Origin: Candidatus Altimarinota bacterium | Lineage (GTDB): Bacteria; Patescibacteriota; Gracilibacteria; BD1-5; UBA6164 | Length of the DNA: 55,971 nt | Direction of reading: 5' to 3' | Assembly: GCA_013368515.1 (NCBI GenBank) | Contig: JABWCI010000008.1 | Location: forward strand, 1-55,971 | Part shown: piece after piece, positions 1 to 55,971 of the stretch | How the letters are laid out: every line of letters begins with the position of its first letter | Numbering within the stretch: the stretch's first letter is position 1 | Position numbers and translations under genes: made by a program | The notes under the pieces: model-generated | What the model was told of the DNA's origin: nothing | Seen by the model: the letters and a program-made list of their open reading frames with translations, nothing else | Databases searched by the model: none

Positions 1-264
1 AAAAATAGGTCAGAATAATACAAATATAATAACTAAAATTATTATTATACTTATTATAAAATAATAAGGTATGTAATTTTTTTTAAAAAATTTAAGATAA
101 TATTCAAAATTTATATTTATATTTATAGATTTTCTTTTTTTTACAAAATTATTCCTATCTATATTATTAATAATCAATTTGTATTTTGAATCTTTTTTCT
201 TTTTAAATTTTTGTATAAACTTTTCAAAATATAGTTTAAATGTTTCCAATCTTGTGTGTCTCAC
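1..264 (-). CDS. Membrane-anchored protein, N-terminal part (cut by window edge)
   Basis: The gene starts at a GTG (262-264), 11 bases after the rbfA stop, and runs off the left edge. Its apparent stop at 10-12 is a TGA, read here as Gly, so the frame is open to base 1. The visible 88 residues are a strongly basic, Lys-rich cytoplasmic head of about 65 residues followed by one hydrophobic segment at about 68-84. That shape, a short basic head then one membrane span, is seen in FtsQ-like or secretion-anchored proteins, but nothing here identifies the family. No upstream ATG exists because an in-frame TAA lies 18 bases before the GTG. It is probably co-transcribed with rbfA. Confidence 0.5.
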
Positions 265-275
265 TTTTATTTTTG

Positions 276-614
276 TTATTTAGTAACTTCGTTTATTTTT
301 TGAGTAATTTTTTGACCTATTTCTCATTTATTATCATATCTATATCTTATTTTTGGTAGTTTTCTAATACTTATAGCTCTATTATATTTTCATTGTATTT
401 CATTGTTATGTTTTGCTAAAGTTTTTGCTAATATATCTTGATTTTTTAGTGAACTAACCCAAACATCAAGATATGATAAATCAGGACTTATTACTATTTC
501 AGTTATAGTTATAATTCAAAAATCATTTTCTATATCTTCTAGTTCTTCAAATATAAGTGTGCTTATTATTTCTCTAGACATACTTTCAAGTTTCTTAATT
601 CTATCTTTGTTCAT
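276..614 (-). CDS. rbfA: Ribosome-binding factor A
   Basis: RbfA is a single KH-domain protein that binds the 30S subunit late in assembly and helps mature the 5' end of 16S rRNA. The 112-residue product has the family pattern: basic N-terminal helix (MNKDRIKKLESMSREI), a strand region ending ITITEIVISPDLSYLDVWVS, and the late RxxPxxRYRYD segment. Length is normal for the family. Three TGA codons are read as glycine; with the standard code the gene would be invisible. Start is the ATG at 612-614, with no strong Shine-Dalgarno. The unknown membrane protein follows 11 bases downstream. The family match is by eye but several conserved blocks agree. Confidence 0.85.
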
Positions 615-667
615 TTTATTATTTTTATTAATATTTTATATGTATAAATATATAAAAATATTTAGTT

Positions 668-695
668 TTGACAAATAATATTTGATAAATATAAT
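668..695 (+). promoter_or_regulatory. Sigma-70-type promoter for rpsU
   Basis: TTGACA at 668-673 and TATAAT at 690-695 are separated by 16 bases. Both hexamers are consensus. The likely transcript start is near 702, giving a leader of about 55 bases before rpsU. It is the best-matching promoter in the window. Confidence 0.8.
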
Positions 696-756
696 CCGAC
701 TACTTTTACATATGTAAAGAGTTTATAATTTAATTTCCTGTAAGGGGATAGAAAAT

Positions 757-957
757 ATGATTTACGCAGTTAAAAATGAAGGGGAAACTAACGAGAAAAT
801 GATTCTAAGATACAAAAAAATGTTTTTTCAATCTAGAGTTGCAAATAAAATCAGAGCTGAAAGATATGCAGTTGGGAAACCATCTAAGAAAAAAATCAGA
901 CACTCTGCTATCGTTAGAGAACACTACAGAATGCTAAACAATAAAGTTTACTTTTAG
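757..957 (+). CDS. rpsU: 30S ribosomal protein S21
   Basis: Small basic 66-residue protein of the bS21 family, which sits near the anti-Shine-Dalgarno end of 16S rRNA and helps initiation. The N-terminus (MIYAVKNEGETNEKMILRYK), the KK/R-rich centre and the KPSKKKIRHSA segment match S21. It has one of the few clear ribosome-binding sites in the window (TAAGGGGAT, 13 bases before the ATG). It has its own consensus promoter and a strong terminator, so it is a single-gene unit. Its glycine codons are GGG, with no internal TGA. Confidence 0.85.
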   Translation: MIYAVKNEGETNEKMILRYKKMFFQSRVANKIRAERYAVGKPSKKKIRHSAIVREHYRMLNNKVYF

Positions 958-969
958 TTAACTTGAAAT

Positions 970-1005
970 AAAAGCCAAAATTTTAATTTTGGCTTTTATT
1001 TTTTC
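970..1005 (+). terminator. Intrinsic terminator after rpsU
   Basis: AAAAGCCAAAA pairs with TTTTGGCTTTT across a short loop, followed by a T-rich run. Confidence 0.8.
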
Positions 1006-1046
1006 TTTTTCAAGTTATAATAAAAAAAATATTTTAAAAAATATAT

Positions 1047-2408
1047 ATGTTTAAAAAGATTGTTTGACTTTGATTTCCTAGTACTTGAAAAAATGCAAAA
1101 GATGTAAAAGAGTATATTAATACTCTTGTTTTATGATGAGCAACAGAATTTTTTACATGATATAATCCCCCTGATTGGTATACTAGATTTTGATTTGAAG
1201 TTAGTCCAAATGGTAGATTTGCAGAACATGAACAAATTACTAGTCTAGAAACATTGAAACAAGTAGTGGATGAAGTTCATACTCATAATTTAGAGATATT
1301 TATAAATTTAAATGCATGGTATTATACAGATGAAACTTTTCCATATATAAAAAAAATGGTAGATGATTTTATAGATTTATGAATAGATTGAATTATTTGT
1401 TGAAATATATGAATAATAGAATACTTAAAAAGTATAGATTATTGATGAAGTAAAAAATTAAAGATAAATATATCTACTATAATGGCTTTATATAATAAAG
1501 AAGCTATTAGATTTTTTCTAGAAAATTATGAAATTAATAAGGTTATTTTAAGTAGGGAAGTTACTTTAAAAGAAATTGAAAACATAGTTGTAGAGTTTCC
1601 AAATGTCTTATTTGAGGTATTTTGAGAATGAGATTTTTGTAGATATAATAATTGACTTTGTTTTGCTGAACACAAATATTGAGCAAAAGATATATGTACT
1701 ATAGTAGTAAATGATTTGGTAGTTAAAAAGAGATTTTCTCCCAATTTTAAAGATATCATTTTAAATCAAGAACTTACAAACGAAGAAAAAGTAAATATTT
1801 TAAACGATGAATATATAGATGATTATGAAAATATAGCATCAATATTGTGAAAATTAGAATTATGATTTTTGGATAAAGTAGTTTTAGAAAAAGATTTATA
1901 TGACTTAGTTTTAAAACTAAAAAATAAACCAGATTTATTTTTTGATGCTATGAAACCTATAAATAGTGATAGAAATAAAAAAATCTTTATTTTTTTTAGA
2001 GCATTAAAGTATCTAAAAAATAAAGAGCTTATAGATTTAGAATCTGAAATTGAAAATTCTATTAAGTCTTGAATTCAACACTTAACTAAAAAATCAAAAG
2101 ATATATGAGGAGATGCTAAATTAAAGGCTCTTGAATTAGCTACTTTTTATTCTAGAAATGATAATTTAAACCTATATACTTATTTATTTTTTTCTCAGTT
2201 TCCGAATATAGAAACAGTTAAGTTTCCAACTAGATGAAGAAACGGAACGAGAAAACTAAATCTTATAAGTGAGATAATAAATAAAGATAAAAAAATAGAT
2301 GATTTTATTGATAGATGAGTTAGTATGGAAAGAGCTCATTATGATTTAACTTATATTTTTAAAGATAAATTGTGGTTTAGAAATATACTAAAAAATTTTA
2401 AAAATTAA
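1047..2408 (+). CDS. U32 family peptidase-like protein
   Basis: 453-residue protein of the U32 (YhbU/YegQ/RlhA) family. Members are TIM-barrel proteins annotated as collagenase-like peptidases; several act instead in rRNA or tRNA hydroxylation or ubiquinone synthesis. Visible support: N-terminal half with barrel-like strands (FINLNAWYYTDETFPYI, DLGIDGIICGN) and, around residues 190-215, the U32 signature region FEVFGEGDFCRYNNGLCF with the paired Cys residues and the following HKYGAKD. About twenty TGA codons supply glycines. The start is the ATG at 1047; no Shine-Dalgarno is evident. yebC follows after 11 bases, so the two are likely co-transcribed. The exact substrate cannot be told from sequence. 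Confidence 0.75.
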
Positions 2409-2419
2409 TTAATTAAAAT

Positions 2420-3190
2420 ATGTGAAGAGGTCCAGTAGTACAAGCCAGAAAAAATGCAGTAAATGCAGTAAAATGAAAATTGTTTTCAATTCATGCTAAA
2501 CTTATAGCTATAGCTGCTACAAAATGATGAGATCCAGATCAAAATCCATCATTATTTGCAGCAATTCATACAGCAAAAAAGGCATGAGTTCCAAATGATA
2601 ATATTGATAGAGCAATCAAAAAATGAACAGGTGAAGATAAAACAGCAGCTGCACTTTCAGAAATAGTTTATGAATGATATGCTCCAGGGTGAATTGCTGT
2701 AATGGTGAGTGTAATTACAGATAATAAAAATAGAACTGTTCAAAATATAAGACATATTTTTTCTAGATTTTGATGAAATATGTGAGAAAATGGTGCTGTT
2801 TCTTGGATGTTTAATAGAGCTTGAGTTATATTTATTGATCCATCTAAATATAGTTTTGAACAAATTGAAGAGTTAGTTTATGAAACGAGTGCACAAGATT
2901 TAGTAAAAGAAGAATCTTATATAAAAATAATCACCTGAGTAGACGATTTCCTAGAAGTTGAGAAATTTTTCAATGATAAATGAATAGAAATAATGGAATC
3001 AAAACTAGATTTTTTAGCTACAAATGAGATAGAAGTAGATGATTTTGAGAAAGCTTTAAAGTTTACTAAAATGATGGAAGCATTTGATAATGATGAAGAT
3101 GTTAATATTGTTTCTACAAATGAAATCATAAGTCCCGAATTACAAAAAGAGGTAGATGAATTTATAGAAAAAAATACATTTAGAACTTAA
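2420..3190 (+). CDS. yebC: YebC/PmpR family protein
   Basis: 256-residue YebC family protein. Some members are DNA-binding regulators, and recent work links the family to relief of ribosome stalling at proline stretches. Start MGRGPVVQARKNAVNAVKGK corresponds to the typical MAGHSKW..RK N-terminus, although the H-S-K-W motif itself is altered. Family blocks are clear: DPDQNPSLFAAIHTAKKAGV, PNDNIDRAIKKGTG, YEGYAPGGIAVMV, TDNKNRT, and GAVSWMFNRAGVI. Length is standard. A terminator follows directly. The alternative ribosomal role is relevant because an EF-P/EarP pair lies elsewhere in the window. Confidence 0.9.
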
Positions 3191-3218
3191 AAAATACCAC
3201 TTATAGTGGTATTTTTTA
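3189..3218. terminator. Bidirectional terminator between yebC and 3216-3668
   Basis: AAAAAATACCACT and AGTGGTATTTTTT form a perfect 13-bp stem with a 3-base loop. It touches the stop codons of both convergent genes. Confidence 0.8.
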
Positions 3219-3668
3219 TAATCAAGCATCTTTCATTCTTCTTTCTACTCATGATCATCATGAATAATAAGCTATATTTCAAATTCAGTTTTCTCTTATA
3301 TTTTGAACTCAGGCTTTTATGTTATTTGCATTTAATCAAGCGCTAGATAAAAGTTGTTTTATCTCTTTTTCATTTGCGCTTGAAGCATATCAATATTCTT
3401 TTACAGCTTCTCATATTTTATCATTATAGTTTCTAACAAGCTCATTTAAGCTAGCTAAAAGTTTGTTTTTTTCACTATCAGATATTTTTTCACTTCAATT
3501 AAAATCAAGTAATCCTGCTTTATATTTATTATCTATATCTTTATTTAGTGCTTTAACTTCTTTTTCAACCATTTCTCATATAAAGTAATCTTTTATTTTT
3601 GATTTATCTATTTTTACACTTTCTTTTTTTCAGAATTCATCATTCTCTACTTTTATTGCATCTATCAT
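3216..3668 (-). CDS. Hypothetical Gly/Asn-rich C-terminal protein
   Basis: 150 residues, family not recognised. It is charged and helical over the first 115 residues (for example KEVKALNKDIDNKYKAG and SEKNKLLASLNELVRNY), with a Gly-rich tail (GIGNIAYYSGGSGVERRM). No signal peptide or membrane span. Seven or more TGA-encoded glycines show it is translated in the native code. The start ATG at 3666-3668 is 9 bases after the stop of the upstream 90-residue gene, so the two probably form an operon. Function unknown. Confidence 0.6.
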
Positions 3669-3677
3669 ATTTTTTAT

Positions 3678-3950
3678 TTAAAAATTAATATCATTTTCTA
3701 TTTCTAGTTTATCTTTTTGTTTATCAATATTTTCTTCTAGATTTAAATTTATATTTTTTATTTTTGTTAACAGTATATTATCAAAATTTTTTTGTTTACT
3801 AATTAATAGCCATAAATTTTGTAATAGTTCTTGTAATTCTAATTCATTTTTATTATTTAGTATTTTTTCATTTTCTATTAGTTCCAATTTATTTAATCCT
3901 AGCTTTTCAAATATTGATAATAAAAGTGATATTTTTTGGTATTTATCCAT
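3678..3950 (-). CDS. Hypothetical small helical protein
   Basis: 90 residues, not recognised. The sequence is Leu/Lys/Glu/Asn-rich and predicted helical (LLLSIFEKLGLNKLELIENE, LELQELLQNLWLLISKQ), likely a coiled-coil or helical bundle. It has no glycine other than one GGx-free context, so genetic code is not informative. It lies 9 bases upstream of another unknown gene. No function can be assigned. Confidence 0.5.
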   Translation of the reverse strand: MDKYQKISLLLSIFEKLGLNKLELIENEKILNNKNELELQELLQNLWLLISKQKNFDNILLTKIKNINLNLEENIDKQKDKLEIENDINF

Positions 3951-4012
3951 AGTAAATATTTATATATAATATTATAATTAAATCATAATATTTATTTTTA
4001 GTCAATTTTAGG

Positions 4013-4046
4013 CAAAAAAAAAGAAGTAATTTTTTAAATTACCCTT
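4013..4046 (-). terminator. Terminator at end of rpmG
   Basis: On the minus strand GTAATTT and AAATTAC form a stem followed by a run of T. The 5' arm contains the rpmG stop codon. Confidence 0.6.
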
Positions 4047-4221
4047 TTTTAATTTCTTTCATTTTTAACACTTCGTGTTTTTTTGTTACTTTATTGTATT
4101 TTCTTAATTCAGGACCTTTTTTCCCAGCTTCAAAATTCTTTTTTTGAATATTTGTAACGTGAACAAGGTTTCCAGTTTCAGTTGAATAGTAACCTACATA
4201 AGTTCTTTTACCTTTAGCCAT
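4039..4221 (-). CDS. rpmG: 50S ribosomal protein L33
   Basis: 60-residue bL33. It shows the family order: aromatic strand (TYVGYYSTETGN), TN-x-KN-like segment (VTNIQKKNF) and the C-terminal LRKYNKVTKKHEVLK. The four zinc-ribbon cysteines of the C+ form are absent, so it is a zinc-independent (C-) L33. It ends in a terminator that overlaps its stop codon. frr lies 85 bases upstream on the same strand. Confidence 0.85.
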   Translation of the reverse strand: MAKGKRTYVGYYSTETGNLVHVTNIQKKNFEAGKKGPELRKYNKVTKKHEVLKMKEIKKG

Positions 4222-4306
4222 TTTTAGCTCAAATTATTATATAAATTAAATCTCCTTTTAAGAGTTACCGCAAGATTATATAAGAAATAATATATAAATC
4301 AAGTTT

Positions 4307-4855
4307 TTATTTTATTTTCATTATATCAGCTTCTTTGTGTTTAAAATGCTCTTCTACTTTCTTATTTGCATCATCAATAAGCTTTTGTAAATCATTTTCA
4401 TGTTGTTTTTTTATATCTTCACTTATTTCTTTATTATCTTCAGCTTTTTTTATATCTTTTAGAGATTCTTGTCTAGCATTTCTAATTGATATCTTAGCTT
4501 CTTCTGCTAGATTTTTTGCTATTTTAGCTACTTCTTTTCTTCTTTCTTCAGTTAATGCAGGCATTTTTATCATAACAGAGTCTGCCATAGTTTGTGGATT
4601 TAATCATAGTCAAGCTTCAGTAATAGCTTTTGCAATAGGGTGTATAGCATTTTTATCCCATGGTTTTATAGTTAGAGTTTGTGCATCTAGATTTGATACA
4701 GTTGCCATATTTTGTATAGGTTGCATCATACCATATTGGTCTACAAGTATTGATTCTACCATAGCTGGATTAGCTCTTCATAATTGTAACTTAGAGTATT
4801 CTAAATCTAGGTGTTTTACTGCTTTTTCAATTCATTCTTTTGCTTTTGCTAACAT
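4307..4855 (-). CDS. frr: Ribosome recycling factor
   Basis: RRF splits post-termination ribosomes together with EF-G. The 182-residue protein has the family layout: start MLAKAKEGIEKAVKHLDLEY, then the GRANPAMVE block (with TGA for Gly), ending with the three-helix C-terminus containing PALTEERRKEVAK and the ISIRNARQESLKDIKK segment. Under the standard code only the last 93 residues would be called. Start is the ATG at 4853-4855. Confidence 0.93.
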
Positions 4856-4983
4856 ATATTTATTTTTAAATTATAATTTTTTTTATTATATAAATCTAAT
4901 GTAAAAAAGTCAAATTTAAGCTTTACATAAATATATATTTTTATAAAATGTATTTTAGTTATATTATTAATTAGTATGAGATA

Positions 4984-5700
4984 ATGAAAATTTTGGAAGT
5001 AAAAAAAATAAATAAAACTTTATCTAAAAAACAAGTTTTATTTGATGTAAATTTTAGTGTGGAAGAGGGTGAGATATATGGTTTTTTATGACCAAATTGA
5101 GCATGAAAAACTACAACTATGAAATCTATACTTGATTTAATAGAACCAGAAAGTTGAGAAATAGTTATATTTTGAGAAAAGTGACTTACTATTGAAGCTA
5201 GAAAAAAAATATGATTTATGCCTGAAAATACTTATCTTTATAAACACTTAACTTGAAGAGAATTTTTAGAATTTAATTGAAAGTTTTTTTGACTAAAATG
5301 ACAAGAACTTGATAAAAAAGTGCAAGAATTGTTAAAAAGAGTAGGTTTAGAAAAAGCTTGAGATAAGTACTTGAAAGATTATTCAAAATGAATGCTTCAA
5401 AGAGTTGGTCTTGCTCAATCTATAATTAATAATCCAAAATTATTATTTCTTGATGAACCTATGAGTTGACTTGATCCTATTTGAAGAAAAATGGTAAAAG
5501 ATTTGATAGTTTCTCTTAGAAACGAATGAACTACTGTATTTTTTAATACTCATATTCTTGCTGATGTTGAGGAGATATGTGATAAAATAAGTATAATAAA
5601 TTATGGAAAGATAATAGTAGAAGACAAAAAAGTTTCAGATATAAAATGAAGACTAGAAGATTTTTTTATAGAAAAAGTTACTGTTACTGAAATTAATTAA
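4984..5700 (+). CDS. ABC transporter ATP-binding protein
   Basis: 238-residue ATPase subunit of the ABC-2/Nat-type export group. Walker A is GFLGPNGAGKTTTMK at about residues 37-51, with three of its glycines encoded by TGA. The Q-loop region is MPENTYLYKHLTG, the signature is KDYSKGMLQRVGL, Walker B is LLFLDEPMSGLD, and the H-loop is FFNTHILADVEEICD. The C-terminal domain is short. No permease gene is adjacent: the next gene is convergent ftsA, so the partner must lie elsewhere. Start is the ATG at 4984; the ATG slightly upstream meets a TAA at once. Confidence 0.92.
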
Positions 5701-5734
5701 AAAACTCCCTTTAGGGAGTTTTTTAATTAATTTC
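5689..5734. terminator. 21-bp palindromic bidirectional terminator, includes both stop codons
   Basis: The arms 5689-5709 and 5714-5734 are perfectly complementary over 21 bases with a 4-base loop. Each arm contains the last three codons (Glu-Ile-Asn) and the TAA of one of the two convergent genes, so both proteins end in the same tripeptide. Confidence 0.9.
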
Positions 5735-6928
5735 TTGTATTATTTCTTTTAGAGTTCTTTCTATCTTACTCTTATCTTTTTTTATAAAATCAAGAGCTGT
5801 TTTTATCATTGCATAGATGTTTATATTTGATTTAACTGAATCTATCCAAAGAGGATTTTCTGTTATCTTATCATCTATAAAATCTATTTTTGGTGATATA
5901 AAACTTATACTTTTTACTAATTTTAGATTATAATTATTAAAGTTAGTTTCTTGTAAAAAATCTTTTATAAATTTATTTGCTCATCATCAAACCATGAAAA
6001 AATCATTAGGACAAATTTCTCATTTCAGTATATCTTCTAAACTTATAGCAATTATATCTTTAAATATTTCTAAAAATTCTGTTTTTTCTTTCAAATAACT
6101 ATCGCTATCTATAGTATTTATTATATCTATTCTAGTTAATCTATAGTTTTGTCTTATTTTTTTAATTAAATCATTTATTCAAAAAGATAATTTTTTTGCT
6201 CATAAAACAAAGTTGTCTTTTTTTACTATAATAGAAGTATTACTATTTCATAAATCAATTATAACAACATTTTTCTTGTGATTAAATAGTGAAATTAATG
6301 CAAACTCACTAGGTATTATATTTGTTATGTTTTTTTTCAAATATTTTCAAATTTGCTCTTTTAATTCAAATTTATTTTGAGTTATAAATATGTTTAATAA
6401 TTTTAAACTAATATTTTTTGGATTTGTTCAAATTATATTTTTATTATTTACTTCACTATCAAGAGATATACTAATTATATCACTAATTATCAGTTTTAAA
6501 TCACTTTTGCTGTATCAAGTAGAGTTTTTGATTCTTTTATAATGATTTCTAAATGCTTGAGTTTCTAGACTTTTAAGTATTTCATAAGCTTCTTTTTCAT
6601 CAATTTGATTTGTATTTTCTCTTGTATAATTTATATTACTAGATTCAAAAAATAAATTAGGAGAAATAACATTTATCATAAAATCACTTATTTTTATTTT
6701 TGCATCTATTTCAGCTTTTTCTATTGCTTGCCTTATATTTTCACAAACATTTTCTAGATTTTTTATTTCAAGTAAATCTATATCATTTATATCTTGTCTT
6801 TTTTCTCAATATCATATTAGCTCAACATTTCTGTTGAGCATTTTACATATTCAAACTCTTATTTTATATGTTCAAATATCTATTATTCATATATATTTTG
6901 CAGTTATTTCTTTTTTTTCAAAATTCAC
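5723..6928 (-). CDS. ftsA: FtsA-like cell division ATPase
   Basis: 401-residue actin-fold ATPase of the FtsA type, which tethers FtsZ to the membrane. Support: phosphate-1 motif GIIDIGTYKIRVGI at about 14-27; SHS2/1C region with ENIRQAIEKAEIDA; phosphate-2 motif VVIIDLGNSNTSIIV at about 220; and adenosine motif FMVGGGANKFI near 310. The start is the GTG at 6926-6928; an in-frame TAG lies two codons upstream. No clear C-terminal amphipathic membrane helix is visible, so PilM is a weaker alternative. It is the last gene of a dnaN-TPR-ftsA run with 10-12 base gaps. No ftsZ is in the window. Confidence 0.75.
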
Positions 6929-6940
6929 TTTCTATGAGAT

Positions 6941-7459
6941 TTATGATATATTTTTCTTTCATATTTTTTTTAGAAGTCAGTTTCATTCTGAAACTTCTCA
7001 AATTCAGATTAAAGCCATAGCTAAATCTTCAGTGATTAATTCATCATTTGGAGCTATAACTAGAGCTCTTTTCAAGATAGATATTCATTTATCTGTTTCT
7101 CAAAGCATAGTATAAGCCCATCATAAATTTCTCAAAACTTCTGAATTATTTCACATCAAGCTATTAGATTTTTCTAAAAATTCTATAGATTCTCTTATCT
7201 TATCTTTTGATAATAAAATAAATCATTTTAAATAATTTCCAGTAGCTGATAGTGGATTTAATTCAAGTCAAAAATTTACTGATTTTAAAGCTTTATCAAG
7301 TTCTCATTTATATAGATAAATATCTGCTAATTCTTCGTATAATCTATAATCTCAGCTATAGTTTACTAGATTTTTTTCTATTATTTCTATAGCTCTTGTA
7401 AATTTTTGTTCAAGTTTAAGTTTTTCTATTTCTAAGATTATTTCTTTAACTTTATCCAT
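6941..7459 (-). CDS. TPR-like repeat protein
   Basis: 172 residues with tetratricopeptide-like helical hairpins, for example YRLYEELADIYLYKGELDKA (about 35-55), the ALKSVNFGLELNP that follows, and a later LRNLGWAYTMLGETDKG repeat. These are typical Trp/Leu/Gly/Tyr/Ala/Pro positions of TPRs. It has no signal peptide. It sits between dnaN and ftsA with gaps of 10 and 12 bases, so it is surely co-transcribed; a scaffold role near replication or division is a guess from position only. Confidence 0.7.
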
Positions 7460-7469
7460 TTTTCTTTTT

Positions 7470-8594
7470 TTATATTTTTAAAGGCATTATTATATGTTTG
7501 AAGCTATCTTTTAGTTCTTTTTCTGGATCTGCGATAGGTGATATCAAGATAGGTGATAATGGTGATTCAAAACTTATACTAACATGAGTAGTTTCTATAA
7601 CACTTAGAACTTCTAAGAAATAAGTTGAATTTATTCATACTACATTATTTTCTCATTCTACAACTCAAACTAAAGTTACATCTCACTCTCAAATTTGAGT
7701 TTGAGAAGTTTCAAGTTCTATTCATCTTTCATTACTTAAGCTCATTTTTATAGAATAATTATTTTCTCTACTTACTAGATTTATTTTTCTTAAAGCTCAA
7801 ATTAAATCAATCCTATTTATCTCTGCTTTTGTAGAATAAGTTGTTGGAAAAAATCATACATAATCAGGAAATTTACCATTTAGTAATCTAGAATATATTT
7901 TTATATTTCCAGTTAAAAATGCTACTTGATTATCTCAAGAAACTATTTTTACTTCATCTTCATCATCTAAAATTGATTTTAATTGATTACAAGTTTTACT
8001 TGGTATTATTTGTGAAAAATCATTTTGTGCAGCATTAGCTAAAAAAGTTTTGTATTCAGATAACCTAAAACTATCTGTTGAAGCAAATATAACAGCATTA
8101 TTTTTAATATTTACATATAATCAAGCAAGTGTTGGTCTTATATTTCATTCTGCACTTGAAAAAAGAGTTTTATCAATAGCTTTTTTAATTATTTTTCAAG
8201 AAATATTAAGACTTACTTCTTCTCTTATAGAAGGGATAAGAGGAAATTCATTACTTTCAATTCATTTTATTTTTAGTTTTGAACTTCAAGTACTTATTTT
8301 TATGCTTTCATCGTTTAATAATTCTATTTTTACTTCATCATCAGTCACCAAATTTATATAGTTTGTGAAAAGTTTACTAGGAACACAAAAAGCTCACTCT
8401 GTCTCTATTGTTAAGTTTTCATTTATAACATATTCTATGGCCATTTCTAAATTATTTGAAGTCAGAACTATACTTTTGTAGTTAACTTTTAATAAAATAT
8501 TTTCTAAGATTGGAGTTGTAGATATAGATGCAGTTGCATGGTTTACAACTTCAAGTCATTTTTTTAAGCTTTGTGTAGATATCGTAAATTTCAT
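7470..8594 (-). CDS. dnaN: DNA polymerase III beta subunit (sliding clamp)
   Basis: 374-residue beta clamp, which encircles DNA and holds the replicative polymerase. Family features: start MKFTISTQSLKKGLEVVNHA; domain-1 strand LENILLKVNYKSIVLTSNNL; ETEGAFCVPSKLF; SEFPL-like SNEFPLIPSI; GLYVNIKNNAVIFASTDSFR with the conserved TDSxR; FPDYVGFFP; and the C-terminal KHIIMPLKI, close to the usual MPMR(L/V) end. Length is typical. First gene of the dnaN-TPR-ftsA group. Confidence 0.95.
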
Positions 8595-8707
8595 ATTTTT
8601 GTAGTTAGTATTCTATATTTATATAGCTAATTATTAAAAAAATGACTAAAAAATCAAGATTAAAAAATATTTTTTGTTAAAAACTTTTATACAGCTTTTT
8701 TGTTTAT

Positions 8708-9691
8708 TTAATCAAAAATAACAATTAAGTTGCTATCTTTAAAAATATCTGTCTTGATACATTCTAAGTAACTTTTTAAATTAGTTCATTTTATTATTAT
8801 TTTATAATAATATTGATTATATTTTTTGCTATAATTTGGGTTTAATATAATTTGGATTTCATTTTTTTCATTGTTTAAAATCAATTTATCTTTTATTTTA
8901 TTTATATATTTTAATCCTTTTTCTATATCTTTATTTCTATACTCAATTGTTGCTAATTCACAAAAAGGAGGATAATTAAAAGTCTTTCTTTCTTTTAGAG
9001 TTTTTATAAAAAACTCCTTATAATTATCATAAACTATATCTTTTACTAGTTCATTTTCACTAATAAATGTTTGAATTACAAAATTTGTTTCTACTCAAAG
9101 TCTAGATCATCTTCAAAATAATTGTTTTATATTTGAATATACTTTTTCACTTGTATTATATTTTGGTATTTGAAGTTCTTGTTCTAATAAAATTACTCAT
9201 ATCAGTCCTACATTTTCAAAATCAAATCAAGTAGTTATCATTTTTGTTCATATGATTATTTGAGCATTTTTAAGTATTTCTAGAGCTTTTTCTTTATCAG
9301 ATTTATTTTTTACTATATCAGTATCAAGCCTAAATATATTTTTATCTTTATATGTTTCTCTTAAAATATTTTCTATTTGAACAGTTCATACTCATACTTT
9401 TTGTAATTCACTACTATTACATTTTTCACAATTTTTAGGTACTTTTTGAGTAAAATTACATAAATGACAAGTCATATTATCATTATGAATACTCATAGAA
9501 TTGTCACAATTTGGACATTTGTATAAATAACTACATTTATTACAAATAAGAGAACTATATTCTCATCTTTTGTTTAGATACAAAATAACTTTTTTATTAT
9601 TTTGCATTGAGTTATCTATCTCTTTAAGTAGAGTATTTGATAAATATTTGTTTATTTTTGATTTATCGAGATTTAGATTTACTAGAAGCAT
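8708..9691 (-). CDS. Truncated PriA-like primosomal protein (C-terminal half only)
   Basis: 327 residues matching only the second half of PriA. The protein opens at the segment before the zinc domain and has all eight zinc-ligand cysteines (CNKC, KCPNC, TCHLC, NCEKC at about 55-100). It then has helicase motif V (GTKMITTGFDFENVGL) and motif VI (QLFGRGSRLG) and the C-terminal domain (TFNYPPFCELA). The 3' DNA-end-binding domain, Walker A and DEAH box of lobe 1 are missing. An in-frame TAA lies 33 bases before the ATG and no N-terminal half is nearby. Either a decaying gene or a minimal zinc/lobe-2 protein. The frame has no internal TAA/TAG, which argues for retention. Confidence 0.75.
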
Positions 9692-9770
9692 TTTTATTTT
9701 TTTGATATAATTTCTCTTATTTTATAAGAAAATTTATATTTTTCAATATTTAACTTTTGTTTAATAAAAT

Positions 9771-9799
9771 TTGCAAAAAAAAGCTTTTTATATTATTAT
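9771..9799 (+). promoter_or_regulatory. Promoter of candidate small RNA
   Basis: TTGCAA at 9771-9776 and TATTAT at 9794-9799, spaced by 17 bases. The predicted start is near 9806, which is exactly where the hairpin RNA begins. Confidence 0.55.
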
Positions 9800-9805
9800 A
9801 TATAT

Positions 9806-9868
9806 GAGTCATAGCAACGGTGTAAAGTTTCCTCCTTTAACTTTCCACTGTTATATGTCTCTTTTTTT
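9806..9868 (+). ncRNA. Candidate hairpin RNA with anti-Shine-Dalgarno loop
   Basis: A long hairpin (about 21 paired positions with a U-U and a U-C mismatch and one small bulge) spans 9806-9861 and is followed by seven T. The loop, 9830-9838, reads UCCUCCUUU, identical to the core of the 16S rRNA 3' tail. A promoter lies at the right distance and neither flanking gene runs toward this terminator on the plus strand, so a separate short transcript of about 60 nt fits best. Not a family I recognise. Alternative: simple terminator-like structure; on the minus strand the loop would read as AAAGGAGGA. Confidence 0.5.
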
Positions 9869-9937
9869 GTGTTTAAAATTTTTTAATGTTATAATTATTT
9901 TAAGTTTTATAAACAATTATTTTGTAATCATTATTTT

Positions 9938-10702
9938 GTGAATTTAGAAGAAGAAAATAAAGAGTTAAAGAAAAAACTTCTCATAGCACAATCTTGGATG
10001 GAAAGGGAAGTAAAAACTCAAATAAATCTGATTTCAAAAGAAAAAATATCAAATTTATCATCATGAAATATTGAGGATTTTTTTCATGAAAATGTAGAAG
10101 AAATAATCACAACTTGAGTTCATAGTTTTTTTTGAGAACTTATGATTTTAAATACTCCTAAAACAGTAATGGAAAACATAATTTGAGCTGAAATTTTGTT
10201 TTATAATCAAAGACAAAATAAATTTGCAGACTGATTATGAATAATAAGTTCATATCATAAATCAATAGATTATATAATAGAAAGTACTATAACTAAGCCA
10301 TTTAGAAAATTTGCAAAAAAGCATGAACAAACTATTCTTAGAAGAAATGATCCACTAGAAAAAACTCTTAATTTAGTTGTAAATAGTTGATATATATTGT
10401 GAATTGCTAAACTTTTTCATGCTCTTAGTTTGATAAAAAAATGATGAAACTTATGAGAATTTACTAGATGTTTTAGTGATTTTTTAGATAGTCATTTGTA
10501 CATAAAAGACATACTTTTAGAGGAAAATTTCTATAGATTATTAAAAATACTAATTGATAGTGAAGTTTTTTGAAAAAAAAGACACGAGTGAAAGATAACT
10601 TATGAAGAAACAAAAAAAACTAGAACTATACTTATTTGAGACTTAAAAGAGCAAAATTGTGTTATTTATAAGCTCATAAAAATGGGACAAGTTGATATTT
10701 AA
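9938..10702 (+). CDS. Hypothetical protein with N-terminal coiled coil
   Basis: 254 residues, family not recognised. The first 35 residues are a charged coiled coil (LEEENKELKKKLLIAQSW). The rest is soluble and mostly helical with segments such as PFRKFAKKHEQTILRR and LVVNSGYILGIAKLFHALSL. About fifteen internal TGA codons show it is a native gene. Start is taken as the GTG at 9938; there is no ATG upstream before the small-RNA terminator. A hairpin terminator follows, shared with the foreign gene on the other strand. Confidence 0.6.
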
Positions 10703-10711
10703 AAAAGAGAA

Positions 10712-10743
10712 AAAAGATGCGAGTTAAAAACTCACATCTTTTA
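10712..10743. terminator. Terminator between 9938-10702 and the foreign gene
   Basis: AAAAGATGcGAGTT pairs with ACTCaCATCTTTT around an A-rich loop and ends in T. It can serve both convergent genes. Confidence 0.65.
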
Positions 10744-10771
10744 ATTTTCACTTTTGTAAGCTTACTGCTTA

Positions 10772-11095
10772 TTATTTACCACAAGCAGAAACTAACAAAG
10801 TTGTTTTACCGGTAGCAATGTTGTATTGCTGAACATTGCTCAAGCCCATTTGATATGCATTTGCCCCATAAGTTCCTTTAGGGTATGCCATATTAAATTT
10901 AACTTCTTTCCAGTTCATATATGAGTCTCGAGCCTTTATTATCACGGTTCCATGATAATAAGCATCCCAAGCACGTGCTTTCACAACAACTCCAATGTCC
11001 CCAGTTGATGGATCACAGTAATTGTTGGAAAATTCAAGTGCATGTGCTGAAGTGGCAAAAACTGCCAAAGTAGCAACTATAGCAAGGCGATTCAT
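10772..11095 (-). CDS. Secreted small protein of foreign origin
   Basis: 107 residues with a textbook signal peptide (MNRLAIVATLAVFATSAHA, cleavage after residue 19) and a mature domain of 88 residues with two cysteines (NYCDP and SACGK) that could form a disulfide. It has a good ribosome-binding site (AAAGGAAAT). The composition is clearly richer in GC than its neighbours. All eight glycines use GGN, none uses TGA, and one Arg is CGA and another CGC, unlike native genes. It reads identically in the standard code. It looks acquired from another bacterium, possibly a proteobacterial host or prey. Function unknown. Confidence 0.75.
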   Translation of the reverse strand: MNRLAIVATLAVFATSAHALEFSNNYCDPSTGDIGVVVKARAWDAYYHGTVIIKARDSYMNWKEVKFNMAYPKGTYGANAYQMGLSNVQQYNIATGKTTLLVSACGK

Positions 11096-11213
11096 ATCTA
11101 TTTCCTTTTGTTTGTTGTTTCTTTCTTATGAAAGCAACAATTTTATATTGTTTTTTTTTGTCAGTCAATATAATGTTTTTATCTCCTATTTTATATCGTA
11201 AAATATTTGTACT

Positions 11214-12017
11214 ATGAAATATTTTTTTAGCACATTATTGTTTTTTATTGGTTTCTTACTTTTTAATTTATTTTTGTTTTCATGAGAGTATTTTTTACTT
11301 TTAATTTCTTTAATATTTTTAGTTTTATATTTATATATGCTATATAAATATAAAAAATTATCATTGATTTTTATACCAATTAGTTTGGTTTTATTTTATA
11401 GTCTCTTTTTCTGATATATAAATATTGATAAACAAGAAAAATATACTTTTTTAAATGATTTAGATGATAAAAATATGTCTTATTCATGAACAATTGAAAG
11501 TAATCTAAGAAAATGTTTAAAAAAAGAAGAATGTGATATAGATAATGCTTTAAAGGATGATTTAAAATCTATAGAAAAATTAGTAAATAATCCATCTTGA
11601 TTTAGTTCTACGTTTATTTTAAATTATCTTTTAAATTCAATTAAAGAAAATAAGGAAAAAATTACTAATAAAGAAATTATATATAGTTTTGATAAAGAAA
11701 AATACAATAAAAATGTAATAAAGTCTATGTATATATTATCAAAAGATTTTGATGATTCGACTGATTATAATTTATTTTTTTCTCGTAAACAATATAGATC
11801 TTACTTAAGATCATATTATTATCATGTTTATGATTTAATTGAGAATAATAAGATTTATGAGATAAAAAATAATACATATAAGAATAATAATAATTTTTTA
11901 ATTTTTTTAAATAGAAAATATTTGTACAATTCTTTTATAGAAGATGAATCTATAATAATTAGATATGTAGAAATATTAAATGAAATTGAAAAAACCTTAT
12001 CTGAAATAAGGCAATAA
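11214..12017 (+). CDS. Hypothetical membrane protein
   Basis: 267 residues, not recognised. Three hydrophobic segments fill the first 75 residues (FFSTLLFFIGFLLFNLFLF, a second FLLLISLIFLVLYLYML region, and IPISLVLFYSLFF). They are followed by a soluble, charged, Tyr/Asn-rich domain of about 190 residues. Three internal TGA codons in the N-terminal half extend it well beyond the standard-code ORF that begins at 11727. The C-terminal domain ends about 110 bases before rsmI. Function unknown. Confidence 0.65.
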
Positions 12018-12127
12018 AAAAGTTACTTTAATATTTATATAGGAAATAATCTATTGTTTTGCAGTAATTATTGCATTTTACTATTTTATTTATAAAATAC
12101 TTTTATATATTTCCTAACTATTTTACT

Positions 12128-12805
12128 TTGTTATATATAGTTGCAACACCAATTTGAAATCTAGACGATATCACTTATAGAGCAGTTAGAATCTTGCAAG
12201 AAGTTGATTCTATTGCTTGTGAAGATACTAGAACTAGTTCTACACTTTTAAATCATTATGATATCAAAAAACCACTTATTTCTTTTCATAGTCATTCTTG
12301 AGTAACAAAGGTTGATAAAATCATTTCTCAATTAAAAGAAGGGCATAATATGGCACTTATATCTGATGCTGGAACTCCAGGTTTTTCTGATCCTGGTTAT
12401 GTTTTGATAAAAGAAGCTATAATTGCTTGAGTAGAAGTTGTCCCTATTCCTTGAGTTACAGCTTTTTCTACAGCTTTAATGTGAAGTTGATTTCCTATGA
12501 ATCATTTCTTATATCTATGATTTTTGCCAGTTAAAAAATGAAGACAAACTTTGTTTAACTCACTTGTAGAAAGAAAAAATAGTAAAGCTTGATTGGAGAC
12601 TGTAGTTATATATGAGTCAGTTCATAGAATAGTTAAAACTATAGAAGAAATATGAACTTATTTCTGAATGGAACACAATATAGTAATAGGTCGTGAATTA
12701 ACAAAAAAATTTGAAGAATTTAATAGATGAACAGTTAGAGAAGTACTTGATTATTACACTCAAAATAGTTCAAAAGTTAAATGAGAATTTGTAGTAATTT
12801 TTTAG
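12128..12805 (+). CDS. rsmI: 16S rRNA C1402 ribose 2'-O-methyltransferase
   Basis: RsmI methylates the ribose of C1402 in the decoding centre using SAM. The 225-residue product begins [18 protein letters not shown], the near-invariant family start, then has [22 protein letters not shown], the GGxxx-like [20 protein letters not shown]-binding loop, and [17 protein letters not shown]. The start codon is TTG (12128-12130); no ATG is available in frame and the family start fits exactly. The next gene begins 3 bases after its stop. Confidence 0.93.
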
Positions 12806-12808
12806 ATT

Positions 12809-13084
12809 ATGAAATTATTTTTAAATGAAAAAAAGACTGAACTTTTTATCAAAACTTCTCTATGGAATAGTATAATAGAGGTTTTTTTGCAAGAAAAAAA
12901 TATAGATATGTCATCATATCTAGTTTCTATACAAATAAAAAATGATACACTTTTAATTAAAACAAATAATCCATTAATAAATTCAGAATTACATTTATTT
13001 TATGATAAAATTAACTATAATTTCCAAAATAAAATAAAAAATATAGATTTAAAAGATTATAATTTTGAAATAAAATTTATATAA
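12809..13084 (+). CDS. Small hypothetical protein, weakly DciA/DUF721-like
   Basis: 91 residues. The arrangement of an N-terminal helix, then DTLLIKTNNPLINSELHLFY, then a C-terminal strand (YNFEIKFI) recalls the DUF721/DciA helicase-loader fold (a hydrophobic 'L.v.v.s.aw..eL' strand-helix), but the similarity is loose. It starts 3 bases after rsmI and is surely co-transcribed. It contains no glycine, so the code is not tested. A terminator follows. Confidence 0.55.
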   Translation: MKLFLNEKKTELFIKTSLWNSIIEVFLQEKNIDMSSYLVSIQIKNDTLLIKTNNPLINSELHLFYDKINYNFQNKIKNIDLKDYNFEIKFI

Positions 13085-13111
13085 AAACACATCATTTATG
13101 ATGTGTTTTTT
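13085..13111. terminator. Bidirectional terminator
   Basis: AAAAACACATCAT and ATGATGTGTTTTT form a perfect stem between the two convergent stop codons. Confidence 0.8.
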
Positions 13112-13334
13112 AGTCTATTAATTGATATGTTCTATCATTTATAATTATAATTTCACTAGTTGTCTTAGTTTCTAATATATTTGCTTTTGCAAAAGTTATA
13201 GTACTTTTATTATTTGCATTTGTTATATTTCAAACAGAAGTTATTAAAAATGCTATTATTAATACTATAACAGTCCCATTTTGTAATTTTTCGTCAAATA
13301 ATTTGTAGTAATTTTTAATAAATTTTTTTAGCAT
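13110..13334 (-). CDS. Small secreted or membrane-anchored protein
   Basis: 74 residues. A basic N-terminus (LKKFIKNYYKLFDEKLQN) precedes one hydrophobic segment (TVIVLIIAFLITSVGNI, about 21-37) and a short polar tail of about 35 residues rich in Thr/Ile. One TGA encodes the Gly after the hydrophobic stretch. Likely a single-span or exported peptide. No family recognised. Confidence 0.5.
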
Positions 13335-13390
13335 TTTCCTTTAAATATAATCTATTATTATTATTAAATCATATTTTAATTTTAAATGCA

Positions 13391-13418
13391 AAAAAACACT
13401 TGAAAATCAAGTGTTTTT
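13391..13418 (-). terminator. Terminator after the 2-oxoacid oxidoreductase operon
   Basis: AAAAACACTTGA pairs with TCAAGTGTTTTT. The stem starts at the stop codon of the beta subunit gene. Confidence 0.75.
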
Positions 13419-14019
13419 ACCATCTTTTAAAACTAGGACAAGCTTGATGAATATTTACAAGTGAAAAACCAGGATGAAGAATCGCTTCTTTTATTATATC
13501 TTTCATTTCTAAAAATTTTATACTATCAGCTGTTTTAGCAAAAGTACATCCAGCATCAATGGCCAATTTTATTGGATCAAAAGGTTGTTTAGTATTTCCA
13601 AGAGGAGTAGTTTTTGTTTTTGCTCAAATAGGAGTTGTAGGGCTTGCTTGACCAGTTGTAAGAGCATAGTTTTCATTATCCATAACTATATAAGTTATGT
13701 TTAAATCTCTTTTACAAGCATGGATAAAATGTCCCATACCAATTCAGTATCAGTCTCCATCTCAACCAGTAGCCAGTACTGTAAGTTCAGGATTTACCAT
13801 TTTTATACCAGTAGCAAAAGGTAGAGTTCTACCATGAAGAGTTTCAGCTGCATATCAGTCAATATATTGACTTGCTTTACCAGAACAACCTACTCAAGAA
13901 ACAACTACTCTTTGATGAGAAGCAATTCCTAGTTCTTCAAATGCTTTTTTTATTGCTCAGATTATAAGTGTGTCTCAACATCAAGCACACCATTGTATAT
14001 TATTTAATCAAGATCTCAT
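13417..14019 (-). CDS. korB: 2-oxoacid:ferredoxin oxidoreductase, beta subunit
   Basis: 200-residue beta subunit that binds thiamine diphosphate and Mg. Visible motifs: WCAGCGD near the N-terminus (residues about 10-16, giving cluster-ligand cysteines), GxGCSG (VVSGVGCSGKASQYI), ETLHGRTLPFATGIK, the ThDP/Mg motif GGDGDGYGIGMGH, and DNENYALTTGQASPTTP. It is shorter than most beta subunits (about 280). The alpha/gamma subunit gene ends 2 bases upstream. With it, the enzyme would oxidise a 2-oxoacid (pyruvate or 2-oxoglutarate type not distinguishable) to acyl-CoA and reduce ferredoxin. Confidence 0.9.
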
Positions 14020-14021
14020 TT

Positions 14022-15686
14022 TTATTTTTTTAATTCATTAAAATCTTCTATATAGAAAGGGAATAAGTCATATTTTCTCATATTTGATATCTTTAAATTT
14101 GGTATATATTTAAGACCAAATTCTTTTGTTATATAATTTTCTAATTGACCAGAATAATTACTTTCTATAAAAATAATTTCATCTTTTCATTCTATTTCTT
14201 TTCTTAATCTAGCATCAAGTGGTTTTAAAAATTTGATAATTATAAGACCAAATTCACTATTATTTTTTACAAATTCTCTTGCTGTATAAGTAGTAAAACT
14301 AGTAACTATAAGCATTTTTTTTGCATTTGGATTAACAACTTCATATCAATTATATCATTCTTTTTCAAAGAAATTTTCAAGTTTTTTCCATCTTTTTTCT
14401 GTAAATACTTTTTTTACAAGTGGATCTTCGCTTGTAGCTCAATATTCATCGTGTTCATAACTTGTAGCTATAAAATCACCATTTTTTGTACCTACTTTTA
14501 CTCTTGGAGAAATTCAAGTTTCATTTAGTTCATATCTTTTATAATCTTCTCCTGGATTTTCAAGCATTACTCATCTATCTATTTTTGGTACATTTAATTC
14601 TCAGATAGTTCCAACCATTTCACTTGATTGTTTATCCATTAAAACTAAAACAATACTTTGATATTTATCCGCTATATTTAGAGCTAAACCTCAAAAAGTG
14701 TAAACTTCTTCTAAAGAACTTGGGTACATAACAACATGATCAAAATCACCAAAAGTAGGATTTAGAGCATAGTTTATATCTCATGCTTCGTGATAAGTTG
14801 GAGTTCCAGTACTTGGACCAGCTCTTTGAGAAAGTACAACTGTTATTGGGAATTCAGCTTGCACAGCAAAACTTAGAGCTTCACTCATAAGTGCAAATCA
14901 TCATCAAGATGTACCACTCATAGCTCTAGCTCATGTAAAACTTGCTCATAGAGCCGAATTTATAACTGCTATTTCATCTTCTGCTTGAAAATATTTTACT
15001 CTACCATCATTTATAACTTCACTAAGAATAGTAGATGCTGGTGTCATAGGGTAAGCACTATAAAATTCAAGTCCTCATTCTATTGCTCACTTTGTTAGAG
15101 ATTTATTTCAATAAATAGTTTCTTTTGATTCTCAGATTCTTTTTATAGTTAAATCACTTTTATTTTTAATTTCATATGTATCAAAAATATTTTTAACTAT
15201 ATTCTTATTTAACTCTACTGTATCATTTCATTTTTTAGCAAATACTTTTTCTATTTTTTCAAGTATAATATTCAAATCTAGATTTAAATATTTAGCATAA
15301 ATTCAAAGTAGGTAAGTGTTATCATACTTATCTGTGATTTCAAGTTCTAATACATTAAAATTATCAAAATTTAAACCTTTTTCTTTTAATTTATTTATCC
15401 ATTTACTATTTATAATTATAGTTGAATTTTCTTTTAAGCTATGCATTTGTTTTTGTAAACTTTCAGAATTGAAGGCAAGTACTATATCTACATATTTTGT
15501 AAGAAATTTTTCTCCTGAATTGGAAATATTTACATCAAAAAAGTTTACTCATCATTTTATTCTTGATTCGTATTCTATATCAGTTATCAAATCATAACCA
15601 AGCTCTGCATAAAGCTCTGAAATAATATCAACTGTTGAATTAACTCATGCTCATGCAGGTCAAGTTATTCTAGTGTTTAGTTTCAT
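14022..15686 (-). CDS. korA: 2-oxoacid:ferredoxin oxidoreductase, fused gamma-alpha subunit
   Basis: 554 residues. The N-terminal 180 are the gamma domain (TRITGPAGAGVNSTVDIISE). The alpha domain starts near 195 (GNKSLTKGAIEGGLEFYSAY PMTPAS region), with the catalytic block YFQAEDEIAVINSALGASFT, TSGGGFALMSEAL, and the CoA-facing QRAGPSTGTPT. This gamma-alpha fusion is the KorA layout. Many glycines in the active-site region are TGA. The stop TAA lies 2 bases before korB, so translation is probably coupled. No ferredoxin-domain subunit is adjacent; the ferredoxin-reductase fusion at 37144-38643 might be the electron outlet. Confidence 0.92.
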
Positions 15687-15689
15687 CAA

Positions 15690-15920
15690 TTAATTGTTAA
15701 TTTCTATTATATTTCATGTTCAAGAAATTTCTCAAGTTGAAGTTGTGCTTCAACTTTGAGAATTAATCAGTTCTTGAATTTGTGCTATTTGTTCAGGAGT
15801 TAATTGAGCTTCTTGATTATTTCATCATTGAAAAATAAACATTATTCAAGTTCAAATTACTGATCATATTACAGCTATTAATGCTAAACTAGCCATTATT
15901 TTTGCTCATTTTTGTTTCAT
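15690..15920 (-). CDS. Small membrane-anchored Gln/Ser/Thr-rich protein
   Basis: 76 residues. A basic start and one hydrophobic segment (IMASLALIAVIGSVIGTGIM, about 8-27) precede a polar, Gln/Glu-rich helix (AQLTPEQIAQIQELINS) and a Ser/Thr/Gly tail. It is probably anchored in the membrane with the tail outside. Seven or more glycines are TGA. It starts 2 bases after the stop of the large FecR-like gene upstream and ends 3 bases before korA, so it is in the same transcript. Confidence 0.6.
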
Positions 15921-15922
15921 AT

Positions 15923-18787
15923 TTATTTAATTAGTTCTAATATATTTCTAAAATCATATATAGGAGTTGGTTTATTTATTCTTTGTTTTCAATTATACAT
16001 AACAGATTGAAGTGATATTCATTTTAAAATTATTTCTATTTCATCATCAATATTTTTTATGTAAAATTGATTTTCTTCTTTTTTATGAATTATCTCATAA
16101 TTTCTAATACCATTTTTTTCTGCAAGTGAAACCAAAATATTATTTAAATTGTTTAAATTAGAAAATACATCAATAAGTTCTTCTTTAATCTTATTTATAT
16201 TGTAAACTCATTCAAATTTTATTGTATTTCAAAAATATAAATCGGTATCAACTTTATTTACAAATTTTATACTTGGATTTATAAAACTGTGTCATGGTAA
16301 GAATTCATATTCTCAAGATAAAAATCATTTATAATAAACTTGTCAACTTTCGTAAATTATTTCTCAATTTTTAACAAATATGTTAAAATCTTGATTATTT
16401 TCTTCAACTATAGTATTTTCATATTTTATATTTATAAATCATTTTATTATATTGAAATCTCAATTTTCTCATAATAATTTATTCATCTTAAATATTCTTA
16501 CTATAACACTTTCTTCAATTACTTCTTTATCATTATTATTTTCATTTGTATTTTCTTTATCATTTATCTCTTTAGGAGGATTAAATACATATAGGAAGAA
16601 GTTCTCAAATTTAGTTTTTTCATCTACTCTACTTCAACTAGCTCTTTTATAATTTTCATCCCATATTATTTTTTCACTATCTAATTTATAAGATCCTCTA
16701 TTTATACTTTTGTCTCAATTAATAACAAAATTATATATATTATTATATTCTTTAGGAGATAATATCATATTTAAATACATTCAGCTTCATATAATTAAAT
16801 CTTCAATTTTATAACAATAAGGTTCTTCAATTCAATCTAAATCATATTTTCATACAGGATTATTACAATAATTTACTCATCTTAGACTTATTTTTAAATT
16901 TGATAAATCTAAATAATTAAATTGTTCTAGATATTTTTTTGCATTTTCAATAGATATATCATTTGAATTTTTATCTGAATTATTTGCGGTTTCTCAAAAT
17001 AGTAATTTTTTATTTTGTTCATTATAGTTCGCAACATATGATTGATAATCCTTAAGAGCAAAAATATATTCTTCATATTTTAAATTAGAACTTTCAAATT
17101 CGCTTTTAATTTGCAAATCTTTTCAAGTAGTTCATAAAATAAATTTATTCTTGTTATAATATTCTAGTATTTTTTTCATATTATTTTCAAGGGTATTTAT
17201 TTTATCTATTCATATGTTATTTTCTTTGTTTATAACAAGTAATCATTGTTTATCTAACTCATTTTTAAAGTATGATATTCTTATCTGATTAATTAGTTTT
17301 AATAGGATATTATTATATTCAACTAATCAAGTTTTTATTCTAACATTATCATCAATTGAATAATAGCTTATACTATTATTTCAATAAATATTAAATATTC
17401 ATATTATATCTTCAAATGATATTTTTTTGTTTTCATCTAGATCTTTAAACCCAGAAAAAATTATTTTATTAAGGTAGTATATAAAGTAACTTCTTTTAAC
17501 TTCATTTTCAATAGATTTTCATATTTCATAATTAATTACATTTAAGTCATAATATAATTTTTCATAATTTCTAAAGTTATATTTGAAATATAAGTCATTA
17601 AGAGAAATTAAATTTTTATCCTTCAATGTAAACTTTTTTCATGAAATCTCTGAATATAATTTAGATATATTTATCTTGTTTTCATAGTTATTTTCATAAC
17701 TATTTAAATATATATATACATAATAATTTATTATATCTATAATTTTCTCATATTCTTTTGTATTTATTTCTTTTAATTCTAATAATGTTTCAACTAGAAG
17801 TTTATTTTTCTCCTCGTTTGTTCAACTATTTATTATATCTCAAAGAGTTTTTATAATTAAATTCTTGTAATATATAGTTTTCTTATTTTCATTAACAAAA
17901 AGTATATGATACTGTTTTATTAATTTTTCTCAAAGTATAAACCCTATTTTTATATTTTTAATTTTTTTTAGTTCTTGAGAATTATTTTCTTCATTTAAAC
18001 TAACAAATTTTATAAGTTTTTCTATTTTTTTAATATCATTTTCTTCTTTTTCTCATATTACTTTTTCCAAAAATTCTTTATTAACAATATCATTTACCAA
18101 TAATTTTTGGTTTAGATAATCTAAAGTAAATCTTTGTGTGACTCTTAATAAATCTGCATTTTCAAGATTCTTGTTTTGACTAGGAATTATTTTTATATAT
18201 GTATTTGGATATAAACTAAGACTATTTATTATTTTATCATTTTCTATGTTTTTTAAATCTAAATCTATCCTTGAGTTGATTGAAAAAATTGTTGTCCTTA
18301 TTCAAGAGTTATCTATTATAAATGACATAGGTCAATTAGTTATTATCCTAAATCACTCTCATTTTACCTCATAATTATTGTTTATATCAGATATATTAAA
18401 TAAAAATATTCATTTTTTAATTTCAATCTGGTTATCTTTTATATCAATTTCACCTGATATAGATATAATTTTATCAAAGGAATTTATGTATTTTATATTT
18501 ACTGATCAAGATGAAAACTCATTTGAGTAAATAATTTCATCTTGATCTATATTTAGATAGTCTCATTCTTTTTCTAGTTTATAACTTACTTCTTTTAGGT
18601 TTTGTTCAACTTCTTTTTTTGTAAAAGTTGTGTTTAATAACCATAAGAATATTAAAAATGAAATAATTACTATGAATACTTTATTAGCTGAAATCACTTT
18701 TTCTACATTAAAATATATTAATTTTATTATATGGATTTTAGCTTTTTGTAAAGCTTTTTTCTTATTTAAAATCTGTTTTAAAAACAC
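15923..18787 (-). CDS. Very large membrane-anchored protein with FecR-like domain
   Basis: 954 residues. A basic cytoplasmic head, one membrane span (VFIVIISFLIFLWLL, about 37-52) and a long extracytoplasmic part. Residues about 85-160 resemble a FecR beta-domain (strand pattern ending IDNSGIRTTIFSINSRIDLD). The remainder is Asn/Tyr/Ile/Lys-rich, mostly helical and unrecognised. Start is the GTG at 18785-18787, which lies inside the end of the upstream phospholipase-like gene (26-base overlap); no later good start precedes the span. A role at the cell surface is likely; nothing more can be said. Confidence 0.65.
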
Positions 18788-19808
18788 TTAAAAAATCCAT
18801 AATTAGTTGTTTATCTTTTGTTAATATTCATAATTCTCTATTTTTATCTAAAGAATAACTTGAAAAATTTACACTTCATATAAAAATAGTTTCATTATCA
18901 ATCAAAATTGCTTTTGAGTGCATTTTGTATTTTGGTATTTTTTTAATTTCTATTCATGCCTTTAATAATGATTTAGTTATATCATTATTTACTGATGTTT
19001 CTGCTATAACCACTTGTATTTGTAAGTTATTTTTTTTCTTTAGTTCTATTAATTTTTTATTCATTTTTTCATCATTTAAATATTGCATATATATCTTTAT
19101 ATCGTTTTTTGCACTTTCAAATAATTTTTCTATTTTAATTCTTGAGTTATCAGGTGATATTACTATGTTTTCGTTTTCTATATAATTTTTTATTCAATTA
19201 AAATCATAATCAAAGATTTTTAAAAAGTCATTTAGTATTTTTTCATCTTTTATAAATACAAATAAATCCCTATTTTGAGTAAATGTAGAGTATGTTAGAT
19301 TTCAAGTTGATAATATAACTTCATCATCAATTATAAGCATTTTGCTATGATTTAATGAATAATTTTTCGTATTTGACCATACTACATCTATGTTATTTTT
19401 TTTGAGTTCATTATATGTTTTATCATTTATACTATAAGCCATATAGGGATCTTTTTCTAGTATGATTTTTATATCTATTCATCTTTTTTTTGCTTTTATT
19501 AAAGCTGTTTTTATTCTATTCTCTGTAAACATATAAACTTCTATATATACTTTTTCTTTAGATTTTTCTATTTTTTTTACTATTTCATCAAGTAGGTCTT
19601 TGTTTGGAGTGTGTTTTAAACTTATATTTTCTATTTGTTTTATATTCTTTATATCAAAGTTTTCTAGTATATTTTTGTTATTTGTATAAATTTCTTTATT
19701 TTCTATTTTTTGCTTATGAAAATCATAATATTCTCAAAAATTAAATATTGAAAATATTATGAAAAATATACTTAAAATAATAGAACTTATAATCTTATCT
19801 TTTTTCAT
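18762..19808 (-). CDS. Phospholipase D-like protein with two HKD motifs
   Basis: 348 residues with an N-terminal signal anchor (IISSIILSIFFIIFSIFNF). Two complete HxK(x)4D motifs are present: HSKMLIIDDEVILSTGNLTY (about residues 180-200) and HSKAILIDNETIFIGSVNFS (about 305-325). This is the bilobed PLD superfamily layout of cardiolipin synthases and PLD nucleases. Length is shorter than cardiolipin synthase (about 480), and there is one span rather than two, so a secreted or anchored PLD-like hydrolase/transferase is equally possible. Overlaps the start of the large FecR-like gene by 26 bases. Confidence 0.8.
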
Positions 19809-19830
19809 TTTTTTATTTTATTTTTTAAAT

Positions 19831-19863
19831 TAAAACTCCTAAAAATTATTTTAGGAGTTTTTT
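19831..19863 (-). terminator. Terminator after dnaJ
   Basis: AAAACTCCTAAAA and TTTTAGGAGTTTT form a stem just beyond the dnaJ stop codon. Confidence 0.75.
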
Positions 19864-19865
19864 AT

Positions 19866-20963
19866 CTAACCAAATATCTTTTCAAATACTCATCATTTAT
19901 TTACATCTACTTTTCTTTCTTTTGCTATTTCTTCAAATAATTCTCTTTCTTTTTTACTTAATTTTTTAGGAGTTTTTACAAATATTGTTATGTATAAATC
20001 TCATTTTCTATCACTATCTATATGTTTTATTCAATCTCAAGATATCTTTATTATATTTCCAGTTTCTGTTCAGGCTTTTATTTCTATTTTTCTTTTTCAA
20101 ATTATAGGTATATTTATCTCTTTAGTTGCTCATAAAACAGCTTCAACTATATCTACTTCTAAATCATAATTTAAATCACTATTTTCTCTTTTCAATCATT
20201 TTTCTTCTTGAATAACTCTAAATTTTATATATAAATCTCATGATTTATTTGTTCAAATTCAGTGATTTCATTCTCCAGTCATTTTTATAATCATACCATC
20301 ATCAATTCAAGCTGGTATATCTATTTCAATTTCTTTTTTTATTACTTTTCTTTTTTCTCAATTACAATCATTACATACTTTTTCAAATACTTCTCAACTT
20401 CAATTACAATTATCACAAGTTACAGTTTGTTGTATCATTCAAAACATACTTTGAGTTGTATGAGTAACTTGTCATCTACCATTACATTTTGGACATGTTT
20501 TTTTACCACTTCATCATTCTCAATCACAAGTTTTACAAGTTTCTTTTTTATTGAAACTTATTTTTTGTTTTCATCAATATATACTTGTCTTTAAGTCTAT
20601 TTCTAAGTTATATTCTAAGTCTTCTCATGCAAAATTTGTTTTTCTTTTTCTTGTAGATCAGCTAAAGCCTCATCAAAAAAATGATTCAAATATGTCTCAT
20701 AAATCCACATCTACTCCTGAAAATCATCATCAACCAAATGGATTTCATCTAGAATTGTCATCTCAAAACATGTCATAATTTTTTCTCTTTGTATCATCAC
20801 TCAATACTTCATATGCTTTATTTATTTGTTTGAATTTTTCTTCAGCTTCTTTGTTTCAAGCATTTCTATCAGGATGATATTGCATAGCAAGCTTTCTATA
20901 TGCTTTTTTTATTTCTTCTTTGCTATCATTTTTTTCAACTCATAAAATACTATATAAATCCAT
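19866..20963 (-). CDS. dnaJ: Chaperone DnaJ
   Basis: 365-residue class-I J protein, the co-chaperone of DnaK. J domain 1-65 with the HPD motif ([16 protein letters not shown]), Gly/Phe region (GNPFGGGGFSGV), then the zinc centre with four CxxC(x)GxG-type repeats: CKTCDGEGG, CPKCNGRGQ, CDNCNGSG, CNDCNGEK. Nearly all glycines of the G/F region and zinc repeats are TGA, which makes this gene one of the strongest proofs of UGA = Gly in the window. C-terminal substrate domain present. No dnaK or grpE nearby. Confidence 0.95.
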
Positions 20964-21077
20964 CTTTTAAAATTATCTGTTAAAAATATAAACTATATTA
21001 TAAAAAAAAATATAAAAGTAAAGTCAAAAAAATCCTTACAAATAGTCTAAAAAGGCAATTTATAAAGATTTATTTTT

Positions 21078-21521
21078 TTAAAATGGTATATCTTCTATAG
21101 ATATTTCTTCTTCTTGTTTTTGTGAAGATTTTCTAATAGCAGGAGAAGAATTCTCATTATTATCATAATTATATTCTTGAGAACTTGTTTCTGATTTTCA
21201 TTCCAGCATTATCATATTTTCTCCAACTATTTCTGTCTTATATCTTTTAGTTCAGTCTTGTGCTTCCCAAGATCTAGTTTGTAATCTACCTTCTATAAAA
21301 ACTTTTTTTCATTTTCAGCTATATTGCATAGCAATTTCAGCCAATTTTCACCATAAAACTATATTATGAAATTCTACTTGTTCTTGTTTATTTCAACTAG
21401 AGTCAGTCCAATTTCTATTAGTAGCAAGAGAAAAACTTAAAACATTTTGTCCATTTGGTGTTTGCTTTAATTCTAAATCTTGTGTAATTCTACCAATAAC
21501 TTGCGCTTTGTTTAAATCCAT
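21078..21521 (-). CDS. ssb: Single-stranded DNA-binding protein
   Basis: 147 residues. OB-fold start MDLNKAQVIGRITQDLELKQ, the SFSLATNRNW strand, EFHNIVLWGKLAEIA, and KKVFIEGRLQTRSW are all SSB signatures. It ends with an acidic tip SIEDIPF, the usual docking site for SSB partners such as RecQ and PriA. Own promoter upstream on the minus strand; about 115 bases separate it from dnaJ. Confidence 0.95.
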
Positions 21522-21571
21522 GGTTCAATGCTTATAAAATAAATTTTAGAATTTTTTTAAATTCTTATCTT

Positions 21572-21599
21572 ATTATATCTATATTTAAAAATAAATCAA
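21572..21599 (-). promoter_or_regulatory. Promoter for ssb
   Basis: On the minus strand TTGATT (21594-21599) and TATAAT (21572-21577) are 16 bases apart, about 50 bases before the ssb start. Confidence 0.6.
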
Positions 21600-21707
21600 G
21601 ATAAAATATATAAAATGTATATAAATAGTATATTCTAATTTTAAAATCCATTTATAATAAAAAGAATAAAAGTCAAGTTAAAAAGTACAATATGTATATT
21701 TTGTTTT

Positions 21708-21736
21708 TTGCCTTGTAATTTTAATTATGGTAATAT
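21708..21736 (+). promoter_or_regulatory. Promoter for the large surface protein
   Basis: TTGCCT (21708-21713) and TAATAT (21731-21736) with a 17-base spacer, about 30 bases before the ATG. Confidence 0.5.
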
Positions 21737-21767
21737 TTATTAAATAACTATTTGTTAAAAAATACAT

Positions 21768-24700
21768 ATGTTTAAAAAGATATTTATTACGTTTACAGCT
21801 TTTTTTATACTAAGTCTAAATTCTGACTTAGTTTATTCTGCAGAAACAAATGAGCAATCATATACTACATTATGAGTTGTTGATTTGAAAACTTTTAATG
21901 AATATAGATATAAAATTACAGATTCTTATTTAGATTTAAGAAGTAAATTTGAAGTAGATTGAAAAATTGATACTTATGTATCTGCAAAAATTTTACAATA
22001 TGCAACTGAATGACTTAAATACCTTCCAGATAGTTTATCAAATAAAAATTATTATAATTATTTGAAGACTTCTATTGAGAAATGAGTTAAATATCCTGAA
22101 AATTCATCATTTTTTGAAGAAATTGCTACTTCTATAGAAAATTTTTTAGAAAAAACTACTATTCAGAAAGTTTCTTGAAATGTAGAAGCTTTTCCTTCAA
22201 CTTGAAATGCTCCTTTAACGGTTACTCTTAGATGAAATGTTAAAGATCCTACTTGAACAAAGTTAGAAAATCATAATTATACATGGTGGATAAATGAGTG
22301 ATGAAAAAGAAAAGTTATTTGAAATAAAATATCTTTAACATATGTTTTTAAAGAAGAAGGAAATTATTCTGTTTTTCTTGATGTAACTTCAAATCATAAA
22401 AACTCACTTTGAAATTCAGATGTTTTACCATTTTCATCTAGAGCTGATATTGTAGTTAAAGAAAAAATTGCTTCAATAATTTTGAAAGTTAATAATGAAA
22501 ACTTATGACAACAAGAAGAATTAAAATTTCTACCTGATGTTGCTAGATATTGATTGTTATTTGATGCAACAAGTTCAACACCTACTTCTTGAGCTAAATT
22601 TACTAGAACAGAATGGGATTTTGGTAATTGAGTTACAAGAGTAAATGATTGAGCTCCAAATGTTGAGAGAGTTGCTTATTGAAGAGAATGAGAGTATACT
22701 GTTAAGTTAAAACTTACTACTAATGAGAATAAATCTGTAGAAAGAAAATTTATTTTAAAAATAAATAACCCTATTGCTACAATTAGAGCAAGCAATGAAG
22801 AGTGATTTATATGAGATAAGTTTACATTCTCTGCTAATCCTACTTGAAGTAGTAATAATTTGTGATATTCATGGAAAATAATTGATATAAAAAATGATAA
22901 AGAAATATTAAATAAAAATTCTTCTACTTTTACTCATACTTTTTCAGATAAATGAAAATATAATATACAACTTTATGTCACTGATCCATCATGAAATACT
23001 GATTTAGATTATAAAATTATACATATAAATTCTAGGGCACCAGAGGCTAGATTTATATATAGCGTTCCTTATCCAAATAAACCAAATACAATATTTTTAG
23101 ATGCCACATCTTCTTTTGATGCAGATTTTAGTGATGATTGAAAATTAAAGTATTCTTGGATTATAAATTGAGATAGGGTTAATCTAGATAGTCCTAATTT
23201 TAATTGATCAAATTGATACTATACTTTTTCATCTGTTTGAGATCAATCTGTTGTTCTTGAGGTTACAGATCCTGATGATATGACATCTCAAAAAACAGAA
23301 AAGATAAAAGTTAATTCTATTTTATCTGTTGAATTCTTTGCTTTTCCTAGAGTTGCTCAAATATGAAAAACATTTAGGTTTGTAGCAGATTCTCCTCAAG
23401 CTAATTTTTATGAATGGGATTTTTGAGATGGGAAAAAACAATGATGAAAAACCGATACTATATCTCATGTTTTTGATAAATCATGAGTTTATAATGTAAA
23501 ATTAAAAGTTGTTGATCAAAATGATAATTCTAATACTTTCTCAAAAAATGTTTATGTTTGAGATACAGATACTCCTTTTGCTTTTATAAATATAAAAGAT
23601 AACTTACAAAATTTTGCCTCTTATAGAGAAAATGAATGTAATTGAGAATGAGCTTATATATTAAATAGGGTTAATACTTTTTCTATTTCTTGAGATGAAA
23701 GTATAGATGTTACTTGAGAAAATACAGGATTAAGCTATTCATGGAAGATAGGAGATGTATTATATTCTTCACAATCTTTTACTAAAAAATTTGATGAGTT
23801 ATGATGTACAAAAGTCAAGCTTACAGTAAAAAGTAATAAAAGTTGAAAAGAGTCAACAAAAGAAGTTTATGTTAAAGTAGAAAATTTAAAGCCGACATTA
23901 TCAAGTTTAGATATAAGAGTTAAAGATTTGGAAACTGATCCAGTTTTAGTTACTCTTAATGCAATTTGAGCAAAAGATGCTGATGGAGTTATACAATCAT
24001 ATTTATGGTATTATTATACAGATGTTGATCCTGAACCACAAGATTTTAGAGCAACAAAAACTGATACTACTACTTTTGTTCTTCCAAAGGTTACTTGAAA
24101 TTATTATTTTGTTGTTGTGATGAAAGATAATAATGAAACAAGGTCTAATTCAGAGGATTTAAGTTGATCAAAATATTTTATAACACTAACATGAGATAAT
24201 GTTAATACTCCTATTTTAGATTTAAAAGTTAACAATAGTTCTGTCTCTATATGAGATGAAGTTGTATTTACTTCTAATGTAGAAAATATATTGTGACAAA
24301 ACTTGAATTCTAAAGTAAGTTTTTCATGGGATTTTGATGGAGATTGATTTTATGATAAAGAGACTCAAACAAATACAGTTACTCATAAATATGAGAGTTC
24401 TTGAGAAAAATATGCAAAGGTAAAAGTTAAACATAAATGATTTTCTAATACTAAGACAGTTGTAGTAAATGTTGCTAATGTTTTAAAACCAGACTTTGAT
24501 TATGTTTCTATAGGTAATGATTATATTTTCTTTGATACAAGTTTGGGAAGTCCTAAAGATTATTCTTGGGATATGTGAGATGGTAATAAAATCACAAAAC
24601 CTTCTTTTAAATATACTTATGATGATTGAAAATCTACTCATTTAGTTACACTTAAAATTTCAGAATGAACAAAATCTAGAGAAGTAACAAAAAAAGTAGT

Positions 24701-26759
24701 AAAAGATTTATCAAATTTTATAAAATCAAAAAAATCATGATTAATAGTTTTTTCAAACCAACTAATAGATGATAATGATACAATTACATTAGAAGATAAT
24801 TCAAAAAAATTATACTTTTATTTATGAAGTAATTCTTGAAGTATTTCTAATTATGTTGCCGATTTTGATATAAATTATGACTCAGATCTAAATTGATGAA
24901 ATGATGATGATGAAGATAATAGATTTCAAGATAGTTATTTTTCTAAAAATGCTATTCTAGTTGATTTAAATGAAGCAAGAGAGCAAGTTGTTAGATTATA
25001 TACTAAAGATATTTCTTGAAAATTATTAGGCTCTAAAGATATAAAAATTGTTAAAAATTATATCGATGAATCGATAGATGTTAATTCAATTGTATTTGAA
25101 TGAGTTTCAGATTCTGTTAAATTTAAGTTGGAAAAAATTAAATTAGAAGTATCTAATTTTCCCAAGGAACATAAGTTAAAATGATTAATGTATGTTCAAA
25201 AATTGAAAGAAGAATGGAATGATGATAGAGAAAAGACAAATGTAATTATTGAATTTGAATGATTTATCCAAGAAATAAATTTGCCAAAATCAAAAGAATT
25301 AATAGATCTTTTAGAGTCTCTACTTATAGAATGAGAAGCTGATAAATCAGAGAAATCTATTGCATATAATGCGTTAAAAAATCTTATACCTAAAGGTATA
25401 ACTTGTATAGAACCAACTTCTTCAGAAATTAAAGATTGATTAACATGTTATGATTTATTGGTTGCTAAATTGGATGTAATTTGAGAAAACTATAATATTG
25501 ATGAAAATAAAGAGCTTTGAAAAATAATTTTAGAAAATATCGCTGCAGATACTAATATGACTGTAAAGCAAAAGACAGATTTTAAAGCAATTTTAAATAC
25601 TTTTGTTTATTGATCAGTTTCAAATATACCTGTTGAAGAGAAAGAAGAAGTTGTTCAAGAAACACAAGACTCTAGTTCTAAATGATTATTTGATTATTTA
25701 TCAATTATAATAAAAATCTTTTGAGTAATAATTGTTATAGTATTGATACTTGTATGAATTTATTTTGTTTATTATAAATCTAAAAATAATGATAAAGATA
25801 AATCATTTACAGATTTTATATCTGATAAAACTTCTCAAGATTCTAGTAAAAATATAAATAATTCTAAAGTTGAGGATATTTTATGAAATGATGATAGTTT
25901 TAATTTTGACTTTGAAACTACAAATAAAAATAATGTTATCACTGAAAATAAGCAAGAAATACCAGATTGGTTAAAGTGAAATTTTTCAGAAGATCCTTTA
26001 TTAGAAGAAAAGGAAAAGGAAACTCCAATTGAAATTAATCCAGAAATAGAACCAGAAGTTAAATCTGAAGTTTTACCTGAATTTAAAGTTGATGATTCAA
26101 TTAAATCAGAAAATAATTCTGATGAAAAGGTTCAAGAAATACCAGATTGGTTAAAATGAAGTTTTTCAGAAGATCCTTTATTAGAAGAAAAGGAAAAGGA
26201 AACTTCAATTAAAATTAATTCAGAGATAGAACCAGAAATTAAATCTGAAGTTTTACCTGAATTTAAAGTTGATGATTCAAATAAGTTAGAAAATAATTCT
26301 GATGAAAAAGTTCAAGAAATACCAGATTGGTTAAAATGAAGTTTTCAAAATTCAGAAAATGAACTCTCTAAAGAAGAAGAACCTAAATTAGAAACTAAAG
26401 AAGAGTTAGACGCCTTTACTAAAATTGATATTGAGGATGATTTAGTTGCTGATAGTCAAGAAAATCTACCAGATTGGTTAAAGTGAAGTTTTGATAGTAA
26501 ATCAGAAACAAAAGGAGGAGATGATTTTTTAGATACTCTTATACAAAATAATAACAATGAAGATGTTGTAAAAAATTTTGATAATGAGTCAAATAATAAA
26601 ACTAAAAAAACTACTCAAACTAAAAAAACATCTACAAAGAAAAATAGTAAAACTTCTGTTGATAATTTAATTGAAAAAGAAGATAATAAAAATGATACTG
26701 AGCTTTGGGATGATTGAATGAAAATACCAGATTGGCTTAAAACAGACGATGATAAATAA
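21768..26759 (+). CDS. Giant PKD-domain surface protein with cytoplasmic PDWLKG repeats
   Basis: 1,663 residues. A signal peptide (IFITFTAFFILSLNSDLVYS) is followed by about 1,280 extracellular residues with several Ig/PKD-like domains. The clearest PKD motifs are WDFGDGKKQGGKTDTISHVF near 548, FSWDFDGDGFYD near 852 and SWDMGDGNKI near 932. A membrane span (IIIKIFGVIIVIVLILVGIY, about 1312-1332) leads to a cytoplasmic tail of about 330 acidic residues. The motif PDWLKG/T occurs five times in the tail (about 1398, 1458, 1518, 1567, 1653), two copies in a 60-residue tandem repeat. The architecture suggests a large adhesin or envelope protein coupled to an internal partner. Over a hundred glycines are TGA. 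Confidence 0.85.
25957..26340 (+). repeat. 180-bp in-frame tandem repeat in the surface-protein tail
   Basis: The sequence from the first PDWLK motif (25963) recurs with a period of exactly 180 bases at 26143 and the motif again at 26323. The two full units are nearly identical at DNA level, so the duplication is recent. It encodes a 60-residue unit with one PDWLKG motif. Confidence 0.9.
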
Positions 26760-26786
26760 TAAAAAGTACCAAAAGGTACTTTTTAT
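26760..26786 (+). terminator. Terminator after the surface protein
   Basis: AAAAAGTACC and GGTACTTTTT form a perfect stem with an AAAA loop, right after the TAA. Confidence 0.8.
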
Positions 26787-26842
26787 TGATTTTATTTTAA
26801 AAAACATATAATATGACTATTAAATAATTAAATAAAAAATTG

Positions 26843-27556
26843 ATGATTTTTAAATTTTGGAAAAAACAAAAAGGAGAAGTTGTTTTAAAATCAGAAAAAA
26901 AAGAAGGTAATCATTCTGAGATATTGGATTTCTTTAAAGATTTGATAATAATAATTGTAATAGTAGTTGTAGTTAGAAGTTATATTGCTATGCCATTTCA
27001 AATAAGTGGGCAATCAATGTACTCATCATATTATGATAGAGAGTTTATAATTGTAGATAGAATATCTTATTTATTATGAAATCCTAAAAGGGGAGATGTT
27101 ATTGTTTTCAAACCATATGTAAATGACAATAAAAAATACTTTCTTAAAAGGATTATTTGAGTCCCATGAGATACTCTTAAAATAGAAGAATGAGATATAT
27201 ATGTAAAAAAATCTTGAGATTCTGATTTTATTAAGTTAGATGAAGAATATTTAAATCAAGAAAATAAGTGATATACATTTGTTTGAACTAGCAAAGATAC
27301 AAAGCAATACTCTCTTTGAAATGATCAATATTTTGTTATGTGAGATAATAGAAATCATTCAACTGATTCTAGGGAATGTTTTTCAAATTGTGTTTGAAGA
27401 ACTGAATTTATAACTAAAAATGATATGATTTGAAAATTATTTTTAGATTTGGGTTATTTTAATATAAAAAAGTTTTGATTTATACAACCAGAACTAGGTA
27501 TTGATACTACTCCTAGATTTTTTTCATCACCTTCTACATTTAATTATGATTTATAA
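26843..27556 (+). CDS. lepB: Signal peptidase I
   Basis: 237-residue S26A signal peptidase that removes signal peptides at the outer face of the membrane. N-terminal span (LIIIIVIVVVVRSYIAMPF, about 33-51), catalytic Ser in SGQSMYSS (about 57), the box D/E region PKRGDVIVFKP, catalytic Lys in YFLKRIIGVPGD, and the conserved MGDNRNHSTDSR. Start taken as the ATG at 26843; a TTG lies one codon earlier. truB follows after 2 bases. Confidence 0.93.
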
Positions 27557-27558
27557 TT

Positions 27559-28422
27559 ATGTTTTATTTTATTGATAAACCATTAAATTATACCAGTTTT
27601 GATATTCTTAGAGTACTTAGGAAAAAATTAAATATAAAAAAAATGTGACATACTGGTACATTAGACCCTCTGGCAACAGGAGGTCTTTTAATTGCAGTTT
27701 GAAATTATACAAAATTAATTCCATTTTTTGAAAAAGATACAAAAGAATATGAATTTAGTATTAATTTTGATGGTATATCTGATAGTTATGATTTATGAAC
27801 ACCTATAAAATATATCAGTGATTCTGAAAAAATCATTGCAGAAAAAAATATAACATACCAAAAAATCATTGATTTATTAAAGAATAATTTTACTTGAAAT
27901 ATAAAACAAATTCCACCAAAATATAGTGCGTTGAAAATAAATTGAAGAAAGGCTATTGATATGATAGTATCATGAAAAGTAGATTTTGATATGAAAGAAA
28001 GAAGTTGTTTTATTTATGAAATAGAACTTTTATCATATACTTATCCAACTGCTAAACTTAGAGCTAAAGTAAGCGCTTGAACATATGTTAGAACTATAGC
28101 ATATGATTTGTGAACTTTTTTTGGTACTTGAGCATATGTTACTGAGTTAAGAAGAATAAAAGTTTGAAGTTTAGATTTAAGTTTCTCTCAAACTTTAGAA
28201 AATTTTGATAAAAATAATTTTTTAGATCTAAAAATACTTTTTAAAAATAAAAATTTTATAGAATTGGATTCAGATATATTAAATGAATTGGATTTATGAA
28301 AGAAAGTAAAAATTGAAAGAGATTACAAAATAGGTGATGAATTGTTTGTTTTTGATTGAAAAAATGTTACTAATATAGTTATCTATGATTGAGTTTTTCT
28401 CATACCAAAGAGGAAAATATAG
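27559..28422 (+). CDS. truB: tRNA pseudouridine-55 synthase
   Basis: 287-residue TruB, which converts U55 of the T-loop to pseudouridine. Catalytic motif MGHTGTLDPLATGGLLIAVG with the nucleophilic Asp at about residue 39, then KEYEFSINFDGISDSYDLGT, PPKYSALKINGRKA, and SGTYVRTIAYDLGTFFGTGA. The C-terminal PUA-like part is short. Starts 2 bases after lepB, so translationally coupled. Confidence 0.94.
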
Positions 28423-28449
28423 TATCTCTAAAAAAAGTTGAAAAAAGAT

Positions 28450-28477
28450 TTGCATTTAGTATTTTTTTTTATACAAT
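28450..28477 (+). promoter_or_regulatory. Promoter of tRNA-Lys
   Basis: TTGCAT (28450-28455) and TACAAT (28472-28477) with a 16-base spacer, about 20 bases before the tRNA. Confidence 0.6.
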
Positions 28478-28498
28478 ACACTAGCTTTTAGAGGTAAT

Positions 28499-28574
28499 GG
28501 GTTATTAGCTCAGTAGGTAGAGCAGCGCCCTTTTAAGGCGAAGGTCTTGGGTTCGAGCCCCGAATGACCCACCA
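28499..28574 (+). tRNA. tRNA-Lys (anticodon TTT)
   Basis: Complete cloverleaf with acceptor GGGTTAT/ATGACCC, D arm GCTC..GAGC, anticodon loop CTTTTAA, T arm with TTCGAGC, and an encoded CCA end. Confidence 0.95.
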
Positions 28575-28638
28575 TTAATTTACAAATTAAAGTTTTACCT
28601 TGATTTTACTGATTAAATAGGGTAAAAAAATAATTAAC

Positions 28639-28671
28639 AAAAATAGACTAGAAAAATCTAGTCTATTTTTG
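28639..28671 (+). terminator. Terminator downstream of tRNA-Lys
   Basis: AAAAATAGACTAGA and TCTAGTCTATTTTT form a perfect stem with an A-rich loop. Confidence 0.75.
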
Positions 28672-28808
28672 TGTTTTATTCGGAATAAGTTAATAGTTTT
28701 TAACATTAAATAAAATTTTCTCTCAAAGATTTAATGTTGAATTAATATGTGTTCATTAAAATATAAATTGACTTTTATTAGTCGTTTTATTATTTAACTT
28801 TTTTATAT

Positions 28809-29726
28809 ATGAAAAAAGTATTTTTGTTTCTGTTTACATTTATTGTAATTACATTTAATATAGCTAATTTAGCATATTCCTATTCACTAGATGAAGAATA
28901 TAAGCTTCAAAATAAGTGAGAAAAATTATTAGAAAAATATATAGATAAAAATAACATAAAAGATTATGATGAAACATCAGAAGAATATCAAGAAATAATA
29001 AAAAAATGAATTCGCTCACTTAAAAATCAATTATTAAAAGAATGAGAAAAGTTATTAAAAAAACAATGAGAAGATATAAATAATATTATTTCAGATGCTA
29101 GTTTTGATCCATTAAATAATAATGAAGATTTTATATTATATTCATATTATAAATTAGCAAATAGTGATAAAAATAATGAATCTTTAATGAAAATTTCTGC
29201 TTATTCTACTACTTCTACATATTATAATAGAACTGAAGCTGTAAACTATGCACAAAAATGGGCTAAATGAAGGAATCCTGATTATTATGATTTTTGAACT
29301 AATTATGATTGTACTAATTTTGTCTCACAAACTTTACAAGCTTGATATATGCCATTTATAGTAGATTGATTATTTGGTAAATATGATGATGATAATTGGT
29401 ATTATAATTATTATACACCAACAAATTCTAGTTGGACTTGGTGATGAGCTGATAATTTTTATGACCATGTTTTACAAAGAACAGATAGATATTCTGTAAA
29501 AAGTTCTTATACTTACTTATGAGAATGAGATTTAATATTTGTAGACTGGACTAATAATGGCAGTGTTGACCATGGTATGATAATAACTGATAAAACTGGT
29601 TCATCTCCTTCTCAAATAAAATTAAGTTATCATTCAAACAACAGATTAGATAAGCCTTTACAAGAGGTTTTTAATGACCCTAGTGCAGTTAATGCTAAAT
29701 ATTATTATATTAAAGTAATTTATTAA
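28809..29726 (+). CDS. Secreted amidase-domain protein (Amidase_6-like)
   Basis: 305 residues. Signal peptide (VFLFLFTFIVITFNIANLAY), a helical linker of about 100 residues, and a C-terminal putative amidase domain. The domain shows YYNRTEAVNYAQKWAKGRN, YDFGTNYDCTNFVSQTLQAG (catalytic Cys in DCTNFVSQ), the Trp-rich SSWTWGGADNFYDH, and a His-containing VDHGMIITD that supplies the second catalytic residue. This order is typical of cell-wall-acting NlpC/P60-like amidases. Secreted wall hydrolases are often used for division or for attacking neighbours; which applies here is unknown. Confidence 0.8.
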
Positions 29727-29736
29727 TTTTTTACTA

Positions 29737-30093
29737 ATGCAAAATATGCTTAAATCAATTTTAAGAGTAACAATAACTATCCTAATAATAGTTATTGTTA
29801 CATTTGTAATTTTTTTTAGAAAAGAAATTTTTATTGATAACACCCCTATATCTGTTGCTATATGAACATTAAAACTAGAAATAATGGATAAAGAATATAT
29901 ATTAATTTGAAAAAATAAATATATTGTAAAATATGATTTTGATTTGATTGATAGTTTTAAAAATGAATGATATAAATATATCGATTCAGATACATATATT
30001 ATCGTACAAGACAAAAATAATATTAAATATATGTTGTTAATTAAACATTATTTTTCTAATTATCGTATTTACGAATTTATTAAAATTGATTAA
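29737..30093 (+). CDS. Small membrane-anchored hypothetical protein
   Basis: 118 residues: one N-terminal span (ILRVTITILIIVIVTFVIFF) then about 90 extracytoplasmic residues rich in Tyr/Ile/Lys, not recognised. It begins 10 bases after the amidase gene and is probably co-transcribed. Its membrane span is encoded by a 14-bp perfect palindrome (GTAACAATAACTAT ... ATAGTTATTGTTAC, 29767-29800). Three TGA codons encode Gly. Confidence 0.6.
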
Positions 30094-30334
30094 TTAATTT
30101 TTTTATTCTTAGCTTTACCTAATTTCTTTCTATTAAAAGAATAATTAAGTAATATAAAATTTCTGACTGCTGTTTTACAATCCACCATTTATGAAAAAGC
30201 AAAAAACATTAGTTTAAATTAAAACTAATGTTTTTTTTATTTATAGAATACTTTTAATATTGTCAATATTAATAAATTTTTATTTTTTAAAATATGAATA
30301 TAATCAGCCTTGTTTATATTTTTAATATTGTTAT
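30094..30334. other. Intergenic region with terminator and possible minus-strand ORF remnant
   Basis: The main element is a hairpin terminator at 30201-30238. A minus-strand frame starting at the ATG near 30189 could encode about 32 basic residues (AVRNFILLNYSFNRKKLGKA), faintly like the end of a transposase, but it is too short to call. The rest is plain AT-rich sequence. Confidence 0.3.
30201..30238 (+). terminator. Intrinsic terminator
   Basis: AAAAAACATTAGTTT and AAACTAATGTTTTTT form a long stem followed by T. Confidence 0.7.
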
Positions 30335-30784
30335 ATGAAAAAATTAATTATTTTAATTTCTTTTTTATTTATAAGTTCTGTTTCAGCAATGGAAGAAACA
30401 TCATGAACTTGAGATTTAGTAACAGATACTTCTGTATGATCTACTAGTTCATGGATTTTTCAAGATTGATCAGTTGAAACTGACTCAAATTCAATAAAAG
30501 AAAATGAAGTTATTTCTTGAGATACAACAATAACAGATAAAGAGTTTTTTGTTTGAGAACAAACAGTAAATATGTGAGTTGAAACTTCTATGATTCCTTT
30601 AAGTGAGGAAAATATAGAGTTAAATTCTGCATGATTACCATGAGAAAATAATAATTGAGTTACTATGTGAAATGTAGATGTTAATGTTTTACCAACAACT
30701 TGATTAGAAGAAAGTTTACTTATATTGGCATCTTTGTTTTTATCAGGACTTATTATTTTTAGAAATAAATTTATTAAAAAATAG
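30335..30784 (+). CDS. Secreted protein with LPTTG sorting motif
   Basis: 149 residues. Signal peptide (LIILISFLFISSVSA), a Ser/Thr/Gly/Asp/Glu-rich low-complexity stalk of about 95 residues, then LPTTG at about residues 116-120. A hydrophobic span (SLLILASLFLSGLIIF) and a basic tail (RNKFIKK) follow. This is the complete order of a sortase-anchored wall protein. The final Gly of LPTTG is a TGA codon. No sortase is visible in the window. Alternatively it is simply a membrane-anchored stalk protein and the motif is chance. Confidence 0.7.
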
Positions 30785-30801
30785 ACCAAAGGTCTATTTT
30801 T
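30777..30801. terminator. Bidirectional terminator holding both TAG stops
   Basis: AAAAATAGACC and GGTCTATTTTT pair perfectly with an AAA loop. Each arm contains the TAG of one of the convergent genes, so both proteins end in Lys-Lys. Confidence 0.85.
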
Positions 30802-32341
30802 TTGTATCAAATTTTTCTATTATACTTGCAAATATCTTGTATAATTTTTCATCATATCAATTATTTTTTGTTAGCCAAGTTGACAAGTTAAATGCAATAG
30901 TTGGTTTAGAATATTTTCTAAAAAATATATTAAAAATACTTTCATAAGCTGTAGATATTTTTTTTGCATATTTTAACGAGTCTATTTTATTATCTAGTTT
31001 TTTTAGACTTAACTCATATTTTTCTTGATCAAATTCATCTCAAAATTCTTTAGCTCTTTCATCAACTTCAGATTTTATGTATTGTTTTATAGAATCTACT
31101 TTATAATAATTTTCAAATTCTCAATCTAGAACAATCCAATTATATTTTTTAAAATCATTTTCATATACAAATCAAACCTTATGTACTTTTCTAATAGCTT
31201 TTATTATCATATCACGATCAACATAAAAATTATCATCTTTGTCTATTAGTGCTACTACATTTTCTTTTCAAAACAATTCACAAGAAAATATATACCACTC
31301 ATAAAGTGCTCATTTTCATCACACATCTATTATGCTTACATTTTTATAATTTAAGTTAAAATAATTATCTATTTCTTCTTTTGTTAATCAATCTTTATTG
31401 ATCTTATAATAATTTTCCCATTTTGTATTTTCATATATATTTGGAATAGATATCTTTTCAGTTTCTCCTTCTACAAGTATTACGTAATCAGAAAAAAATA
31501 CTCATGCATTCTTAAATATAAGATTTATCATTATTTTATTGAATCTACCTCAAGAATTATCTATTTTTTTTATTTTTGTAGAATTCTCTTCCATTTTTAC
31601 AAAAACTACATCAGAAATTTCATACTTATCTTTTCTAAAATTTGAAACTAGGTCAGGAGAATGAGTAGAGTATAGAACTTGTGTATTTTCAGTTTCTCAA
31701 ATATCTTGTAAGATAGAATCTATCATTTTTGTCGCATGTGGATGCAAAAAGTTTTCTGGTTGATCTATCAAAAAAATAGTAAAATTTTTATTTTGTCTAT
31801 CACTTACACTATATAAGTATAGTTTTAATAAACTTACAAGTAAAGTTGTTTTTTTCTCTCCTGATTTATCATTTAATTCTTTTATTTTTTCTTTTGAAAA
31901 TCTACCTTCTTTTATTTTTTCTTCTTTATTTTTTAGTATTAAATCAATAAGTTTTAGATAACCATCTTCATTATTTTCTTTGTTTATTTTTCTATCACTA
32001 GGTATATAAATAATATTTATTTTTTCTAGTAATTTTATTGTATCTTCATTATCATTTCTTTCTATCTTTGTTTCTTTTCAATCAAAATAAGCTTCTAGGT
32101 AGATGCTTATATCTTTTCATTCATATGTAATTATAGCTTCTAAACTTAATTTTCTTTTAGGATTTTTGAAGTCTTTTTCTTTGATTTTTTTTGAGTTTAA
32201 TAGTTTTTCTATAGCTTTTAAAATAACTGTTTTTCAACTTCAGTTTTTTCAAACCAAAACAGTTTTGTTACTTCAAAAACTAATAGTTTCATTTTCTATA
32301 CTTCTAAAGTTTACTATATGTACACTTTTTATGTGAATCAT
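30794..32341 (-). CDS. OLD-family ATP-dependent nuclease (AAA + TOPRIM)
   Basis: 515 residues. N-terminal SMC/RecF-type ATPase with Walker A VGKNGSGKTVILKAI (about 28-42), signature-like LNDKSGEKKTTLLVSLLKLY, Walker B FTIFLIDQPENFLHPHAT and a sensor His in TQVLYSTHSPDLVS. The C-terminal part is a TOPRIM domain with VILVEGETEKISIP and a later DKDDN acidic motif. This is the class of OLD/OvdE nucleases; many act in phage defence alone or with a partner helicase (Gabija-like). No UvrD-like partner is adjacent, so a stand-alone OLD protein is the best reading. Confidence 0.85.
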
Positions 32342-32454
32342 AAAAATTATTTATAGATTATTAACTATATTTTATCATTTAAACATTAAAAAGTAAAAAA
32401 TATGGCATAAATAAAATAAAAAAATATAATACAATATATATAGTCTAAAAAGAC

Positions 32455-32531
32455 TTTAAAATCTTAGTTTTTAGAAACGAGTACTGTCTGAGCGAAGCGA
32501 GTTACGCAGTGAGAAAAACTAAGATTTTAAA
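32455..32531. repeat. Long palindromic element with GC-rich loop
   Basis: 18-bp perfectly complementary arms (32455-32472 and 32514-32531) enclose a 41-base GC-richer loop with the word GAGCGAAGCGAG. Smaller hairpins flank it on both sides (AGTCT/AGACT just left; an 11-bp TTTTAAAATAG/CTATTTTAAAA just right). It lies between the divergent OLD and earP genes. It could be a MITE-like element, a structured RNA, or a regulatory site. Confidence 0.75.
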
Positions 32532-32566
32532 ATAGAACTAGTATAACTATTTTAAAAAACGATAAT

Positions 32567-33568
32567 ATGAATAAAGTTATAGATTTTTATGTAGATGTAA
32601 TAGATAATTTTTGAGATTTGTGATTTGCAGTAAATCTAGCAAAGATTATGCTTAAAGCTGACTTAAATCTATCTATTAGATTATTTTCAAATGATGAGAA
32701 ATTATTTGAAAATATGCTCGAATCTAAAGATTTAAATATAGATTATTTTGATTTAAAAGATTTAAAGGATTTTGTACCAAATCAAATAATTTTTAATTTT
32801 TTTGATAGAAAAATAGATTTTGATTATCTTCATAGTTTTGATTTTGAAATTAAATTGATAAATTTTTCTTATTTTTTGATGCACGATTGAGTTTCTAGTT
32901 TGCATAATACTGCTTATCAAAATAGAAATGTTTTTGTAACTCATTTTGTTCCTAGTTTACTCAAAAATACTTGATGAGTTTTGCAAAATAATAATTTTAA
33001 TTATAAAACTAAAGATGATTTTTTGGCTTTTATAAATGAAAAATACAAATTAAATATACAAGATAATAAAAATAATTTTGTTTCAGTTTTTGTATATAAA
33101 GATACTTTAAATGAGATAATAAAACACATTAAAAACGATGAAAATACGTATTTTATTTTTTGATATTATTGATTAGATATAAAAAAGGATAATGTTTTTG
33201 TAATGCCATTTTTTGAAATAGATGATTATAATAATTTTTTATATATTTGTGATATAAATATAGTGAGAGGTGAAAATAGTCTTGTTAGTTCACTTTTAAC
33301 TTGAAATGTAACATTATGGGATATTTATAAAGAAAACAATGATGCCCATATCTATAAGATAGAAGATTTTATAGATTTTCTTAGTAAATTCTCTTTTAAA
33401 AATGATTACTTTAATATATTTAGAGATTTTAACTTAGGTGATAAATATAAAAATTTTGAAAATATAATTTTAAAGAGAGAATATTATAAACCAAATTTTA
33501 TAGATTTAAAAGATTATATTATAAAAAATTGTGATGCTTATGAGAAAATAAAAGAAATCCTGAATTAA
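32567..33568 (+). CDS. earP: EF-P arginine rhamnosyltransferase EarP
   Basis: EarP attaches rhamnose from dTDP-rhamnose to an arginine of EF-P. The 333-residue product has the family N-terminus VIDFYVDVIDNFGDLGFAVNL (the invariant DNFGD-G catalytic Asp region) and the C-terminal nucleotide-sugar site, here CDINIVRGENSLVSSLLTGN, WDIYKENNDAHIYKI, matching the CDxNxVRGExSxxRA..P..W.IY.Q.d..H pattern. Length is slightly short (E. coli-type relatives about 370). It faces efp and shares a terminator with it. dTDP-rhamnose synthesis genes are not in the window. Confidence 0.88.
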
Positions 33569-33587
33569 AATTCAGGATTTCTTTTAT
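33551..33587. terminator. Bidirectional terminator between earP and efp
   Basis: AAAGAAATCCTGAATT and AATTCAGGATTTCTTT form a long perfect stem; the earP stop is in the loop and the efp stop is at the base of the other arm. Confidence 0.85.
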
Positions 33588-34147
33588 TTTGCTCTTTCTT
33601 GATATTCACCAGTTTCAGTATTTATTATAACATATTCTCCAGATTCAACGAATCCAGGAACTTTTATAGCATAACCAGTTTCTAAAATAGCTTCTTTAGT
33701 TATTTTACCATCAGCAGTATTTCATTTTACACCAGGTTCACATTCAGTAATCAATAATTTTACAGAAGCAGGAAGTATAACTCATACAAGTCTACCTTCA
33801 AATCTTTGAATATCAACAATCAAAGAAGGAGTTATAAAGTTTACTGCATCTCACATATCTTCTTCACTTATTTCAATTTGTTCATATGTTTCTTGGTCCA
33901 TAAAATAATATACTCAACCAGATTCATATAAAAATTCAAATTTTGATCTTTCAAGAACTATATCTTCTAATTTTTCTTCACTATCAAATACTTTATCAAC
34001 TATGTTTCCATTTATTAGATTTTTAAATCTAACTTTTATATTTGTAGCTCATCTACCACCTCTGTGTAATTCTCTTTTTAAAGGTAATAATAAATCATTT
34101 CACATTTTAATAACTCAACCAGTTTTTATTTGCATTGCTGTTATCAT
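33584..34147 (-). CDS. efp: Elongation factor P, arginine type
   Basis: 187-residue EF-P, which relieves ribosome stalling at polyproline. The N-terminal KOW domain has the tip loop LHRGGRGATN, with Arg (about residue 34) where Lys stands in the lysyl-modified type; this is the residue EarP rhamnosylates. OB domains follow ([20 protein letters not shown], the classical EF-P signature region, then [21 protein letters not shown]). The convergent earP gene confirms the modification type. Confidence 0.95.
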
Positions 34148-34220
34148 AATATCATTTATAATTAATTTTTAAATACGGGCATATTTTATAAAAAAAAATT
34201 ATAAAAGCAATAAAATTTAA

Positions 34221-35540
34221 CTAGATTGTCTTTTTATAGGCAATTCTTGCTACTTTTTGTGCTTCATTATGATTAACTATTATATCATTATATATAAGTA
34301 AGTTTTCAATTGGATTATGAATTCTTTCAGCTTTTTCAAATTCTAGCTCTTTAATATATTTTTTTATAAATTTTGCCTCACTATCAAATTTTTGTGATTG
34401 TAAACAAGGATTAAATATACGAAGTGGTTTCGGATCTGCTCAAACTGAAGCTGACCATTGCCAATTTCAGAAATTTACATTTTCATCATAATCAAGTAAA
34501 TGTTTTTTGAAAAAAGCTTCTCACCACCTCCAATCTATAAGTAAATCTTTTGTTAAAAAACTTGCAACAATCATACGAGCTCTACCATGCATCCAATTTG
34601 TTTCAATTAATTGTTTCATAGCGGCATCTACAATGGGATAACCAGTTTCTCAATTGCACCATTTTTCAAATAGTTTTTCATCATGTCTCCACTCTATATG
34701 TCTTTTATTTTCTTGAAATTCAATTTCTTTTGTAAAAGGGAAGTAGTAATCTATATGTTGCCAAAATTCTCTCCATGCTAACTCTGATACATAATGAGTA
34801 CTTTTTTCTTTAGCAATATTATATATTTGTCTAACTGAAAATATACCGAATCTTAAATATGGTGATAGTTTTGAAGTTCAATCTTTATCTAAATCATTTC
34901 TAAAAGTTTCGTAATCACTTCTTATATAGTTTTCTAATCTATTTTTTCAAAATTCCATTGTGAAATATGGATGGCTTTCTCAAGGTATTTTTTCATTAAG
35001 AAAATTTTTTATATTGAAATCATTTTTTATTTGTTTAAAATTAACTGGATTTTCAATTTTATATCATTTTTCAATCAGTTTTTTTTGCCATAGTTTATAA
35101 TATGGAGTAAATACTTTTCTTTGTTCTATTTCTTCTGGTTCAACAAGTAAAAAATCGTTGAAACTCAAAAAATCTATATTATTTTTTAGAGAAAAATCTA
35201 GTATTTTTTCATCTCTTTTTTTTCAATAAATAGAATATGATTTATTTGTAAAAATGGTATTTATATTATATTTTTTGCAAATTTCAGGAATTATTTTTTC
35301 TGGATAGTCATGATAAATAGTTAATTTTCATCAAATTTTATTCAATTCTAAATCCAAGTTTAATAAAGCTTCTTTTAAAAAAAGAAACTTTTTGTCATTA
35401 AGTCATAAAAAATCTGGAATTATATTTTTATCCAGAATGAAAATAGGTAATAATTCATTGCTATTTTTTATAGCTTCAATTAATCATTTATTATCAAATG
35501 TTCTTAGGTCTTGTCTAAACCAAAAAATTGATTTTTTCAT
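34221..35540 (-). CDS. phr: Deoxyribodipyrimidine photolyase
   Basis: 439-residue cryptochrome/photolyase that repairs UV dimers using blue light and FADH-. N-terminal alpha/beta antenna domain ([16 protein letters not shown]), then the FAD domain with the class-I signature: [49 protein letters not shown] and [11 protein letters not shown]. The Asn/Asp of the FAD pocket and the Trp-rich electron path are present. It heads an operon with DUF1295, DUF2177 and DUF1722 genes; DUF1722 (YbgA) neighbours photolyase in Escherichia too. It is surprising in an organism of this lineage and implies exposure to light. Confidence 0.93.
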
Positions 35541-35580
35541 AATATTTTTTATAGGTAAAAGTGGCGAGAGTCTTACCTTT

Positions 35581-36327
35581 TTAATCTTTCGGGAACCAAG
35601 GTAAAAACATATTTGTTTTTCTCTTATATTCTATCCAATTTTCTTTTTTTTCTTGTCTTTTTTCTTTAAGTGGAATTCCTGAAACAAATAAAAGTAATAA
35701 AGTAATAGTTATATATCAAATAAAACTAAATAGACTTACACTTGATCAAATTATACTTAATCAAAGCCAAAAAGTACTCTCTCAAAAATAGTTTGGATTT
35801 CTAGAATATTTATACAATCATCATGTAAAAACTTTGTTTGTTTTACCATTTTTTTCTATAAATTTTCTTACTTGTAAGTCTGAAACTACTTCAAAAATTA
35901 GTCATATAATTGAGATACTTATTCATAAAATAAATAAATAAATATTTATTTTATTTTGAGAAAATATAAAATAAATTGGATATGCGACTAAAAACATAAG
36001 TATCATTTGTAATATGAAAACTTGGAAAAAACTTCTAGTATAAAAATATTTCCATTCTTTTCTCCATATATCATATCTAGGGTCTTCTTTTTTTTCTTTT
36101 ACTTTTCTTTTTCCAATGTAATAGGTAAGTCTTAATCCCCAAAATATTATTAATAATAAACTCAAACTTTGAATTAATCAAAAATTTTTATTTAAAATAT
36201 AATAAAAAACAGCTATTATAACGAATCAAGTTCACCAAAATATATCTACTATAGAGTTGTCTTTTATTTTTATACTTATTCAAAAAAGTATTAAATATAG
36301 TAATAATATTATAAAAAATACTTCCAT
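35581..36327 (-). CDS. DUF1295 membrane protein (steroid reductase-like fold)
   Basis: 248 residues with about six membrane segments. DUF1295 features: DIFWGTGFVIIAVFYY early, the conserved LRLTYYIGKRKVKEKKEDPR YDIWRKEW block, and the C-terminal GLYKYSRNPNYFGESTFWLG region typical of isoprenylcysteine methyltransferase/steroid 5-alpha-reductase relatives. It probably binds NADPH or SAM and acts on a lipid; the substrate is unknown. Second gene of the photolyase operon, a common pairing in light-exposed bacteria. Its ATG shares one base with the previous gene's stop. Confidence 0.8.
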
Positions 36328-36743
36328 TATTTTATTAAATTATAGAAATAAAAGCTATTTATAGCTATCATCATACAAGCAAAAGTTCACCAAAGTATAT
36401 CAACTATAGTAAATTTTAAAGAATAATTATTTATAAATGTTAAGTTTGTTAAATCATACATCGCATAACTCATAAATCAAAGCAATGCTCAATAAAGAGC
36501 TATTTGTCATATATTGTCATACTTTAAAGTCACAAATGTTACAATCATAGCTGATATAATAATCCAAGCAGTTAATCATGCAACTAAATTTATTTTTATA
36601 CTTCAATCTTCTTGTATAGTAACTAGATTTCAAAATTCTCTAATTATAAAATCTTTTGTTATATATCATAGCCATATGTAATCTAAAATTAATAGAGTAA
36701 TGAATCATATAAAATAAACTCAAAAAATTTTTATTATTTCCAT
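36327..36743 (-). CDS. DUF2177 membrane protein
   Basis: 138 residues with four membrane segments. The C-terminal GFMSYAMYDLTNLTFINNYS and FTIVDILWGTFACM are the hallmark DUF2177 blocks (aYatYDLTNlat...D..WG). The early LILDYIWLGYI matches the family's ExDxxWL motif. Function unknown. It often accompanies photolyase and DUF1295 genes in proteobacteria and cyanobacteria, as here. Its stop codon overlaps the next ATG by one base (TA-ATG). Confidence 0.82.
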
Positions 36744-36748
36744 ATTTT

Positions 36749-37153
36749 TTATTTAAATTCTAAAATACTTTGTTTTTTAATGTAATCTTTATTATATTTT
36801 ATACTTAATTCTTTTAAATAAATGAATAATTCATTTATTTTTATTTCATTTTTATTATATTTTTCTATTAAAAATTTTAATTTTTCTTTTTCTTCATTAT
36901 CTAAGTCATTTTTAAAATATCAAAACATGTGAGATATTGCATTTATATATTTTCATTTAGTTATTTCTTCTTTTATTATTTGAAAATATATTTCTAAAAA
37001 TTCATTTTTTATTATTTCAAAATTTGTTTTATCATATTTAGAAATAATATTTCATAATGTTTTCTGTTTTTCAGGAGAATAAGCCATAAATAAATACTTA
37101 TTTACGGATTGAAATTTTATTAAATCATTTATATTTTTAAAATTTATTTCCAT
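36749..37153 (-). CDS. DUF1722 (YbgA-like) protein
   Basis: 134 residues matching the YbgA/DUF1722 pattern: an N-terminal KYLFMAYSPEKQKTLGNIIS (K..lm.y....y..lg), AISHMFGYFKNDLDNEEKEK (vl.h..GyfK..l...EK) and the C-terminal KYNKDYIKKQSILEF (YL..Q.yl). YbgA is often fused to DUF523 or next to phr; the DUF523 half is missing here. The gene begins inside the end of the ferredoxin-reductase fusion gene (10-base overlap). Function unknown. Confidence 0.75.
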
Positions 37154-38643
37154 AATTTAATTTTAGTTTGTGCTAAAATCCATAGTATTATTACTATAAT
37201 CATTGATGGGTATATTTTCATAGGAAAATATTCAGCTGCTATTATTCATCAACAAATAAAATATAAGTAACTGCTTCTTTGAATTCTTTTCCACCATATC
37301 CCAAGGTTTTTTTGAGAAAAATTATTTGAAGTTACAAGTAATATAATAGCTGTTATTTCGCTTATTCTAGATATTATTGGATAATATACTCACCATTTTA
37401 CACTTGAAAAATAATTTATAAATTTTGAAAAATCTAAAAACATAGGTCATATTAGATTTACTACTATTATACTTGATGATAATATTCAAAATGCTTTTCT
37501 TAAAGACACCAATTTTTTCAGTATTCAAAGTTTTGGAAATAAATCAGATAGTGGTCTTATAGCCATTACAAAGACTACACTCCACCAACTTAAATCAAAC
37601 ATAAATCACATGAAATTATTTATAAATAAATAATTTCAATATAAACTATCATTTAGTTTATTATAAAACCATGAAAAAGGGATTATAGTTATTGCAAATA
37701 TTATAATTATCCAAGAAAATAAATTTATATATGGTATATTTCAATTGAAAATTATATCTTTCCAAAAGCCAGGATATACTCTAGAAATAGTAAAACTTTC
37801 ATTGAAGATTTTATCCAAACTGCGTCATTTTTTTATTAATCATTCTTTTACAGCATCTACCATTTTAGGATTTCAACAAATATAGACTTCATCATTTTCT
37901 CAGATTTCAACTAAATCATCTGTAACTCTTCAAATCTTTCATTTATAACTATCACTTGGCTTAGAAACTCTTATTATCACTTTTGTATTTGGAAAACTTT
38001 CCAATTTTTCTTTATAGTATATGTCATTTTCATATCTTACTCAAAAAATAACTATTTTTTCTATTTCTTTAGGACACGCTTCTAGCATAGCAATCATAGG
38101 AGCAAGTCCCGTACCTGTTGCTATAAAAACTTTTTTATTTGTTGTATCTTTTAAATAAAAACTTCATAAAGCTCATAAAAATGAAATATTACTTCATAGT
38201 TTTAATCTATTTAAAAATCTAGAACCTCTTCATTTAGGTAGTAGTTTAACATTTAAAGTAAAACTATTTTTTGAAGCACTAGATATAGAATAAGATCTAG
38301 AAAATTTTCATAAACTGTCAGATGCTTGTAGTGAAATATATTGTCATGGTTTAAAAGAAAAATCATCACATTCAAAAGTTATTTCAAGTACATCACTTGT
38401 TAACATATTTTTCTCTTTAACTTTTGCTTTTTTAAATCATAACTTTATATTTTTTGAAGTATTTTCTACTTTTATCACATTTACAGGACAAGATATTTCT
38501 GCTTGCAATATTTCACTATCAAGTCAATCAAAATTATTTGTTATTACCTTAGATGTAGGATCAACTTTAAAAATTTGAGGACATATATTTTCACAATTTC
38601 TACAACTTATACATCAGGGAATTACTTCTACTTTTTTTATCAC
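37144..38643 (-). CDS. Ferredoxin-flavin reductase-ferric reductase-like membrane fusion
   Basis: 499 residues in three parts. Residues 1-60: ferredoxin with CISCRNC (C11, C14, C17, plus C21) and SCPVNVI, enough for one [4Fe-4S] cluster. Residues about 65-290: FNR-type module with FAD motif SRSYSIS and NAD(P) motif ATGTGLAPMIAML and a YICGNPKMV end. Residues about 300-499: six or so membrane segments (for example WSVVFVMAIRPL) resembling the ferric reductase/MsrQ fold; His ligands for haem are few, so it may carry none. It could pass electrons from ferredoxin or NAD(P)H across the membrane. Start is the GTG at 38641-38643, overlapping the apbE stop. Confidence 0.8.
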
Positions 38644-39479
38644 TTTTTATATAAATTACAATTTAAATTTGAGCTTTTATATATTTCTCAATTACTGTCT
38701 ATTATAAGTCACTCAAGTCATTTTATGCTTGAAAGTATTTTTAATGATTTATCTAATGGAGTAACAAATAATGCAGTTGAAAATATATCAGAAAAACTAG
38801 ATAATTTATGAGTTAAAAATATAGCAAGTTTATCATTTTGACTATTTTTATCAAAAGGATTAATCAAATGGTGATCTTTTTTGGTTTTTCTTTTATTTGG
38901 ACTTGATGACGCTATAGAACAATCTTGTAATTCTATCTCTCAAATTATTTTTTTATCATCCAAAGGATCTTCTAAAAATATTGTATGTTTACCTTTTACT
39001 CTTATATCTCATCAAAAATTTATTATAAAATTTTTATATTTTTTATCTAGAATTGTAAATATCTTATCAATTATATATCATTTTCAAACAGATCATAAAT
39101 CAATAGATATATTATTTTTTAGATAGATTACATCGTCTTTTATTTCTATGTTTTTATAACCAATATTTTCTTCCATAAATATATCTTCTATTCCATAACC
39201 AATATTTTCTAAAAAGGGAATAATAGTTATATCAAAGTATCACTCGGTTAAGTCAGATACTTTTTTACATAGATTTATGATAGAAAAAAGTTCTCAATCT
39301 ATTTGAGAACTTTTTTGCTTATTCAAATTATATAAATAATTTCATTTTATAAATCTAGAATATTTATTCTCAAAATTTTGTGCTTGCAAAAAACAAGTTT
39401 CAATTAATTCTTCATCTGTGTTTTCAGAATTAATTGTTATATCAAGTCTTGATCAAAATAAATTTCTAGAATATTTCAT
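38637..39479 (-). CDS. apbE: FAD:protein FMN transferase (ApbE)
   Basis: 280-residue ApbE family protein, which links FMN covalently to Thr/Ser of partner proteins using FAD. Motifs: SIDLGSVGKGYIIDKIF (about 128-144), FIINFGGDIRVKGKH, and FSDIFSTALFVTPLD, where the conserved T-D-A-L-A-T is altered to S-D-I-F-S-T but keeps the metal-binding Asp/Thr geometry. No signal peptide is visible. It sits between the FMN-binding-like lipoprotein gene upstream and the ferredoxin-reductase fusion downstream, with 7-base gaps or overlaps, so the three act together. Confidence 0.85.
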
Positions 39480-39486
39480 ATTTTTA

Positions 39487-39897
39487 TTATTTTAATGCTT
39501 TTTTAAATGCTTCAGTAGTAAGAGAACCTCAAGCAACTTCAGTATTTTTAGCTTCTTCTATTGTTTTTCAAACTAATTGAGATTTTACTTCTTCATTGAA
39601 TTCAGTTAAATCGTAAGTAGTTGCACTTACTTCTATAGTTTCAATAACACCAGTATCGCTAAGAGTATAGTTAATAACCATGTCTACTTCTCAAGCAGGA
39701 TTTGTATATGTAGCATCTATTTTAACTATATCTTTAACTGGAACCATTTCATCTTCTATAGTTTCTAATTCACTATTTATTTCACTAACAACCTCATTTG
39801 TTATGTTTTCTACATCTACTTCTGTTGTTATTTCAGGTGCTTTTGCTCCACAAGATACTAAAAATACACTAAGTACCAATAAATATAAATATTTCAT
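39487..39897 (-). CDS. FMN-binding-like lipoprotein
   Basis: 136 residues. A lipobox (LVSC, Cys at about residue 16) marks it as a lipoprotein. The mature part has an FMN-binding-domain pattern: YTNPAGEVDMVINYTLSDTG, IETIEVSATTYD, QLVGKTIEEAKN and AGGSLTTEAFKKALK, where Ser-Leu-Thr-Thr stands for the S(G/S)AT-type FMN attachment site used by ApbE. It is the first gene of the apbE group and resembles the PplA-type extracytoplasmic flavin carriers of Gram-positive electron-export systems. The exact Thr carrying FMN is inferred. Confidence 0.75.
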
Positions 39898-39984
39898 TTT
39901 TTAATTATTTAGTAAATAAATTTTACGATATATATTTTATTTTTTTATAATATAAAGTCAAACTTTTTACTATAAAAAGTATAG

Positions 39985-40017
39985 TAAAAAAAGAACTCTT
40001 ATTAAGAGTTCTTTTTT
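39985..40017 (-). terminator. Terminator after rplL
   Basis: AAAAAGAACTCTT and AAGAGTTCTTTTT form a stem followed by T on the minus strand. Confidence 0.8.
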
Positions 40018-40031
40018 ATTTTTTGAAATAA

Positions 40032-40409
40032 TTATTTTACTTCAACAGTTGCACCAGCTTCTTCTAATTTAGCTTTAATTTCAGCAGCTTCATCTTTAGA
40101 AACACCTTTTTTAACTTCACCACCATTATCAGCTAAGTCTTTACCTTCTTTTAATCCAAGACCAGTAATTTCTCTAATAACTTTAATTACACCGATTTTA
40201 GAAGCACCAGCACTAGTTAATACTACATCAAATGAAGTTTTTTCATCTTCACCACCAGCAGCACCACCAGCAGCAGCAACCATAACAGGAGCAGCAGCAG
40301 ATACACCAAATTCTTCTTCCATAGCTTTAACTAAGTCATTTAATTCAACAATAGTTAATTCTTTAACTAAGTCCATAATTTGAGCAGCATTTTTTGATAA
40401 TTCAGCCAT
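40032..40409 (-). CDS. rplL: 50S ribosomal protein L7/L12
   Basis: 125-residue stalk protein that recruits translation GTPases. N-terminal dimerisation helices ([20 protein letters not shown]), Ala/Gly-rich hinge ([18 protein letters not shown]), and the C-terminal domain [20 protein letters not shown] with [18 protein letters not shown]. The usual Leu-Val-Glu variant is kept. Encoded glycines are GGx here, with no TGA, suggesting strong codon selection in this abundant protein. Confidence 0.97.
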
Positions 40410-40429
40410 TTTTACAAAATTATAATATA

Positions 40430-40580
40430 AAATAAAATTTTTAATTTCATTGTAGAATTTATTTCAATATCTGTTAGATTCAGTTTTCTTAAAACAGACA
40501 CTGAATCAGCTCCACAATGATTTCTAACTATTAATAGTTAGTTTATGACTCTATATAAAATATAGAATCATCATACTAAT
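40430..40580 (-). other. Structured spacer between rplJ and rplL
   Basis: 177 bases separate the two genes, far more than usual in this compact genome. On the minus strand three hairpins are visible: ATGATTCTATA/TATAGAGTCAT, CTAACTATT/AATAGTTAG, and GATTCAG/CTGAATC. They may regulate the excess synthesis of L12 over L10 or mark an internal processing site. Confidence 0.45.
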
Positions 40581-40586
40581 TATCAA

Positions 40587-41156
40587 TTATTCAGCACTAG
40601 CTTCTTTTTTTCCTTCTAATTCACCAACTTTAGTTTTTCATTGAGCTTCAACTTCTTTAGAAGCAGCATCAAGGAATCTTGCCATTCCAGAAATAGGAGA
40701 CATCATAGAACCAACAAGTCTTCCAAGTAAAGTTTCTCTTGAAGGCATAGATGCAATAACTTTAGTTTCTTCAACTGATTTAACTTCTCATTCGAATATA
40801 GAAACTGACCAAGCCATTTTACCTAAATCATTTTTCTTACCATTTACTTCTTTTAAGAAAGCATTTACTTTTCCTAAACCAGAAACTGCATCTGTATTTG
40901 AACATACAACTCAGATTTGACCATCTAGAGTAGATAATTCTACATCTAAATTTATAGCTTCTTTAATTGCTTTTACTATAATTGTTTTTTTAGCCAATGT
41001 ATAAGTTGCACCAACTTCTCTTAGAGATTTTCTTAATTCAGAAAATTCTTCAACAGTCATTTTATTTGTAGTTACAAATCATACAGATTTTGCTTCTTTA
41101 AATTTAGCTACTAATTCGCTAAATATCTCAGATTTTTTTTGTTTTGAAACAGCCAT
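40587..41156 (-). CDS. rplJ: 50S ribosomal protein L10
   Basis: 189-residue uL10, base of the L7/L12 stalk. Start MAVSKQKKSEIFSELVAKFK, the KMTVEEFSELRKSLREVGAT Y block, AKKTIIVKAI, and the C-terminal helix where L12 dimers bind. Three TGA codons are read as Gly. It is preceded by an L10 leader with attenuator, consistent with autoregulation by the L10-L12 complex. Confidence 0.95.
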
Positions 41157-41194
41157 TTTTGCTTAGTTACGATATACAATATTACTTTCTAAAT

Positions 41195-41334
41195 AAAAAA
41201 TCCTTTTTCTTTAGGTCAAAGAAAAAGGATAGAGTTTTTATAAAAATCTTTTTTAGTTTTTTAAGTCTATTCCTCTATTATCTCGGTAGGTCTTACATAA
41301 TTTGCCCACTGTCTTTGACATAGAAAGTAATTTG
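41195..41334 (-). ncRNA. Ribosomal protein L10 leader with attenuator
   Basis: The leader on the minus strand contains the L10-binding motif region GACCTACCGAGA near 41282-41296, flanked by pairing segments (GTCAAAGAC). It ends in a strong stem-loop terminator at 41200-41230 (ATCCTTTTTCTTT/AAAGAAAAAGGAT plus T-run), 40 bases before rplJ. This is the arrangement of L10 leaders in other bacteria. Confidence 0.7.
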
Positions 41335-41361
41335 ATTATATACAAAAAAAATATAAGTCAA
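41335..41361 (-). promoter_or_regulatory. Promoter of the rplJ-rplL leader
   Basis: TTGACT (41356-41361) and TATAAT (41335-41340) on the minus strand with a 15-base spacer. Confidence 0.5.
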
Positions 41362-41400
41362 GAAAAAAATAACAATTTTATTTATTAGTTTTATTAAAAA

Positions 41401-41433
41401 AAATACACTTAAAACTAAGTGTATTTTTTTATT
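41401..41433 (-). terminator. Terminator after rpmE
   Basis: AAAATACACTTA and TAAGTGTATTTT stem with flanking A/T runs, adjoining the rpmE stop codon. Confidence 0.75.
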
Positions 41434-41683
41434 TTTTCATTGATTCAGCTTTTTTCATTCTAGCATAGAATTTATCAACTGCACCTGTTTTAAGGATTTT
41501 TTGTTCTCCAGTATAGAATGGATGAGAAGCAGAAGATGATTCTATAAATATACAAGGTAGAGTTTCACCATTGAATTCATATGTATCAACTGTTTTTGCT
41601 GTAGATTTTACTTTTAAAACAAAATCAGCACTTCTATCAACTAATAGAATATCTCTAGATTCTGGATGTATTCCTGTTTTCAT
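41429..41683 (-). CDS. rpmE: 50S ribosomal protein L31
   Basis: 84-residue bL31. The N-terminus MKTGIHPESRDILLVDRSAD corresponds to the type-B start (MK.gIHP.Y..VvF.D.s), followed by the F..STA.T..T-like VLKVKSTAKTVDTYEFNG and the C-terminal SSASHPFYTGEQKILKTGAV DKF block. The zinc-binding cysteines are absent (zinc-independent type). The last gene of the tRNA-rpmE run. Confidence 0.9.
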   Translation of the reverse strand: MKTGIHPESRDILLVDRSADFVLKVKSTAKTVDTYEFNGETLPCIFIESSSASHPFYTGEQKILKTGAVDKFYARMKKAESMKK

Positions 41684-41756
41684 AGTTATTGTTTTTTTAA
41701 TTTGTTCGCCAAGTACGAATCAAAAATATAAAAATATTTGGATTTTGAGAAGGTTT

Positions 41757-41820
41757 GCATCTCGCTAATGCTCGATGTAAATTCTCTTCCGACTCGCAAG
41801 CTTGTCGCAAGTGGAATTTA
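41757..41820. repeat. tRNA-spacer repeat, copy A
   Basis: 64-base unit starting GCATCTCGCTA and ending GCAAGTGGAATTTA, immediately before the 3' end of tRNA-Leu. It matches copy B at 41960-42024 over its whole length with a one-base length difference. It can fold into a hairpin (AAATTCTCTTCCGAC with GTCGCAAGTGGAATTT). Confidence 0.65.
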
Positions 41821-41821
41821 A

Positions 41822-41906
41822 TGGTGCCGAGGGCGAGACTCGAACTCGCACGCGGTAAGGCATTGGTTTCTAAGACCAACATGTCTACCAATTTCATCAC
41901 CCCGGC
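41822..41906 (-). tRNA. tRNA-Leu (anticodon TAG)
   Basis: Class II tRNA with acceptor GCCGGGG, long variable arm, anticodon loop CTTAGAA, T arm GGGCGAGACTCG..(complement), and encoded CCA. Confidence 0.93.
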
Positions 41907-41959
41907 ATATATGTAAAAAATCTAATAAAAAATCACTAGTTTAATACTTTATAATTTAT

Positions 41960-42024
41960 GCATCTCGCTATCGCTTCGAATAAATATTCTTCCTATTCGT
42001 TACACTTATAGCAAGTGATATTTA
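41960..42024. repeat. tRNA-spacer repeat, copy B
   Basis: 65-base unit beginning GCATCTCGCTA and containing TTCTTCC..TTCG..GCAAGTG, homologous to copy A. A further half-copy (TTCCTTCCGATTC...CGCAAG) follows at about 42028-42070. Confidence 0.6.
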
Positions 42025-42074
42025 ACTTTCCTTCCGATTCTTGACTATTGTCAATCATCGCAAGAGAAACTTAA

Positions 42075-42095
42075 TGGTGGGCAGAGAGGGAGTCG
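42075..42095 (-). pseudogene. Orphan 3' end of a tRNA-Tyr copy
   Basis: 21 bases identical to the 3' end (T-arm half, acceptor strand and CCA) of the intact tRNA-Tyr at 42233-42253, then the match stops abruptly. The rest of the cloverleaf is absent. Confidence 0.75.
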
Positions 42096-42232
42096 TTGCC
42101 CTTTCGGGTCAGACACCGTTTTTATTGTTCCTATTCGTCACAATAAAATTTTTCTTTCAGAAAAAACCTCCTTTCGACTCCTAATAATTTATTTTAAATT
42201 ATCAAAAATCAAAGCCTTGTTTTTTATTTTAA

Positions 42233-42317
42233 TGGTGGGCAGAGAGGGAGTCGAACCCCCGAAAGCTTAGCTAGCGGATTTACAGTCCGCCCCATTTGGC
42301 CACTCTGGAATCTGCCC
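42233..42317 (-). tRNA. tRNA-Tyr (anticodon GTA)
   Basis: Class II tRNA with acceptor GGGCAGA, anticodon stem GCGGA/TCCGC, loop CTGTAAA, long variable arm, T-loop GTTCGACTC, and encoded CCA. Confidence 0.94.
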
Positions 42318-42448
42318 TTAATTAAAAATGTCCGTCCTTCGCATAAAGCTTCGGAGGACATTCTTCGCAATTTGTTTGTTTTTTTCTTCACCATTTATGG
42401 CTGTGCCATTCGTAGCTTTTTTAAGCTATAGCGAAATTAAGCGAAGAA

Positions 42449-42524
42449 TGGAGCCAATAATCGGATTTGAACCGATGACCGTTCGCTTACAAGGCGAATG
42501 CTCTACCAGCTGAGCTATATTGGC
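42449..42524 (-). tRNA. tRNA-Thr (anticodon TGT)
   Basis: Acceptor GCCAATA, D arm GCTC AGCTGGTA GAGC, anticodon loop CTTGTAA, T-loop GTTCAAATC, and encoded CCA. Confidence 0.95.
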
Positions 42525-42544
42525 ATATCTCATTTGCGAGAGAC

Positions 42545-42572
42545 ATATTATTAAAAAACACAAATATGTCAA
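42545..42572 (-). promoter_or_regulatory. Promoter of the tRNA-Thr/Tyr/Leu-rpmE unit
   Basis: Minus-strand TTGACA (42567-42572) and TAATAT (42545-42550), spaced by 16 bases, about 20 bases before tRNA-Thr. Confidence 0.65.
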
Positions 42573-42598
42573 AACTTTTTTTCAAAAAAAATATTTTC

Positions 42599-42626
42599 TT
42601 GAAAAAAAGCTTTTAAATAGTACACT
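42599..42626 (+). promoter_or_regulatory. Promoter of miaA
   Basis: TTGAAA (42599-42604) and TACACT (42621-42626), spacer 16 bases, about 25 bases before the ATG. Confidence 0.45.
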
Positions 42627-42652
42627 TTTAAAAATATTTGCAAAATATAATT

Positions 42653-43555
42653 ATGCTTTTTTTAGAAAAAATAAATGAGTTTTTAAATAATAAAGATTCA
42701 AAAAACAAAATAATTGTTATTTATTGACCTACGGCAAGTTGAAAAACTGGTCTTAGTATCGAATTGGCTAGGTATTTAGATACTGAAATTATATGAGCAG
42801 ATTCTAGACAAATTTTTTTATGACTTGATATTTGAACATGAAAAGCTACATTAGAAGAAATGTCATGAATTAAACATCATATGATTGATATAATACCTCC
42901 AGATAATGATTATAGTGTAGGTGAGTATAAAAATGAAGTTGAAAAAATAATAGATGATATGTTATCAAAGTGAAAAATTCCTATAATATGTTGAGGTACT
43001 TGATTATATATAGATAGTTTGATATATGATTTTGATATACCAAAAATACCAGCAGATGAAGTTTTAAGAGCAAGATTAGAGCAAGAAAGACTTGAGTTCT
43101 GAAATGAGTATTTATGGGATAAATTAAATAAAATAGATCCTGATTATGCAAAAGAATTGCATCCAAATAATTATAGGTATGTAATTAGAGCAATAGAAGT
43201 TAAAACTCTAACTTGAAAAAGTAAGCTTGATTTTAAAACAGAAAAAGCATTAAAATTTGATACACTTTTTTTAACTCCATATGATTGAGATAGAGAGAAA
43301 CTTTATAATAAAATAGATTTGAGAATTAAACAGATGTTTGATTTATGACTTGTAGATGAGGTAAAGTGACTTTTAGAAAAATATGATAAAAATAGTTTTT
43401 GATTAAAAACTATTTGATACAAGGAAGTTATAGATTATCTAGATTGAAATATATCTCTAGATGAAGCTATTTCTCTTGTCCAAAAACATAATAGAAATTA
43501 TGCAAAAAGGCAATTAACTTGGTTTAGAAAATATGAAGAAGATTTGGAAATATAG
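42653..43555 (+). CDS. miaA: tRNA dimethylallyltransferase
   Basis: 300-residue MiaA, which adds the isopentenyl group to A37 of tRNAs reading UNN codons. P-loop [18 protein letters not shown] at about 23-40 (its glycines are TGA/GGT), DSRQIF (the D-S-x-Q substrate motif), [19 protein letters not shown], and PIICGGTGLYIDSL (GGTGLY motif). Length is typical. Separate from the minus-strand tRNA unit by divergent promoters. Confidence 0.94.
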
Positions 43556-43599
43556 AAAAAAGTTTTAAAATAGAGCTATTATAAATAAAATATATTTTT

Positions 43600-43716
43600 A
43601 TGGAAAATAATGAAAAAAAACCACTTTTCACAAAAAGCAGAATACTTTTTTTAATATGTGTATTTTTTGTTTTTTTAATGCCTCTTTATTATAGATTACT
43701 TGAAAAAATTTTATAA
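43600..43716 (+). CDS. Tiny membrane protein
   Basis: 38 residues: a charged start (MENNEKKPLFTKSR), one membrane segment (ILFLICVFFVFLMPLYY) and a short basic end. It lies 44 bases after miaA, and its stop codon overlaps the start of the next gene by one base (TA-ATG), so it is probably translated. No family recognised; there is no glycine to test the code. Confidence 0.55.
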   Translation: MENNEKKPLFTKSRILFLICVFFVFLMPLYYRLLEKIL

Positions 43717-44396
43717 TGAAAAAATATTTTATTTCATTTTTTGTTTTAATATTTTTGTTACTCAGTTTTGTTACTGGGGTTAATTATTATGTTCTTAGTT
43801 TCTCTAATGATAATTATTTTTATGATGTAGATTGATTGGATAATAAATATATATGACTTGTTTTTTGAGCATCAGTTATAAATAATAAATATCCTTCTGA
43901 TATATTAAAAGATAGATTAAAAGTAGCATTTGAGGCTTATAATAATTGAAAAATAAAGAAAATAATTGTTTCATGAGATAATTCAAAAATAGATTATAAC
44001 GAACCTGAAGTTATGAAAAATTATCTTATAGGTCTATGAGTTAAAACTGAAGATATATATCTAGATTATGCTTGATTTGATACTTATGATTCACTTTATA
44101 GAGCTCGTGAAATATTTGATGTAACAGAAATAGTTTTATTTACCCAAGATTTTCACTTAAAAAGAGCAATGTATATATGAAATAAGCTTTGACTTAAAGT
44201 TTATTGAGTTGAGACAAATCTGCAAAAATATGTAAAAGAAAATTATAATAATAGGAGAGAAGTATTTGCTCGTATAAAAGCATTTTTTGAGATAGAAATA
44301 TTTAAAAATAAACCAAGATATCTTTGAGATAAAGTATATATAATTGATGATGATAAGGTTGAAAATGTTAAAAAAGAATTATTGGAATTAAATTAA
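43716..44396 (+). CDS. SanA/YdcF-like DUF218 membrane protein
   Basis: 226 residues. N-terminal membrane anchor (FISFFVLIFLLLSFVTGVNY) then the DUF218 domain: VFGASVINNKYPSDILKDRL (LGA.V......s..L..Rl), KIKKIIVSGDNSKIDYNEPE (vSGg....y.Ep..M), the GLGVKTEDIYLDYAGFDTYD segment (G.....i..d..g.dTyds) and VLFTQDFHLKRAMYIGNKLG. SanA-type proteins affect envelope integrity in E. coli; the chemistry is unknown. Co-transcribed with the tiny membrane protein. Confidence 0.83.
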
Positions 44397-44474
44397 TAAC
44401 TATTGACTTTATTATTTATATATTATAATAATTAAATTTCATTTTCATTTAAATTTATAAAAGGGGTTCTTGAG

Positions 44475-44705
44475 ATGTGGTATAAAGTCTCTGATAAAAA
44501 TGATGAGGTTGCTTTTTTCTCTGATTGTACTCAGGAACAAGCAGAAGCATTACTTCAAAAAAAGATTGATTCATGCAAGAGGGAATTAAAGCTTGAGAAG
44601 CTTCCATCAAAACCAGAAGGGATTGTACTTTACGGATGTACTCGTGTAGATGTACCACAAAAAAATGTCTTTGTGGAATTATTTGTACTTGGAGGCCGTA
44701 AATGA
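44475..44705 (+). CDS. Foreign small cytoplasmic protein ending in TGA
   Basis: 76 residues under the standard code: MWYKVSDKNDEVAFFSDCTQ..., ending with GGRK and TGA. It has a strong ribosome-binding site (AAGGGG, 9 bases before the ATG), GC-richer composition than its neighbours, GGx glycines only, CGT arginines, and its own GC-rich terminator 3 bases past the TGA. In this organism TGA is Gly, so translation would run on through the terminator to a TAA at 44769-44771, adding 22 residues. The design only makes sense in a standard-code genome, so it is probably a recent import. Family unknown. Confidence 0.7.
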   Translation: MWYKVSDKNDEVAFFSDCTQEQAEALLQKKIDSCKRELKLEKLPSKPEGIVLYGCTRVDVPQKNVFVELFVLGGRK

Positions 44706-44707
44706 AG

Positions 44708-44735
44708 AAAAAGACCAGCCGTAGGCTGGTCTTTT
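44708..44735 (+). terminator. GC-rich terminator of the foreign cassette
   Basis: AAAAGACCAGCC and GGCTGGTCTTTT pair perfectly around GTA. It is more GC-rich than any native terminator in the window. Its last bases form part of the stop codon of the convergent NrtR-like gene. Confidence 0.85.
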
Positions 44736-45453
44736 AAATTACATTGTAAATTTTTAATTCACTATCTATAAATTTATAAAGTTTAGCAGGTCTATTAGTA
44801 GATTTATCTAATTCTCAAGTTTCTTCTATCATATTTAACTTAAATATCTTCTTTCAAAAGTTTCTTTTGTCTATTTTTTCTCAAAGTACTATTTCGTAAA
44901 CTTCTTGTAATTGACTCATTCTAAAAGTTTTTGGAAGCATATCTTTTGCTATGTTAGTGTATTCTAACTTCCATTTTAATCTTTGTTTAGCGTATTTTAT
45001 TATATCAAGATGATCACTACCGACTTTTTTTTCTTTAAATCATATATTATTTTCATTTATATCTTTGTATTTTACAATTGCTACTTTTGTTAAATCTACA
45101 TTTTTTAAAAAATTATCCATTCATACAAGTGCAAAATATGCTATTGATATAGTATGTCATCTTTTATCTCTATCTGGATTTCAAAAAGTATAAAGTTGTT
45201 CTTTATAAACTCATTTTATTCACGTTTTTCTCTCCAGTATATTATCAAAGTTTTCTTCTAGAGAATATCATTTTGCAACTATTCAACCAGGTAGGATATA
45301 GTTATTTACTCAATCTAATTCTTGTTTTAATAAAACAACACATATTTCATTTTGATAAATAGTAAATATAACTATATCTATAGCAGGGATAGGTATGCTC
45401 AGATTTGGGTCCCATATATTTGAAAAATTATTTTCTTTAATTAAATGATTCAT
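44734..45453 (-). CDS. NrtR-like Nudix-domain regulator
   Basis: 239 residues. A Nudix-fold N-terminal domain (IPAIDIVIFTIYQNEICVVL, then LPGGIVAKGYSLEENFDNI) with a degenerate Nudix box: the REUxEE catalytic glutamates are not conserved (ILERKTGI). It is followed by a C-terminal winged-helix-like domain (LPKTFRMSQLQEVYEIVLGE, GKKIFKLNMIEETGE). This two-domain layout is that of NrtR, the ADP-ribose-sensing repressor of NAD genes. The NAD salvage operon lies 3 kb away, so it is its obvious candidate target. Catalytic loss suggests sensing without hydrolysis. Confidence 0.8.
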
Positions 45454-45512
45454 AGAGAATTATTATTGTAAATATTACAATTATTATATTACTCTCTTAT
45501 TTTTTTACAAGT

Positions 45513-46421
45513 TTATTCTCTAAAAATTATTTTTTCTATTAGAGGTTTTATACTTATGACTTGCATATTTACTATGTTTTCTGCTTTTTTAATATTACTA
45601 GGAATAGAATCAGTTACTATTAATTTATCTAAATTTTCTGCAAGTGATATATGAGAATCATTTGGAAATACTCAGTGAGTTGCGTAAGCGCAAACGGATT
45701 TTGCTCATAATTCTCTAAGTTTATTTGCAGTTTCTTTTATAGTTCATCAAGTTTGAATTAGATCATCTATAATTATTAAATCTTTTCATGCTGCATCTCA
45801 TTCTTTTATTTGAATATGTCTTTCATTTCATACTCTTACTTTTGAACAAACAATTACATCAAAATCACTGAAATCTTTTCAAAATCTCTTTTTTGCTCCA
45901 TCATCTGGAAATACTATAGTTTTTCCTTCGATTTCTTTTTTAAGTAAACTCATAGCAGTATGGATTTCTGCATTTACTTGTCTAGAATCAAAAAGAAATC
46001 TTTCAACAAGAGCATGTATATCAAATATATGTATTGAAGTTTTTGCTTCTCTTCAACTAGGTAATAAACTCATAATATCAGCAAAATATTTAGCAGTTGC
46101 AACTTCTCATTTTGTTTCTATTCTTTCCATAGTTCAAACAGGGAAATATGGAAGTATTACTCTTACTTTATCTGCATAATAATCTATTATTCATCTTATT
46201 GCTGAAAAATTTATAAATAAATCTTCTGGTTTTGAAAAATCTCAAATATAAGTTACTTCTTGATGTTCTATCAAATCTTTTACATCATTTATAAAGATAT
46301 TTGGCCAAGAATCTGGAAAAGTTTTCATTGAAATATCTGCTTTATTTATTTTTCACTTATTATCATTTGCTATATTTTGAGTCAAGTATTCAAAGTTTGG
46401 ATGACTAATAATTGTTTTCAT
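45513..46421 (-). CDS. prs: Ribose-phosphate pyrophosphokinase
   Basis: 302-residue PRPP synthase, making the activated ribose used by PncB, APRT and nucleotide salvage. The PRPP-binding loop is DLIIIDDLIQTGGTIKETAN (about 222-241), with upstream ARIE-like LPYFPVGTMERIETKGEVAT, the flexible loop KVRVGNERHIQIKEGDAAGK and the early substrate region SMKTFPDSWPNIFI. The family match is clear although the N-terminal half is divergent from canonical Prs. A short stretch near 45683-45701 is GC-rich. It ends 1 gene before the NrtR-like protein. Confidence 0.85.
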
Positions 46422-46427
46422 AATATT

Positions 46428-47417
46428 TTAATTATAATTTAATAAGCTATTTATTTTGTATCAATTTAGTACTTTTCTTGAATCTAGATTTTTTAAATTT
46501 TCTTCATCAAGAGAAATTACAAAAGATAGGTTATCAACAATTCATCATAATAATTCAATTAAATCTATTGCTGCTTTTATAGTTCCTCAAGTTGCTAATA
46601 GATCATCAATTAAAGCTACTTTTTGTCATTTTAGTATTGCATTTTCTTGAATTTGTATTTTGTCATTTCAATATTCAAGTCAATAACTTACTTCTTTTGT
46701 TTTTCATGGTAATTTTCAAGCTTTTCTTATCATTACAAATGGTTTATTTAATTGTTTTGCTATTAGTGTTCCAAAAATAAATCATCTAGCATCAAGTCAT
46801 ACTATGATATCTGCATTTCTACAATTGTTAGCCATTTCAAAAATTGCATAATTTAATGCTTCATTGTTTGCTAATAATGGAGAAATATCTTTAAAATTTA
46901 TTCAAGATTTAGGGAAATCTTGATAACTTGAAATAAAATCTTTTAAGTCTATTTTTGGCTTGTATAAATCTTTTCTTGATTCAAATTTACAAATTGCTTC
47001 TTCTATTATTTTTTCAATACTTAATTCTGGATTAGTAAAAGCAAGTACTTCGCTAACAAGTGATTTTGTTATTTTTTCTACTTCACTTATATCTGTTTTT
47101 TCTCTTGAATATCTATTTCTTAGTTCTTGAATTTTTGAATTCCATTTTCAAAATTTTATAATTAAACTATTTATGTCAGAATATTTTTTTTCTCAAGATA
47201 GAGGAGCTATATTTAGTTCACTACTTATCGATAATAAATTTATCAAAACATCAGATGCTTCTTTGTAAGTTTCTTCTTGATTTCAAGATTGTTTTGCTTC
47301 TATTAATTCAGCTATTTCTTGTGAAACTTTATTCATAACATCATCAAAACTTATGTGAGCATATTGTTCAATTGATTTATATTGAGCTATGCTTTTTTCT
47401 ATAACTTTATTTTCCAT
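46428..47417 (-). CDS. MazG-like/adenine phosphoribosyltransferase fusion
   Basis: 329 residues. N-terminal 1-110 is an all-helical MazG-type NTP pyrophosphohydrolase domain with the ExxE...ExxD metal motif (EIAELIEAK...ETYKEASDVLINLL at about 36-65). The C-terminal part, about 155-329, is adenine phosphoribosyltransferase: FPKSGINFKDISPLLANNEA, DIIVGLDARGFIFGTLIAKQ, RKAGKLPGKTKEV, and the PRPP loop ALIDDLLATGGTIKAAIDLI. Fusion of the two activities is unusual: one removes nucleotides, the other makes AMP from adenine and PRPP. It directly precedes prs (6-base gap), which supplies PRPP. Confidence 0.85.
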
Positions 47418-47506
47418 ATTTTTATAATTAATTTGTAAATGCAAAAGCAGTATAAATTAAAAATAAAATTTTATTTTAAAAAGTATGATTTCGTTTCAAT
47501 TATTTT

Positions 47507-47577
47507 TTGATATTTAATTATTTTGTTTATAATAAAAGAAAAAGTATAATAAAATTATTAGTAACATTTTGTAACAT
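47507..47577 (+). promoter_or_regulatory. Promoter and possible operator of the TrmB-like gene
   Basis: TTGATA (47507) and TATAAT (47528) 15 bases apart, with a second TATAAT at 47545. A direct repeat GTAACAT-TTT-GTAACAT (47561-47577) abuts the start codon and could be an operator for autoregulation. Confidence 0.4.
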
Positions 47578-48312
47578 ATGAATAAGTTTATAAGAATATT
47601 AGAGTGAATTTGATTATCAAAAAATCATTCTATTATTTATCTTAAATTGCTTGAATATTGAAAATCAACAATTACAGATATTTCTGAAATTACTCTTTTA
47701 CATAGAACTCAACTTTATAGATTATTACCATATTTGATTGAATCTGGTTTTGTAATTGTTACTTTGGAGTGAAAGAAAAAATATTATTTTCCAGCTTCTC
47801 CAAGTATTATAAACGATGCATATTTAGAATTACAATCACAAACAAAATCTAGTTTATCTACCCTTGAAAATATGTATGAAAATATAGATAAAAAACCAAT
47901 TGTAATTTATAATCAAGGTAAAAATTGAATTACAAATTTGTTTAATGATATAGTTGAATCAACTAAAAAATGAGATGTGTTTTATCGTGTTACTTCAGAA
48001 GTAGATACTGACTTTATTAATCAAAATTATTTACCAAAAGATTACAGAGAAAAAAGAGATAAAAAAGATTTAGAAAGATATGTTATTATGTCATCTAAAT
48101 CTTCTAAATCTAAAAAAAATAGACTTGAAAGGGAATTAAAAGTAATTCCAGAAAATATAGATGAATTTCAAGACGATATACTTATGACAATTTATGCTAA
48201 CAAAGTTTGATTTATAGATTTCAATACAGAAACTTCTATAATAATAGAAAATAAGCAAATAGCTGAGTTTCAAAAGAAATTATTTAAGTTACTTTATAAA
48301 AGTTTAAAGTAA
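47578..48312 (+). CDS. TrmB-like transcriptional regulator
   Basis: 244 residues. N-terminal winged helix: ILEWIGLSKNHSIIYLKLLE (with TGA Gly), a recognition region GKSTITDISEITLLHRTQLY, and LPYLIESGFVIVTLEGKKKYYF, the usual wing. The rest is an effector domain with SPSIINDAYLELQSQTKSSL and FYRVTSEVDTDFINQNYLPK. TrmB proteins often sense sugars. It stands between the APRT and the NAD/Nudix operons and is divergent from the APRT gene. Confidence 0.7.
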
Positions 48313-48322
48313 CTTTTTTATT
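48286..48322. terminator. Overlapping terminator of two convergent genes
   Basis: AAGTTACTTTA (48286-48296) and TAAAGTAACTT (48305-48315) form a perfect 11-bp stem within the overlapping ends of the TrmB-like and Nudix genes. Both stop codons lie in the 3' arm. Confidence 0.75.
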
Positions 48323-48858
48323 TTTCACATAGTCATATAAACAGCCATACATACTTTTGGATCTATAATTATTCATGATTTTATTTGAGAATTTATAAAA
48401 CTATCAAAATCATTATAGGGGATTTCTATTACTTTTATATCTTCCATTTCTCATAAGTTTTGTTTGTCTTTTTCTCAAATTATTTCTATATCAAATAGTG
48501 TCGTTGTTTCACTAGATTTTCAAGCACTTCATGATGTTTTTCATAAATAATCTATACTTTTTATTTTTTTGTATCAAGTTTCTTCTACTACTTCTTCTTG
48601 CATTATTTCTTGTTCACTCAATCACTCTTTATCTACTAATCAAGCTACAAGTTCTAGTACTTTTTGTTTTACAGGATATCTATATTGTTCTATTAAAATA
48701 TAGCTATTATTCTCTGTATGTCTGAGTAATCAAGCTACTGCATTTTTATTTCATACTCTAGAACAAGCTTCATAAATTCTACCTCATTCTAGATTTATTC
48801 TTACAAGTTCTAAGTGTTTTCAGCTTGTTATTGTTTCTCTATTTATTTCTTTTAACAT
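48304..48858 (-). CDS. Nudix hydrolase, ADP-ribose pyrophosphatase-like
   Basis: 184 residues. A complete Nudix box GLVDKEGLSEQEIMQEEVVEETGY at about 77-101 (written in full only in part here), with the catalytic EEVVEE glutamates kept, unlike the NrtR-like protein. Early YRYPVKQKVLELVAG is typical of ADP-ribose pyrophosphatases. It probably hydrolyses ADP-ribose or NADH-type substrates and is the last gene of the NAD operon. Its end overlaps the convergent TrmB-like gene by 9 bases. Confidence 0.85.
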
Positions 48859-48868
48859 AATCTTTTTC

Positions 48869-49453
48869 TTAAATATATAATCAATTTTCTTCTATATAAT
48901 CTCTTACTTTTGGAGTCAAAATATGGTCAACTTTCATTTTATTTTTTATCATTTCTCTAACTGTTGTTGATGAAATTTCTAGTATGTTTAAATCAAATAT
49001 TTGGTAATTTTCCATATCTAATTTTTTTGGTATAGCAAAACCTTTTCTATTTATAAATATTTTTTTAAGTTTATTTTCTATATATTTTTCAGTATTTCAT
49101 ACCCGATTTGGCATACTTGAAATAGTATCAATTCAAAATATGTGATATGGTGAAAATCATAGTTTGTCTTTAAAATAATTTTCTACTTCTATAGTTGTAG
49201 TATTTCAAGGATTTTTTAAAAAATAATCTTCAAAATCTACATTTAATCATCTTTGTTTTAGCTCAGCAAAAAATATTTCAATGATTTTTTCTCTATCAAT
49301 ATTTTGTATTTTATAGTCTTTGTCTTTTCTTGTTCAATCAGGAGAAAATATGATTTTTTCTACTATACCTTTTTCTAAAACTCATTTTATAACTTGAAAA
49401 TGTCAGATAGTAGGAGGATTAAAAGCTCCTCAATAAATAGCTATATTTTTCAT
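48869..49453 (-). CDS. nadD: Nicotinate-nucleotide adenylyltransferase, with a CGG codon at the conserved Trp
   Basis: 194 residues. NadD makes NaAD from NaMN and ATP. Motifs: IYGGAFNPPTIGHFQVIKGV at the start (G-x-FNPP..GH), the ISSTTVRE (here LEISSTTVREMI) near the end, and the central FGIDTISSMPN-x-VGNTEKY. In NadD proteins that x is the near-invariant Trp of the GAD...LP.W segment. Here it is encoded by CGG (49103-49105), the only CGG or CGA in any native gene of the window. That fits CGG being read as Trp rather than Arg. All other Trp in the window are TGG. Confidence 0.9.
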
Positions 49454-49475
49454 ATTTTTAAAACTTATAAAATAT

Positions 49476-50261
49476 TTATTTTTCTAAAAAACCTTGTTCA
49501 GAAAGGACTTTACTATCCCAAGTATCTAAATAATCTTTTCATATCAATAATCTGATATTGTCTTTATACTTTTGAACTTTTAAATTAAATTCATTTGATT
49601 TAAAAAACTCTACAGAATCAAAATATATTTCTGCCATATTTTTTCTTCACACATTTTTGATTTCTATTATTTCATCATCTCTCATCAAAACTGGAGCTTG
49701 TAATTTTGGTTTCCAAGGTGCTTTTGGTGTAATAACAAAAGCATTTAGAGTGTGAGGAATTATAGGTCAACCAAGAGAACTATTGTAACCAGTAGATCAT
49801 GCTGGAGTTGATATAAGGATTCAATCTCACTCTATATTTATGCTTTGTTTTTTTGTTAGAGAAATATCTAAAGATATCATTTTTCAGTTTCCGGATCTGA
49901 TGTCTATCTCATTTACAGCAATTGCTTTTTTAGTTTCTCAATTTGTTTCAAGTTCTATTTCAAGTAAAGGGTATTTTCTCTCTACAAAATCTGTATTTGG
50001 ATTAATTGAATCTCTTGAATTTAATAAAAATCATTTATGTCAGAAGTTTATTCATAAAAATGGCATATTTTTTTCATAATTTTCTTTTATTGATCTAAGC
50101 ATTGTTCCATCTCAACCTAGAACTACTATGATTTTTTCTTTAAAACTATCTATTAGTTCTATTAGTAAATCACTTTCTAAAAAATCTCTTAGGGAAGGAT
50201 TTTCTTCTATTTTATAATGATCAAAACATACTATATTCTTATTAAATTCAATTTGTTTCAT
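49476..50261 (-). CDS. nadK: NAD kinase
   Basis: 261 residues. NAD kinase phosphorylates NAD to NADP. GGDGT motif: VVLGGDGTMLRSIKEN at about 50-65, with NGxxLG-like FLGINFGHKGFLLNS and the second conserved block GDGILISTPAGSTGYNSSLG G with PIIPHTLNAFVITPKAPW. N-terminal about 45 residues are unlike others. Situated between nadD and nadE with 22 and 19-base gaps. It completes the path from NAD to NADP in one operon. Confidence 0.93.
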
Positions 50262-50280
50262 ATACTTTTTTTATCAAATA

Positions 50281-51225
50281 TTATATTTCAAATACTTTTG
50301 GTATTACCATTTTGTGAGCACTAGCAAAGTGACGAGATAAATATATTTTCATGACTTCTTTTTTTCTTCATGAAAAGCTTTCTAAAAAATTTTCATTAGA
50401 TTTTTTATCATTCCACATTATTCAATTTGAAGTAATTATTGACATAAATTCATCATGTTTATTCATAGCCCATTCAAGTTCATCATAACTACAACCTATT
50501 TGGTCTTCATCTGTTGCTCAATTTGGGTGTAATCAATCAGTTGGCCTTGCTTTTAATATTTCATCATTTATTCATAAAAATCTTGCCATTTCATAAACTT
50601 CACTTTTGTATAAATTTCAAATAGGACTTATATCAACTGCTCAGTCTCAGTATTTTGTAAAAAATCATATTCCATAATCTTCTACCTTGTTTCAAGTTCC
50701 TGCTACTATTGCATTTTTTTCATTTCAAATAGCATAAAGTGTTACAGCTCTTAATCTAGAACGAGAGTTTACATAAGCCATATATCTAGTTGTTTCATCA
50801 CTTATTCCAGGTAGAGCTTTTTTAAATGTTTCAAAAGTTTCAGTTAAGTCTATGCTATATCTTTCTATATTTGGAAAATTTTCTTGTAACCAATTCATAT
50901 GATTATTTGCTCTATTTACCTCATCATTTTTTTGATGAATTGGTAAATCCATAACTGTTACTTTTTCTCAAGTCATAGCACAAAGAGTAGATACAAGTGC
51001 GCTATCAATTCATCAAGAAACTCCAACAATAAATCCTTTTTGTCATGAAGCTTTTAAGTATTCTTTCAATTGTGAAACTAGCTTTTCACTTACTTCCTTG
51101 TAATTTAGTTTTCTATTTGGCATAGCAAGTATTTTACTTATTTCTTTTTTTGTCTCACATGCTCAGTTTTCTACTTGACTTAATCATTGTCAAATTGAGC
51201 AGTCTAATTGTTTTATTATTTCCAT
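50281..51225 (-). CDS. nadE: NAD synthase
   Basis: 314 residues. NadE amidates NaAD to NAD. The PP-loop SGGxDS appears as FIVGVSGGIDSALVSTLCAM (about 70-89), then MAYVNSRSRLRAVTLYAIGN, VAGTGNKVEDYGIGFFTKYG and GDGAVDISPIGNLYKSEV. The C-terminal PTDGLHPNGATDEDQIG carries the second nucleotide site. Ammonia-dependent form: no glutaminase domain is present. Glycines of the P-loop are mostly TGA. Confidence 0.95.
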
Positions 51226-51238
51226 ATTTTTTTATTAT

Positions 51239-52591
51239 TTATACAAATACTTCTTTTTTTTCTACTCCTGATTCTCAAAATATTTCTTTAAAAAATTGAA
51301 CTCTATTTTTTTCTCAAGTAGCTTTTGTAAAGTTATCACTTAGTTTTACACATGATACCCATTTTCAATCTGGTCTTTGAATTTCACTTGGTTTAACTAC
51401 AACTGAAAATGATCAAAATGGTCATAAATTTTCGTTTTTTCTTGGCCAAGTTCATTTTGTGTTGTTTGTTAAATTTGTTCCTATTCAAAAAGTTAGTTTT
51501 CATAATTTTTGACTTTGAGTTTCATATATTTTTCTTGAATTTATTGCATCTAATCAATCACTTGGTATACCAATTTTTGTTTTTGGATCTATGTTGTTTT
51601 TTAATAAAAAATCTACATATTCTGGTATAGCTATAAGTGGATCTTTTGAATCAAATCTACATCAATTATGATTTTGTATTATGTCTTTTGGAGCATTTTT
51701 AAAATAAAAACTACTTCAATATGTATCCGGCAAAAGTATAGAAAGTCCAGGGAAGTGATTTGCCCATTGTCTATCTATATCATACATAGTTTCTACTATT
51801 TTTTCTTTATCATCATATAATGCAGTTGGAATCATACGAAGTTCATGAGCGTTTGTTCATCTTGGATTAGCAAGTCAAAACTCTCTTGATAACATTACAT
51901 TTGATGTTCATAAACATTGATTTGGTAAACTAGATGACAATATATCAAAAACCATTCTTTGAAAATCTGTACTTACACTTCTTCTAGTCCCAAACTCAGA
52001 AAAAGTTAATTCTGGAGTTTCTTTAAATATTCATATATCTTTGTATAATCTATTTAAAGTTTCATTTATGATTTGATTAAATTCAACATTTGTTAATTTT
52101 TCTTTTTTTGTATAGTGATATAGATATAAGCTATTTATGATTTTTAATCCATATATTTCCCACAAAATAGAAGTTGACCAAGGTCATGTAAATTCTAGCT
52201 CATAGTTATCTGTCTCATCAACTCATATCTTGTATTCTGGTAGTCTAAAATTTTTTAAAAATTCTATAGTTTCTTCTCTAAAAAGTCTTTGTCAGTCAGG
52301 TCTTGTCATTCATCTCAAATATGATGCATCAGCTTCACTTATTCATTTTATAGATTTAGTAAATTCCAATTGTTCTATTAAACTTTCTTTTGGAATTACA
52401 TTTGCTGTTTTTACATCTTTACTTCTTACAGTCATTTTCCATCTTACAACTATATCTTTGTATTCTGGTTTTGTTAAGATAAAATCAAGCATCATAAATT
52501 TATAAATATCTGTATTTAATAGATTATCTACTTCTGCTTCATTTCTCGCTACTGCAAATATATCAGTAGGTGTATATAAATTATTTCTCAT
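51239..52591 (-). CDS. pncB: Nicotinate phosphoribosyltransferase
   Basis: 450 residues. PncB forms NaMN from nicotinate and PRPP with ATP. N-terminus LLNTDIYKFMMLDFILTKPE (the TD.YK..M family start), EFTGPWSTSILWEIYGLKII, the active-site FSEFGTRRSVSTDFQRMV (FGtRR), LGTSNVMLSREFGLANPRGT NAHE with the catalytic His, and DTYGSSFYF. It sits between pncA and nadE. PRPP would come from the prs gene 5 kb away. Confidence 0.95.
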
Positions 52592-52625
52592 ATTTTTATT
52601 TATTATTGTAATATTTACACTTATT

Positions 52626-53231
52626 TTAAGGTAAAATAATAGCTCAAGATTCTCTCATTTGTTTTATTGCATTTTCTCAGTCGATAGGGTTTACATTGAC
52701 TGCTGAAATTCATTTTGTGTGAACAACTACTTCATATCATAATTTTCTTGCATCAAGTATAGTTGCTAGATCACAGTATTCTGTTGCTAATCAAACTACA
52801 TGTAATATTTTTGCATTGTATGATTTTAAAATCTCATCTAAATTTAATCAAGTTTCTTTTTCTATTCAACCAAAACTGCTAAATGAATCTAGGTTTTCTT
52901 CAAATCATTTTAATACTTTTCTATCAACTAAATCTCTATCAAATCAATCCAAGAAATCTGCTCACCAAGTATCTGCTACACAGTGTTTTGGCCATTTTAA
53001 TTCAGAGTCTTTCATGCTATAATCATCTAATCAATATGTTGCTGCAAATGAAGTATGATTTTCAGGGTGCCAGTCTTGGCTTGTTATAATGATTCAAGAT
53101 TTTGTTTTTACTTCTTTCATAAGTGAGTTTATAAAAGGGAATAGTGTTTCTCATCCTTTTACATATAAACTTCATTTTGGATGAGCAAAATCATTTTGAT
53201 AGTCTACAACTATCATTGCTTCTTTTTTCAT
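52626..53231 (-). CDS. pncA: Nicotinamidase
   Basis: 201-residue isochorismatase-fold enzyme that converts nicotinamide to nicotinate. Catalytic Asp in MIVVDYQNDFAHP (about 10), the metal site TSQDWHPENHTSFAATYG, catalytic Lys in RKVLKGFEENLDSFSSF (about 110), and the catalytic Cys in VVGLATEYCDLATILDARKL (about 150). First gene of the pncA-pncB-nadE-nadK-nadD-nudix operon on the minus strand. Confidence 0.94.
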
Positions 53232-53446
53232 AATGGAGAAGTTAGAATATAATATATGTAAAATATACACTTATTATTTTTTAAATAAAAAAGAAAATGT
53301 TTTATATATTTTCTAAAAAAGATAGTGTTGTTTTTACACTTATAGAATATTCTTAATTTGAACTTTGTCAAAACTTTTTTTAAAAAATCATTTTTTCTTG
53401 CAAAATATATATAAATCTTATTATTAATAAAATATTTTTTAAAATA

Positions 53447-55615
53447 ATGATAATGGAAAATACAAATGAAAATAATTTAGAAGAAAATTTAGATTTACAA
53501 GAACAAATAGAAGAAGTAAATAATTTTGTACCAGAAGTTGATTATATAAAAGAAATTGCAATAGCTTTAAATTTTAAAGATTTTCAAGTAAAAGTTGTTT
53601 TAGATTTGGTTAAAGAGTGATCAACTGTTCCATTTATAGCTCGTTATAAAAAAGAAGTTACTTGAAATCTAGATGAAGATCAAATCAGAGAAATAATAGC
53701 ACTACAAAAGAAATTAGAAAATCTATTTAAAGCAAAAGTTACTGCTACAAATGGTATAAATGCACTTGGAAAACTGACTCCAGAATTACTTAAAAATATA
53801 TTGAAAGCAAAAACTCTAAAAGAAGTTGAAGAAATATATAAACCATACAAAAGTAAGAAAAAAACAAAAGCAATGATAGCAATTGAAAAAGGTTTTCAAG
53901 TTGTTGCTGATGAAATAAAGAAAAATAGAGATGGTTTTATTATCCCTGAAAATCTACTAAAAGATTATTCTAGAGAAGAAATAATAGAATGAAGTATAAA
54001 TATAATCTGAGCAGAAGTTTCTGCTAATAGTGATTTAAGAGCAGATTTAATTGATACTTTGACTAAGTACAATGAAATAACTTCAAAGATAAAAACTGAA
54101 AAATCATTAGAAAAATTAAACGAAAAAGATAGAAATCAAATACCAAAATTTGATATTTATAAAGACTATACTATCAAAATCTCATATATAAAACCATATC
54201 AAGTTTTAGCTTTAAATAGGTGAGAAAATTTATGAATACTAAATGTAAAAATTCAAGATTCTCCTAAAACTTATGAATGAATTGCATTTCATTATGCTAG
54301 AATATTAAAAACAAAATATCCTTTTATAAGTGAATTAGAAGCTTGATTTAAAGAAGGTTATGATGCACTTTTTACATCTGTTGAAAATGAAGTAAGATGA
54401 AATTTATCTGAAATAGCTGAAGATGAAGCAATAGAAACATTTAAAAGTAATCTTTCTAAATTGCTTATGACAAAACCAGAATATGGTAAAAAAATACTTG
54501 CTATAGATCCATGATTCAATGCTGGTTGTAAGATGGCTATTTTAGATGAATTTGGTAATCCACTATCATTTGAAAAAATATTTTTACACAAAAAACTAGA
54601 AGCAAAAGCTATTTTGAAACTTATTTTAGAAAAACAAGATCCAAAAGTAATAGTTGTTTGAAATGGTACTTGAGTAAATGAAACAATTGATTTATTAAAT
54701 GAAATCACAAAAGTAGACATATATATAGTAAATGAAAGTGGAGCTTCTGTTTATAGTGCTAGTAAAACAGCAGCTGAAGAATTTCCAGAACTTGATAGTT
54801 TGGATAGATGAACTGTTTCAATTGGTAGAAGATTTATAGATCCACTAAGTGAACTTGTTAAAGTACCAGTTTGAAGTATAGGAGTTGGTATGTATCAACA
54901 TGATGTACCAGAAAAGAAACTAGAAGAAAAATTGTGATTTGTAGTTGAAGATACTGTAAACGATATAGGTATAAATGTAAATACTGCATCAAGTTATGTA
55001 TTGAATTATATTTCTGGAATAGATAAAAAAACTGCAAAAAAAATCTATAATAATAGACCATACAAATCAAGAATTGAGCTTAAAAAACAATTGAGTGCAA
55101 AGGCTTATGAACAAGCAATCTGATTTTTGAGAGTACCAGAAAGTAATGAAAAGTTTGATAATAGCGATATACATCCAGATCAATATGAGTTAGCAAAATA
55201 TATAGTAGAAAATGATTTAAAAGTTTCAGATTTTACTAAACACAAAGATACTATTTTGAGTCTTTATAAAGATGCAAATGAAACAACTATTGAATTTATA
55301 ATTAAAAGTTATAAAGAAATAGGTGCTGAAAAAAGAGTAAATTCTGCACACCAAAAAGCTACATCAAAAGTAGATGTAAAAGAAATAAAAGAAGGTACTA
55401 TTTTGAAATGAGTAGTTAGAAATGTACTTGCATTTTGAGCTTTTATCGACATAGGGACAAAAAATGATGGACTTGTTCATATATCTCAAATCACAGATAG
55501 ATTTATAAAAGATCCAAAAGAAGTGCTTGAAGTTGGTCAAAGTGTAGTTGTAAAAGTATTGAATATCGATGAAAATACAGGGAAGATTCAGTTGAGTATG
55601 AAGGGGGTGAATTAA
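53447..55615 (+). CDS. tex: Tex-like S1-domain RNA-binding protein
   Basis: 722-residue Tex, a nucleic-acid-binding transcription accessory protein. N-terminal helical domain (VPFIARYKKEVTGNLDEDQI, the usual TVPFIARYRKE motif), YqgF-like RNase-H fold (KKILAIDPGFNAGCKMAILD), helix-hairpin-helix (DIGINVNTASSYVLNYISGI), and a C-terminal S1 domain (AFIDIGTKNDGLVHISQITD). An acidic N-terminal extension of about 35 residues precedes the core. Two adjacent in-frame ATGs (53447, 53453) are possible starts. Confidence 0.93.
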
Positions 55616-55655
55616 AAAAACACACTAACAAATTTATTTGTTAGTGTGTTTTTTT
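55613..55655 (+). terminator. Terminator after tex
   Basis: AAAAAACACACTAACAAAT and ATTTGTTAGTGTGTTTTTT form a 19-bp perfect stem, starting at the tex stop. Confidence 0.9.
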
Positions 55656-55656
55656 A

Positions 55657-55720
55657 ATTGCCCTACAATTAAGTAGGGAGGATCTAGGATTTATTTTACA
55701 ACCTAGACTTTATATTTAAA
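55657..55720. other. Paired hairpins of unknown role
   Basis: CCCTAC/GTAGGG (loop 6) and CTAGG/CCTAG follow each other at 55660-55712 between two genes. On the minus strand they lie just after the small secreted protein gene, so they may be its terminator region, but no T-run is present. Confidence 0.4.
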
Positions 55721-55750
55721 TTATATCTAATTTGATAGAAAAGGTTAAAT

Positions 55751-55966
55751 TTATTTTGTATATCATTTTTTTCATGTATATGGATTATAATTTCATTTAG
55801 TAGAAAAATTATCTGATTTTTTACTATTTGAAACAGTTTTATAGTGTCATTGGACATAAGTTCAATTTTTTTTCATATATCATTTTTGATATTTAACACT
55901 ATATCATAATGCTGAATTTATTCATAAAAGTAAAAAAATAATAATTGCTGAAATAATTTTTTTCAT
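55751..55966 (-). CDS. Small secreted protein of the VxGYxRKNGTYV-like family
   Basis: 71 residues. Signal peptide (KKIISAIIIFLLLGINSALG, cleavage about 21) and a short mature part with the widespread motif order V-x-GYxxKNGTYVxGHxxT...DNxSTKGNxNPYTGKxG (here GYMKKNGTYVQGHYKTVSNS, NFSTKGNYNPYTGKKGYTK). This family of small exported proteins is found in many bacteria, function unknown. The gene is complete within the window by only five bases at its start. Several TGA glycines confirm native coding. Confidence 0.75.
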
Positions 55967-55971
55967 ATTTA

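Follow-up and report, generated by a model that had tools for sequence, protein, structure and literature searches.

A conserved hairpin RNA with an anti-Shine-Dalgarno-like loop in Gracilibacteria that hardly use Shine-Dalgarno sites

Introduction

Small RNAs which expose an anti-Shine-Dalgarno (anti-SD) sequence are known from organisms that use Shine-Dalgarno (SD) sites. The hairpin RNA regarded here is kept in two families of Gracilibacteria that hardly use such sites, and the anti-SD of the carriers' own 16S rRNA is altered, which raises the question of the pairing partner of the loop. Without a match at gathering score in Rfam 15, the hairpin RNA represents a new RNA family; to our knowledge, few regulatory RNAs are known in this group.

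Results and Discussion

Organization of the locus

The window is the whole stretch of 55,971 nt that was analysed. A reading of the sequence alone had described promoter-like hexamers, a hairpin of about 56 bases and a T-run between divergent genes, and all of these are present (Table 1). Both flanking genes require genetic code 25, in which UGA stands for glycine. The hairpin folds with −19.4 kcal/mol (z −6.7, 0 shuffles equally stable). A sample of 356 kb of the own genome contains 58 CTCCTT sites, and no other than this is placed in the apical loop of a stable hairpin; the RNA has a single copy in this genome. The promoter hexamers taken alone are at chance level, with 3 sites in the region and 2.7 expected in shuffles.

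Table 1. Features of the RNA gene, its neighbours and the tRNA-linked element. Positions refer to the window unless another locus is named.
Feature	Position	Strand	Remarks
Promoter	9771..9799	+	-35 TTGCAA 9771-9776, 17-nt spacer, -10 TATTAT 9794-9799
Predicted transcription start	~9806	+	At or near 9806
Hairpin RNA, 56 nt	9806..9861	+	Fold, homologues, covariation; predicted transcript ~9806-9868
Apical loop UCCUCCUUU, anti-SD-like	9830..9838	+	CUCCUU core invariant
T-run of intrinsic terminator, seven T	9862..9868	+	T-rich in most relatives
Extended -10 TGTTATAAT	9887..9895	+	By-eye reading; kept in near relatives; absent from promoter-scan listing
Divergent neighbour, PriA C-terminal part	8708..9691	-	Code 25; PF18074
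Downstream neighbour, 254-aa protein, function not assigned	9938..10702	+	Code 25; no Pfam match
tRNA-linked element	42175-42060	-	After tRNA-Tyr
tRNA-linked element, other copies	L050 3605 (-); L082 531, 770; L260 1750; L088 1774 (-)		

Distribution across genomes

A hairpin missing in relatives had been named among the findings that would speak against the RNA, and it was looked for; a DNA search gave clear relatives in other genera. If a covariance model built from 12 sequences (R1) was used, 25 of the 48 family genomes gave a match, and all of these show the loop or one close to it. A weak R1 match in G023 (L049) is without such a loop. A second model (R2) exposed the form of a sister family of the same order (f2), in which the identical loop sits on a different stem. 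The model built on this form (R3) matched 10 of the 27 f2 genomes, and the f2 loop of 13 nt, UUUCCUCCUUUAC, is identical in all ten sequences.

No R1 match was obtained in 23 of the 48 family genomes, including all eight of genus g13, and no R3 match in 17 of the 27 f2 genomes. As so many genomes of both families are without a match, the RNA is either dispensable or diverged in them. Neither of the two genomes from the third family of the order gave a match, and none of the 276 genomes from other orders of the class gave a convincing R2 or R3 match, while one must keep in mind that scans over more than 40 genomes apply stricter filters and can lose weak matches.

Fifteen of the 25 weak R2 loci were inspected (the ten others are L103 and L111-L119). 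Those in G045, G041, G038 and G040 are true, as is that in G018; the ten remaining inspected loci are without the loop. With E 4e-4 and the loop UUUACCUCCUUUU, G018 would probably be the 26th member in the family; the 25/48 do not include it. None of 11 inspected R3 rows at E 3.8e-6 and above shows the loop (twelve rows, with L172 left out). The two matches in G033, each at the end of a different contig, probably represent a single locus. Of 22 pattern matches among named records, 13 fold into the hairpin (one assembly accounts for two of them) and belong to Candidatus Gracilibacteria or unassigned Patescibacteria; the other nine, mostly from other taxa, form no such hairpin. Viral carriage was considered and rejected, as pattern scans of viral contigs gave no match.

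Covariation of the stem and conservation of the loop

Among 23 distinct sequences of the first family the 21-pair stem is formed in 92.4% of the cells, and 13 of the 21 pairs show changes on both sides. Compensatory cells number 70 compared to 22 in shuffles (0/500) and 5-16 with the partner slid, in an alignment that was fitted to a related model and therefore somewhat favors the structure. L025, whose sequence is the same as that of the window, did not enter alignment A3, and G018 was not part of the covariation count.

Every one of the 23 distinct rows of the first family and of the ten f2 sequences has CUCCUU unchanged, compared to a mean identity of 0.76 in the stem columns of the 23 rows. 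Genus g10 has the loop variant UUAUCUCCUUUU, G012 has UUUACUCCUUU and two g5 genomes have GUUUCUCCUUU; such changes are confined to the 5' side of this core or to the positions following it, and most loops retain the canonical CCUCC. In parts of the lower stem the sequence itself is conserved, beyond the pairing. A loop that changes while the stem is kept had been proposed as a sign against the candidate; the opposite was seen, with a constant loop on a variable stem. Judged by its sequence evolution, the hairpin is a real, evolutionarily constrained RNA gene.

Evidence for a free-standing gene

The gene downstream of the RNA varies by genus: several genera have the unknown protein there and others DnaJ, G016 has RlmN and G009 a pilin (the identities of DnaJ, RlmN and pilin were assigned by eye from the sequences). 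In G021, G022 and G023 it lies on the opposite strand and is convergent, and the f2 neighbours differ again from those of the first family. In most relatives of both families promoter boxes precede the hairpin by about 33-37 nt (-35 box) and about 4-9 nt (-10 box); the best site of the automatic promoter scan is elsewhere in 3 of 24 rows of the first family. In G019 the hairpin is kept, the T-run is lost, and a separate hairpin terminator follows downstream.

By sequence the RNA thus has the marks of a free-standing small RNA, namely a promoter and a terminator of its own and a conservation independent of any one neighbour. As the neighbours differ between genera and the promoter distance is fixed, it is very probably a free-standing small RNA gene and neither leader nor terminator. 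The extended -10 at 9887-9895 probably serves the next gene (9938-10702), which also argues against the hairpin being the leader of that gene; a role as its leader or attenuator was ruled out, since the neighbours differ and the same downstream gene is not always found. The small RNA gene proposed from the sequence alone is supported by conservation, stem covariation, an invariant loop core, a fixed promoter position and changing neighbours.

In genus g24 of f2, the RNA gene lies 5-35 nt after ksgA (Pfam RrnaAD) in six genomes (L153, L098, L156-L159). KsgA is the methylase of the 16S helix beside the anti-SD. In G041, G054 and G074, also of f2, the RNA follows another gene.

The loop and the 16S tail

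The loop had been described as identical to the core of the 16S tail, which does not hold for this order: its own 16S tail is UAUCUCCUU and not CCUCCUU. Because the own tail reads GGACUAUCUCCUUA, loop and tail have only CUCCUU as a common core, and the loop carries the CCUCC that was lost from the 16S. The tail is GGACUAUCUCCUU in all 22 tails found; the pattern, which matched in 22 of the 77 genomes of the order, left the five changed positions open, and 16 full-length genes of the family were also compared. The canonical 16S core CCUCC has become UCUCC across the order (e.g. L050), so that in most carriers the loop, with its CCUCC, does not reproduce the own tail. An exact copy is excluded by the 16S tail sequences of the order.

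A lost canonical anti-SD core together with scarce SD use is described for Absconditabacteria SR1 in PMC10783764, whose main text does not mention 'Gracilibacteria'. An involvement of Era was also weighed; according to PMC10582724, Era binds GAUCA and CCUCC and is lost from most CPR. RNase P RNA was likewise weighed as a partner for pairing.

SD use and candidate targets

The core of the loop is complementary to AAAGGAG, which makes SD binding by the loop plausible. In the 356 kb sampled from the own genome (G000), none of 312 ORFs of at least 100 aa has AGGAG or GGAGG at −20 to −4; gene starts were set at the first ATG, by which some SDs may be missed. The nearest to SD-led are a 97-aa ORF and one AAAGGA site. 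With no SD-led ORF among the 312 and only these two near cases, SD targets in the own genome are few. Words complementary to the loop show no clear enrichment in this genome compared to reversed-word controls.

If the genes of twelve sampled genomes are divided by their use of UGA for glycine, an SD occurs on 10 of 66 genes without UGA-glycine compared to 3 of 1341 with it (Fisher 7e-12), and on 6 of 179 genes with fewer than six glycines. The class without UGA was defined on three genomes and then applied to nine more; it tells little in G045 and G038, as these two make scarce use of UGA. Both were kept in the counts; the replication would be stronger without them, a choice that would have been made post hoc. 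In the first three genomes no SD was found among 822 UGA-glycine genes. The difference is 5/18 against 0/256 in G022 and 3/5 against 0/303 in G041. The nine-genome replication alone is weak, with 2 of 38 genes without and 3 of 519 with UGA-glycine (p 0.04). Contamination is no explanation for the SD cases of G022, whose assembly is one contig; it may be one for those of G041, which lie on a small contig (C5). Nor does the absence of UGA prove a foreign origin, as the native rplL is also without UGA-glycine. The near confinement of SDs to genes without UGA-glycine is seen at L205, L198, L195 and L196 (G022) and at L212, L216 and L226 (G041).

SD-led genes carry mainly AAAGGAG and include an acyltransferase, a lyase, a chemotaxis receptor, a PAS protein, a C39-like peptidase and Pfam-less proteins. 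They appear to be few, mostly non-recoded and acquired-looking, which fits an early remark that foreign genes could be affected. The same remark named rpsU, which finds no support as a target: a crude motif scan of the window and of the further stretches sampled gave no rpsU-like ORF. The loop pairs more strongly than the 16S tail with 8 of 19 SD-led starts, and overall the two are about equal. The low p-value for loop pairing of SD-led compared to other genes follows from the SD motif by which the genes were chosen, and we do not count it as evidence.

Two further genes were observed. Near the RNA, a 107-aa ORF (10772-11095, minus strand) has a signal-peptide-like start, no UGA, and AAAGGA seven bases before its ATG; it gave no clear Pfam match and no plasmid match, and it was probably acquired. 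Similar genes at L257 4803-5276 (-) and L260 4278 (-), in G008 and G026, both have AAGGGAGGTT before the start, a rare case of an SD-led gene shared by two genomes; the L257 copy has no Pfam match.

Proposed role and alternatives

The simplest reading, to which we give a probability of about 45%, is that the loop of the small RNA masks the SDs on a limited number of mRNAs, most of them acquired. The promoter would start a trans-acting RNA of about 60 nt at the foot of a single long hairpin, with the T-run as its end. The stem would display an invariant pyrimidine loop of the UUUCCUCCUUU type, which could pair with SD-like AAAGGAG(G) just before start codons and keep ribosomes off SD-bearing mRNAs. 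As the native genes of the lineage are without SD, the regulon would be small and consist mostly of genes that still carry one, largely acquired and non-recoded. The loop does not out-pair the own 16S tail, and the RNA would therefore have to be abundant. Conservation, covariation, the invariant core, the fixed promoter, the rarity of native SDs and the SD excess among genes without UGA-glycine are observed; transcription, pairing in the cell, repression and purpose are what we infer. Because the carriers hardly use SD sites themselves, the RNA may act mainly on foreign or acquired genes. If SD-bearing acquired genes are indeed the partner, it would represent a translational counterpart of the transcriptional silencing of foreign DNA.

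A doubtful yet serious competitor to masking is titration, by which the loop would imitate either a pyrimidine tract or the 3' tail of the 16S, and would hold a protein (a ribosomal protein such as bS1 or bS21, or an assembly factor) instead of mRNAs. The native genes offer nearly no SD to pair with, and a lower stem partly conserved in sequence is as expected of a protein site. The position of the RNA gene after ksgA in the six g24 genomes points in the same direction; KsgA acts next to the 16S tail. With CCUCC in the loop and UCUCC in the 16S, however, the mimic would be unfaithful in most carriers, genus g10 being the exception, the protein partner is a candidate only, and the adjacency to ksgA is limited to one genus.

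That the RNA is antisense to one or several particular conserved mRNAs carrying AAAGGAG, which lay outside the sample or escaped recognition in it, is unlikely. The leader of a bL33-like gene (named by eye, window 4042-4221), which has AAAAGGAGAUUU about 30 nt before the start, could serve as an example, and such sites are rare between genes. A conserved target was nevertheless not found in the 31% of the own genome read for sites, the site in this leader may fall outside the mRNA, and the 60-aa protein has no Pfam match.

A wider form of masking, the silencing of foreign genes as such, seems distinctly unlikely to us. Here, in a lineage that has abandoned SDs, altered its 16S anti-SD and recoded UGA, a decoy RNA with the canonical anti-SD would mask SD-led phage, plasmid and acquired mRNAs. 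Native mRNAs, being free of SD, would be spared, and the SD itself would be the mark of non-self.

That the hairpin is a cis element, i.e. terminator, attenuator or leader of a neighbouring gene, is very improbable. A hairpin followed by a T-run would suit it, as would the 9 of 10 f2 genomes in which the RNA lies 5-100 nt after the stop of the same-strand upstream gene. Against this stand the RNA's own promoter at a constant distance in both families, neighbours that vary over a loop that does not, where terminator loops are not expected to be invariant, and G019, which retains the hairpin without the T-run. A chance hairpin in AT-rich DNA, suggested by the chance level of the promoter hexamers alone, can practically be dismissed given the covariation, the distribution in two families and the sole looped CTCCTT among 58 sites.

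Relation to known RNAs

The trait of anti-SD small RNAs, a conserved unpaired sequence complementary to the SD, is present here with CUCCUU invariant in the loop. RNAIII and sX13, which are larger RNAs, offer loop bases for pairing at translation starts, and their organisms use SD ordinarily. No homology of the hairpin RNA to either was detected. Both are small RNAs with C-rich loops, RNAIII from S. aureus (PMC2837412) and sX13 from Xanthomonas (PMC3771888).

The alpha-r14 or 'cuckoo' RNAs, with NfeR1 of Sinorhizobium, are trans-acting and have an ultraconserved unpaired anti-SD motif on strongly divergent stems, and mRNAs are silenced by NfeR1 through pairing where translation starts (PMC10746234). 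NfeR1 has three hairpins with CCUCCUCCC and occurs in alphaproteobacteria, in contrast to one hairpin of the UUUCCUCCUUU type in SD-poor, recoded Gracilibacteria. Membership in this family was rejected, as one hairpin with UCCUCCUUU stands against three with CCUCCUCCC (PMC10746234). The only Rfam match at any score, suhB/mmgR (RF00519), was rejected likewise with 13.5 bits compared to a cut-off of 41 (E 2.3).

Published SD-poor lineages provide the same setting, with genes mostly without SD and an anti-SD that is altered or unused; in the accessible parts of these publications a small RNA with an anti-SD loop is not described. Among the titles on SD or small RNA in Gracilibacteria and CPR, from a literature lying mostly outside the subscription journals, none concerns such an RNA.

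An element after tRNA genes

We further report a conserved element of about 110 nt after tRNA genes (Tyr, Ser, Gln), with six copies in four genomes (Table 1). It consists of GATTCGAAAGGAGG, a small hairpin, ATTGTGACGAATAGGAACAAT and CGGATGTC..., followed by a second copy of roughly the final 20 nt of the preceding tRNA. The copy in the window has no Rfam match at gathering. The element recalls the rtT repeats of E. coli tyrT.

Follow-up and report, generated by a model that had tools for sequence, protein, structure and literature searches.

A heme-less ferric-reductase-type membrane domain fused to ferredoxin-FNR beside apbE and an FMN_bind-type lipoprotein gene in a Candidatus Altimarinota genome

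Flavin-based extracellular electron transfer in Listeria follows an NADH dehydrogenase and quinone route and employs an ApbE-type transferase together with an FMN lipoprotein that carries electrons outside, as is proposed for the system described here. A likeness to this Gram-positive process was drawn in a previous sequence-only reading of the locus; it stands as an analogy, but nearer kin are the MsrQ-like flavinylation clusters (Meheust et al. 2021, PMC8238504; Huang et al. 2024, PMC11334425) and the TM-rubredoxin-FNR protein of Vampirococcus (PMC8080830). The MsrQ-like clusters bring together the same ferric-reductase (FRD)-type domain, an NAD-binding domain, apbE and FMN_bind. Their heme His residues are conserved and their NAD domain is often C-terminal, whereas the system analysed here has an N-terminal ferredoxin (Fd)-FNR part, has lost the heme ligands, escapes detection by PF01794 and is accompanied by a leaderless ApbE. 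Because neither a PF01794 match nor the heme ligands are found, we do not place it in the published MsrQ-like class; it is a variant of known ApbE-linked FRD-FNR systems, the unusual feature of which is the heme-less FRD domain. We found no description of a heme-less ApbE-linked membrane domain in the open-access papers searched.

Three further systems invite comparison. Vamp_33_45 of Vampirococcus (Absconditabacteria), from the same radiation, likewise joins a membrane domain, an iron electron carrier and an FNR in one piece, and was described without a link to flavinylation (PMC8080830). Compared by its published description, it differs in its reversed domain order, in having rubredoxin and not a [4Fe-4S] ferredoxin, and in keeping the HxH heme ligands; the membrane domain of the matching type in our genomes (L060, L120, L123, L139) is homologous to the heme-less one. 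In STEAP metalloreductases the inner heme site has turned into a flavin site (PMC6194020), as proposed here, but the outer heme is kept, unlike in the heme-less clade. The two-gene NQR/RNF-like flavinylation systems, which occur in CPR bacteria (PMC8238504), likewise provide a single outward path from NAD(P)H through a membrane protein to an FMN_bind subunit; however, their membrane domain is NqrB/RnfD (PF03116), fused to PF00175, and not FRD, and PF03116 is absent from the genome studied here. Gracilibacteria and their relatives are described as being without a standard electron transport chain and have prompted the question of how their ferredoxin and NADH become reoxidised (PMC6851277, PMC8080830).

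The locus and its three genes

The window, by which we mean the whole analysed stretch of 55,971 nucleotides, belongs to a tiny bacterium of parasitic type whose genome (G000, 1.15 Mb, 95% complete) reads TGA as glycine. The three genes are absent from a table-11 reading, which was dropped in favour of table 25 (TGA=Gly); all three are then intact on the minus strand and as tightly packed as had been claimed, with 7 bp between the lipoprotein gene and apbE and a 7 bp overlap between apbE and the fusion gene. The features are as follows.

39987-40017, no strand assigned: inverted repeat lying between the lipoprotein gene and that for ribosomal protein L7/L12; scored as terminator-like on the plus strand alone, although its stem is symmetric and A/T-flanked
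39487-39897, minus strand: FMN_bind-type lipoprotein, 136 aa, lipobox Cys16, predicted FMN site Ser125 (codon 39523-39525)
38637-39479, minus strand: ApbE FAD:protein FMN transferase, 280 aa, signal peptide absent, PF02424
37144-38643, minus strand: fusion protein, 499 aa, GTG start
38446-38643, minus strand: fusion residues 1-66, single-cluster [4Fe-4S] ferredoxin domain, Cys11, 14, 17 and 52 conserved
37774-38445, minus strand: fusion residues 67-290, FNR domain, FAD motif RSYS, NAD(P) motifs GTG and CGNP
37147-37770, minus strand: fusion residues 292-499, six-helix MsrQ/FRD-type membrane domain, N396 and I468 at the heme His positions, R382 and Q455 kept
13417-15689, minus strand: 2-oxoacid:ferredoxin oxidoreductase (OFOR), beta 13417-14019, gamma-alpha 14022-15689, outside the operon

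Lipoprotein, apbE and fusion are considered working genes because dN/dS lies at 0.07-0.40 against the relatives G103 and G104, the minimum being that of the membrane half against G103; in the comparison with G103, the values for the Fd-FNR half, apbE and the lipoprotein are 0.18, 0.13 and 0.27, respectively. The downstream genes for DUF1722, DUF2177, DUF1295 and a photolyase were rejected as parts of the system, as they adjoin it only in very close relatives. Elsewhere the window holds EarP, the EF-P rhamnosyltransferase (PF10093; 32567-33568), here in a reduced genome, an OLD-family AAA ATPase with a TOPRIM domain that is a possible defence nuclease (30794-32341), and open frames of 954 aa, with no Pfam match (15923-18787), and 1663 aa (21768-26759).

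A leaderless ApbE and its predicted substrate

The lipoprotein, whose C-terminal end reads ...EVAGGSLTTEAFKKALK, had been described as FMN-binding-like. The window protein itself gives no match to PF04205 (FMN_bind), but 8 of the 13 aligned family members do (best 1.7e-6), and the FMN_bind type is probable. In its AlphaFold model the folded part has a pLDDT of about 80 and residues 1-54 fall below 50; the fold search returned the FMN_bind structures 8p2a (Z 6.4) and 8p2b (Z 6.1), level with or below lipoate ligase and IscU. ApbE enzymes flavinylate the final residue of the motif D-x-x-[ST]-G-A-[ST] (PMC12052999), of which the lipoprotein family keeps G-x-S (13/13) but not the Asp, a residue whose mutation in a model substrate had only a minor effect (PMC12052999). 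Cys16, Gly123 and Ser125 are invariant in all 13 homologues and, given this invariance of Gly123 and Ser125 and the resemblance to the ApbE motif, FMN attachment is predicted at Ser125 of AGGSLTT. Of the SLTT site that had been named earlier, Ser125 and not a Thr is thus the predicted residue, since the Thr residues that follow the serine vary. At one locus a second lipoprotein copy lies upstream of the first and has lost the flavinylation serine (LTGTEEQIEAF; L033:1-210). Class-wide, a small FMN_bind lipoprotein with a G-x-S-L tail motif often adjoins apbE, even where the heme-less domain is missing (L050, L054, L105, L121, L164-L183 and others).

Beside the lipoprotein gene stands, as had been proposed, a gene for an ApbE enzyme (PF02424, E=1.3e-37) with intact catalytic residues: K133, D158, S192, H204, D231 and T235 are invariant across 18 sequences. 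Its N-terminus, as read, has no leader, and the catalytic domain occupies the protein from residue 1 or close to it. The annotated start codon is the earliest available after the previous in-frame stop, and only 7 bp separate the gene from the stop codon of the lipoprotein gene. The extracytosolic signal that is typical of characterised bacterial ApbEs, although not universal among them, is therefore missing, but family membership stands because cytosolic ApbEs are known (PMC12052999). ApbE is likewise leaderless at the other heme-less-domain loci and in most control ApbEs of the class; it occurs in 110 of the 353 genomes of the window's class, and those inspected are mostly leaderless. One guess would be that the lipoprotein is modified by a cytosolic ApbE before export. 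The 2021 survey, which reported CPR bacteria as underrepresented, retained a gene only if it encoded a signal peptide or lipidation site (PMC8238504), a filter that would probably have dropped the window cluster, with its leaderless ApbE and a lipoprotein missed by Pfam. Since 110 of the 353 class genomes carry an ApbE, this filter may account for part of the scarcity of flavinylation described for CPR bacteria.

A membrane domain stripped of its outer-heme ligands

The 499-aa fusion proved to be the one-piece ferredoxin-FNR-membrane protein that had been claimed, with matches to Fer4_13 (6e-8), FAD_binding_6 (3e-10) and NAD_binding_1 (3e-16) and a six-helix membrane half. In two relatives Ala replaces Cys21 of the ferredoxin domain, in line with a single [4Fe-4S] cluster that does not require this residue. 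As for the proposed ferredoxin input, the fused domain is present, but it represents only one option and one possible direction, since the FNR could just as well take NAD(P)H as its donor and the membrane domain also occurs without a ferredoxin domain.

The membrane half (about 200 residues) has no Pfam match, PF01794 is found neither in the fusion nor in the genome, and the membrane profile matched nothing among PDB sequences; the AlphaFold model of the fusion, built from three sequences, has a mean pLDDT of 41 and served only for the helix count. Profile comparison places it nonetheless: hhalign aligns the heme-less set with the His-bearing set at 100% (E=1.9e-40), and the NCBIfam MsrQ model matches 20 of 24 heme-less members, under its curated cut-off (best 1.9e-5, window protein 1.6e-4). 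Judged by these sequence relationships, the membrane part of the fusion is an MsrQ/FRD domain stripped of both outer-heme ligands, an identity that the sequence-only reading had missed while recognising the membrane half as such.

The outer-heme His pair of FRD proteins sits on TM3 and TM5 (His115/His222 in NOX2). Both are present in 35 of 62 complete domains and both are missing from the remaining 27, with no mixed case, and a single 100/100 branch separates the two groups in a tree computed without the ligand columns. Short FRDs have Arg (TM3) and Gln (TM5) where the inner-heme His would stand, but retain the outer pair (PMC3591440); the corresponding Arg382 and Gln455 are found in 26/26 and 27/27 members of the heme-less clade. 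The clade has, in addition, its own conserved residues, Ser389, Glu429, Thr431, Gln444 and Tyr461, which we consider candidates for the binding of another cofactor or for contact with the lipoprotein. The joint loss of both heme ligands from an FRD, in parallel with protein flavinylation, would amount to a natural experiment in which flavin takes the place of heme.

It is quite improbable that the protein is an ordinary MsrQ-like cytochrome, part of a standard ApbE-linked MsrQ-FNR cluster, binding heme from its host or environment via other residues. The domain does share its superfamily with heme-binding domains, and His-bearing sister genes in the same genome family also stand beside apbE and a lipoprotein gene (L123); however, the window domain, with N396 and I468 at the ligand positions, has no His at all, the ligand columns of the clade hold His in 0/27 and show variable replacements, mostly Asn or apolar residues, and no ferrochelatase was found in the bacterium's own genome. 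Loss of heme synthesis is not supported as the cause of the His loss and would not suffice to explain it, as the sampled genomes with the heme-type domain also lack ferrochelatase, with one exception. The sole ferrochelatase among 60 genomes scanned (G111:C26:7585-8502) contains 8 in-frame TGA codons, which points to a TGA=Gly genome and speaks against contamination.

The loss of the heme His could also signal a loss of transmembrane transfer, leaving a cytosol-facing, membrane-anchored redox enzyme, for example a ferredoxin:NADP+ reductase held in place by a degenerate membrane domain; apbE and the lipoprotein would then work for some other protein. One Gracilibacterium has been described as having an FNR bound to the membrane, with a possible role in reoxidising ferredoxin (PMC6851277). 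We regard this as rather unlikely, since the membrane half is under strong purifying selection and is the most constrained part in the comparison with G103 (dN/dS 0.07 vs 0.18 for Fd-FNR), has the conserved residues of its own listed above (S389, E429, T431, Q444, Y461), and remains linked to apbE where the FNR is absent.

Linkage to apbE and a proposed electron path

Membrane profile A3 matches 108 of the 353 class genomes, which fall into a high-scoring and a lower-scoring group. Complete heme-less fusions number 19; a further copy is truncated, and another is divided between two contigs. The three-gene set was searched for in other CPR genomes and found: lipoprotein, apbE and fusion are contiguous in ten genomes of the class, and in four more (G090, G087, G089 and G098, the last truncated where its contig stops) the lipoprotein gene and apbE are followed by the membrane domain without Fd-FNR. 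Two further genomes have the lipoprotein-apbE pair on the opposite strand next to the fusion; in seven the fusion does not adjoin apbE, which lies elsewhere, in five of them clearly beside a lipoprotein gene. ApbE is present in 29/29 class genomes that carry the heme-less domain (in G107 as a fragment that does not show the His columns) vs 81/324 others (Fisher p=1e-16), and apbE lies within 2.5 kb of 22/29 heme-less loci vs 3/35 heme-type loci (Fisher p=3e-8), both p-values being indicative because sampling relied on homology to the query and relatedness is uncorrected. Relatives were absent from viral contigs.

The domain also occurs in other arrangements. Most copies bear the fused Fd-FNR; in another class apbE, TM and FNR are separate genes (G632, L105), and in G316 (L114) the fusion partner of the membrane domain, beside apbE, is an NADPH-FMN reductase domain (PF03358, 6e-32); the presence of different cytosolic flavin reductases on the same membrane domain argues for an electron path. 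No FNR was found near the standalone membrane domains (L056-L058, L104, L059). An apparent TM-ApbE fusion at L059 was discarded, as it arose by reading through TGA in a standard-code genome and resolves under table 11 into two adjacent genes.

The standalone copies bear on whether the membrane domain is a conduit at all. It might instead, for example, deliver FAD/FMN across the membrane or dock the lipoprotein for flavinylation, with the FNR being regulatory or flavin-reducing: its gene overlaps or nearly abuts apbE in many loci, it stands alone behind apbE without FNR in the five loci just named, its heme ligands are lost, and a leaderless ApbE implies that a flavin or topology problem exists. 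We nevertheless find this alternative unlikely. Some class genomes, L174, L178 and L180 among them, have ApbE beside the lipoprotein but no heme-less domain, so that flavinylation seems independent of it, and the fusions to Fd-FNR and FMN reductase suggest a redox function, the FRD kin being electron carriers.

We prefer an electron-carrying reading, and put at roughly 0.6 the probability that fusion, ApbE and FMN lipoprotein would together form a heme-free transmembrane electron conduit. A more specific version, which we hold only tentatively and consider somewhat doubtful, is an all-flavin/Fe-S conduit in which the inner heme site of the FRD would have passed to an FNR-side flavin and the outer one to the swinging covalent FMN of the lipoprotein. 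In the broader reading, NAD(P)H, the fused [4Fe-4S] ferredoxin or both would reduce the FAD of the FNR domain, and a flavin at the cytoplasm-proximal former inner-heme site, where the Arg/Gln pair is kept, would pass the electrons outward; in the STEAP4 structure FAD is found where the inner heme of an FRD would sit (PMC6194020). The covalent FMN, attached by ApbE to Ser125, would then take up the electrons, possibly by reaching into the vacated outer heme site, and hand them to an outside acceptor. Such a system could relieve a fermenting cell that has no respiratory chain of surplus electrons from ferredoxin and NAD(P)H.

The OFOR, correctly recognised earlier in the same cell and located within the window, is a possible source of reduced ferredoxin, and in the 95% complete genome RnfD/NqrB, heme-type FRD, COX1 and ferrochelatase were not detected, which together make a ferredoxin outlet plausible. 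As regards the electron-export module originally proposed, its components, their linkage and the OFOR are thus borne out, and export to an outside acceptor remains a matter of inference. Counting against the conduit are the outer half of the membrane domain, for which there is no known cofactor, the pairing of a leaderless ApbE with an exported substrate, the standalone domains without a nearby FNR, and the seven loci in which fusion and apbE lie apart. The system is a conserved candidate electron outlet, with testable residues at Ser125, the lost heme sites and S389/E429/T431.

The Vampirococcus-type TM-rubredoxin-FNR protein may be grouped by function with the heme-less systems and may also feed a flavinylated partner, since its heme-bearing form lies beside or near an FMN_bind lipoprotein gene and apbE at two loci (L123:3319-7261, L183:1016-8441). 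One version of this protein carries two tandem rubredoxin-like stretches with two CxxC pairs each (L120:5007-6647).

Follow-up and report, generated by a model that had tools for sequence, protein, structure and literature searches.

The window, that is, the whole stretch of DNA analysed here, is a 55,971-nucleotide contig of a Candidatus Altimarinota bacterium (JABWCI010000008.1, here C19, one of 28 contigs in an assembly of 1,154,102 bases that is 94.8% complete). Its reverse strand carries, at 48869-49453, the gene nadD for nicotinate-nucleotide adenylyltransferase. The product, 194 amino acids long under NCBI genetic code 25, matches PDB entry 1kam (E 6e-14) and the model TIGR00482 (E 1.7e-20), the latter match lying under the curated cut-off for that model. 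With its 10 in-frame UGA codons, the reading frame stays open only when UGA is read through. Its codon 117, at 49103-49105 on the reverse strand and in the context FGIDTISSMPN-[CGG]-VGNTEKY, is a CGG that most likely specifies tryptophan, as judged from the codons of relatives in the same column.

Codons were counted in 54 hand-picked, native-looking open reading frames (ORFs) of the window, 16,423 codons in all, which include one CGG, one CGA, three CGC, 16 CGT, 383 AGA, 106 TGG and 712 TGA. These 712 in-frame UGA codons, together with a tRNA-Gly(UCA) at C23:37788-37866 (reverse strand; G1:C72, C2:G71, G3:C70, U73), support UGA as a glycine codon. The lone CGA, at 10928-10930, lies inside a UGA-free ORF of 107 amino acids with a signal-peptide-like start (10772-11095, reverse strand), whose GC content is 39% compared with 23% for the window. 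Pfam and PHROGs gave no match for this ORF, it has no counterpart in the neighbour stretches, and its composition suggests that it was probably acquired from outside. Because it looks foreign, the statement of the sequence-only reading that a single CGG or CGA codon occurs in native frames is a fair one.

A NadD match was obtained in 20 of the 48 family genomes. The column of codon 117 is CGG in all five genomes of the same genus that have the gene (G000, which is the present one, and G022-G025) and in G046 of genus g20, TGG in 12 other family genomes, and without a residue in two sequences of the family alignment, one of them truncated; no arginine codon was found there among the 20 family NadD sequences. 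The conserved tryptophan that had been assigned to this position is borne out by the 12 TGG codons and by the PDB NadD chains with a displayed alignment (1kam, 2qtr and others), which have Trp in the column; this residue presumably stacks against the nicotinate ring. One codon in a draft genome might be an assembly or sequencing error, but the identical codon in four further genomes of the genus and in G046, all assembled separately, rules this out and leaves it a practically negligible probability.

CGG codons in conserved genes

A survey of CGG codons covered about 40% of the present genome, and roughly 25-40 such codons are expected genome-wide by extrapolation from this sample; ORFs that overlap rRNA genes (L120, about 8900-15500, with the corresponding parts of L145 and L312) were excluded, being non-coding. 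Conserved genes with a CGG in this genome were compared across the family, which gave five informative sites, NadD codon 117 among them. At RelA/SpoT codon 484, CGG is found in 11 genomes and the rest have W (16), Y (2) or S (1), with W in the PDB relatives too. RpoC codon 797 (SGARGN-x-G) is likewise CGG in 11 genomes, against a background of 18 W and one L, while RF1 codon 269 is CGG in 13 genomes and otherwise F (8), Y (8) or W (1).

The exception is GalU codon 252, whose CGG, kept in five genera (g1, g2, g12, g14 and g19), lies on a conserved arginine column: 18 of the 19 other family sequences have Arg, as does PDB GalU, and the nineteenth, from G008, has TGG. This TGG indicates that tryptophan is possible at codon 252, and the position can be regarded as one that accepts Trp, perhaps a scar from an in-place change of codon meaning. 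CGG codons on arginine columns, which the sequence-only reading had named as evidence against itself, are thus present, among these five sites, at galU only, whereas the RelA/SpoT and RpoC sites fall on tryptophan columns and the RF1 site on an aromatic one.

With the adverse galU site included, tryptophan is the best of the 20 amino acids over the five sites and exceeds arginine by 8.2 log10 units with one background, or by 7.6 when a 20-residue matrix is used. As a control of the method, the same log10 ratio was +28 to +30 for G003, +12 to +13 for G035 and -41, that is, in favour of Arg, for G012, so the method separates both codes. In comparisons within the genus, CGG stood opposite CGG, twice opposite TGG and once opposite TAT, and never opposite AGA. 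A direct TGG/CGG exchange inside the genus is seen in an OLD/AAA-type ATPase gene of the window (30794-32341, reverse strand), in which the tryptophan codon 489, a TGG at 30875-30877, is CGG in the same-genus genomes G022 and G024. That CGG still means arginine, with NadD Arg117 and the others being real substitutions, would agree with the standard meaning of the codon, with the galU site and with an A20 in the tRNA described below. It is, however, extremely improbable in view of a ratio of about 10^8 against it, an exchange partner that is TGG and not AGA, the failure to find an ordinary tRNA-Arg(CCG/UCG), and the fact that three of the five sites are Trp columns, compared with only 9 of 16,050 aligned pairs (0.06%) in which arginine codons stand opposite Trp in these genomes.

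A candidate reader of CGG

A tRNA(CCG) was detected with ARAGORN at C27:27500-27576, adjoining ruvC. Among the 31 tRNAs of the genome, A1:U72 together with G73 is carried only by this tRNA and by tRNA-Trp(CCA), and the three tRNA-Arg (UCU, CCU and GCG) carry A73. Of the tRNA with a CCG or UCG anticodon and Trp identity that the sequence-only reading had proposed to look for, a CCG form with A1:U72 and G73 was therefore found; a tRNA with a UCG anticodon was not found in this genome, nor was the normal tRNA-Arg(CCG/UCG) that it had held to be incompatible with a tryptophan reading.

Infernal, run with the general tRNA family RF00005, did not recover the tRNA(CCG) at either default or relaxed cut-offs, and in its own genus the tRNA was also missed by a DNA pattern with a standard T-loop. 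Its T-loop is GUGCAAUU and its D-loop is devoid of GG, and these unusual loops may be the reason why general tRNA models miss it. G18G19 is absent from tRNA(CCG), G replaces U55 in most, and the anticodon arm allows either a sixth pair or a 9-base loop. A covariance model built from five tRNA(CCG) and searched over the 48 family genomes gave matches in 32 of them at 87-105 bits, the next best tRNA reaching 55 bits, and all 30 of the matches inspected have a CCG anticodon, A1:U72 and G73. At aligned position 20, whose numbering is uncertain because the D-loop has no G18G19, 30 of 30 tRNA(CCG) have A, and A20 is an arginine identity element in Escherichia coli. Judged from sequence alone, the identity of tRNA(CCG) is mixed.

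We propose, with a probability of about 0.93, that this organism uses CGG as an infrequent codon for tryptophan, read by a dedicated tRNA(CCG) whose acceptor end is of the Trp type, and that CGA has not been changed to Trp. The suggestion that CGG may mean tryptophan has thus gained support from column conservation, from the interchange of CGG and TGG both inside the genus and between genera, and from the Trp-type tRNA(CCG). In the proposed mechanism, tRNA(CCG), with its A1:U72 and G73, would be charged by the single TrpRS, and the ribosome would insert tryptophan, and tryptophan exclusively, at the other CGG codons as well as at that of nadD; CGA, nearly extinct here, would not have turned into a Trp codon and is still Arg in relatives. 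One TrpRS gene is present in the genome, and a second TrpRS, considered as a mechanism, was not found there.

A reading in which CGG is ambiguous, decoded as both Trp and Arg since tRNA(CCG) would keep some arginine identity (A20, C35 and G36) beside tryptophan identity (A1:U72 and G73), can draw on the invariant A at aligned position 20 and on a galU CGG retained on an Arg column in all five of its genera. Ambiguity is nevertheless rather unlikely: every other conserved CGG site falls on a Trp or aromatic column, a Trp that harmed GalU would be expected to have been lost, given that CGG becomes AGG by one mutation, and the TGG of G008 argues that Trp is tolerated at the GalU site.

A further tRNA-like match in the genome, at C17:15873-15972 on the reverse strand (L030, L052), has good acceptor, D and T arms, but its anticodon loop measures about 33 bases and looks as though it held an insert. 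It was rejected as a CGG reader, having no CCG or UCG in the anticodon region.

Distribution in the family

The tRNA(CCG) was not found in the eight genomes of genus g6, in G028 (g10) or in seven others, some of which are incomplete. CGG and CGA both align with Arg in the g6 genomes, and an Arg-type tRNA(UCG) was found there directly in G013 and G014 and by pattern match in four more. CGG falls on aromatic columns in 19 genomes, of which 17 have tRNA(CCG) and the other two are the same-genus drafts G025 and G026; it falls on basic columns, GalU aside, in five genomes, all of g6 and none with tRNA(CCG). The association between the tRNA and the meaning of the codon has a chance probability of 0.0005 if the genomes are treated as independent, although g6 is one clade. 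Midpoint rooting of the tree places g6 together with g4, whose member G008 carries tRNA(CCG), and loss of the tRNA with a return of CGG to Arg is therefore the simpler reading for g6, one that depends on the root. Such a reversion was already raised in a 2021 paper (PMC8629427).

Within this family, then, some lineages have the CGG change and others do not, which allows a direct comparison of how a code change is gained and lost, and the presence of a single tRNA gene tracks the meaning of CGG. Natural sense-codon changes are few in bacteria, and we know of no case of CGG reassignment that was demonstrated at the protein level.

The tRNA(CCG) genes of G008 (g4; L361) and G027 (g9; L364), both at 1501-1577, are one base apart, and the two genera are distant on the tree; this near-identity makes horizontal transfer possible.

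CGA and the known codes

CGA codons stand opposite Arg in G012 (410 sites), G035 (19), G003 (7) and the present genome (one informative site), and the further suggestion that CGA, too, might mean Trp was not upheld. The survey to which the sequence-only reading had referred does exist: Shulgina and Eddy (2021, eLife, PMC8629427) predict that Absconditabacteria read both CGA and CGG as Trp, a prediction repeated for Absconditabacterales in a 2026 paper (PMC13092985). That both codons are Trp here, as predicted for this sister group, is very improbable, because CGA aligns with Arg and no UCG tRNA with Trp features was seen. In the sampled contigs of the present genome CGA is nearly extinct and no tRNA that would read it by standard rules was found, and for these reasons CGA may be close to unassigned here.

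According to PMC8629427, CGG is read as Trp in some Gracilibacteria and as Arg in others, and tRNAs with the arginine element A20 were left unassigned. The change of CGG to Trp is thus already predicted for relatives, and the present analysis adds detail on the tRNA and its distribution. As described there for Absconditabacteria and some Gracilibacteria, CGG = Trp is accompanied by UGA = Gly, low GC, AGA as the main arginine codon and a consistent tRNA. Unlike in Absconditabacteria, CGA is Arg in relatives and nearly absent from the genome itself, and a UCG tRNA was not found; the unusual D-loop and T-loop of tRNA(CCG) are a further difference from that known kind. The cases of Anaerococcus and the Bacilli order RFN20, also from PMC8629427, are similar in that only CGG is Trp, CGA stays Arg and tRNA(UCG) is missing, but they belong to an unrelated phylum in which CGA is read by a tRNA-Arg(ICG), reported by that paper to be lacking in CPR. 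NCBI genetic code 25 (SR1 and Gracilibacteria) shares UGA = Gly and a tRNA(UCA) with the present organism. In contrast to the reading proposed here, it keeps CGG as Arg and would hence mistranslate these CGG codons, so that code-25 translations of such genomes would contain wrong residues at essential sites, for example, at the NadD tryptophan.

A different change of CGA may have occurred in g15 and in one genome of g20. The tRNA(UCG) of G033 and G034 (g15) and of G045 (g20), located at L109:707-782, L110:1486-1561 and L155:121-196 (all on the reverse strand), has G3:U70, G1:C72, G2:C71 and A73 like tRNA-Ala and is without A20. Among 103 distinct tRNAs compared, the alanine identity pair G3:U70 occurs only in these tRNA(UCG) and in tRNA-Ala(UGC). 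CGA-bearing genes of the three genomes lie at L213:1489-2379 (forward strand), L245:2-2965 and L049:980-1378 (both reverse strand). Their CGA columns include the GalU PAAG motif, with A in 35 of 35 sequences, and an RpoC column with 26 A and six G, besides two small-gene sites with A in both, NadD with V or I, a further RpoC column with Q or T and a few thin ones. Over 11 CGA sites, a small sample noticed post hoc, Ala is best, ahead of Ser by 3.0 and of Arg by 6.5 log10 units. A literature search found no report of a change of CGA to Ala. From tRNA features and aligned columns, the evidence leans slightly towards CGA having changed from Arg to Ala in G033, G034 and G045, in which case the code of G034 and G045 would have CGU and CGC for Arg, CGA for Ala, CGG for Trp and UGA for Gly, and a single family would have seen one codon box reassigned on two occasions, to different amino acids.
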